NCBI GenBank assembly: GCA_005191415.1 | Contig: SUPS01000003.1 | Location: forward strand, 1-39,592 | DNA: 39,592 nt | Source of the DNA: Candidatus Helarchaeota ASGARD archaeon Hel_GB_A | GTDB lineage: Archaea > Asgardarchaeota > Lokiarchaeia > Helarchaeales > HEL-GB-A | Reading direction: 5' to 3' | Part shown: positions 1 to 39,592 of the stretch, one piece after another | Position numbering within the stretch: position 1 is the first letter of the stretch | Layout of the letters: every line of letters begins with the position of its first letter | The notes under the pieces: model-generated | What the model was told of the DNA's origin: nothing | The model's input: the letters and a program-made list of their open reading frames with translations, nothing else | Database searches by the model: none | Position numbers and translations under genes: made by a program

Positions 1-209
1 ATTTCATAGGGGGTAAATAATTTTTAAAAGTTCCTAGGAAAAGTCTACTCGAAAATGCCCTACCTATATTTAAATAATCTATCTAAGGGTAAATAATTCT
101 CTTAGATTTGTGGATCTTGAATGTAGATTCTTACAAAATAGGTAATATACGATAAAATGAAGTGATATAATAAATCCTCAATAGTAATATAATTCGTAGG
201 GGATAAATA

Positions 210-584
210 ATGAACGCTAGAATCCTTATTGTCGATGATGAACATGATACAATTTTATTAGCGAAGCGTTTATTAGAACCTGAAGGATATCGAATAAGCG
301 TGGCTTATGATGGAGAAGAAGCCTTAGAAAAAATTTATAGAGAGCACCCACAAATTGTATTACTAGATATTAAACTTCCTGGTAAGGACGGATATGAAAT
401 ATGCCAAGAAATAAAGTCGAATGAAGAATTACGAGATATAATCGTCATTATGTTTACTGTTAAAGCTTTTGATGCAGATCGTGAACGAGGATTCCAAGTA
501 GGTGCCGATTACTATATCACCAAACCTTTCTCAGGAGCTGCCTTAATCGCTCTTATTCAGAAAATATTGGAAGATCTTTCTTAA
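210..584 (+). CDS. CheY-like response regulator receiver domain protein
   Basis: ILIVDDE start, acidic pocket DDE, phospho-Asp in VLLDIKLPGKDG, T/K positions (FTVKAF, YITKPF); stand-alone receiver domain; upstream aggggat SD. Confidence 0.93.
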   Translation: MNARILIVDDEHDTILLAKRLLEPEGYRISVAYDGEEALEKIYREHPQIVLLDIKLPGKDGYEICQEIKSNEELRDIIVIMFTVKAFDADRERGFQVGADYYITKPFSGAALIALIQKILEDLS

Positions 585-632
585 AATGCACTCACAAAAA
601 GATAATTATAGGGGGATTAAAATGTCATTGCT

Positions 633-2018
633 ATGGGCTCATTAGATGTTTTTTTTAATCCGAAAGTAGTAGCCATCATTGGAGCGAGTGAAACCCCGGG
701 TTTTGGAATGTTCACAACTCAATATTTATTAAATTCCGAGTTTAAGGTATTTCCGGTTCATATAAGACGGGAGGAAGTATTTGGGCATAAGGCATATCGA
801 AACATTAGAGAAATTCCGGAAACTGTAGATTTAGCAATTATTATTGTTCCAACTTCTCAAGTCTTAAAGGCAGTAGAAGATTCCATCGAAAAAGGTGTAA
901 AGGGAATTATAATAGAGAGTGCAGGGTTTGCAGAAACAGGCAGAGAAGATTTTCGCAATATTCAGCAACAGATAGCAGAACTTGCTAAAGAATCAGGAGT
1001 ACGGATAATTGGTCCCAATTGTCTGGGAATTTCAAATGTGCATAATAAATTTACATCTGCAGAAACCGACTTTACAAATGTGCGAAAAGGAAACATTTCC
1101 ATTGTTGCCCAATCAGGTGTATTAGGAAACATAATCTTAGATTGGGCATTTTATGAGGGAATTGGCTTTTCTAAAGTCATCACCCTTGGAAATAAATTGG
1201 ATGTAGATGAAGTAGATTGTTTAGAATATTTGAGAGACGATGAAACAACCCGCGTTATTTGTTTATATTTGGAGGAAATTCGTGATAGAACTCGCTTTTT
1301 AGAAGTAGCTCGGACAGTTGTCCCAAAAAAGCCGATTCTTGTTGTAAAAAGTGGGCGAACTGCCTTTGGGGCGAGAGCCGCACGTAGTCATACAGCAAGT
1401 ATAGCAGGAAATGATCAATTATATGATGCGCTTTTTAAACAAGCAGGAATTATAAGAGCGGAAGATTTCTATGAGATGTTTGATTTTGCCAAAGGATTTT
1501 CGATGCAGCCTCTTCCTAAAGGGAATCGGGTTGCAATTATCACTGCATCAGGGAGTTTGGGAATTTTAGCATCAGATGAAGTAGAAAAGCAAGGTTTAAC
1601 GTTATCGCACCTTTCAGAGCAAACTTTGATAGCGATGCGTAAGAATGCACCAGACTGGGTTTCCTTAAAGAATCCCGTTGATATTGGTCCCGCCCAATTA
1701 GAAATGATAAATGATTGCATCAAGGCTTTACTGCAAGATGAGGGTGTGGATGCATTACTTTGGATTCAAATCATTCCGGAGCGCGTAGCGAAGATGTTAG
1801 GGTTGCCATTGCCTGGGCGATTAGCATATAAATATGGAACACAAGCAGGAAAACCTGTAATCGTAAATACTTTTGGAAGTCCGTGGATGAAAGAATTATT
1901 ACATCAAAAATTAGACAAATACGGGATTCCTATCACTATTTCAATCCAGAACGCGGTTAAAATTATTGCACGAATGCTTCAATATCAACGGATGAGGCTT
2001 AAATTTGATAAAATTTGA
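633..2018 (+). CDS. ADP-forming acyl-CoA synthetase alpha-type subunit (CoA-binding + succinyl-CoA ligase-like domains)
   Basis: FFNPKVVAIIGASETPG CoA-binding start, GPNCLGISN, VAQSGVLGN, SHTASIAGNDQLYDALFKQAGIIRA phospho-His-type loop; no C-terminal ATP-grasp domain. Start may lie a few codons upstream. Confidence 0.9.
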   Translation: MGSLDVFFNPKVVAIIGASETPGFGMFTTQYLLNSEFKVFPVHIRREEVFGHKAYRNIREIPETVDLAIIIVPTSQVLKAVEDSIEKGVKGIIIESAGFAETGREDFRNIQQQIAELAKESGVRIIGPNCLGISNVHNKFTSAETDFTNVRKGNISIVAQSGVLGNIILDWAFYEGIGFSKVITLGNKLDVDEVDCLEYLRDDETTRVICLYLEEIRDRTRFLEVARTVVPKKPILVVKSGRTAFGARAARSHTASIAGNDQLYDALFKQAGIIRAEDFYEMFDFAKGFSMQPLPKGNRVAIITASGSLGILASDEVEKQGLTLSHLSEQTLIAMRKNAPDWVSLKNPVDIGPAQLEMINDCIKALLQDEGVDALLWIQIIPERVAKMLGLPLPGRLAYKYGTQAGKPVIVNTFGSPWMKELLHQKLDKYGIPITISIQNAVKIIARMLQYQRMRLKFDKI

Positions 2019-2112
2019 CCTATAGAATTACTAACGAAAATCGATAAGGAACGCTTTTATTTAAGTTTCGATGTATAGAATTATTAACGGGAATCGATAA
2101 GGAAGACTTGAG

Positions 2113-2742
2113 ATGAGTGATCTATTATCGGATTTGGAAGAATCTATTATCGGAATTGATATTGATAAGGCGGAGGCAGTCGCGAATCAATTGGTGGAAA
2201 AAAAAGAAGATCCAGACAAGATTATTGCCGCGATTACAAGTGCTATGGACGTGGTCGGGAAAAAATTTCAAGATGAAGAATATTATTTAACAGAATTAGT
2301 GATGGCAGGCGAAATAGTGAAATCTATCCTTAGCATTGTGGAACCACTACTCAAATCCGAAGAAAAAGGTCCTCAAATCACGATTGTTGTGGGGACCGTG
2401 CAAGGGGATCTCCACGATCTCGGGAAAAATATTTTTGTAACATTCGCGAGGAGCGCAGGTTTTAAAGTGGTAGATTTAGGTAATGATGTACCAGTCGAAA
2501 CTTTTATTGATGCCGTGAAACGAGAGAATGCGAAGGTGCTAGGGCTTTCTTGCCTTTTAACAGCGACAGATAAAGAACTTGGTAAAGTGATTGAAGCATT
2601 AAAGAAAGAAGGATTACGTGATAAAGTAATGGTAATAATAGGTGGTGCTGCCGTTACTGAAGAGCTTGTAAAGGAGATCGGCGGAGATGCATTTGCACCA
2701 GATGCAATTACTGGACTCCAGCAAATTAAAGAATGGTTATAA
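2113..2742 (+). CDS. Methyltransferase cognate corrinoid protein (B12-binding)
   Basis: Helical N-terminal cap followed by GTVQGDLHDLGKNI (DxHxxG cobalamin His motif), GLSCLLTAT, VMVIIGGAAVTEE. Confidence 0.93.
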   Translation: MSDLLSDLEESIIGIDIDKAEAVANQLVEKKEDPDKIIAAITSAMDVVGKKFQDEEYYLTELVMAGEIVKSILSIVEPLLKSEEKGPQITIVVGTVQGDLHDLGKNIFVTFARSAGFKVVDLGNDVPVETFIDAVKRENAKVLGLSCLLTATDKELGKVIEALKKEGLRDKVMVIIGGAAVTEELVKEIGGDAFAPDAITGLQQIKEWL

Positions 2743-2756
2743 TTGGAGTGACTAAT

Positions 2757-3425
2757 ATGGAATTAGTAGATGAAATTGCATTTGGGTTTTGGATTGTGGT
2801 TATTATTCTATTTCTTTCATCGGCATTAATTTTATTACAAAAATATATCAAATCAGAGGAAAGAAATAAAGTTAAATTGGCGTTTTGTTTTATGTTTTTA
2901 TGTTTAGGATTAAGTAGAATTTTTCTTGTGTATTTCGATTATTTTTTGACGGAATTAAATCCTATGGTATATGAAAATTATCAATTCATGTGGAAATTAG
3001 CAAATTCTTTTGAGTTAGCTGGATTGGGATTTTTAATAATTGTTTCAGAATATGCAGTATTTCAAGGAAAAGATTATTATTTATTCATTCTCGGCTTTAC
3101 AGTGGTCGTAATTATTGGACTTCTCATCCCAGATTTCTTCTTATCACAAAATGTATTAGTTTATGCAGTTGCGTTTGCCGCCTTTATCCCACTCAGTTGG
3201 ATTTATTTGGCAATTAAAATACCCCCTACACGGAAGAATACAATATTAATTTTCATTGGCTTTGTGCTCTTTGGTATAGGTTTAATCTTTCTTTCCGTGG
3301 CAGTGGTCGAGGCAATGGCCCCTATCATCGATATTCATCGTCTCTACCTTCTAAGTGCAATTCTCCAAATACCTGGCATTATTATCCTAGCGATAGGAAT
3401 CAAGAAAATGTATTTTGCACGGTAA
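2757..3425 (+). CDS. Seven-helix integral membrane protein, unknown function
   Basis: About seven hydrophobic segments; ATG at 2757 preceded by ggagtg SD, preferable to the track start at 2733. Confidence 0.75.
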   Translation: MELVDEIAFGFWIVVIILFLSSALILLQKYIKSEERNKVKLAFCFMFLCLGLSRIFLVYFDYFLTELNPMVYENYQFMWKLANSFELAGLGFLIIVSEYAVFQGKDYYLFILGFTVVVIIGLLIPDFFLSQNVLVYAVAFAAFIPLSWIYLAIKIPPTRKNTILIFIGFVLFGIGLIFLSVAVVEAMAPIIDIHRLYLLSAILQIPGIIILAIGIKKMYFAR

Positions 3426-3448
3426 TTGAAGGGGATTTGGAGCAGAAA

Positions 3449-4531
3449 ATGATATATAACATCTTTTTTATTCATAAAGAACGGGGATTAAATCTGCTCC
3501 AACATAGTTTCTCTGGGAGTAAATTAGATGAAGATCTTGTGTCTGGTTTTATTTCCGCAATAATCTCATTCATAGATTCTTTAATCCCGCCTACGAAGGA
3601 TTATCGAAAAGAGAAATTAATTAGAACGGTAGATCGAGGGGATTTCAAAATATTAATCGAAGCAGGTGAGCATGTATTTGGAATTTTATTCGTTAATATC
3701 GAGAAAGTAGAAGTTAGAACTAAATTAAAAGAAATTATTCAAGAATTTGAACAGACATTTGATTTAAAAAATTGGGATGGCACTATTGAAGTCCAAAAAT
3801 TCGAATCATTTAAAGAAATTATTTTCAAAAAATTTGCATCCGAAATTATTCAGGTATCCGATGTTCCTGTTTTAACACCTTCAATGAAAGAATTTCTTGC
3901 TTCACACGATGAGCTCGATTTATTAGGATTACATAATATTTCTGCAGGATTACTTGAACTGTTATTAATGATCGATGGAACTTCAGATGTTCAAGAAATC
4001 GCTAATCGCTTAGAATGTCCTGTAGATGAAGTTATAGAAAAGGTTGGATATCTTTTTGAATTAGGTGATTTGATTACAATCGAATCGCCTGTCTATGAAA
4101 CGGATATATTCGTATTAACTCCTGAAGCAATGCCTATTTTTCGATTAAACACCTATGAACGCGAAACAATTCTGAATCTATTTGGAAAGGAAGGTATTGA
4201 GGTCCTTTTAAACATCGATGGAGCCCGGAGTGTAAAAGGCATTCAAAAAAAGACCGGAATCAGTTTCGAGAAAATAAAGGAAATTCTACGATTCTGTTCT
4301 TTTGAACGATTGGTAAAACGTATTCGCGTGCATCCCATAATTCAGAAACCTATAGAAGTTGAAAATTTCGCGCAAGACGAGGAATTATCTGTAATATTAC
4401 GAAAAATTGTCCAATTGTGTGACGGAAATCATTCCCTTCGTGAAATTGCGAAAAATCTTAAAGTACCCATCAATGTGATTACAGATTTTCTCGTGGTGCT
4501 TGGAGATAATGTAGAATGGCTAAAGAAATAA
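3449..4531 (+). CDS. Longin/roadblock-like N-terminal domain protein with three wHTH-like repeats
   Basis: N-term MIYNIFFIHKERGLNLLQHSF... longin-like; three repeats of the LLMIDGTSDVQEIANRLECPVDEVIEKVGYLFELG type. ATG at 3449 has ggag SD 6 nt upstream. Confidence 0.65.
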   Translation: MIYNIFFIHKERGLNLLQHSFSGSKLDEDLVSGFISAIISFIDSLIPPTKDYRKEKLIRTVDRGDFKILIEAGEHVFGILFVNIEKVEVRTKLKEIIQEFEQTFDLKNWDGTIEVQKFESFKEIIFKKFASEIIQVSDVPVLTPSMKEFLASHDELDLLGLHNISAGLLELLLMIDGTSDVQEIANRLECPVDEVIEKVGYLFELGDLITIESPVYETDIFVLTPEAMPIFRLNTYERETILNLFGKEGIEVLLNIDGARSVKGIQKKTGISFEKIKEILRFCSFERLVKRIRVHPIIQKPIEVENFAQDEELSVILRKIVQLCDGNHSLREIAKNLKVPINVITDFLVVLGDNVEWLKK

Positions 4532-4558
4532 CATGTCTGAACCGAATTAATCAGCAAT

Positions 4559-5749
4559 CTAATCAGATTGTTGGATCTTTTGGATGATTTGGGCTATTTG
4601 GGTGCGGGAAGCATTAGTACGAATTGAAACGCGGGAAAAATGTGTTCGCGAAGCGGAAAAACCTTGCTTTTGGAGAGCTTGAATAATTTCTTGGAATGGG
4701 CTTGCATTAATTTTATGTTGTTGGCAAATACGATGGATATTATGATAGGTTATAATCGTAGAATCCTCTTCAAGAAGTTGTTGGAGTAATTTTTGAATTC
4801 GTTTTTTCGTTCCAAGGTCTCTCTGATTATTTTCATTTAATAAACGTTCGCAAAAGGAGGGGTCATAGAGTTTTCCGAGCCATAAAGGCCCTGCATAATC
4901 TAATGGATTACCGCAGTTTGGACAGGAGGGATGGGTTGCTAAGAGGTTTGAGGTGGCATTTCTATAATCACACTGAAAACAATGCACTATATATCCTAAC
5001 TGGTGTAAAAGAGCATCAACCTTTAAGGCACCAGATTGGAGATGCGCATAAATTCGTATATAATGATCGATACTATAGCTAAGTAATGGAGTTACCGCGA
5101 TTTCATAGCGAGCAGCTGTAGTTATTAAGGTATTTAGACATAATCGCACCGCCAGTTCATGACAATATTCTGTTCGGAGAGAACGCCCCCCATATTTTCG
5201 CAAACATGCTTCTTGTTTTACCCCGCAAAGGGGTGCCATGTCAGTGGCAGTTAAACAAATTAGTCCGGATTTCTTTTTTAAAGCGCGCAACGCAGAATCT
5301 AAGAATCGAGAAGGAGAGCCGAAGGGATCTATGTCAATAACATCTGCTCGCTGTCCGCGCCTGGCAAAAGAGTTTAAAAAATGCAAGGCATCTTCATTAT
5401 GAATCGTAATACGATCTGATAAATTATTTAATTGTAAGTTCTGTTTCATTAATACGTATGCTTCTGGGGAAACGTCATTCATAATTATTTTTTGAATCCC
5501 TGTAATTTCTAATTGGAATCGAATTCCACGAACGCCAGTCGCTGCGAGAGGGAGTAAAATTGTAAGAGGATGGCCTTGTTGATCTTGATACACTTTTACC
5601 ACAAGGATGGCAATATCTCGGTTCATTTCCATTATAAAATTATAAAATACAGGAGCTTCCGTAGGAACTCGATATGAATTCATGTCTGGTATATTAAGTC
5701 GCGCTTTCCCTTCAGTTATAAAGATGGTTGGAAATGAAATGGGCTTCAT
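4559..5749 (-). CDS. trm1: tRNA (guanine(26)-N(2))-dimethyltransferase Trm1
   Basis: ITEGKARLNIP, LAATGVRGIRFQLE, DVIDIDPFGSPSRFLDSALRAL, TATDMAPLCG, C-terminal zinc ribbon CFQCDYR...CPNCG. MKPISF start at 5749 preferred over the track's longer ORF. Confidence 0.95.
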   Translation of the reverse strand: MKPISFPTIFITEGKARLNIPDMNSYRVPTEAPVFYNFIMEMNRDIAILVVKVYQDQQGHPLTILLPLAATGVRGIRFQLEITGIQKIIMNDVSPEAYVLMKQNLQLNNLSDRITIHNEDALHFLNSFARRGQRADVIDIDPFGSPSRFLDSALRALKKKSGLICLTATDMAPLCGVKQEACLRKYGGRSLRTEYCHELAVRLCLNTLITTAARYEIAVTPLLSYSIDHYIRIYAHLQSGALKVDALLHQLGYIVHCFQCDYRNATSNLLATHPSCPNCGNPLDYAGPLWLGKLYDPSFCERLLNENNQRDLGTKKRIQKLLQQLLEEDSTIITYHNIHRICQQHKINASPFQEIIQALQKQGFSASRTHFSRVSIRTNASRTQIAQIIQKIQQSD

Positions 5750-5855
5750 TTTTTTGAGAACCAAATAATTCTTAACTACAATGAAAGATATAAGTAAAGT
5801 CAATGTACGAACTATTGGGATTAATTTAAAATTTTCAATAGAATGGAGGCGTTTT

Positions 5856-8429
5856 ATGAAAGGCGTGGTGATTCGAGGCTTTGAACCAACTGAGAAATTT
5901 TTCGAGTACAAATTACATCTCTTACCTCAACCACAAGTTATAGGTAAAATAAATGGGTTTTTGAAGACGGATAAGGAGCTAGAACTGGTATTTCATAATG
6001 TGGATTCTAAAGATGTGGTTATTGAAATCATCACAGAAGAATTATCACAACTAGGAAAATTTAAAATAAAAGCCCTTGAGGAAGCGCCACGAATCAATTT
6101 AGATTTATACGACTTTCCAGCAAATACCATACAAAGTGAAACATATCTCTTGACTTTTGAAGAAAATAACCCAATTATTGTTGCAAAATCAGAGAAAGGA
6201 ATTTATTATGGGGTGAATACATTTCTACAATTGTTACGTAGCACCAAGGATGGCATCCTATTCCTACCTAAAATCGAAATAACTGATTATCCCGCCTATA
6301 TTATTCGCGCAATTACAGACCAGACGAGCCGAAATCAAATCCCTACCGTAGAAAATATGAAAAAAACCATTAAATTTTTGAGTAAATTCAAGATGAACTA
6401 TCATTTTCTCTACCTAGAAGATGGATTTAACTTTAAAAAATACCCTGATATCGGGAAAGCAAGAGGAGGATATACTGCCGAGGAGATTAAAGAAATTCAA
6501 GCCTACGCAAAACGATATTTTATGGAAATAGTTCCCATTTTTAACTCATTTGGGCATGTAGATAATATTTTAATGACAAATTATCCAAAATATGCGCATC
6601 TCGGAGAATTCCCTGGCGCAGCTTGTTATGATGTGAGCAATCCGAAGGTCAGGGCGTTTCTCGAAGATCTCCTCAAAGAATTGTGTGAGACATTCAATTC
6701 CAAATTTTTTCATCTCGGATTGGACGAAACCTTTGATTTCGGGAAATATAATACGAAGCAGCTAGTTAAAGAAAAGGGAAAAGGCGCCGTCATGCTTGAA
6801 TTCTATAATTTTTTAATTGAAACCCTTAAGAAATTCGGGAAAAGAAACATTATTTGTTATCATGACAATGTCTTAGGTGAGAAAACGCTCTTAACGAATT
6901 TACCCAAAGATCTCATCGTCTTTTATTGGGACTATTGGGTAAAAACATGGCTTTTCTTTCCTAAACGGAAGTATAAAAAGGCAAAGAAACTCCGTGAAAA
7001 CGGTTATCAAGTGATTCTCAGCCCAACCTTATATGATTTTACCAGAAATTTCCCTGATATAAAACGAACAATTCAAAATGTGGTCTCGATGGCGAAATAT
7101 GGGCTTGAGATTGGAGCGTTAGGCATTGCTACATCTGTATGGGGTGATTTTCTAAATGAAAACTTGCGAGAAAATAATTATTTCGGATACTTAGTAACTG
7201 CTGAAGCCAGCTGGGCACCACAACTTTGGAATGAAGAAAAATTCAAAGAAAATTTCATCTATCAATTATATAGTGTAGAAACAATCGACCTCATCAAGGC
7301 TCTCGAGTACCTTAATGTGTATAATGAGCTCCATCCAATCTACCCCGTTAAATTCTTTAGCCATATCTGGCGGCATCCTTTTCCCTCTCCCAAAAAAATT
7401 AAAGCAAAAGTAAAAAACCTTGACCGGATTCTCGATGAGAGTGAAGAAGCCTTACAATTAATTGCCAAAATCAAACCTAACGTCAAGAAAAATAAAGAAA
7501 ATTTAGATTATCTGGCTTATGCTGCCCGACTCGGTATTTATCTCGCCAAGAAATATAAAATCCCTCAGGAAATTCAGAAAAAATTAAATCAAAAAGACAA
7601 AGAAGAAGTCGATATCACAGAATTGATCGAGCAAATTACCTACCTAAAGAATTACCTTAAAGGATTAAAAAAGGATTACGAAGAACTTTGGCTAAAAGCA
7701 GCCAAACCACAGGGTCTAAAGCCTCTTTTGGAACGGTTCGATGCCCATATCCTCTTTTATGAGCAGAAAATTCAAGAAATTAACAAAGGCATCATCTGGA
7801 CCGACCCTTTCTTAAAAGCAGAATTCATCACTGCCCCCCAAAAAGTGAAAATTGGGGACCCCATCTACCTACGAAAATCCTTCCAAATAAATAAACCCGT
7901 AAAGAGCTGTCATATCCAAGGTATGTGTGACATGGTGATGCAGTTATATTTGAATGGAGAGAAACTTACCGAAATTGTTAGTAAAATGTCACTATCTGTC
8001 GAACCCATTCTCCAACGAATTCAACTCCTAGATGTTACCGAACAAATTAAACCAGGAACCAATGTAATCGCTGCAGAATGCCATAATTACTTAATACAGA
8101 GAGTTGCTGGAAATATCTATCTTGAGATTGAATACGAAGACGGTGAACACGAAGTCATATTATCGAACTCTACTTGGAAAGCATCTCATCAGGGTGAACC
8201 GAATTGGTTCGATGTAGAATATGATGATACCCACTGGTTCCCTGCGAAAAGCCTAGGCGCTCCCCCTAAAATCAGCGGATACATCACTACACCACTGATC
8301 CACGCCGGAATTAAATCACAGGATAACTATTACTACGCAATGGATACTTTTCTCAAAGGTCTTCTCCCATGGGCCCCTTCTTTCCTCATCAATTTGGGAA
8401 AAAAACTCGTTGGACTTGATATCTTTTAA
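5856..8429 (+). CDS. Glycoside hydrolase family 20-like beta-N-acetylhexosaminidase with C-terminal jelly-roll domain
   Basis: GH20b-like N-term (EKGIYYGVNTFLQLLR), VPIFNSFGHVDNIL, FFHLGLDETFDFG catalytic D-E pair; C-terminal GH2-like sugar-binding fold (DVTEQIKPGTNVIAAECHNY). ATG at 5856 follows ggagg SD. Confidence 0.82.
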   Translation: MKGVVIRGFEPTEKFFEYKLHLLPQPQVIGKINGFLKTDKELELVFHNVDSKDVVIEIITEELSQLGKFKIKALEEAPRINLDLYDFPANTIQSETYLLTFEENNPIIVAKSEKGIYYGVNTFLQLLRSTKDGILFLPKIEITDYPAYIIRAITDQTSRNQIPTVENMKKTIKFLSKFKMNYHFLYLEDGFNFKKYPDIGKARGGYTAEEIKEIQAYAKRYFMEIVPIFNSFGHVDNILMTNYPKYAHLGEFPGAACYDVSNPKVRAFLEDLLKELCETFNSKFFHLGLDETFDFGKYNTKQLVKEKGKGAVMLEFYNFLIETLKKFGKRNIICYHDNVLGEKTLLTNLPKDLIVFYWDYWVKTWLFFPKRKYKKAKKLRENGYQVILSPTLYDFTRNFPDIKRTIQNVVSMAKYGLEIGALGIATSVWGDFLNENLRENNYFGYLVTAEASWAPQLWNEEKFKENFIYQLYSVETIDLIKALEYLNVYNELHPIYPVKFFSHIWRHPFPSPKKIKAKVKNLDRILDESEEALQLIAKIKPNVKKNKENLDYLAYAARLGIYLAKKYKIPQEIQKKLNQKDKEEVDITELIEQITYLKNYLKGLKKDYEELWLKAAKPQGLKPLLERFDAHILFYEQKIQEINKGIIWTDPFLKAEFITAPQKVKIGDPIYLRKSFQINKPVKSCHIQGMCDMVMQLYLNGEKLTEIVSKMSLSVEPILQRIQLLDVTEQIKPGTNVIAAECHNYLIQRVAGNIYLEIEYEDGEHEVILSNSTWKASHQGEPNWFDVEYDDTHWFPAKSLGAPPKISGYITTPLIHAGIKSQDNYYYAMDTFLKGLLPWAPSFLINLGKKLVGLDIF

Positions 8430-8459
8430 TACTAACTTCTATCCTCGAGTTAACAATAA

Positions 8460-8592
8460 TTTATTATTAATTGAAGATTTCAATTGTTTCTTGTGACCAT
8501 CTTATTAACACCTGAACTAGAATTTTTTCCTGATTAGAAGACTGAACAATTTAGTTAGATTATATTGTGAATTAATTTCAATTAATAATAAA
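8460..8592. repeat. 16-bp perfect inverted repeat flanking ~101 bp, upstream of AbiE-like pair
   Basis: tttattattaattgaa (8460-8475) and its exact reverse complement ttcaattaataataaa (8577-8592). Confidence 0.75.
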
Positions 8593-8657
8593 GGCTCTAT
8601 TGTTGATCGCCTAAAGTAAAATAGATGGAAACGTCAAGTTTTTAAATTATTACTACA

Positions 8658-9296
8658 ATGGTAATATTTATGATGTATTATGAATTGTGGAATGTATTAT
8701 GGAATTGGAAGAAAGAGTTCACTGCAAAGGAGTTTGCGACAGTATTTGTGAGTCCAAACCCTAATAAAGTCTTGTACGATATGACGAAAAAAGGATTATT
8801 AGAAAGGATAGGATGGGGTAAGTATAAAGTAAATTCGCAGGAAGAATATTTAAGTAAGACAATAGATATTTTTCGATCCTATAAATTATTAAAGGAAGTT
8901 GATATGAAATATTCCTTAACAGGACCTGATGCAGTATTTTTCTGGACAAAGGGGGGATATCAGATAAATCGATTCTTTGGTTTTTATCCAATTCACATAA
9001 AAGTCAAGGAAAAAGAATTGGATCGTTGGGAAAAGTTTTTCATAACAAAGAGAGAAAAGTTTTACATTAAGGGACAACCTGTAAAAGAAACGTTATTTGG
9101 AGTATTTTATGTGTTATATATTAATACAGATTTTGAAGTGGAAGAAATTGATGGATTTCAAGTTGATCCATTAGAGGATGCGGTAAAATTTTGTCAAAAA
9201 AAGATTTATTCCTATGAACCAGCATTGGAAATGTTAGATGAGATGTACAATTTGGGTCTGGAAATTGAATATAAAGAAACAAAAACTAACTTTTAG
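8658..9296 (+). CDS. AbiEi-like wHTH antitoxin/regulator
   Basis: N-terminal wHTH (KEFTAKEFATVFVSPNPNKVLYDMTKKGLLERIGWGKYKV), 45 bp upstream of an AbiEii-like nucleotidyltransferase. Confidence 0.55.
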   Translation: MVIFMMYYELWNVLWNWKKEFTAKEFATVFVSPNPNKVLYDMTKKGLLERIGWGKYKVNSQEEYLSKTIDIFRSYKLLKEVDMKYSLTGPDAVFFWTKGGYQINRFFGFYPIHIKVKEKELDRWEKFFITKREKFYIKGQPVKETLFGVFYVLYINTDFEVEEIDGFQVDPLEDAVKFCQKKIYSYEPALEMLDEMYNLGLEIEYKETKTNF

Positions 9297-9340
9297 TGCA
9301 CAAATATCAAGTTTGTCTAGCCTTGGAGTGACGGTTTTGT

Positions 9341-10036
9341 ATGGCATTTATAGAACGGGAGAACGAGATACTCACAACAATTAAAACATTGGTAGATTTG
9401 AAACTTGATTTTATTATAGTAGGAGGGTACGCTGTTAGTAGTCTCGCAAGACATAGATTCTCTGTTGATTGTGATATAGTTCTTTCAAAGAAAAATCTTG
9501 AAAAATTTCAAAAAGTTTTGGAAAGTAAAGGATTTAAGAAGCATATTGAAAGTTCGGGTTTTGATGAATCATACAATGGTATGTTTGTAAATTACAGAAA
9601 AGAAGTCATAGGGTTTCCAGTTACAATCGACTTGCTTATCAATAGTTTAGTTAGTAGATCCACTGGTGCATCATGGAGTTTCGATTACATTAAAAAAAAT
9701 TCTATTGAAGTAAATCTCTCTGGTCTTAAAACTTCGGTTCGTTGTAAAGTTCCTAAAAAAGAACTTTTAATTGCTTTTAAAATTCATTCGGGGAGAAAAA
9801 CAGATATAAGAGATATCATCATGCTTAATGAGAATGTGGATTTAAAAGAGGTCTTGAGCCATCTAAAAAGGGGACATATTGATGAATTGAAGAATCAGAT
9901 TAAAAAGATATTTTTTTCACTAGATGATAAAAATCTGGTAAATTCTTTAAAGGGAATTTTCACAATAACTAATGATGTTGAAAAGGAAATAAGGAATACG
10001 AAAAAATTTATTGAGAAAATTTTGAAGAAATTCTGA
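9341..10036 (+). CDS. AbiEii-like nucleotidyltransferase
   Basis: IIVGGYAVSSLARHRFSVDCDIVLSKKN: GG + DxD NTase signature; downstream K/D-rich region KELLIAFKIHSGRKTDIRDIIML. Confidence 0.75.
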   Translation: MAFIERENEILTTIKTLVDLKLDFIIVGGYAVSSLARHRFSVDCDIVLSKKNLEKFQKVLESKGFKKHIESSGFDESYNGMFVNYRKEVIGFPVTIDLLINSLVSRSTGASWSFDYIKKNSIEVNLSGLKTSVRCKVPKKELLIAFKIHSGRKTDIRDIIMLNENVDLKEVLSHLKRGHIDELKNQIKKIFFSLDDKNLVNSLKGIFTITNDVEKEIRNTKKFIEKILKKF

Positions 10037-10166
10037 CGGATTCCATGTTACTTAGCTTCTTCTTTATAGATCTTCAAAAAAGGATTTATAATGCTTTTAT
10101 GGACTAAACAATAGCACATTTCTAAGACAATAAAGTTTATAAATTATCGTTTATTAAGACCAGCTT

Positions 10167-10625
10167 ATGTTGTTAGGGGCTGCACTTCAAGAATTAAAGA
10201 TTATGCAAAGTAAGCTCTATCGGCTATATCGACTACGGCAAGATACATTTAATGTACTAGAGAATAAGAAGACAGAAGTGGATTTCGATAAATTAACCAA
10301 AGAAATTAACGATTTAATCTTAGAAATACGCGATCTCAAAGTAAAAATTAATAAAACCAATACAAATACGAGAATCAATGTTGAAGGTAAAGAAATGACC
10401 ATTACAGAGCTAATTATCAGGATCGGAGATTTACGTTCAGAACTGAGCCAATTGGAATCGCTTCATCCAAAGGGGCCAGTTTATCTTGGGGGACAAGCCG
10501 TTGAATACATCCCGCAAAAGAAACAAGATGAACTTGCCGCAATGATTGCCGAGATGGAGCAGCGTAAAGCAAACTTAGATAAAATTCTTCAATCAGTAAA
10601 TTGGAAGACCGAGTTACTCGATTAA
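10167..10625 (+). CDS. DIP1984-family (septicolysin-like) protein
   Basis: LGAALQELKIMQSKLYRLYRLRQD...LILEIRDLKVKINKTNTNTRI...TITELIIRIGDLRSEL pattern. Confidence 0.7.
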   Translation: MLLGAALQELKIMQSKLYRLYRLRQDTFNVLENKKTEVDFDKLTKEINDLILEIRDLKVKINKTNTNTRINVEGKEMTITELIIRIGDLRSELSQLESLHPKGPVYLGGQAVEYIPQKKQDELAAMIAEMEQRKANLDKILQSVNWKTELLD

Positions 10626-10636
10626 TTTAATACCAT

Positions 10637-10849
10637 CTGTAGCGAAGAATAGACCGTGGATTAAGGGCAAAAAGATGACTTTCCCGAACGCGATTCGGGG
10701 ACCTTTCCGTCGTGTTGGGTTGCTTTATTGGTTAAAAATCACTATGCTCACAATTCATGGATCATTGCTTAAGGCTCACAACTTCGTTGTCTTTTTAGCA
10801 TCTTGATCCATTGGGGCGAATCCCCCCTACGGATTCAAATTCGCTACAG
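10637..10849 (+). ncRNA. Candidate structured RNA (unknown class)
   Basis: Closing stem CUGUAGCGAA/UUCGCUACAG (10637-46/10840-49), GAAU/AUUC (10647-50/10833-36), CCGUGG/CUACGG (10654-59/10827-32); internal hairpins 10675-10713, 10757-10811, 10813-10825. Strand unproven. Confidence 0.55.
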
Positions 10850-10906
10850 CACCACCATTTAATTTTTACCAATTTTTTTATACAATCATTCATGTATTGA
10901 TTGTCA

Positions 10907-12154
10907 ATGCAGATTTTACATATCGCACCTCGTTATTTTCCTGCCATTTCTGGGAGTGAATTTTACATTCAACGAATATCAGAGATACTCCACAAGAGAA
11001 AGCATAGGATTAAAGTATTCTGCTCAAATGCCTTAGATTTTAATGCATTTGGAAATCCTAATGGAAAAAAAATCGAAGAAGCACATTCTAAAATTGGTAA
11101 AGTCGATATTTACAGATATCCAATAAAATATATCCCCGGAGTTAGTTTATTTTTCAATAATTTTTATTCACATTATAAACAAATTTTAAAACACTTTAGT
11201 GCGAGGCATATTCTTCCTTTTGGTTATCTTAATTTATTAACTAATGGTCCCTTCGTCCCGAACCTCTTTCTACAAGCGTTACAATTCCAAGTTGATATAA
11301 TTCATTCCGTTTGCATGCCTTTTGCGACAAATTTATTCGCATTGATGGCAGGCAAAATCAAGAAAATCCCGACAGTCTGTACTCCTTTTTACCATTTTAT
11401 GAATCCTCGATACCATAATCCATCCTATGTAAAGTTTTTGAATAAATTTGATCGGATTCTTACATGTTCTGAAAGGGAATCCAACTATCTTACTAAGCAT
11501 GGGCTTTTAAAAGATAAAATACGGCGTATTCACATGGGTATTGATCCCAAAAAATACTTGAAAGGTAATGACAAGCGGTTCCGGGCGCAATTTCAGTTAG
11601 ACGATGAGCAGAAGCTCGTATTATTTTGTGGTTATAAAAATTTTGAAAAAGGGGCGATTTCACTTCTTCTTTCTTTGAAATATGTGGTTAAAAAATATCC
11701 TAATTGTACTTTTATGTTTATAGGTCCCAGTACGACGGCATTCAATAGAGTTAAAAGAAATTTGAAAGATCTTCGCTCTCATATTATTAATATAGGCGTT
11801 GTCCCCTACTATGCGAAAGTAAAGTTAGATGCCTTTGCAGCTCAAGACATTTATGCAATGCCATCTCGAAGCGAAGCGTATGGTATTGCGTATTTAGAAG
11901 CTTGGATTAATAAAAAACCTGTAATTGGTGCGAATTTGGGTGCTATGCCTGAGATCATCCAACAAGGGATGGATGGACTGTTAGTACCATTTCATTCACC
12001 TCGTGAATTAGCAAAGGCTATTCTACAACTTCTTACAAATGAGGAATTGGCCCGCCAATTAGGGACGAATGGATATCAAAAGATTCAAAATCACACGTGG
12101 GATAAAGTTGCTACGAGAATCGAAAAAATATATCAGGAGTTGATTCGGCATTAA
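10907..12154 (+). CDS. Glycosyltransferase family 4
   Basis: MQILHIAPRYFPAISGSEFYIQRISE, HMGIDPKKY, MPSRSEAYGIAYLEAWINKKPVIGANLGAMPEIIQQGMDGLLVP. Confidence 0.92.
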   Translation: MQILHIAPRYFPAISGSEFYIQRISEILHKRKHRIKVFCSNALDFNAFGNPNGKKIEEAHSKIGKVDIYRYPIKYIPGVSLFFNNFYSHYKQILKHFSARHILPFGYLNLLTNGPFVPNLFLQALQFQVDIIHSVCMPFATNLFALMAGKIKKIPTVCTPFYHFMNPRYHNPSYVKFLNKFDRILTCSERESNYLTKHGLLKDKIRRIHMGIDPKKYLKGNDKRFRAQFQLDDEQKLVLFCGYKNFEKGAISLLLSLKYVVKKYPNCTFMFIGPSTTAFNRVKRNLKDLRSHIINIGVVPYYAKVKLDAFAAQDIYAMPSRSEAYGIAYLEAWINKKPVIGANLGAMPEIIQQGMDGLLVPFHSPRELAKAILQLLTNEELARQLGTNGYQKIQNHTWDKVATRIEKIYQELIRH

Positions 12155-13382
12155 ACCGAGGCGCCAAAGGATTCCTAAAACCCAGTATTCTTACTTTAAT
12201 AATAAACAACTCTCCATTGTAAAGGGAGAGCTCATAATTGATGGAACCCCTGCGTCCTCTCTTATTAAACAATACAAAACTCCTCTCTATGTCTTTCTCG
12301 AGCAAAGAATTCGGGAAAATTGTCGAATACTCACAACTTTAACTCAGAAATTTTTCAAACCCCGGATTTATTATTCTTATAAAGCGAATTATTTACCCTC
12401 TATCTGTAAAATTATTGCCGAGGAAGGACTTGGTGCTGAGGTTGCCACAGAATTCGAATATTCCCTCGCTAAGCAGCTCCTACAAGATCCCGAATCCATT
12501 ATTTTGAGTGCGCCTTATAAAACGCCTACCTTTCTCCAACGCGTAATATCTGATGAAATCGGATTAATTCTCATATGTCAAATCGATGAAATTGACGAAA
12601 TTGCGGAAGCCATAACAAGTCCGTACATCCAAAAAGTAGGAATTCGATTACGAAGTCCTCGTCCAAATAAGCAAATTGGCGTTTCAGGCGATAAAGATAC
12701 TATTTCTAAAATAACCGAAAAATTGAATAAGAACAATAACCTCTCCCTCACGACACTCCAATTACATTCTGGAACTCAATTGGATGACCAACTTTTTAAG
12801 GAGGGTATCACTTACCTATTAGATACGGCAAATATGTTTGAACAACAAGGTTTTTCCATTTCGCAGTTAGATTTTGGCGGAGGTTTTCCTGAAGCAAGTA
12901 ATCTTTCCGAGGACGATTTAACCGACCTTTTCCTTTTACTTTATGAAACTTTGCATGATCGAGGATGGCAACACGTTACCTGCATTTTTGAACCTGGACG
13001 TTACATCGTGGGTGATGCAGGATTGGTTTTGACACAAATCATTCGCGTCTTTAAAGTCGAAGGTATTCCTTGGATTATGCTTGATACTGGAACTCATCAG
13101 TGCCCTAAATTTTCAAATAGTAAATTTCGTTTCGAATTAATCCATCGCATGTCAGACCCACACACTACCCCTACCTCTATTGCTGGTTGTCTCCCAACAG
13201 ATATGGACGTATTTACTAAGCGCTACCCCTTCCCTAGTCCTGTTGACAAAGGTGAATATCTGGCAATCCTCAACGCAGGTGCCTATACGCTTACCTGGTC
13301 TACTCGTTTCAGTTATCCATTTCCATCTATCCTTTTAGTTAATGGAAATCGAATTCAGCTGTTGGAGGTACCACAAATTTGA
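12150..13382 (+). CDS. PLP-dependent decarboxylase, ornithine/diaminopimelate/arginine decarboxylase 2 (LysA-like) family
   Basis: YYSYKANYLP (PLP Lys), LHSGTQ, LDFGGGFP, EPGRYIVGDAG, AGCLPTDMD, NAGAYTLTWSTRF. The track ORF begins at 12504 and omits the PLP Lys; frame is open from 12144 with no ATG/GTG/TTG before 12504, so start (12150 ATT or 12171 ATT) is tentative. Confidence 0.8.
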   Translation: MKPRRQRIPKTQYSYFNNKQLSIVKGELIIDGTPASSLIKQYKTPLYVFLEQRIRENCRILTTLTQKFFKPRIYYSYKANYLPSICKIIAEEGLGAEVATEFEYSLAKQLLQDPESIILSAPYKTPTFLQRVISDEIGLILICQIDEIDEIAEAITSPYIQKVGIRLRSPRPNKQIGVSGDKDTISKITEKLNKNNNLSLTTLQLHSGTQLDDQLFKEGITYLLDTANMFEQQGFSISQLDFGGGFPEASNLSEDDLTDLFLLLYETLHDRGWQHVTCIFEPGRYIVGDAGLVLTQIIRVFKVEGIPWIMLDTGTHQCPKFSNSKFRFELIHRMSDPHTTPTSIAGCLPTDMDVFTKRYPFPSPVDKGEYLAILNAGAYTLTWSTRFSYPFPSILLVNGNRIQLLEVPQI

Positions 13383-13389
13383 GAATCAA

Positions 13390-15084
13390 TTACATTGAGA
13401 TGATTAAGACTGGACTTGTTAAGATGAACATATAAGGTGCAAGAGTACATGTGAGAAGGGTAATGTAGAGCGTAGATACAATAGCCCCCATAATGATATT
13501 ACCAGTTTTTTGATATGAAACCACTAATACGGCAGCTATAAGGAGGGAAAGCGGTGTGATGATATATAGAAAAATCATAACAAAATAGTTTCCAAGTGCG
13601 ATACAAAAACCGGTAATTAAGGAACCTAAATATAGCATTATGGCACCAAAGGTTAAAACAATAGTTTTAAGGGGACCGCGTTCCTCTTCAAACTTAGATT
13701 GGACCACAAATTGGGCTAATGAGCTAAATATAAGAAGTGTGAATAAGTTTGCTGCAAAATAAATAGGGACCCAAGGAATTTTGGATAATCCAGGGACCAT
13801 GCCCATATAATTGAGCCCAAATGACACGTAGATAATCAAATAGAGGATAGTCGCAAGAATCGCGCCGAAGCCGATTTGACGTAATAATTGTATTTTCGAG
13901 CCTCTAAATGGTGCTTTTAATATATCCTTGAAAGTTAAATTCGCTTTTTTTCCCATTCTCCAGAGTAGTATCAGGACACCAAAGGCTTGGCTAAAGAGCA
14001 AAACACTCATTACGCCTGCAATTGTGAGAGGCAAGAAAATAAGTAATGGGCTCATAATGATTGCCCCTGGAACGCCGAAAAGGAAAGAATAAACAATAGT
14101 TTTTTTGATTATGCTATTGATAGTTTCTCCAGGCAATTCAATTTTATGGATATCTTCCTCTTTCGGGTTAACAATGAATTTGGAAAGTGGATCGATAATT
14201 AGGAAGAAGAGCCCGATCCCTCCGATGATTTGCAGTAATAAAATGACCCCTCGGAGATTGGCATAAAAATTTTCATCTAATATCTCCACATCAGGAAAAG
14301 AATTGATGATCCAATCGCGTGATTCTCGAATAAAATCTTCATCCCAACATAATAATAGATGATCGCTATTATCATCTAAATAAATCATTGATGCATTTCC
14401 AGCTTGAAAGCTTCCATACAACCTATTTACGTCAACTTCTGAAGCCATCATCCCTAATCGAAGTGCCATTCCCTCTTTCAATTCTTCAAGACTGATGGCT
14501 TCATCAAAACGCGCTAAAATCATGAGTATATTTAATTTTCGACTGGAGTTCGCAGGTACCACATAATCGGGGAGATAGTCGCCATAAGGCAATGCCGTTC
14601 CAATTCCAATAAAACACTTGAAATCCGTATCATTTTTCACAATTTGATTGCCTGGATAACCCCCCATCGAATACCCTATGTATGTGAGATTATGTATATC
14701 AACATCGGCACGCGAACTTAAATATTGTTTGATAGCTTTTATATCATTGATTAACAATTCAAATCTGAGTTCCCCACCACTTTGACCATGCGCTCTAAAA
14801 TCAAAATTAACTACTAAAAATCCCGCATTGGCTAATTCAATGGCATATCCTTTTAAGAACTCTTTAGTTGCCATTCCTCCATGTCCAATTATTACAGCTT
14901 TCATTTTCTCTGCTCCCCCTTTGGGCTCGAACACGTTAAACACGATCGTGACGCCATCCTCGGTTTGTGTTGTTAGCCCATAGGTAATTTTAATATTTTG
15001 AGGTGTTGTAAAAATCAGAATTGTCCCGGTTACAAACATAATCGTGAAAAATCCTAGGAGAAATAATCGCTTTTTATTCATCAT
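13390..15084 (-). CDS. Alpha/beta hydrolase with C-terminal multi-pass membrane domain
   Basis: VIIGHGGMATKEF, FDFRAHGQSGG, YIGYSMGGYPG nucleophile elbow, SDHLLLCWDE; ~8 hydrophobic helices afterwards. Confidence 0.85.
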   Translation of the reverse strand: MMNKKRLFLLGFFTIMFVTGTILIFTTPQNIKITYGLTTQTEDGVTIVFNVFEPKGGAEKMKAVIIGHGGMATKEFLKGYAIELANAGFLVVNFDFRAHGQSGGELRFELLINDIKAIKQYLSSRADVDIHNLTYIGYSMGGYPGNQIVKNDTDFKCFIGIGTALPYGDYLPDYVVPANSSRKLNILMILARFDEAISLEELKEGMALRLGMMASEVDVNRLYGSFQAGNASMIYLDDNSDHLLLCWDEDFIRESRDWIINSFPDVEILDENFYANLRGVILLLQIIGGIGLFFLIIDPLSKFIVNPKEEDIHKIELPGETINSIIKKTIVYSFLFGVPGAIIMSPLLIFLPLTIAGVMSVLLFSQAFGVLILLWRMGKKANLTFKDILKAPFRGSKIQLLRQIGFGAILATILYLIIYVSFGLNYMGMVPGLSKIPWVPIYFAANLFTLLIFSSLAQFVVQSKFEEERGPLKTIVLTFGAIMLYLGSLITGFCIALGNYFVMIFLYIITPLSLLIAAVLVVSYQKTGNIIMGAIVSTLYITLLTCTLAPYMFILTSPVLIISM

Positions 15085-15149
15085 TTATTTCACCTTTTCT
15101 GTTTTCTAAAAAGAGAAAAATTAGTTTTCTAAAAAGAGAGAAATTAATT

Positions 15150-15539
15150 TTATGATAATAAATCACTTAAAGCCTCGGTGAGCCATTCTGCAACTTGTCC
15201 AAACTTCTGCCCCATTTGAATATCGCCGGTTATTGACAAATCACCTGCCATATAAGCTGAAGTGCCATCGATCTCGCCTTTAAGAATCTCTAAAGCTTTT
15301 TCATGGTCTTCAACAGTAAAAATTACTGTAGGTTCATCATGCTCGGCATCTAAATAAGAATCAAATACGCCATTATTCGCACTCAGATACATTGATACTC
15401 CCTCAACATGCCATTGAAATATTCCATCAAGATCTTCAAATTCCTCTTGAAAATCCTCGTTGATCCTTGAAACGATCTCAAGCCCTTTTCCCATAAAATA
15501 GAAAAGTGCCTTAATCTGCATTATTTCCTTCACACCCAT
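15150..15539 (-). CDS. SCP2 sterol-binding-like protein
   Basis: EPTVIFTVEDHEKALEILKGEIDGTSAYMAGDLSITGDIQMGQKF matches SCP2 pattern. Confidence 0.75.
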   Translation of the reverse strand: MGVKEIMQIKALFYFMGKGLEIVSRINEDFQEEFEDLDGIFQWHVEGVSMYLSANNGVFDSYLDAEHDEPTVIFTVEDHEKALEILKGEIDGTSAYMAGDLSITGDIQMGQKFGQVAEWLTEALSDLLS

Positions 15540-15543
15540 AAAC

Positions 15544-15960
15544 TCACCCCGTTAAATCACCTAAGTACGGCACTAAATCCTCTAAAAAGAACGTATATTT
15601 TAGAATTTCTTGTTTATCGCCAATAACTTCTACATCACCTTGTTTGATAGCTTCGGAGATTAGATATTTCCCCTTAAAAATCTTTAAAGCGAGATCAAGA
15701 TCGTTGGTCGTAACTACGAAGGTCGGATTTTCATGAATCGCATCGATTTTATACTCAATCCTAGAATCTTTTAGAATTGCATAACTATTCGGGCCATCTG
15801 GCTCTGTTTTATATTGAAAAACTATGTCTATACCTGTTAATTTTTGTTTATATGCAGGATCAATATTAACGAGTTCTGAAGCACAGTAATGGAGTGCACC
15901 CAGCAACAATGTAAGTGCCATCTTTTTTTTCTCCATCTTTGTAACCTTCTTTCTTAGCAA
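15544..15960 (-). CDS. SCP2 sterol-binding-like protein (tandem paralog)
   Basis: NPTFVVTTNDLDLALKIFKGKYLISEAIKQGDVEVIGDKQEI; adjacent to and co-oriented with 15150..15539. Confidence 0.6.
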   Translation of the reverse strand: MLRKKVTKMEKKKMALTLLLGALHYCASELVNIDPAYKQKLTGIDIVFQYKTEPDGPNSYAILKDSRIEYKIDAIHENPTFVVTTNDLDLALKIFKGKYLISEAIKQGDVEVIGDKQEILKYTFFLEDLVPYLGDLTG

Positions 15961-16110
15961 TTAGTAATAATATTTTTGCGATAATACGTTTTGAAACATT
16001 GCGTTATATAAGTTCTATTTAAAAAAAATATAATATTGGATATTAATAAAATGATTAAATAGAGAATAAAATTTAATTTTTATTCAAGAGATAGATAATG
16101 ATGGATTGTA

Positions 16111-16683
16111 ATGGATGAATTTAGATTTAAAATTCTCGTACTTGGAACGTCAGACCGCTTAAAAGCTGAGTTTCTTTCTCTTATTTCACAACGATCATGG
16201 AGTGTAGATGGTGTTTCAGGGCATTACTATGAATCGGAAACGGATAAAGTTTCAATGGATATTTGGTTTCCGAAAGAGAACGCATCGTCATTGATATTAG
16301 TTAGTTTAAGTTATTCCGACGTGAATGGTGTTATCATTGTTATGGGGCGTAAAGATCGAAGAACACTACGCCGTTTTGTGAAAATTATTAATGAAAGAAT
16401 CGGAGATGTCCCTTACGTTGGCGTTTCTTTGCGAAGAAATATGACTGATGAGGAAAAAGCACTGAAATCCTTGCATGCGGTCAGAATTTTATCAGAAAAA
16501 ATGAAAGAACGTAGCATAATAGGCGAAGAAGTTCAGGAAAGTGATAAATCAATCCCACAGGCAATACCAGGAAAATTTACATATAAAGTTGATGAATTTG
16601 GATTTGTATTCAGGGATTGGATTGATGGCGTGCCTCTTTTTGTTGATGACTCTGAAGATAATACGAAACCAAAGAAGAAATAA
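16111..16683 (+). CDS. Possible Ras-like pseudo-GTPase
   Basis: FKILVLG beta1, VNGVIIVMGRKDRRTLRRFVKIINERIGDVPYVGVSL resemble Ras/Rab-family core strands, but P-loop GxxxxGK[ST] and NKxD are absent. Confidence 0.4.
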   Translation: MDEFRFKILVLGTSDRLKAEFLSLISQRSWSVDGVSGHYYESETDKVSMDIWFPKENASSLILVSLSYSDVNGVIIVMGRKDRRTLRRFVKIINERIGDVPYVGVSLRRNMTDEEKALKSLHAVRILSEKMKERSIIGEEVQESDKSIPQAIPGKFTYKVDEFGFVFRDWIDGVPLFVDDSEDNTKPKKK

Positions 16684-16692
16684 AAAAGTCCC

Positions 16693-17979
16693 TTATACCT
16701 CTAATTTTTCGATTTCTGTTAAGTAAATCTCCTCTACGACCCGCTGCTTCGTTTCGGGAATAAAGAGGGTAACGATGACTAAGGCAATTAAGCAGATCGT
16801 TCCCACAATAAAAAACGACAGTCCCCATTCGCCAAGGCTTTCAACGATGAAGTACATGATAAAATTACCAACGATGCTGGAGATTGAGGCGAAGGCAATG
16901 ATCCAGCCACTACCTGAAGATCTTAATTCAGTTGGGAAAAATTCTACCGCTAGAATATCCGCAATCATTCGATAAATCGCGAAAGAAATATTAAGTATAA
17001 AAAGCCCCATAAAAATAAGCCAAATTTCCCATGTATAAAGGAAAATAACACTACCAATGAAATAAGTACAGACCGTTATATAAATAGTCTTCTTCCGTCC
17101 AATCAAGTCAGCGAAATATCCTGAAAAATAATAGCCGAGTATTGAACCGACATAGATAAAAATCATCCAAGTTCCAATAACTTCTTCATTAAATCCCAAG
17201 CTCCCTCGTTCTTCCGTAAGAAAAAAGACAAAATATCGTTTAATTGTCATGTAAATCCAGTTGGTGAGTAATAAGACGAGACTACTTAATACTAAAATTT
17301 TGAGGTATTTTTTATGAAATACTGAGAGCAGGGATGAATTAAGATATTCCTTGCCTTTCGCCTTTATATGGGCAAATCGCTTCGTTTCTTTGATTTTAAA
17401 CCATAAAATTGTGATTAAAATCATTCCTATAATACATACTATTGCGTAAAGATAACGCCACATATCTTCCGATTGCCCTGTGAACGTATAAAGGTAGGCT
17501 GCCAGAAGTGAAGATGTCATTCCGATACCTGTTGCAGCCCCTAATGCTCTCCCCCGATGTCGTGCAGGAACTTCTTCTGAAATCATTACTGAAGCAATGT
17601 TTACTCCAAAAAGACCCGCAAAAAATCGAAAAATCATGAAACTAATGGTTTCAGGGGCTAGTGTTGAGCCAATAATCAATATAAGAAATATGTTATTAAG
17701 GATGATAATGAGTGGTTTCCGTCCAAATCGATCGGCAAAATAACGCGGAAGAACTGAAAAAAGACCTGAAATGCTTATTATTGCAAAAATAATGAGTGTA
17801 TCTGCAGAATCCCAGCCAAATGAAATAGCCATTCTGTTAAAACAAAGTCCTGTAAATACGATTGAAAAAAGGCCAAAAAAGGTGACAAGGGCTGAAAAAG
17901 CTGTCAAAAAAGTATGATAATTAGTCCATTTACTAGCCTCTAATTCAAATTCTGAATCAGATTGAATGTATACCATCAC
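16693..17979 (-). CDS. MFS transporter (sugar/metabolite porter-like)
   Basis: 12 TM pattern, RYFADRFGRKPLI and ADLIGRKKTIY loop motifs, VPARHRGRALG, FIPETKQRVVEEI. Confidence 0.92.
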   Translation of the reverse strand: MMVYIQSDSEFELEASKWTNYHTFLTAFSALVTFFGLFSIVFTGLCFNRMAISFGWDSADTLIIFAIISISGLFSVLPRYFADRFGRKPLIIILNNIFLILIIGSTLAPETISFMIFRFFAGLFGVNIASVMISEEVPARHRGRALGAATGIGMTSSLLAAYLYTFTGQSEDMWRYLYAIVCIIGMILITILWFKIKETKRFAHIKAKGKEYLNSSLLSVFHKKYLKILVLSSLVLLLTNWIYMTIKRYFVFFLTEERGSLGFNEEVIGTWMIFIYVGSILGYYFSGYFADLIGRKKTIYITVCTYFIGSVIFLYTWEIWLIFMGLFILNISFAIYRMIADILAVEFFPTELRSSGSGWIIAFASISSIVGNFIMYFIVESLGEWGLSFFIVGTICLIALVIVTLFIPETKQRVVEEIYLTEIEKLEV

Positions 17980-18230
17980 CTTTTTGTTCTTCTACTAATT
18001 TAAAATTACCCAAATTCCTATTTTTAATTTAATTCTAATGCCTTTTAAAGAAAAATCCACGATTATATAAGAAAATTTTTCCTAATTGAATTAATTTTGT
18101 CACTTGATATTGAAAATTTTCTAAAAAACGATTATGTAACTCCTATAAGATCTTATCGTTTTGCTTTGCTGTTTAAACCAAATATTCTTATAATATCACA
18201 GCGTTAAAATTTGATAACGCTTCAAGAAAA

Positions 18231-19520
18231 GTGAATAAGAAAATGCGCCCACCTGCGGGATTTAAAAAAATTTTTGAAATGTATCCAATTTTAAAACATA
18301 CTACCTATTTAACGCCCCTTTTTACTTCGATAGAAGACGCGGAAACAGAGAAAGATCGCCAACGTATTGAAGAATTCCAAAAACAATTAACAAAACGAAT
18401 CTATCGGAATGCTAAAAAAAGTAAGGAATACGAAGGGCAAAGTACAAAACGTTACAGGAAAACTAGAACTGCAACTCCTGCCGAACGAAAATGGTATCGG
18501 TTGATGCAATCGGTTTTCCGTTGGCCTCGTATTTCAGCTCGTTTACGGGTTTTTCAATACGGACTTCCTTCTATTAAAGCTGCTTATCTTAGTTACCTTG
18601 GTGCTAAAATCGGAAAAGATGTTATGATTACGGTCGGGAATACTCTAGACCCCTACTTTCCAGAAAAAATAACAATTGGCGATAATTCGATTCTCGGAAT
18701 GGGCAGTAGTATCCTCACGCATGAACTCTTAGATGGGGAACTTCGGGTTGGTGAAGTGAAAATTGGGAAAAATACTCTAATATGCGCAGGATGTTTCATT
18801 CTGCCTGGTGTGACAGTGGGAGACAACTGCATTGTTTCCCCTGGCGTGCTCTCTTCTGACGTTGAGGATAATACCTTTGCGATCGGAGAACCTGACAATA
18901 TTCGTCATAAAATGACGAGAAAAATTAAGCTTGATACCGGAAAGAAACGACGACGCATTGAAAAGACAGGTTTGACCCTTCATAAGTGGCGAAAAATTAA
19001 AAATCCTTTCGATGCCCTTATCACGAATCTTATTCTTCAATTTCAACGAAGACCGATGAATCAACGCATCCGCCAAGCCTTACTCCGACTAGTAGGCGTG
19101 AAAATCGGTAAAAATGTATTCATTGATGATGAAGTTCTGTTTGATGGCTGGTATCCTGAATTAATAAAAATTGATGATGGGACACACATTAGGAAACATA
19201 CAGCTCTCGCCACTCACGAAGGAATGGTTGGCGCATTTCGGAAAGGTGAAATTCAAATTGGAAAAAATGTTCTGATCGGGGCTGGTGGTGGAGTTCTTCC
19301 CGGCGTGACTATTGGGGATGATGCCGAGGTCCTTCCTTTTGCCTTTGTCGCAAACGATATTGAAAATGGAGCACGCGTGGAAGGAATCCCTGCTCGTAAA
19401 GTTGGAGAAACTTTTGATTTCGACTCCTTTACAGAACAGACTTTTAGTTATGCTCGAGAAGTCTGGGATGAGATTGTTAAAGTTAAGAGAGAAAAGGAAG
19501 AAGAAAAGGAGGGATTTTAA
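18231..19520 (+). CDS. Double left-handed beta-helix (hexapeptide repeat) acyltransferase-like protein
   Basis: Two hexapeptide blocks (IGKDVMITVG...IGDNSILGMGS...IGKNTLICAGCFILPGVTVGDNC and IGKNVFIDDEV...IGKNVLIGAGGGVLPGVTIGDDAEV). Confidence 0.85.
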   Translation: MNKKMRPPAGFKKIFEMYPILKHTTYLTPLFTSIEDAETEKDRQRIEEFQKQLTKRIYRNAKKSKEYEGQSTKRYRKTRTATPAERKWYRLMQSVFRWPRISARLRVFQYGLPSIKAAYLSYLGAKIGKDVMITVGNTLDPYFPEKITIGDNSILGMGSSILTHELLDGELRVGEVKIGKNTLICAGCFILPGVTVGDNCIVSPGVLSSDVEDNTFAIGEPDNIRHKMTRKIKLDTGKKRRRIEKTGLTLHKWRKIKNPFDALITNLILQFQRRPMNQRIRQALLRLVGVKIGKNVFIDDEVLFDGWYPELIKIDDGTHIRKHTALATHEGMVGAFRKGEIQIGKNVLIGAGGGVLPGVTIGDDAEVLPFAFVANDIENGARVEGIPARKVGETFDFDSFTEQTFSYAREVWDEIVKVKREKEEEKEGF

Positions 19521-19523
19521 TTA

Positions 19524-20084
19524 ATGAGACCGAAACCGTGGGAAAAAACATCTATCTATTCATTAATCGTCCCATTAGATCAGACAATATCCCTATTAGG
19601 TGTGACGGCGAGCCTTAATTTAGGCACTGTTATCAATCGATTGGATAAAGAATGGATTTGTATTGGTTCTGGAGAAAAATTAGGAACTGAAGATACTTTT
19701 AAGGTTGAAGAAATTCGATGTTACATAGTGCGAGAAGGAGCCCTTCAGACGGTTCGAGAAATCTATGAAACATGGATTCAAAGAAATGAACCTTTAAAGT
19801 CTGGGAAGGAAGTGGTGATAAAAGGTACTCTTGACACTTCTGACCCCGATTCACCTCTCATTCAAACTGAAAACTCTGATACCATTATTTCCTTACTTTA
19901 TAATAACGCTGATGTTAAGGTTCGCTTTATCAAAGAAAATCTGAAATATATCGAAGGAATTGATCTTACTCAAATTACTTCCTATCGTGGGACTGAGATC
20001 TACATTTTTGGACAAGCTACCCAGATCGCACCTCAACAATGGGAAATTCTAGGAAGAGCTCTCCTTCCTACCGAAAGTAAATAA
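19524..20084 (+). CDS. Hypothetical protein
   Basis: Intact ORF, ATG 4 nt after previous stop, no recognised family. Confidence 0.7.
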   Translation: MRPKPWEKTSIYSLIVPLDQTISLLGVTASLNLGTVINRLDKEWICIGSGEKLGTEDTFKVEEIRCYIVREGALQTVREIYETWIQRNEPLKSGKEVVIKGTLDTSDPDSPLIQTENSDTIISLLYNNADVKVRFIKENLKYIEGIDLTQITSYRGTEIYIFGQATQIAPQQWEILGRALLPTESK

Positions 20085-20107
20085 CTCAACTCATTAAATG
20101 AAACCCT

Positions 20108-20719
20108 ATGAATAAAAAACTTGTAATTCTCATTGTTATTATCATAGTTATCTCCACAATTAGTATTCTATTCGTTAAGTATCTTTACTTTCGATATCCC
20201 AACACATTGCCATCAGGTGAAGATCCCATATTATGCCTCCCTCTTTATGATTTTTCTCATTGTGATGCAATTCAAGGCTATGGGCAAATAACGCCAGAGT
20301 ATTATCATAATGGAATTGATTTTGGAGTTAATGGAACCACTATCATTGTAGCCTCGCATGCTGCTTATGTAGATGAAATTAAATTTTGGTATAATGAGAA
20401 AGGGGGTCATTGGCAAACAAACGTGCGTTTATGGCTCAACTCGCAATGGATGATTGAGATCGCTTTCGAATCATGGGCTGTGAATGAAACCTATGGACAG
20501 ATGCAAAGAGATGCTATCCTTGTTAATCAAGGACAATATGTTGAAGCCAACCAAAGTATTGGATCTTTACTTGTACATGGATCAGGTGCGCATATTCACT
20601 TTGGAATCTATTCAAATAACGAAGATAAATGTCCCTACAGTTATTTCTCTCCTTCCGCCAAAGCTATTTTTGAGGCACATTTTTATTCAGTAAATTACAC
20701 ACAACACTGGTGTATGTAA
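20108..20719 (+). CDS. Membrane-anchored M23-like (LytM/lysostaphin fold) protein, copy 1
   Basis: N-term TM; YYHNGIDFGVNGTTIIVASHAAYV (HxxxD), GAHIHFGIYS (HxH). Confidence 0.72.
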   Translation: MNKKLVILIVIIIVISTISILFVKYLYFRYPNTLPSGEDPILCLPLYDFSHCDAIQGYGQITPEYYHNGIDFGVNGTTIIVASHAAYVDEIKFWYNEKGGHWQTNVRLWLNSQWMIEIAFESWAVNETYGQMQRDAILVNQGQYVEANQSIGSLLVHGSGAHIHFGIYSNNEDKCPYSYFSPSAKAIFEAHFYSVNYTQHWCM

Positions 20720-20812
20720 TTCTGGGAAGAACTCTCTTACCAGCATAAGATATATAAGTATATTCTTAATGATTAATTAACAAATTAAGATGTCAGTATT
20801 AAATGAAAGCCT

Positions 20813-21427
20813 ATGAATAAAAAACTTATAATTCTCATTGCTATTATCGTAATTATAACCACATTCGGTATTATTATTATCATTGAAAACTACAAATCCC
20901 AGTATCCTGACACACTAACTCCAGGTAAAGATCCCATACTATGCCTCCCGCTTTATGATTTTTCTCATTGTGATGCGATCGCAGGCTTTGGACAGGTCTC
21001 TCCCGATTATTATCATAATGGAATTGATTTTGGCGTCAATGATACAACCGCGATTGTTGCCCCACATGCCGCCTATATTGAAATGATTCAATTTTGGTTT
21101 AATGAAAAAGGTGGGCATTGGCAAACAAATATTAGACTGTGGCTCAATTCACAATGGACCCTTGAAATCATCTTTGAATCATGGGCACTTAATGAAACTT
21201 ATGGGCAGATGCAACGAGATGCCATTCTTGTTAGTAAAGGGCAATATGTCGAAACTAATCAAACTCTAGGTTCTTTACTTGTTCATGGACCAGGTGCACA
21301 CATTCACTTCTCAGTCTATTCAAATGATGTTGGTCAATGTCCCTACAACTATTTCTCCCCCTCTGCTAAAGCTACTTTTGAGGCACACTTCTATTTAGTA
21401 AATTATACACAATATTGGTGTATGTAA
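20813..21427 (+). CDS. Membrane-anchored M23-like protein, copy 2 (tandem paralog)
   Basis: Very close in sequence and length to copy 1, including upstream attaaatgaaa[cg]cctatgaataaaaaact; HxxxD and HIHF retained. Confidence 0.72.
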   Translation: MNKKLIILIAIIVIITTFGIIIIIENYKSQYPDTLTPGKDPILCLPLYDFSHCDAIAGFGQVSPDYYHNGIDFGVNDTTAIVAPHAAYIEMIQFWFNEKGGHWQTNIRLWLNSQWTLEIIFESWALNETYGQMQRDAILVSKGQYVETNQTLGSLLVHGPGAHIHFSVYSNDVGQCPYNYFSPSAKATFEAHFYLVNYTQYWCM

Positions 21428-21471
21428 ATTTTCTAAATAAGCGGATAGCCCATCTTTAAAATAGAAATAAC

Positions 21472-22410
21472 TTACAAAGTACCTGTTTTCCCACGAAATT
21501 CTCGCATCTGTCGATGTTTTTCATAATATTCCTTAACACTTGGATTTTCGTTTATTTCTTTGATGGTATTTTCAATTAATCTTAACATCTTTTCTTTATC
21601 ATCTGGAAGCTTCCCATCAAGTTGGCGTGGGCCATTATCCCAAACTGGATAATTTAACATGTGATCACTCACGTAATTGGAAGTACATTCTAAGCGGCGT
21701 ATTAGCTCGTATTCCTCTTGGAGAGTTTCTTCAGGACTTAGAAGGGTAATCTTTCCCGCTTGAATCATGTCCCAGATGGGGGTGCCTGGAATGGGTTGAA
21801 AAGTCCGAATGCGAATGAAATCTGGATTTACTTGGTTTAAAACATAGGCAGTTCCTCGCACATGTTGTGCCGAGTACTCTTTACCGCCTAGTCCGGGCAT
21901 GACATAGAAGCAGAGCGAGATTCCAGAGGCAACGACCTTTTTCCCTCCTTCAATCATGTCTGCCGCAGTAGCTCCTTTCGAGATCACTTTTAGCAGTTCA
22001 TCATCGCCCGTTTCAAGTCCGATATGGAGACGCGAAAGCCCGTGCCTATGTAATTCTTTCAATTCCTCGATGGTTTTCCGCTTTGCTATAGTCTTTGCGC
22101 GGGCATAAGATGTTACGCGTTTCATGTGAGGGAAATTGGCATAAATTGTATCCAAGATCTTAATTAAGTCTTCTGTAGGGAGGACCAGCGAATTGCTGTC
22201 TCCAATGAATAACGTAGTATAATTTTTACAATATAGGCTAGCAGTTACAATATCATCTAAAATTTCCTGGAGATTTCGACGTTCAAATCGTATTGTTTTG
22301 TACATATTACAAAATGCACATTTATTCCATGTACAGCCTCGTGTTACTCTGATTAAAACGCTGTAAGCTTCAGAAGGAGGTCTGTAAGGCGGATGTTCCC
22401 ATAGTAACAT
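21472..22410 (-). CDS. Radical SAM protein (CX4CX2C type)
   Basis: RVTRGCTWNKCAFCNMYKTIRFERR; FIGDSNSLVLP; GLSRLHIGLETGDDELLKVISKG. Confidence 0.9.
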   Translation of the reverse strand: MLLWEHPPYRPPSEAYSVLIRVTRGCTWNKCAFCNMYKTIRFERRNLQEILDDIVTASLYCKNYTTLFIGDSNSLVLPTEDLIKILDTIYANFPHMKRVTSYARAKTIAKRKTIEELKELHRHGLSRLHIGLETGDDELLKVISKGATAADMIEGGKKVVASGISLCFYVMPGLGGKEYSAQHVRGTAYVLNQVNPDFIRIRTFQPIPGTPIWDMIQAGKITLLSPEETLQEEYELIRRLECTSNYVSDHMLNYPVWDNGPRQLDGKLPDDKEKMLRLIENTIKEINENPSVKEYYEKHRQMREFRGKTGTL

Positions 22411-22474
22411 ACATTTATTAAATTGTTTTTAATACACATAAAATTAGCGTTTAATAATTCATAAAGAGGTAGTA

Positions 22475-23581
22475 TTGAGGAGATGCATCCAATTGCCGAG
22501 AAAACAATCTTCCAAATTGGACGAATCTTCTAAAGATAAAAAAATAATAAAAAAGTTAGAGAAAGTTATAGGAAAGCCTATTCCTGAAGTTGAAAAATGT
22601 GATATGACTACTTTTGGCGTAAAAATAGTAGATGGTCGTGTTACAAAACTTGGGTTATATGATTGCGGGCTCAAAAACCTTCCAGCAACTTTCTGTGAAT
22701 TAGATTCCCTTGAGTATCTTTCATTAATGAAGAATCAACTACAGTTCCTCCCTGAAGAGATCGGACAACTTACTTCGCTTAAAACCTTATATTTGCAACT
22801 GAACCGTTTTCTACTACTTCCGAATTCTATTGGGAGTCTGGAATCTTTAAAAATATTAATATTAAGCAATAATGTCCTCGCTTCACTACCAGAATCTTTT
22901 GGAAATCTCAAAAAACTCAAAGAATTTTCAATATTCAGTAATAAACTAGTCTCCTTACCAGATTCTTTCGGGAATCTTGAATCACTCGAACGTTGCTATT
23001 TTAACATAAATCTATTGAAACAAATACCAGATTCCTTTACCCAATTAAAATCTATCAAATGGGTCAGCTTTTTAGGGAACCAGCTTAGCTCTCTGCCAGA
23101 TTCTTTTGGCGATTTACGCACACTTCTCCTTCTTAACCTAGAATACAATAAATTTACTCAATTTCCTAATGTTATATTATCTTTAAAATCACTTGAAAGT
23201 TTAAGTTTGGCGCGTAATCATCTCACATCAATTCCTGAGAGCATTGCCAATTTAGATTCCTTGAAAAATCTTGATTTGGAGGCGACCCAATTGACTACAT
23301 TCCCTGAATCCATTACCCAATTACAATCCCTCGAAGACTTATCGCTAAAATATAATAACATCAAAGAAATTCCCAATTCTATTAAAAATTTAGAAACTCT
23401 TGTTTCCTTAGACATTTCTCAATGCAATCTCAAAAGCCTCCCGAGGGCGTTATTAGAGCTCCCTAATTTACAAAGACTTAAATGTGGAGGCAATCCTTTT
23501 GATTCCGAAGCTCGAAAAATTTTGACCGAATTGAGTGCTAAAGGAGTTAATGTCGAAGAAGCCACTTTTAGATCAAGATGA
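22475..23581 (+). CDS. Leucine-rich repeat protein
   Basis: About 12 tandem ~23-aa repeats of LPDSFGNLKSLKWLSLxxNxLxS type. Start uncertain (TTG 22475 or TTG 22493). Confidence 0.93.
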   Translation: MRRCIQLPRKQSSKLDESSKDKKIIKKLEKVIGKPIPEVEKCDMTTFGVKIVDGRVTKLGLYDCGLKNLPATFCELDSLEYLSLMKNQLQFLPEEIGQLTSLKTLYLQLNRFLLLPNSIGSLESLKILILSNNVLASLPESFGNLKKLKEFSIFSNKLVSLPDSFGNLESLERCYFNINLLKQIPDSFTQLKSIKWVSFLGNQLSSLPDSFGDLRTLLLLNLEYNKFTQFPNVILSLKSLESLSLARNHLTSIPESIANLDSLKNLDLEATQLTTFPESITQLQSLEDLSLKYNNIKEIPNSIKNLETLVSLDISQCNLKSLPRALLELPNLQRLKCGGNPFDSEARKILTELSAKGVNVEEATFRSR

Positions 23582-23750
23582 AGAATAGCAGAAAAACGTT
23601 TTTTTTACTTCTCATTCTTGGTTTCGTTTTGAAAAAATAGATTAATTTAAATTTAGAAAAAATAATTATCGAATGAAAATGAGGTCTGCGTTTTAAAAAG
23701 GCATCGAAAATCGAGTTCATTAAGAAGAAAATATGTAGCTGGTCTTGAAC

Positions 23751-24215
23751 ATGGTGCTTACCTACACGAAAAATAAAGAAGTGCATGTTTTCGAGGGTGA
23801 AAATCGCACGAGCGAGATTCGGGCGCGAATGTATGACATGTGTTTTGAAGGTGAAGTAACCATCAAAACTTCAAAAACAATGGAAATTTTAGAAATAAAT
23901 GGGAAAATATTTAGAAGTTTCAGTGTTCAATGTTTTGAATCCTTGAAACTATTGGAAAAATTAAAGGGGAGGCGGATCGCAGGAGGTTTTACTAAGATTG
24001 TATATGGGCTTATTGGGCGAACTTGTCCCTACCTTGCAAGTCTTGTTATGGAATGTGTTGAAGGGGCTATTTTAGGGGCTACGGTTGGGCCGCTAGAGAA
24101 AGCGCTCCCACAACTTTGGAAAACTCCTGAGAAATTTACTAAAAAGGCTTTAATCTCGTTCATGCCACAGATGAAGAATTCTTGCATTGCTTACACAATG
24201 GAGGACGACCGCTAA
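23751..24215 (+). CDS. DUF2889-like protein, copy 1
   Basis: EVTIKTSKTMEILEINGKIFRSF..., GRTCPYLASLVMECVEGAI resembles the DUF2889 C-terminal Cys/His helix pattern. Confidence 0.5.
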   Translation: MVLTYTKNKEVHVFEGENRTSEIRARMYDMCFEGEVTIKTSKTMEILEINGKIFRSFSVQCFESLKLLEKLKGRRIAGGFTKIVYGLIGRTCPYLASLVMECVEGAILGATVGPLEKALPQLWKTPEKFTKKALISFMPQMKNSCIAYTMEDDR

Positions 24216-24682
24216 TGCTCAAGTTTTGTAGAACAAAATTTGTTGGATTTGAACGGGAATCTGATGATATACTCAAAATATATGGCACCTTAGATGACAC
24301 CCTCTATTCTATGCAGATTGAAATAAAATTACAACTCCCAGAGTTGGTCATTCAATCACTGACTGGAAAAATGCGGCGCTTTACTACCCCCTTTTGCGAA
24401 GAAGCGACCAACTTCCTAACCAAAGGTGCAGGACTAAAAATCGAACCAGGGTTCCAAAGCAAAGTAAAACGATTAATTGGCCGTCCTGGGTGTAGGCATT
24501 TCGCCAATTTAATTAATGAATGTTGCGAATCTATCATCCCTGCCTTAATCTGCATGAAGTATAAAGAACTGCATGAAGAAAATCCTGAGATTTCAATCGC
24601 TGAAGTTATAAAAGAAGTAAAAGAGACTTACCCTCAAATTGCATCATTTTGTCCTACTTATTCTAATTTACTGGAGAAATAA
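24215..24682 (+). CDS. DUF2889-like protein, copy 2
   Basis: GRPGCRHFANLINECCESII; start ATG overlaps previous stop (TAATG). Confidence 0.5.
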   Translation: MLKFCRTKFVGFERESDDILKIYGTLDDTLYSMQIEIKLQLPELVIQSLTGKMRRFTTPFCEEATNFLTKGAGLKIEPGFQSKVKRLIGRPGCRHFANLINECCESIIPALICMKYKELHEENPEISIAEVIKEVKETYPQIASFCPTYSNLLEK

Positions 24683-24686
24683 GCCA

Positions 24687-25319
24687 ATGATTATTGATCT
24701 TCATGTCCATACAGCTCCTAAATCACCATGTAGCAATATGAGTCCTCAGGAACTTATAACTGAGGCGAAAAAGGTTGGACTTGATGGAGTTTGTCTGATG
24801 GAACATGATGTACTTTGGTCAGCTGACGAAATTGCCTTCTTACGACAAAAATATAACTTTCTTATCTTAAGTGGTTATGAAATTTCGAGTTTAGATGGTC
24901 ATTTTTTGGCGTATGGCTTTTCAAAGAAGGTCGAACCTTTTCTAGAGCTGAAGGAAATTCGTGAAATTTTAGGCTATGATTCTGGATTTTTAGCAATTGC
25001 CCATCCTTTTCGCGAATTTTTAGTCGTTGGAATCTCCGAAATCGGGTTGCAAGCTGAAGAAGAAGCGAAAAAAGAGATATTTAAACTTGTAGATGGTATT
25101 GAAATTTTAAATGGACGGGTTTCGAAAAAGGCAAATAACTTTGCAAAAAAGGTGAATTCGTTACTCAACTTAAAAGGTATTGGCGGGTCTGATGCCCATG
25201 AGCTCTATGAAGTAGGCAAAATTGTAACCGAATTCGAAACTTCCTCAATCAAAAATGAGAATGAATTAGTAAAAGAATTAAGAACGGGAAATTATACCGT
25301 GAAATATTTTCGGGAATAA
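24687..25319 (+). CDS. PHP-domain metal-dependent phosphoesterase
   Basis: MIIDLHVHTAPKSPCS (DLHxH), LMEHDV, AIAHPFR, GGSDAHELYEVGK. ATG at 24687 rather than track start. Confidence 0.92.
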   Translation: MIIDLHVHTAPKSPCSNMSPQELITEAKKVGLDGVCLMEHDVLWSADEIAFLRQKYNFLILSGYEISSLDGHFLAYGFSKKVEPFLELKEIREILGYDSGFLAIAHPFREFLVVGISEIGLQAEEEAKKEIFKLVDGIEILNGRVSKKANNFAKKVNSLLNLKGIGGSDAHELYEVGKIVTEFETSSIKNENELVKELRTGNYTVKYFRE

Positions 25320-25334
25320 AATTGAGTTGATATT

Positions 25335-26135
25335 ATGCCAGATTGGACTGATTTAACTAAAAAATTAGAACAATATTTACGTTTGAAGACTTTTCCCATT
25401 GCATTCAAACTTTTAGAAAATGAAGAAGATCTCTATAAGAACAAATGGTGCCGCATTGCAGAGGAAAAAGCCACTCTCTGCCAATTAATTACACGCGTTC
25501 GTTGCTTTGATTGGACGGTCGGGGCAAAAATCGAGAGCTTTGCCACCCCCATATGCCCTTATATGCTTGGTCTAGTCGAAAAACCGCAAATGGTAAAAGA
25601 CGGCACCTATCGCGCTATTAAATGGTTTAAAAAACTTGAAGACTCTAAGAAATTCGAGGACACCTTTCCTACTGTTCCATTCGGGAAATATAAAGCGGTC
25701 ATGATGGCGCCCCTTGTTTATAATCCTTTCGACCCTGATATCATCCTCATTTACGGGAATCCCGCCCAAATGATCCTCATTATCAACGCGCTTCAATACC
25801 GGGACTACGAACGGCTCCAGTTTTTCTGTGTAGGCGAATCTTCTTGCGCCGATTATATCGCCCAGTGTTATCTTACCAAAAAACCTTCCTTAACAATTCC
25901 TTGCTATGGAGAGCGCCGATTTGGACACGCCCAAGATGATGAAATGGTCATTGCAATACCTGCAGAAATGTTGGAAAAACTTGTGAAAGGTTTAAAATTT
26001 CTCTACGGACGAGGCATTCGGTATCCCATCCCTTACTATGGCTGTGAAGTCGATCCCACACCAGGCCTTTTTGATGCATATGGCGGCACACGAAAATATA
26101 AGAAACAACGCGTAAAATATGAAGAAGAAGATTAA
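25335..26135 (+). CDS. DUF169-family protein
   Basis: LEQYLRLKTFPIAFKLLENEEDL, CQLITRVRCFDWTVGAKIES, PCYGERRFGHAQDDEMVIAIP. Confidence 0.8.
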   Translation: MPDWTDLTKKLEQYLRLKTFPIAFKLLENEEDLYKNKWCRIAEEKATLCQLITRVRCFDWTVGAKIESFATPICPYMLGLVEKPQMVKDGTYRAIKWFKKLEDSKKFEDTFPTVPFGKYKAVMMAPLVYNPFDPDIILIYGNPAQMILIINALQYRDYERLQFFCVGESSCADYIAQCYLTKKPSLTIPCYGERRFGHAQDDEMVIAIPAEMLEKLVKGLKFLYGRGIRYPIPYYGCEVDPTPGLFDAYGGTRKYKKQRVKYEEED

Positions 26136-26247
26136 AAACGCCCTCTACTCAAATTTTTATTAGAAAGCCACCTTTTTAAATAGCATACGTTTATAGGACA
26201 CCAATTCGTTATTAATTCATGGAATGACAACTGATGAGGAACAATAA

Positions 26248-26924
26248 GTTTCTAAGGAAACTATTGAACATAGACTTAGGATATTTACGATAATTTTGCA
26301 TCTTGAGTTTTTATTATTGATCATTTCTACTTTTTTTATTTCAAATATTGAAAATAATAATTATTCAAGCGAAATCTCATTTTTTATCATATGGGGAACT
26401 TTACTTCTTCCTATAGTCTTTGTTAATGGCATATATGAATCTAAACTGAAAAAATATGAATCAGAAATCGAAATTACTCCTTTAGAGCAATTATTTGAAA
26501 ATCTTTCAGAATATAAAAATGGTAGAGCCCAAAGAATTGAATTAATCTCGGCATATATGAATCTAAACTAAAAAAATATGAATCAGAAATCGAAATTACT
26601 CCTTTAGAGCAATTATTTGAGACGTTCTCAGAATATAAAAATGGTAGAGCCCAAAGAATTGAATTACTCTATAAAGCACATAAAATTCTCCAATATAAAG
26701 TCTATATGGACAAAAATGAAATCGTTGGAACTTGTATTATATGCCATTTATCAATTAATTCCTCTGACGAAATAGTACAATGCCCAAATTGTGGTGTAAA
26801 AGCCCATAAATCACATTTTTTAGAATGGCTAAAAATCAAGGGACGTTGTCCGTTTTGTAAATCAAAGATTCAAATTAAAACACAATCAACCTCAATTCTA
26901 ATTAAAAAAATAAAAAATAGATAA
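26248..26924 (+). pseudogene. Membrane-anchored RING-like zinc-finger protein gene, interrupted by a 122-bp tandem duplication
   Basis: 5' part VSKETIEHRLRIFTIILHLEFLLLIISTFFIS... (TM) runs in frame to 26571; 3' part open from 26550 to 26924 with CIICHLSINSSDEIVQCPNCGVKAHKSHFLEWLKIKGRCPFC. Both parts share the duplicated peptide YESKLKKYESEIEITPLEQLFE. Confidence 0.65.
26428..26671 (+). repeat. Imperfect direct tandem repeat, unit 122 bp
   Basis: ggcatatatgaatctaaact[ga]aaaaatatgaatcagaaatcgaaattactcctttagagcaattatttga... beginning at 26428 and again at 26550; about 6 mismatches, clustered at gaaaatctttcag/gagacgttctcag. Confidence 0.92.
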
Positions 26925-27022
26925 GCCATATATTTAGATGTGTTTCAAGAACGGCGATTAGATGCATATCCAAGATCTGAAATTTTTTTCAAAAATTTTG
27001 GAAATAAACATGGTGTAATAAA

Positions 27023-27196
27023 TTGACTTCTGGTTTACTAAAAGATTTTGCAATAAAACTAATTCAAGAGGCAGAATCTGAATTAGACTCTGCCAAAAGT
27101 CAATTAAAAGAATTTAGATTTCATAAATGTGTTTTTGAATCACAACAATGTGTAGAAAAATTGATGAAAGCAACTTTAACTTTATTCTCATTGTAA
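27023..27196 (+). pseudogene. Truncated HEPN-like domain remnant
   Basis: 57-aa frame LTSGLLKDFAIKLIQEAESELDSAKSQLKEFRFHKCVFESQQCVEKLMKATLTLFSL* matches a HEPN N-terminal helical hairpin and then stops. Confidence 0.5.
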
Positions 27197-27219
27197 AAAT
27201 ATTGTAAAGGAGAGTTATT

Positions 27220-29772
27220 TTGGTTAGTGAGCGAATAAAACGTCTGAAACGGAGATATCAGACGGAAATCCCCATAATATCCATCGAAAGAGCAAAATAT
27301 TATACGGAAAAATGGTTTGAATTGGATGAAAAGATTCCTCTTAATATTCGATTTGCTTTGGCAATGAAACATGTCTACGAGAATATGACATTCTATGTAA
27401 ATCCCGATGATCATATTGCTGGATATTGGACCGAGACGTTCCTAGGTGTGCCAATCGATATTGAACGGGGTGTTTTCAATAACGTTCTCAAAAATGAAAT
27501 ACGTCGGCGTTCGCTTCTCTGGTTCCGGATCAAATCTTATCTAAAGACCTTGTGGTTCCTTATAAAAAAGAGACAGGTGATTACGGCTATTCGGAATATG
27601 CGGAACACGAAAGAATCACAACCCATGAATATGGGAATTACTCCTATGGATAAGCGGAAAATAAATCCCTACAGAATAGATAAAAAGGATAGAAAAATTT
27701 TACTGAAACATATCCTCCCTAAATGGAAAGGAAAAACAATTATCGATATTATTGAAAGAGAAGTTGCTAAATCGGGATATATTTCTGGGAATATGTTAGA
27801 TTTTAGTGCTGCATTGCCTGCGAATAATTCAAAACAAATTTTAATGATTTCTATGGCGTCTAATATTGCCTTTCCTCAGGGACATGTCATTTTAGACTAT
27901 GAGACTGCCATAAATAAAGGTCTTCTCAATCTCAAAGCTGAGGTTCAAGCCCAGCTAAAAAATGCATCCTTAACTCCAGATGCTATAACTTTTCTTCGGT
28001 CTATTGATATAGCACTCGATGGTGTAATTATTTTTGCGAAGCGGTTAGCAGAGAAAATAGAGGAAAAATATAACTCTGAAACCGATCCAAAACAAAAAGA
28101 AATTCTCCAAAAAATGCTTGCTAATTGTAGAAAAGTTCCTTTATATCCCCCTGATACCTTTTATGAGGCGGTTCAATCTGCCTGGACCATTAAAACAGCA
28201 GTGGAACTTGCTCACCCCATCAATTTTCATTGTTTTGGACGAATGGATCAAATACTTTACCCTTATTACAAAAAAAGTATAGATGCGGGACTTATTAATC
28301 CTGATGAAGCTCGTGAATTGCTAGAAGAATTACTTCTAAAAGTTATGTCTCAAAATATTCGTCCTGAATCTAATATGCTAGCTAATTTTTATCACCGGTA
28401 TTTGGGATCAACTCCTATCACCTTAGGGGGGCTCAAATCAGATGGGACTGATGCGTCAAACGAATTAACTGAGCTTTTTCTTGAAGCTGCGAATAATTCA
28501 CGAGCTGTAACTAATATATCCCTCAGGGTCCATCAAAATACACCGGATTCAATTCTTCTTAAAGCCGCAGACGTGCTGTATCAAGGTAGTTCAAATATCT
28601 CACTATTCAATGATGATGTAAATATTGAGGCGATGAAAAATCGAGGATTTTCTGAAGAAGATGCACTAAATTATGCCATAATGGGCTGTGTAGAAATGAC
28701 ATGTCCTGGTAAAACTGGCGGCATGAGCGCCAACTCCTTGCTTCTCTGCCGATTGCTCGATATGACTATGCGAAATGGCAATTCACAGACAATGATCGGA
28801 ACTATTAAAAACCTTGGACCAAAAACTGGAGATCCTGATTCTTTTAACACATTCGAAGAATTTCTTCAAGCCTTCTTTACTCAAGGGAAAAAACAAATCG
28901 AAATGATCGTGAATGTTTCTAATCTCCGAGATCAAATTTATGCCGAGTATTTACCAGCCCCTTACATCTCCGCATTCATAGAGGGCTGCTTGGAAAGTAA
29001 AAAGGATGTAACACAAGGTGGCGCAATCTATGACCTTTCAGGTATTTCCTTTATCAATAGCATTGCAAATCTAACGGATTCCCTCTATGTCATTAAAAAA
29101 TTGATTTTCGAAGAAAAGAAAATAACATTTGCTGAGTTATTAAAGGCAATTGACAAAAATTTTAATGGATACGAAGCACTCCACCGTGAAATACTCAAAC
29201 TTCCGGGCAAATGGGGTAATGGTTACCAGGAAGTTGATGAGCTTGCTCGATTCATCTCAACTCAACTTTTTAAAGAAACTTATAAGTACAAGACTTACCG
29301 GGGCGGCGTTTTCGTTCCTTATGTCATTAGCATGACTACACATACAATTGATGGACGCATCTCCATTGCATCTCCTGATGGTCGTTTGGCTGCAACTCCC
29401 TACGCTGCGAGCTGTAACCCCTACAATGTCGAGAAAAATGGGCTTTCTGCCGTTCTCAGATCCGTTGCAGCACTCGACTTTCATCATGTGCTGGGATGTG
29501 CCGTCAATGTTAAATTCCATCCAACTGCAATCGGGGAACGCAATGAATTGCGAAAAAAATGGATTGATCTTATCAGAACTTATTTCAAGTTAGGAGGCGC
29601 CCAAATACAGCCTACTGTGGTCTCTGTGGAAGATTTACGTAATGCCCAGAAAAATCCAGAACTCTACGGGGATTTAATAGTTAAGGTCGGTGGATACTCC
29701 GCCTACTTTACAGAACTTGGGATTGAAATTCAGAATGAAATTATTGCACGAACAGAACATCAATATTCCTAA
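27220..29772 (+). CDS. Glycyl radical enzyme (pyruvate formate-lyase-like/dehydratase-type)
   Basis: ALNYAIMGCVEMTCPGKTGG (active Cys, GCVE), C-terminal DLIVKVGGYSAYFTELGIEIQNEIIARTEH glycyl radical motif. Confidence 0.93.
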   Translation: MVSERIKRLKRRYQTEIPIISIERAKYYTEKWFELDEKIPLNIRFALAMKHVYENMTFYVNPDDHIAGYWTETFLGVPIDIERGVFNNVLKNEIRRRSLLWFRIKSYLKTLWFLIKKRQVITAIRNMRNTKESQPMNMGITPMDKRKINPYRIDKKDRKILLKHILPKWKGKTIIDIIEREVAKSGYISGNMLDFSAALPANNSKQILMISMASNIAFPQGHVILDYETAINKGLLNLKAEVQAQLKNASLTPDAITFLRSIDIALDGVIIFAKRLAEKIEEKYNSETDPKQKEILQKMLANCRKVPLYPPDTFYEAVQSAWTIKTAVELAHPINFHCFGRMDQILYPYYKKSIDAGLINPDEARELLEELLLKVMSQNIRPESNMLANFYHRYLGSTPITLGGLKSDGTDASNELTELFLEAANNSRAVTNISLRVHQNTPDSILLKAADVLYQGSSNISLFNDDVNIEAMKNRGFSEEDALNYAIMGCVEMTCPGKTGGMSANSLLLCRLLDMTMRNGNSQTMIGTIKNLGPKTGDPDSFNTFEEFLQAFFTQGKKQIEMIVNVSNLRDQIYAEYLPAPYISAFIEGCLESKKDVTQGGAIYDLSGISFINSIANLTDSLYVIKKLIFEEKKITFAELLKAIDKNFNGYEALHREILKLPGKWGNGYQEVDELARFISTQLFKETYKYKTYRGGVFVPYVISMTTHTIDGRISIASPDGRLAATPYAASCNPYNVEKNGLSAVLRSVAALDFHHVLGCAVNVKFHPTAIGERNELRKKWIDLIRTYFKLGGAQIQPTVVSVEDLRNAQKNPELYGDLIVKVGGYSAYFTELGIEIQNEIIARTEHQYS

Positions 29773-29951
29773 TTAAACCTGCTTGAATATTTGTTTTAAG
29801 TGAAATACGCCTTATTTTACAGTAGAATGTCGCCAGCTGTCGCATTGACATCTTAAAATTTCTTTCCATAAATTTACATAAAATTTTATGCTATAAACAT
29901 AAAAATTTGTAAAATCATTTTATTGTTATAAAATTTAGTAGGTGGAAACAA

Positions 29952-30131
29952 ATCGAGAAGGTCGCGATTTCATTAATCATAGACGACTTTCAATATATTT
30001 ACGACGTTTCAATCGAAGAAGAAGAAAAGAGAAACGTAGATTTCCGTAAATTACGTTTTAATTTAGCAACAGCATTGTTAGATCTCCATGAACAAATCGG
30101 AAAACTTCCCTATTCTAACCTGTGGAATTAA
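29952..30131 (+). CDS. Small hypothetical protein (59 aa) with apparent ATC start
   Basis: ggtgg SD at 29941-29945, ATC 6 nt later; (M)EKVAISLIIDDFQYIYDVSIEEEEKRNVDFRKLRFNLATALLDLHEQIGKLPYSNLWN. Confidence 0.4.
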   Translation: MEKVAISLIIDDFQYIYDVSIEEEEKRNVDFRKLRFNLATALLDLHEQIGKLPYSNLWN

Positions 30132-30187
30132 TTTTTTTATTTGATTTATAATTTATAGACGTGGAATATAAGTGGAGGTGAATTTTC

Positions 30188-30355
30188 ATTACTGCAATCG
30201 AAGATCTACTTAAAGAACTCACGAATCCAGATAATTGGTCCTCTGCAAAAATTATCTTTGATTATCTCTCTGATTTCAAATTAAAGAAAAAAGATGATAT
30301 TGAAATATCCGAAAATGGTCTTGTAAAAGGTCTTATCATTAGACGGAAAAAATAA
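30188..30355 (+). CDS. Small hypothetical protein (55 aa) with apparent ATT start
   Basis: ggaggtga SD at 30174-30181, ATT 6 nt later; in-frame TGA at 30179-30181; (M)TAIEDLLKELTNPDNWSSAKIIFDYLSDFKLKKKDDIEISENGLVKGLIIRRKK. Confidence 0.5.
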   Translation: MTAIEDLLKELTNPDNWSSAKIIFDYLSDFKLKKKDDIEISENGLVKGLIIRRKK

Positions 30356-30480
30356 TTCTTCATCATTCCCTTTACAGCAATCCGATATATTGAGTTTAAA
30401 CGAAAGTCATAGGCTATCTGAATGGATTAAAGGTAATAGATAAGTTTTGAAAAAAACTAAAAGACAATTAATTAAAAAAA

Positions 30481-30600
30481 TTATCCTAACATATTTTTAA
30501 TTGCATCAATGAGTGGAATAATAATATTCAATCCCACAAATACTGCAATCGTTAGGCTAATTGCAATGAGGAGGGCTTTTTCAAGAGTTAATTCGACCAT
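30481..30600 (-). CDS. Small membrane protein (39 aa)
   Basis: MVELTLEKALLIAISLTIAVFVGLNIIIPLIDAIKNMLG: one hydrophobic helix. Confidence 0.45.
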   Translation of the reverse strand: MVELTLEKALLIAISLTIAVFVGLNIIIPLIDAIKNMLG

Positions 30601-30754
30601 GTAATCAAGTTCTAAAAAGGATATAAAAACTTCTTAGTTTGCGGAGTTTAAATAATATTTTCAAAACAAAAAGGACATGTTACAAATATTTCTTTTGAAT
30701 ACGTTATGGAGTTACTTACGACTAAATTTTCAGTGTAATATGCTGTCGCCTATT

Positions 30755-30874
30755 ATGGAAGAAGGACTGCTAATTGGTATTGCAATCGTAGCGATATTGA
30801 TTATTCTTGGAATAATTTTGGGTGTTTTTGATTGGATTGCAGAATCGTTTAGTTCTCTATTTGATCATTTCTAG
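30755..30874 (+). CDS. Small membrane protein (39 aa)
   Basis: MEEGLLIGIAIVAILIILGIILGVFDWIAESFSSLFDHF; one hydrophobic helix; track start at 30677 probably too long. Confidence 0.45.
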   Translation: MEEGLLIGIAIVAILIILGIILGVFDWIAESFSSLFDHF

Positions 30875-30937
30875 GCTGTGGCAAGTTTTTTCCGGAATCT
30901 AAAAGACATTTATAATTGAAAAGAGATATTCTTTCTT

Positions 30938-31669
30938 GTGACAAAGGATGTTGTACCCGAGGGAGAGCTACTTTCTCATCTTGAGGCGGATTTGAATGAA
31001 GCATGGGAGCAATTAAAGCAACTGAAACAAGCACGAAACCGAGGACAGGTGGGATTGGAGCAATATAAGAACTCTAAATTAGAGTTGGAAAGGCGGATTG
31101 ATGATTTATCAAAAAGAATTTACTACATAAATAAAGCAAGGAAGCAAATTCCCGATAAAGAAGAAAGGATACTTCAAGAAGCACAATTATTGATGAATGA
31201 ATATCAGGTAGATTTAATAGATGATCAAATTTCTCATATGCGAATCTATTTAACGATTTCTGTCCATGAAACTTATGTTATCGAAGTGAATTTTAGCAAT
31301 CCAAAAGTTCCACTGTTCAAAATTCCCGCAGATTTACCTAAACTAATAGGAAATCCCTATGAAACTATTGAATCCCTTAAAACATGGCAAGGCCGCCCCG
31401 ATCAACATTTAATTAATATCCTTCGAGAAATCGAGCAAAAATTATTAAATTTGGAATTGGCGAAATCCTTGCCAGAACTCGAGTTAGAACGAGGCCGTGT
31501 AATGGCTCAAGCTAAAAAATTAGAAGACGAAAAGGCATATAATCAAGCTATGGTTTTTTACAATTATGCTGCTGATATTTCAGAACGGCTTGGCAATCAT
31601 GCTATCGCAATGGTATGCCGAATGAAGGCAAAAAAGATGGAAGAAGCAATAAAACAAGCAAATCCTTAA
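30938..31669 (+). CDS. Coiled-coil protein with possible RWD/UBC-like middle domain and helical MIT/TPR-like C-terminus
   Basis: N-terminal heptads; ETYVIEVNFSNPKVPLFKIPADLPKLIGNPYETIESLKTWQGRPDQHLINILREIEQ pattern; C-term YNQAMVFYNYAADISERLG. Confidence 0.5.
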   Translation: MTKDVVPEGELLSHLEADLNEAWEQLKQLKQARNRGQVGLEQYKNSKLELERRIDDLSKRIYYINKARKQIPDKEERILQEAQLLMNEYQVDLIDDQISHMRIYLTISVHETYVIEVNFSNPKVPLFKIPADLPKLIGNPYETIESLKTWQGRPDQHLINILREIEQKLLNLELAKSLPELELERGRVMAQAKKLEDEKAYNQAMVFYNYAADISERLGNHAIAMVCRMKAKKMEEAIKQANP

Positions 31670-32430
31670 CTTTTCAATAAACTATTCATGTATAAACATT
31701 CAGATTCTGATATTGTTATCTTACTAGTTATTTTATCAGTCAATTTGATAGGAGCTCCTTTAATTAAAACTGCAGGAATCTGTTCATCGCCTTCTCCCAT
31801 TAATAACTGAGCCGCACTTACTAAATCATCTGCTATAGCACGAAAAGTGATTTGTAATTCCCGTCCATACAGATCTTTTTTTCCTCGGAAATCTTCGACT
31901 GGTTCCATCCCTGCAACCCCAATGGCAACCCCAATAGTTCCTCGTCGTAACGGTTGCACTCTACTATCTCCAATTATCACTGCAATTTTCTTATGAAATT
32001 TTTTTTCCAGGAAATTTTTTATAGATTGCGCCGATTTCTGGGGATTTCTGGGAAATAACACTACACATCCAGGAGGGGCATTGGAAAAATCAACCCCTGC
32101 ATTTGCAATCAGAGTATCATTCTTTATTGTCAAAAGAACGCCTTCCACCCCACCTAAAATGACATCTGATTCTTGAATAATAATTTCAACGATTCGGGGG
32201 TCCATTTGATATTTATTTCCTAATGTTTCAGCCTTTTCTGAAGGCGAAATCTTCTCTATAATTGAGAAACGCCCTTCAGTAATAGCCAATGGTGTTTCGG
32301 CAATCACAATTACGTCTCCATCATCAAGCACCACTTTCGATTCACGAATTGTATTGTAAAGTATTTCTGTAATTGAATCTCCTTCTTTTATAAGAGGTGT
32401 TCTTAATGGAATTAAAGTTATGTTTTTCAA
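31666..32430 (-). CDS. cofE: Coenzyme F420-0:L-glutamate ligase
   Basis: LRTPLIKEGDSI, VIAETPLAITEGR, NAGVDFSNAPPG, IGDSRVQPLRRGTIGVAIGVAGMEPVEDFRGKKDLYGRELQIT. Confidence 0.95.
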   Translation of the reverse strand: MKNITLIPLRTPLIKEGDSITEILYNTIRESKVVLDDGDVIVIAETPLAITEGRFSIIEKISPSEKAETLGNKYQMDPRIVEIIIQESDVILGGVEGVLLTIKNDTLIANAGVDFSNAPPGCVVLFPRNPQKSAQSIKNFLEKKFHKKIAVIIGDSRVQPLRRGTIGVAIGVAGMEPVEDFRGKKDLYGRELQITFRAIADDLVSAAQLLMGEGDEQIPAVLIKGAPIKLTDKITSKITISESECLYMNSLLKS

Positions 32431-32487
32431 TGTAAGTCCTCACAAATAAAAAAATTAAGCTGTACATAATTACTAACTAAGACACCT

Positions 32488-33336
32488 TTAAGATTTATCG
32501 GTTTTAGCTTGCAAACGTAAGGCTTCTGAAATTTTTACAATATCTCGTGTAACACCCACATCATGGGTCCTTATAATATGTGCACCATTATACACCGCAA
32601 TTGCAGTAGCGGCTAAGCTTCCTATTAATCGATCAGCAGGATTGGGCTTTTGAAGAATATCTCCAATGAATGATTTCCTTGAAATTCCGACTAAAATAGG
32701 TTTATTGAATTTTCGTAATTCCTCTAGCTGATTTATAATTGCTAAATTAAATTGATAAAGTTTAGTTGGGATCCAACGTCCAATACCGGGATCAATTATT
32801 ATTTTCCCCGGCTCTATCCCGTTCTCAATGGCGTATGTGATCGATTTTTGTAAAGCAGCCTTGATTTCGTTCATTGTAAGCCGATCACCAGGTTTATCCT
32901 GTGTTGCCATAAGAATCAACGGACAATCAAATTCTTTTGCTATTTTAACTAATTTTGGGTCAGTCTGTAACGCACTAACGTCATTTATAATATGACATCC
33001 GAGATCCAAAGCCTCTTTCGCTACTTCGGCATATTGGGTATCTATCGAGATGGGAATTGATACCGCATCTAAAAGCGCTTTAATAGCAGGTATGACACGC
33101 TCTTTCTCAGTTTTAATGGAAATTGTATGAACTCCAGGGGCAGTTGAGCGCCCTCCCACATCTAAGATATCGCATCCCTCCCGAACCATATTCTGAGCTA
33201 TTTCCACGATTTCAGTAAGGTTATGATATACTGAACCTTGGTAAAATGATTCTGGACTTAAATTAATTATGCCCATAAGCCTCGTAGGAGCCTCATCACC
33301 TATAGGAATTCCCGCAATTTCAGCATAAATTTTCAT
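32488..33336 (-). CDS. folP: Dihydropteroate synthase family protein
   Basis: LMGIINLSPESFYQGS, GCDILDVGGRSTAPG, ISIDTQYAEVAKEALDLGCHIINDVSA, IIIDPGIGRWIPT, GISRKSFIG, IIRTHDV. Confidence 0.94.
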   Translation of the reverse strand: MKIYAEIAGIPIGDEAPTRLMGIINLSPESFYQGSVYHNLTEIVEIAQNMVREGCDILDVGGRSTAPGVHTISIKTEKERVIPAIKALLDAVSIPISIDTQYAEVAKEALDLGCHIINDVSALQTDPKLVKIAKEFDCPLILMATQDKPGDRLTMNEIKAALQKSITYAIENGIEPGKIIIDPGIGRWIPTKLYQFNLAIINQLEELRKFNKPILVGISRKSFIGDILQKPNPADRLIGSLAATAIAVYNGAHIIRTHDVGVTRDIVKISEALRLQAKTDKS

Positions 33337-33454
33337 ACCACTTTCCTTCTTGTTCGTCTATTTTAAAGTTTATCATGTGAGACTATTTGTTATCGTATAC
33401 CACCTATGAGAAAGAAAAATAGAAAAATTAATCGAAAAAAAAGGAAAAAAAGAA

Positions 33455-34135
33455 TTAAATAGAACTTTCTTGTTTTCGCGTGAGAAGAACAATCCCGAGT
33501 AACATGGAGATGCCGAATAATAGTAGTAACATATTATAACCTGGGATCCCTTGTCCTGATGGATCTATGGGGGCATAATCGACATAATATGTTAATTGTT
33601 CGGCATATGCTGCAACCACCGCTATTTTTGCACTTGCCAAGTTGGGAATCGCCAATGTTAAGTTCGGCAACTGGAGATATTGATTATTCGTTTGAATTGT
33701 GAAATTTGCAAGGGCAGAGGTCCAATCCGAACCATTCCAATACTTCGAGTCATTTTCTCTAAGAAGCGTGAAATATATTGTCCCAGTCGCCCCTATAATT
33801 AGGTATTCGGAATTCCCATCGGCATTGGTATCGATGTAAATTGTGTATTGATGATTAATGTCTATTTGAACATTAGCCTCAAATTCTATTTGGAGTGAAT
33901 TCCCCGAAATCGTTACATTTAGAATATCGATTTCATCGCGAAAATTACCGAGAGTGCCTGTCCAAGGTTTTGAGGGATCGGTCGCTTGCCAAACATCGTC
34001 CTTCGGGTCCGACATCGGTATAGCACTCCATCCACAAGGCGAATCCACAGCCATTACAGGTACTGTTAGATAAAAGGAGAGTACCAGCAAACTGAGTACG
34101 CTAAAATAAGGAATTACTTTCTTCATACTTAACAT
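33455..34135 (-). CDS. Secreted protein with signal peptide and C-terminal IPGYN-TM-basic anchor
   Basis: N-term MKKVIPYFSVLSLLVLSFYLTVPVMA; C-term GQGIPGYNMLLLLFGISMLLGIVLLTRKQESSI. Confidence 0.75.
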   Translation of the reverse strand: MLSMKKVIPYFSVLSLLVLSFYLTVPVMAVDSPCGWSAIPMSDPKDDVWQATDPSKPWTGTLGNFRDEIDILNVTISGNSLQIEFEANVQIDINHQYTIYIDTNADGNSEYLIIGATGTIYFTLLRENDSKYWNGSDWTSALANFTIQTNNQYLQLPNLTLAIPNLASAKIAVVAAYAEQLTYYVDYAPIDPSGQGIPGYNMLLLLFGISMLLGIVLLTRKQESSI

Positions 34136-34532
34136 CTCAGAAAAACCATTGTCTATGTAACTAACTTACGAAAAATACTAATGCTTTTAAGGAATTTTTA
34201 TTTATAAATGTTGTCAGCTGTTAGGTATCCTTAACGAATATAATATATATCTTGATTTCTTACGAAATCTTACTAAATGTTATATCTTTATTTTGAATTT
34301 ACTACCATATTGTGCTCTGGAGCGTGATTTAATATCTTGAATTATTATTTCTGGTTTATCCTTACAAATTAAATTTCAATTTGACTTTCGATAAAGGTGA
34401 TTTTAACTCCGCCATACGTATTTTTATTAATGAAATAAATCCAATTCAAACTATACTGGTCGGAACACAGGAGAGTGGCTATCATGGTTATTCCAAAAGT
34501 GCGTTGGATCATCGAGGACATGGTGCTCTATC

Positions 34533-35783
34533 TTATTTTGGTCCAATATGTCCTTCACGTGTTTGCGCAGTAACGCATTTTAGTCCTACATTCTCTAAGA
34601 GGCTTTTAACAGTTTTCATTTCTTGAGGGGATGGATAAGACATTTTCAGGAGAGAACTACGAAATTCAGGGCGATAATCTAGAATGCACACTTGAATAGA
34701 GGGATCTATCTTACATAAACGTTCTGCCCAGTTTGATAATTCTTCGACACGTCTTTCTTCATTAGGATAAAAGATTTCATTGTAAGGTAGTCCAACTCCC
34801 ATAAATATCTTCTCTGGATAGTAGTGATCTGCTATGTATTTAACGCAATTCCATGCTGTATCTAAGTATTTCTGAGCTAATTCTTTATCTGTCAAACAAG
34901 TAATCTTGAGAAAAGTTTCAAGCGTGACAGCTTTGAGATCTGGTCCAATATCAGTCATACCTGCCGCTACTAATTCATCAATATAATCAGATGTAAGAAT
35001 AGATGCGTTTGTATCAAGATGGATGCGAGCTTGTTTATCGGGATTTAAAAGTGATAATTTCTTAAAGAATCGTATCAGCCAAGGACGATTTAAGGTACTT
35101 TCCCCTCCTGAGATTGCCATTCGATTTACTTGATAGCGCCGACGAAACGCAGTCAATTGGAGTGCCGCATCCTCTGGTGTAATTGGGCGTGTTTGACTTT
35201 TATAGGTTACATGAAAGTTTTGACAAGTTCGGCATCTAAAATTGCATCCTGCCGCGAAACAGGCGACTTCAATGTAACCTCGTTTTGATTTTAAATGCCA
35301 AGGCGTGCCAACTCCACCGACTGGGTGCGGACTAAATCCATTTATAATGCGTCGTGGGACATAATTCTCTGAAAGCTGAGTTTGAATAACCATTCCTTGC
35401 CGAACGGGTGTATGACAGGAAGGAACAATTACTCCATCAGCTAAAACACTACAACTCTGACAACCACCCGTTTCACAAGGTGCGAAGAGAGCATCTTTTT
35501 CTGGATAGCGAGTCACGTTAAATCCTATGAGTTCTAAGGCTTTTTTAATGGTTATTCCTTCAAAAATCTCATACGATACATCATCAACTATAATCTTGAT
35601 CGTCTTTGATGGCTTTATCAGCTCTGGTTCAATCGCTTCATATGGGCATCCGAGATAGCAAGACTTACAACCAACGCAATAATTTGGACTAGGGCAGCGT
35701 ATAATTTTCGAACAAAAATTGCAACCACGACATTTTGATTCATTTTTTTTATATTTCTCAAGTAATTGCAAAATTAATCGCAC
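34533..35783 (-). CDS. Radical SAM protein with N-terminal ferredoxin-like and 2Fe-2S beta-grasp domains
   Basis: CVGCKSCYLGCPYEAI (4Fe-4S); CETGGCQSCSVLADGVIVPSCHTPVRQGM (2Fe-2S); CNFRCRTCQNF (CX3CX2C); AISGGESTLN. Confidence 0.88.
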   Translation of the reverse strand: MRLILQLLEKYKKNESKCRGCNFCSKIIRCPSPNYCVGCKSCYLGCPYEAIEPELIKPSKTIKIIVDDVSYEIFEGITIKKALELIGFNVTRYPEKDALFAPCETGGCQSCSVLADGVIVPSCHTPVRQGMVIQTQLSENYVPRRIINGFSPHPVGGVGTPWHLKSKRGYIEVACFAAGCNFRCRTCQNFHVTYKSQTRPITPEDAALQLTAFRRRYQVNRMAISGGESTLNRPWLIRFFKKLSLLNPDKQARIHLDTNASILTSDYIDELVAAGMTDIGPDLKAVTLETFLKITCLTDKELAQKYLDTAWNCVKYIADHYYPEKIFMGVGLPYNEIFYPNEERRVEELSNWAERLCKIDPSIQVCILDYRPEFRSSLLKMSYPSPQEMKTVKSLLENVGLKCVTAQTREGHIGPK

Positions 35784-35845
35784 CCAAAGAATAATTGTGC
35801 TGCCATGGAAATAAATAATGATGTTAAAAAAGAGATCTGCAGTTA

Positions 35846-35977
35846 TTATTCAAAAAATTCTTTTGGGAGCATCCGTTTTCGATAGTCATCGATAGAAAAG
35901 CATGGTTTGTCGAAGACCTTTTTGTGATTAGTATTTTTTTCTGTTCTACTAATTAAGGAAGTGTTTTCGTTCGTCAT
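35846..35977 (-). CDS. Small hypothetical protein (43 aa)
   Basis: MTNENTSLISRTEKNTNHKKVFDKPCFSIDDYRKRMLPKEFFE; short, weak evidence. Confidence 0.25.
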   Translation of the reverse strand: MTNENTSLISRTEKNTNHKKVFDKPCFSIDDYRKRMLPKEFFE

Positions 35978-36074
35978 AGCTCACACATACTTCTCAACAA
36001 ATCCATAATAACTTTTTTCTCCTTGTTTATGGATATTTTCAGTTTTATTTTCTTCAGATCTTTATAGAAAAATG

Positions 36075-36299
36075 TTAAAAAAATCGGAATGTTTTTTCCA
36101 GATAGAGTTTAATGAATATCGCCTTTAATTGCTGCTCATTCTTAAGTTTTTGCTGGATATCAGCCTTCCACCGTCCTTTGAAGGCACAATTCCCACAATG
36201 TTCTTGACAAGTATCGCAGAACGGTTCTCCTTTAATACTATCACTCCGAGTACATCCAATGACCTTATCTAAATCCGTATAGAAAATAATCGTATCCAT
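36075..36299 (-). CDS. Small cysteine-rich protein
   Basis: CTRSDSIKGEPFCDTCQEHCGNCAF cysteine pattern suggests metal binding. Confidence 0.5.
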   Translation of the reverse strand: MDTIIFYTDLDKVIGCTRSDSIKGEPFCDTCQEHCGNCAFKGRWKADIQQKLKNEQQLKAIFIKLYLEKTFRFF

Positions 36300-36487
36300 G
36301 CTCTCATCTCAACATAGTGAATTACTCTATTTTCCCCTCTTATAATAAATTAAAATGAGTAGAGAATATTCTGGTATTTTAAAGAAAAATTTTGGAGAAA
36401 TTCTTAAAAGAGAAATTTTTTAATTAGGTTACTGAATTGAGATATAAATGGATTTCAAAAATAATTGTCAATGGTTAGGTAATTTTA

Positions 36488-38041
36488 ATGGCGGAAAAAG
36501 ATAATGATAAGGAAGCATTTTCCTTCAATCTCATATATTTCATCATTCTGTTCTTTGCGATGGCTTGGTTTAGTTTATTTCCTTCCGTACTCTTTGGATA
36601 TTGGTTTTTTCTTACGTTCCCATTCACAATTTCCCTCCCCTATCTTCTTTTGATGATTCCGCTTTTTTTAATACTCTATGGAATCGCTTTAATCAGTTCC
36701 ATGATTTCTGCAAAAATAGGTGTTTGGATTGTTTATAAACGTTTAACACCGCCAATTCCTGGATCTTACCCACTAACTTTGAAAAATCGTCATACTCGCG
36801 CTTTTGTGCTCACAGGAAATGTGAGAAATTTTGGTAGGTGGTTACATTATTTTTTTCACCTAAATTTCTTACGAGCCTTTTGGCTTCGTCGATGCGGTTT
36901 AAAAATTGGGAAAAATGTAAAGTTAGGACGTTATGTCCAAGATGACGACTTAATAGAAATCGGTGATAACACCTTTTTAGCTAAAGAATGTGTTATTTCT
37001 GGGCATTTAATGGATCAAACTCATTTAACAATAAATCGAACGATAATCGGAAAGAATGTGATAATGGAAAATATCTCAGGATCGGTAGGGGGTACAGTAG
37101 GCGATAATTCTATCTTTCTACATGTTACAGGTGCGATGAAAGGCCAAATTTGCCGTGGAAACGCGATTTATCAAGGAGTACCTTGTAAAAAAGTCAGAGA
37201 TAATGACTTAACTCCTGAACAAATCAAAGAGTTAAAAGAAAAAATCCGAAAAATTGATAAAACCGATTTTATTAAGCAAAAAAATGCGCCTATTAAGATC
37301 AATGAGAAAAAATTATTTTTCATGAAATTTCTCATAGTTCTGGGGGGCGCCATCTTAGGATTGATTGTTCCTGTTCTGTATTACTTTTTCTTCAAGACGT
37401 TTTATTCTCCAACAAACCAATTTTGGAATATTTTATTATTGAGTCTAATTCCCTTTATTTTTGTCATTGCAATCGGCTTTTTCATTGCAGGAACCATCCT
37501 TTTTGTGAAAATATTTCTCGTTTATTATGAGAGGAAAGTAGAAATCCCAGAAGGGGAATATGAACTTGATGATCCCCGCGCAAAAATCTTTAAAATCAAG
37601 TATATGCTCCGCCTCTTCGGGTTGCGAATCTTTCGCGGAACCCCATTTAAAATTGCCGATACATTCGCTCTACGGATCTGGGGAAACGTAAAAATAGGCG
37701 CCAACGTGAAAATGGATGATGCAACTGTCGACCCTCAATATCTAGAAGTCGGAGATTTCAGTCAAATTGCTGCAGGTGCGCGCGTTCATACTCATGATAT
37801 TATAAAAGGAAAATTATATATTAAAAAAGTAATTATCGGGAAAAATGTCATTGTAGGATCTTTTGGACACATTAAACCTGGTGTTGAAATTGCCGATGGA
37901 TCGATGATTGCAGTGGCTGCTTGGATGCGAAAAAACCGAAAGTGCAAACGTCCTGCTCTTTGGGTTGGGAAGCCTGCGTTCGAACTCCCTTTAGATGTTA
38001 TTACCAAAGCTGCTCGCTTAGAAGGAAAGTATGTTGATTAA
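36488..38041 (+). CDS. Membrane protein with two TM-hairpin + LbH acyltransferase-like modules
   Basis: TM pair, LbH block (IGKNVKLGRYVQ...IGDNTFLAKECVI...IGKNVIMENI), second TM pair, second LbH block (IGANVKMDDATV...VGDFSQIAAGARV...IGKNVIVGSFGHIKPGVEIADGSMI). Confidence 0.82.
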   Translation: MAEKDNDKEAFSFNLIYFIILFFAMAWFSLFPSVLFGYWFFLTFPFTISLPYLLLMIPLFLILYGIALISSMISAKIGVWIVYKRLTPPIPGSYPLTLKNRHTRAFVLTGNVRNFGRWLHYFFHLNFLRAFWLRRCGLKIGKNVKLGRYVQDDDLIEIGDNTFLAKECVISGHLMDQTHLTINRTIIGKNVIMENISGSVGGTVGDNSIFLHVTGAMKGQICRGNAIYQGVPCKKVRDNDLTPEQIKELKEKIRKIDKTDFIKQKNAPIKINEKKLFFMKFLIVLGGAILGLIVPVLYYFFFKTFYSPTNQFWNILLLSLIPFIFVIAIGFFIAGTILFVKIFLVYYERKVEIPEGEYELDDPRAKIFKIKYMLRLFGLRIFRGTPFKIADTFALRIWGNVKIGANVKMDDATVDPQYLEVGDFSQIAAGARVHTHDIIKGKLYIKKVIIGKNVIVGSFGHIKPGVEIADGSMIAVAAWMRKNRKCKRPALWVGKPAFELPLDVITKAARLEGKYVD

Positions 38042-39591
38042 TGACGAAAACATCGGATTCCCGTAAAAACCATAGGAATGCCACGTTCATTCGCTGCCGC
38101 AATAACTTCTTGATCTCGTATTGATCCACCTGGCTCAATTATCGCTACTATTCCTGCATCTGCGGCGGCATCGATTGAGTCCCGAAAGGGAAAAAATGCA
38201 TCTGAGGCTAAAACTGACCCTTCTGCCTCCTCACCTGCTTTCATAATGGCTAATTTGACTGAATCAATACGACTCATCTGTCCTGCACCAATTCCTGTAG
38301 TATGCTTAGCTTTTACCAATAAAATCGCATTTGATTTAATATGCCTTATCACTTTCCAGGCAAAGAGAAGAGAATCCAACTGTTCTGCAGAAGGGCGTTT
38401 TTCCGTGACATACTTTAGATCGTCCAAAGTTACCTGTTTAATATCTCTATCTTGTATAAGAACGCCTCCAACAACTTTTTTCCAATCCCAGGAAGGTTGA
38501 GGTGGCGTGAGCGTTCCTGTAACCAACAATCGCAAATTTTGCTTTATTTTTAATACTTTAAGAGCACTTTCTTTGAATTCTGGTGCGATAACGGCTTCTA
38601 CAAAGGTTTTTACAATCTCTTTTGCTGTATCTTCATCAACTGTTCTATTAAAAGCTACAATACTCCCAAAAGCAGAGAGGGGATCTGTCTTATGCGCTAA
38701 TTTATATGCTTCAAAAATATTTTTACCAAGGGCAAATCCACATGGATTAGTATGTTTAATTATAGCCGCTGCAGGGTCCTCAAACTCTTTTACCATCTCT
38801 AATGCCGCGTTTATATCGTAAATATTATTATAAGACAATTGTTTACCATGAATTTGTTTCGCATTAGAAACGCAAGGTTCTATAATATTCAATTCAGTAT
38901 AAAATGCCGCTTCTTGATGAGGATTTTCTCCATACCGTAAATCTTGGAGTTTCCTGAAGGTAAGAGTGAGTAAGGGAGGAAATTTTTCAGATGTCTTTAG
39001 GAATTGTTGCGACAAATAACCATAAATATAACTATCATATTCCATTGTGTGACGAAAGGCTTCCACCGCAAGTTGGCGACGCGTATTTAAACTAATTTTT
39101 CCGTGATTCTGTTCTAATTCAGCCAAAATTTTCGTATAATTTTTAGGATTAACAATAACTACCACGCCTTCAAAATTTTTTGCGGCAGCTCGAATAAGTG
39201 TAGGGCCACCAATATCTATTTGCTCAATTGCATCCTCTAATCTTACGCCTTTTTTTTCAATAGTTTCCTTAAATGGATAGAGATTAACTACCACCATATC
39301 AATTGGCGTAATTTCATATTTTTCCAATTCCTTTAGATGCGTCTCCTTATCTCTCCTGGCTAATATTGCTCCATGAATTCTGGGATGTAATGTTTTTACC
39401 CGCCCATCCATCATTTCAGGAAACTGAGTAATATCTGATACTTTAATGATAGACAAACCTGCTTCTTGTAATGTTCTATAAGTACCACCCGTAGAAATAA
39501 TCTCAATACCTCTTGCATATAACTTTTTTGCGAACTCAACTAAGCCGCTTTTGTCTGAAACACTCATCAATGCCCTCTTAATCTGTAACAT
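38038..39591 (-). CDS. purH: Bifunctional AICAR formyltransferase/IMP cyclohydrolase
   Basis: RALMSVSDKSGLVEFAKKL, STGGTYRTLQEAG, DGRVKTLHPRIHGAILARRD, NLYPF, KHTNPCGFALG, SDAFFPFRDSIDAAADAG, FTGIRCFRH end. Confidence 0.97.
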   Translation of the reverse strand: MLQIKRALMSVSDKSGLVEFAKKLYARGIEIISTGGTYRTLQEAGLSIIKVSDITQFPEMMDGRVKTLHPRIHGAILARRDKETHLKELEKYEITPIDMVVVNLYPFKETIEKKGVRLEDAIEQIDIGGPTLIRAAAKNFEGVVVIVNPKNYTKILAELEQNHGKISLNTRRQLAVEAFRHTMEYDSYIYGYLSQQFLKTSEKFPPLLTLTFRKLQDLRYGENPHQEAAFYTELNIIEPCVSNAKQIHGKQLSYNNIYDINAALEMVKEFEDPAAAIIKHTNPCGFALGKNIFEAYKLAHKTDPLSAFGSIVAFNRTVDEDTAKEIVKTFVEAVIAPEFKESALKVLKIKQNLRLLVTGTLTPPQPSWDWKKVVGGVLIQDRDIKQVTLDDLKYVTEKRPSAEQLDSLLFAWKVIRHIKSNAILLVKAKHTTGIGAGQMSRIDSVKLAIMKAGEEAEGSVLASDAFFPFRDSIDAAADAGIVAIIEPGGSIRDQEVIAAANERGIPMVFTGIRCFRH

Positions 39592-39592
39592 T

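What the first reader, a model, noticed from the sequence alone, without database searches (positions are those of the whole stretch)
10637..10849. Highly base-paired ~213-nt intergenic element: candidate novel structured RNA
Seen directly: ends are exact 10-nt reverse complements (ctgtagcgaa / ttcgctacag). Inside, GAAU/AUUC and CCGUGG/CUACGG continue the same stem (20 pairs with small internal loops). Within it: hairpin AUGAC-UUU-CCCGAA-cgcga-UUCGGG-...-GUCGU (10675-10713); AUGGAUCA...UGAUCCAU (10757-64/10804-11) enclosing UGCU/AGCA and ACAAC-UUC-GUUGU; and GGGG-cgaau-CCCC (10813-10825). This nested, branched layout is unlike a simple terminator, and I recognise no RNase P, SRP, tRNA, riboswitch or intron core motif. 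Inference: a stable ncRNA, a leader/riboswitch of the downstream GT4-decarboxylase pair, or a structured mobile element.
Basis: partly seen in the sequence, partly recalled or inferred. Interest (0 to 1): 0.82.

Follow-up and report, generated by a model that had tools for sequence, protein, structure and literature searches.

The report
Unlisted RNA paired with DUF6847 gene
The folded stretch is a real, evolutionarily conserved non-coding RNA gene that sits directly behind a small gene of unknown function (DUF6847/DIP1984) in Asgard archaea and also in bacteria, where one copy lies inside an RNA-repair operon and several carry a tRNA-like hairpin, so it gives a mystery protein family a testable RNA partner.

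Summary
The 213-nt element (10637-10849, Lokiarchaeia MAG) is real: it is the strongest fold outlier of 184 window tiles (z about -4.5) and has no Rfam match. It is not a leader of the downstream GT4 gene and not a detectable repeat. It belongs to the gene in front of it, DUF6847/DIP1984 (10167-10625). A covariance model of the element finds a full-length relative in a second Asgard genome exactly behind DUF6847. The two copies are 65% identical with unrelated 3' flanks and six two-sided compensatory pairs. A model of both finds G034 (E 0.006) and weakly G119, again exactly behind DUF6847. Bacterial DIP1984 genes have the same layout: a model from three actinobacterial loci hits only Paracoccus and a faecal phage contig, both exactly behind DIP1984. 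T-arm-like hairpins occur in 9 of 21 such stretches (0.34 expected); the window copy lacks one. In one Acinetobacter record the order is rtcB-orf-DIP1984-RNA-rtcA. Best reading: an RNA that forms an RNP with DUF6847, analogous to the Ro/YrlA tRNA mimics of rtc operons but not YrlA. Expression, binding and function are untested, and a 2016 review that may already describe a related RNA could not be read.

The parts
10637..10849 (+). structured non-coding RNA, about 213 nt
   Evidence: z about -4.5; relative in the same place in G003 with covariation; no Rfam match
10637..10646 (+). closing helix P1, 5' arm
   Evidence: pairs with 10840-10849; 3 two-sided compensatory pairs against G003
10840..10849 (+). 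closing helix P1, 3' arm
10647..10650 (+). GAAU, pairs with AUUC 10833-10836; in G003 GAUU/GAUC
   Evidence: read by eye from the alignment; one two-sided and one one-sided change
10654..10659 (+). helix P2 (CCGUGG), pairs with 10827-10832 (CUACGG)
   Evidence: 5 of 6 pairs invariant in G003
10683..10719 (+). hairpin domain closed by CCC(G)AAC/GUUGGG; the same place holds the T-arm-like hairpin in G003 and G034, but not in this copy
10757..10811 (+). long hairpin with the UUAAGGCUCAC motif shared with G003
   Evidence: z -5.1 on its own
10813..10825 (+). GGGG/CCCC hairpin
   Evidence: one two-sided compensatory pair against G003
10863..10880 (+). T-rich stretch after the RNA, possible archaeal terminator
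   Evidence: sequence; inference
10167..10625 (+). DUF6847 / DIP1984-family protein, 152 aa, the linked gene
   Evidence: Pfam PF20935 E 1.9e-12; NCBIfam DIP1984 E 3.5e-15 but below its curated cut-off; profile match to PDB 3kdq E 7.7e-6

Best explanation
The element is the gene of a structured non-coding RNA that forms a two-gene module with the DUF6847/DIP1984 gene 11 nt upstream. Shown: conserved structure, conserved position directly 3' of DUF6847 in Asgard archaea and of DIP1984 in several bacterial phyla, a T-arm-like hairpin in many members, and one bacterial copy inside an rtcB...rtcA RNA-repair operon. Inferred: the RNA is transcribed (with DUF6847 or from its own promoter, ending at the T-rich stretch) and is held by the helical DUF6847 protein as an RNP. 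The tRNA-like part would recruit or decoy enzymes that act on tRNA in RNA damage or stress, much as YrlA does with the Ro-like protein Rsr. In the window copy the tRNA-like hairpin is missing or strongly altered, so this copy may use another contact or may be decaying.
For: Model R1 (window alone) finds G003:C5:698383-698599, full length, E 0.005 in that genome (5.5e-5 in the small search), directly behind the DUF6847 gene that lies at 698635-699090 on the same strand. Six two-sided pair changes, 0-1 when partners are slid by 1-3 columns. Element conserved (0 of 200 shuffles reach its alignment score), 3' flank not (185 of 200). Model R3 (window+G003): the best two matches in 115 kb of other loci are G034 L063:6299-6532 (E 0.0059) and G119 L068:2920-3139 (E 0.52), both directly behind DUF6847. 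Model R2 (three actinobacterial loci): the only two matches in 162 kb are L077:1975-2127 (Paracoccus, E 8e-5) and L073:240-409 (faecal phage contig, E 0.003), both directly behind DIP1984; 7 two-sided pairs in the actinobacterial alignment. T-arm-like hairpins in 9 of 21 downstream stretches, 0.34 expected. Neighbouring genes other than DUF6847 are not shared between Asgard loci. Acinetobacter L082: RtcB (E 1e-105), a 166-aa protein, DIP1984, 260-nt gap with the RNA, RtcA (E 2e-73).
Against: No expression or binding data. DUF6847 is in only 9 of 232 Asgard genomes at best, and only window and G003 match strongly, so Asgard covariation rests on few sequences, in an alignment fitted to the window's structure. 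R2 does not find the window and R3 does not find the bacterial copies, so the archaeal-bacterial link rests on shared position, closing stem and T-arm rather than one model. The window copy has no T-loop. Fixed-window fold z-scores across all 21 loci are only modestly below controls (-1.55 versus -0.62), and GC-rich bacterial copies are not outliers. The rtc linkage was seen in one record.
Confidence: 0.62

Rival explanations
1. A 3' untranslated regulatory element of the DUF6847 message: a stability or termination structure, or a site where DUF6847 binds its own mRNA to regulate itself, rather than a separate RNA.
For: Always directly behind the gene (11 nt here), same strand, T-rich stretch after it.
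Against: Large, branched and with tRNA-like hairpins in many members; far more than a terminator. G048 and G035 have about 60 nt between gene and RNA, compatible with an own promoter.
Confidence: 0.15
2. A two-part selfish or stability module on plasmids and mobile DNA, in which DUF6847 and the RNA act on each other, as in RNA-protein toxin-antitoxin pairs.
For: 371 plasmid records carry DIP1984; scattered distribution in Asgard genomes.
Against: No tandem repeat units as in type III systems; one copy lies in an rtc operon; no sign of toxicity seen here.
Confidence: 0.1
3. A decayed, non-functional copy of the RNA in this genome.
For: The window copy lacks the T-loop that G003 and G034 keep.
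Against: It is the best folded window stretch (z -4.5), keeps P1/P2 with compensatory changes, and its DUF6847 gene is intact and 75% identical to G003.
Confidence: 0.08
4. A leader or riboswitch of the GT4-decarboxylase pair downstream.
For: It lies about 50 nt before the GT4 open frame.
Against: Absent from ten other loci with the same GT4-decarboxylase pair; relatives of the RNA are next to other genes.
Confidence: 0.02
5. A structured mobile element (MITE-like) with 10-bp terminal repeats.
For: Exact terminal inverted repeat.
Against: Single copy, no close DNA relative in 198 related genomes, no flanking duplication seen, relatives keep one gene neighbour while the ends change with compensation.
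Confidence: 0.02

Closest known systems
YrlA / bacterial Y RNAs with Rsr (Ro60) in rsr-yrlBA-rtcBA operons (PMC8394870, PMC7790460)
   Same: Modular RNA with a large stem joining its 5' and 3' ends and a tRNA-like part; gene next to a small partner gene; inside an rtcA-rtcB RNA-repair operon (here seen in one Acinetobacter record).
   Different: Partner gene is DUF6847/DIP1984, not Rsr; longer (136-215 nt versus 90-150); no Rfam hit to a Y RNA family even at relaxed threshold; T-arm-like hairpin in only part of the members and absent from the window copy.
'Novel tRNA-like molecule' of RNA-repair systems with SPFH/Band-7 modules (Burroughs and Aravind 2016, doi 10.1093/nar/gkw722; recalled from its abstract, paper not held)
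   Same: tRNA-like RNA encoded in RNA-repair gene neighbourhoods.
   Different: Could not be compared; I do not know whether that RNA is the one behind DIP1984. No SPFH gene was seen among the neighbours I read.
tmRNA
   Same: tRNA-like hairpin within a larger RNA.
   Different: No tmRNA found by ARAGORN or Rfam; no reading frame, no tRNA acceptor/CCA recognised.
DIP1984 family protein, PDB 3kdq
   Same: The protein encoded next to the RNA (profile match E 7.7e-6).
   Different: Deposited as an uncharacterized conserved protein; no function or RNA partner is stated in the table.

Membership tests
Rfam families (any of 4227) | covariance-model score at or above gathering threshold | tested here: not met
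   window 0 matches, relaxed search only chance matches, related bacterial stretches none
YrlA / bacterial Y RNA | score to the Rfam Y RNA families | tested here: not met
   no match even at E up to 5-10
YrlA / bacterial Y RNA | large stem joining 5' and 3' ends | tested here: met
   P1/P2 with compensatory changes
YrlA / bacterial Y RNA | tRNA-like D and T arms | tested here: inconclusive
   T-arm-like in 9 of 21 loci, D-arm-like only in the actinobacterial consensus; absent from the window copy
YrlA / bacterial Y RNA | gene next to an Rsr/Ro60 (TROVE) gene | tested here: not met
   neighbour is DUF6847; Pfam of the window neighbours shows no TROVE
DUF6847-linked RNA (this report) | directly 3' of a DUF6847/DIP1984 gene, same strand | tested here: met
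DUF6847-linked RNA (this report) | structure conserved by compensatory changes | tested here: met
   few sequences
DUF6847-linked RNA (this report) | RNA is expressed and bound by DUF6847 | not testable with these tools
   needs RNA-seq and binding assays
MITE / insertion element | multiple copies or target-site duplication | tested here: not met
   single copy; flanks show no duplication

The most novel reading that the evidence does not exclude
DUF6847/DIP1984 proteins and the RNA behind them form a further kind of tRNA-mimic ribonucleoprotein of RNA repair and stress, separate from Ro/Y RNA and tmRNA/SmpB, shared between Asgard archaea, several bacterial phyla, plasmids and phages, and not yet in Rfam.
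Probability: 0.35. Interest if true: 0.78.

Novelty: new variant of a known kind. Interest (0 to 1): 0.64.

Why it matters
DIP1984 is a protein with a solved structure, hundreds of plasmid-borne copies and no known function. A conserved RNA behind its gene, sometimes tRNA-like and once inside an rtcB-rtcA operon, turns 'unknown function' into a direct test: does DIP1984 bind this RNA, and does the pair matter when tRNA is damaged? It would also add an RNA class shared by Asgard archaea and bacteria that current RNA libraries do not hold, so existing annotation leaves it blank in hundreds of plasmids.

Tried and rejected
BLASTN of the element in 198 relatives gave only chance-length matches of up to 43 nt. 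One end-pattern search used a gap range too short to match even the window (my error), so its zero means nothing; a correct pattern in viral contigs found nothing. The 68-aa open frame through the element has no Pfam, PHROG or genome relative. tRNA-with-intron or tmRNA: ARAGORN negative. GT4 leader and MITE: see rivals. Finding DIP1984 in plasmids with the archaeal proteins failed; it worked with the 3kdq sequence. Viral contig scans with DUF6847 alignments found no relative. A finer tile scan timed out. R3 over 229 Asgard genomes found no copy away from DUF6847. G077 and G119 downstream stretches are weak members.

Full report
What was checked. Ten-nucleotide inverted repeats are common here (62 within 300 nt in the window), so the ends alone prove little. 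The overall fold is exceptional: z -3.95 and -4.5, the extreme of 184 tiles. G+C is higher than in the flanks. Rfam has nothing at gathering or relaxed thresholds.

Where it is. The window is a contig of a Lokiarchaeia MAG: relatives of the GT4 protein next door are all Lokiarchaeota apart from one weak bacterial match. The element lies between DUF6847 (10167-10625; PF20935, DIP1984 family) and the GT4 gene (10901-12154). In ten other Lokiarchaeota the GT4 gene follows a divergent gene with no room for the element, so it is not a GT4 leader. It is single copy, with no DNA relative in 198 genomes.

The relative in the same place. A covariance model from the window sequence alone (R1) was run over 198 related genomes. 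Only one other genome matched below E 0.1: G003, full length, E 0.005, directly behind its DUF6847 gene. That position was not given to the model, which makes the match far stronger than the E-value says. The copies are 65% identical over aligned columns; the 3' flanks are unrelated. Six pairs changed on both sides and kept pairing, versus 0-1 in slid controls, three of them in the closing helix. The alignment was fitted to the window structure, so this is good but limited evidence.

More Asgard loci. DUF6847 occurs in about 8-9 of 232 Asgard genomes. A model of window+G003 (R3) was searched against 115 kb of other loci. Its two best matches, G034 (E 0.0059) and G119 (E 0.52), both lie directly behind DUF6847. 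G048 and G035 have long closing stems that differ in sequence but pair, CAGTTG-TATCGAC/GTCGAT-TCAACTG and CAGTTAGTTCGA/TCGAACTAACTG. The other neighbours of DUF6847 differ from locus to locus, so gene and RNA travel as a pair.

Bacteria. A profile of the Asgard proteins matched PDB 3kdq. With that sequence, 371 plasmid records were found, 342 of them Acinetobacter, plus five phage records. Downstream stretches of Picosynechococcus, Acinetobacter, Psychrobacter, Enterococcus, Paracoccus, Streptomyces, Streptantibioticus, Mycobacterium and a faecal phage contig carry a closing stem, in most of them with a GGCGAG- or AGCGAG-like 5' internal loop. A model of three actinobacterial copies (R2) matched only Paracoccus (E 8e-5) and the faecal phage contig (E 0.0027) in 162 kb, both directly behind DIP1984. 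So one RNA family spans Actinomycetota, Alphaproteobacteria and a phage contig. The archaeal and bacterial models do not find each other; that link rests on position, architecture and the T arm.

tRNA likeness. A T-arm-like hairpin (four or more pairs around TTCRANN) is in 9 of 21 downstream stretches, against 0.34 expected from shuffles and 0.04 per 250 nt in the background. Examples: G003 ACCGG-TTCGAGT-CCGGT, Streptomyces TCGGG-TTCGACT-CCCGA. One of the nine (G035) is a doubtful match, and two Streptomyces loci are close relatives, so the independent count is nearer seven. The actinobacterial consensus places a GCGC/GCGC hairpin with an eight-base loop just before it, D-arm-like. The window copy has no such T-loop.

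RNA repair. In one Acinetobacter record labelled as phage (L082) the order is rtcB, a 166-aa protein, DIP1984, RNA, rtcA. Known rtc operons of Salmonella carry Rsr and Y RNAs, the latter with a long terminal stem and tRNA-like domain (PMC8394870, PMC7790460). This is the basis for 'works like YrlA'. Membership fails: different partner gene, no Rfam match.

Judgement. Shown: a conserved structured RNA linked to DUF6847/DIP1984. Inferred: expression, RNP formation, a role in RNA damage. Unknown: prior description. A 2016 review (doi 10.1093/nar/gkw722) mentions, as I recall its abstract, a novel tRNA-like molecule in RNA-repair systems; it is not held here, so novelty is stated cautiously.

Noticed in passing
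window 12141-13382: The decarboxylase frame is open over its full conserved length (about 409 aa, as in relatives) but has no ATG, GTG or TTG before 12504: unusual start codon or sequence error.
   Followed up: partly
L066 (G077:C760) 373-2756: A DUF6847 gene sits inside an array of nine tRNA genes, including tRNA-Ala with anticodon AGC, on a 5.3-kb contig with 52% G+C; it may be a virus, plasmid or contaminant.
   Followed up: no
window 9341-10036: The gene before DUF6847 encodes a distant nucleotidyltransferase (NTP_transf_5/DUF6036, below cut-off); not found at other DUF6847 loci.
   Followed up: partly
L040-L049: In ten Lokiarchaeota the GT4 gene lies behind a divergent gene of about 130-150 codons and is followed by a gene of about 407-423 codons, probably the decarboxylase, where the locus reaches that far.
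   Followed up: no
L082 981-1481: A 166-aa protein without Pfam match lies between rtcB and DIP1984; A. baumannii AB57_3343, directly downstream of rtcB and induced 252-fold by tigecycline (PMC7652931), may be its counterpart, not tested.
   Followed up: no
window 10167-10622 (protein): DUF6847 matches PHROG 1491, annotated 'tail fiber protein' (E 1.3e-8), probably a misleading label.
   Followed up: no
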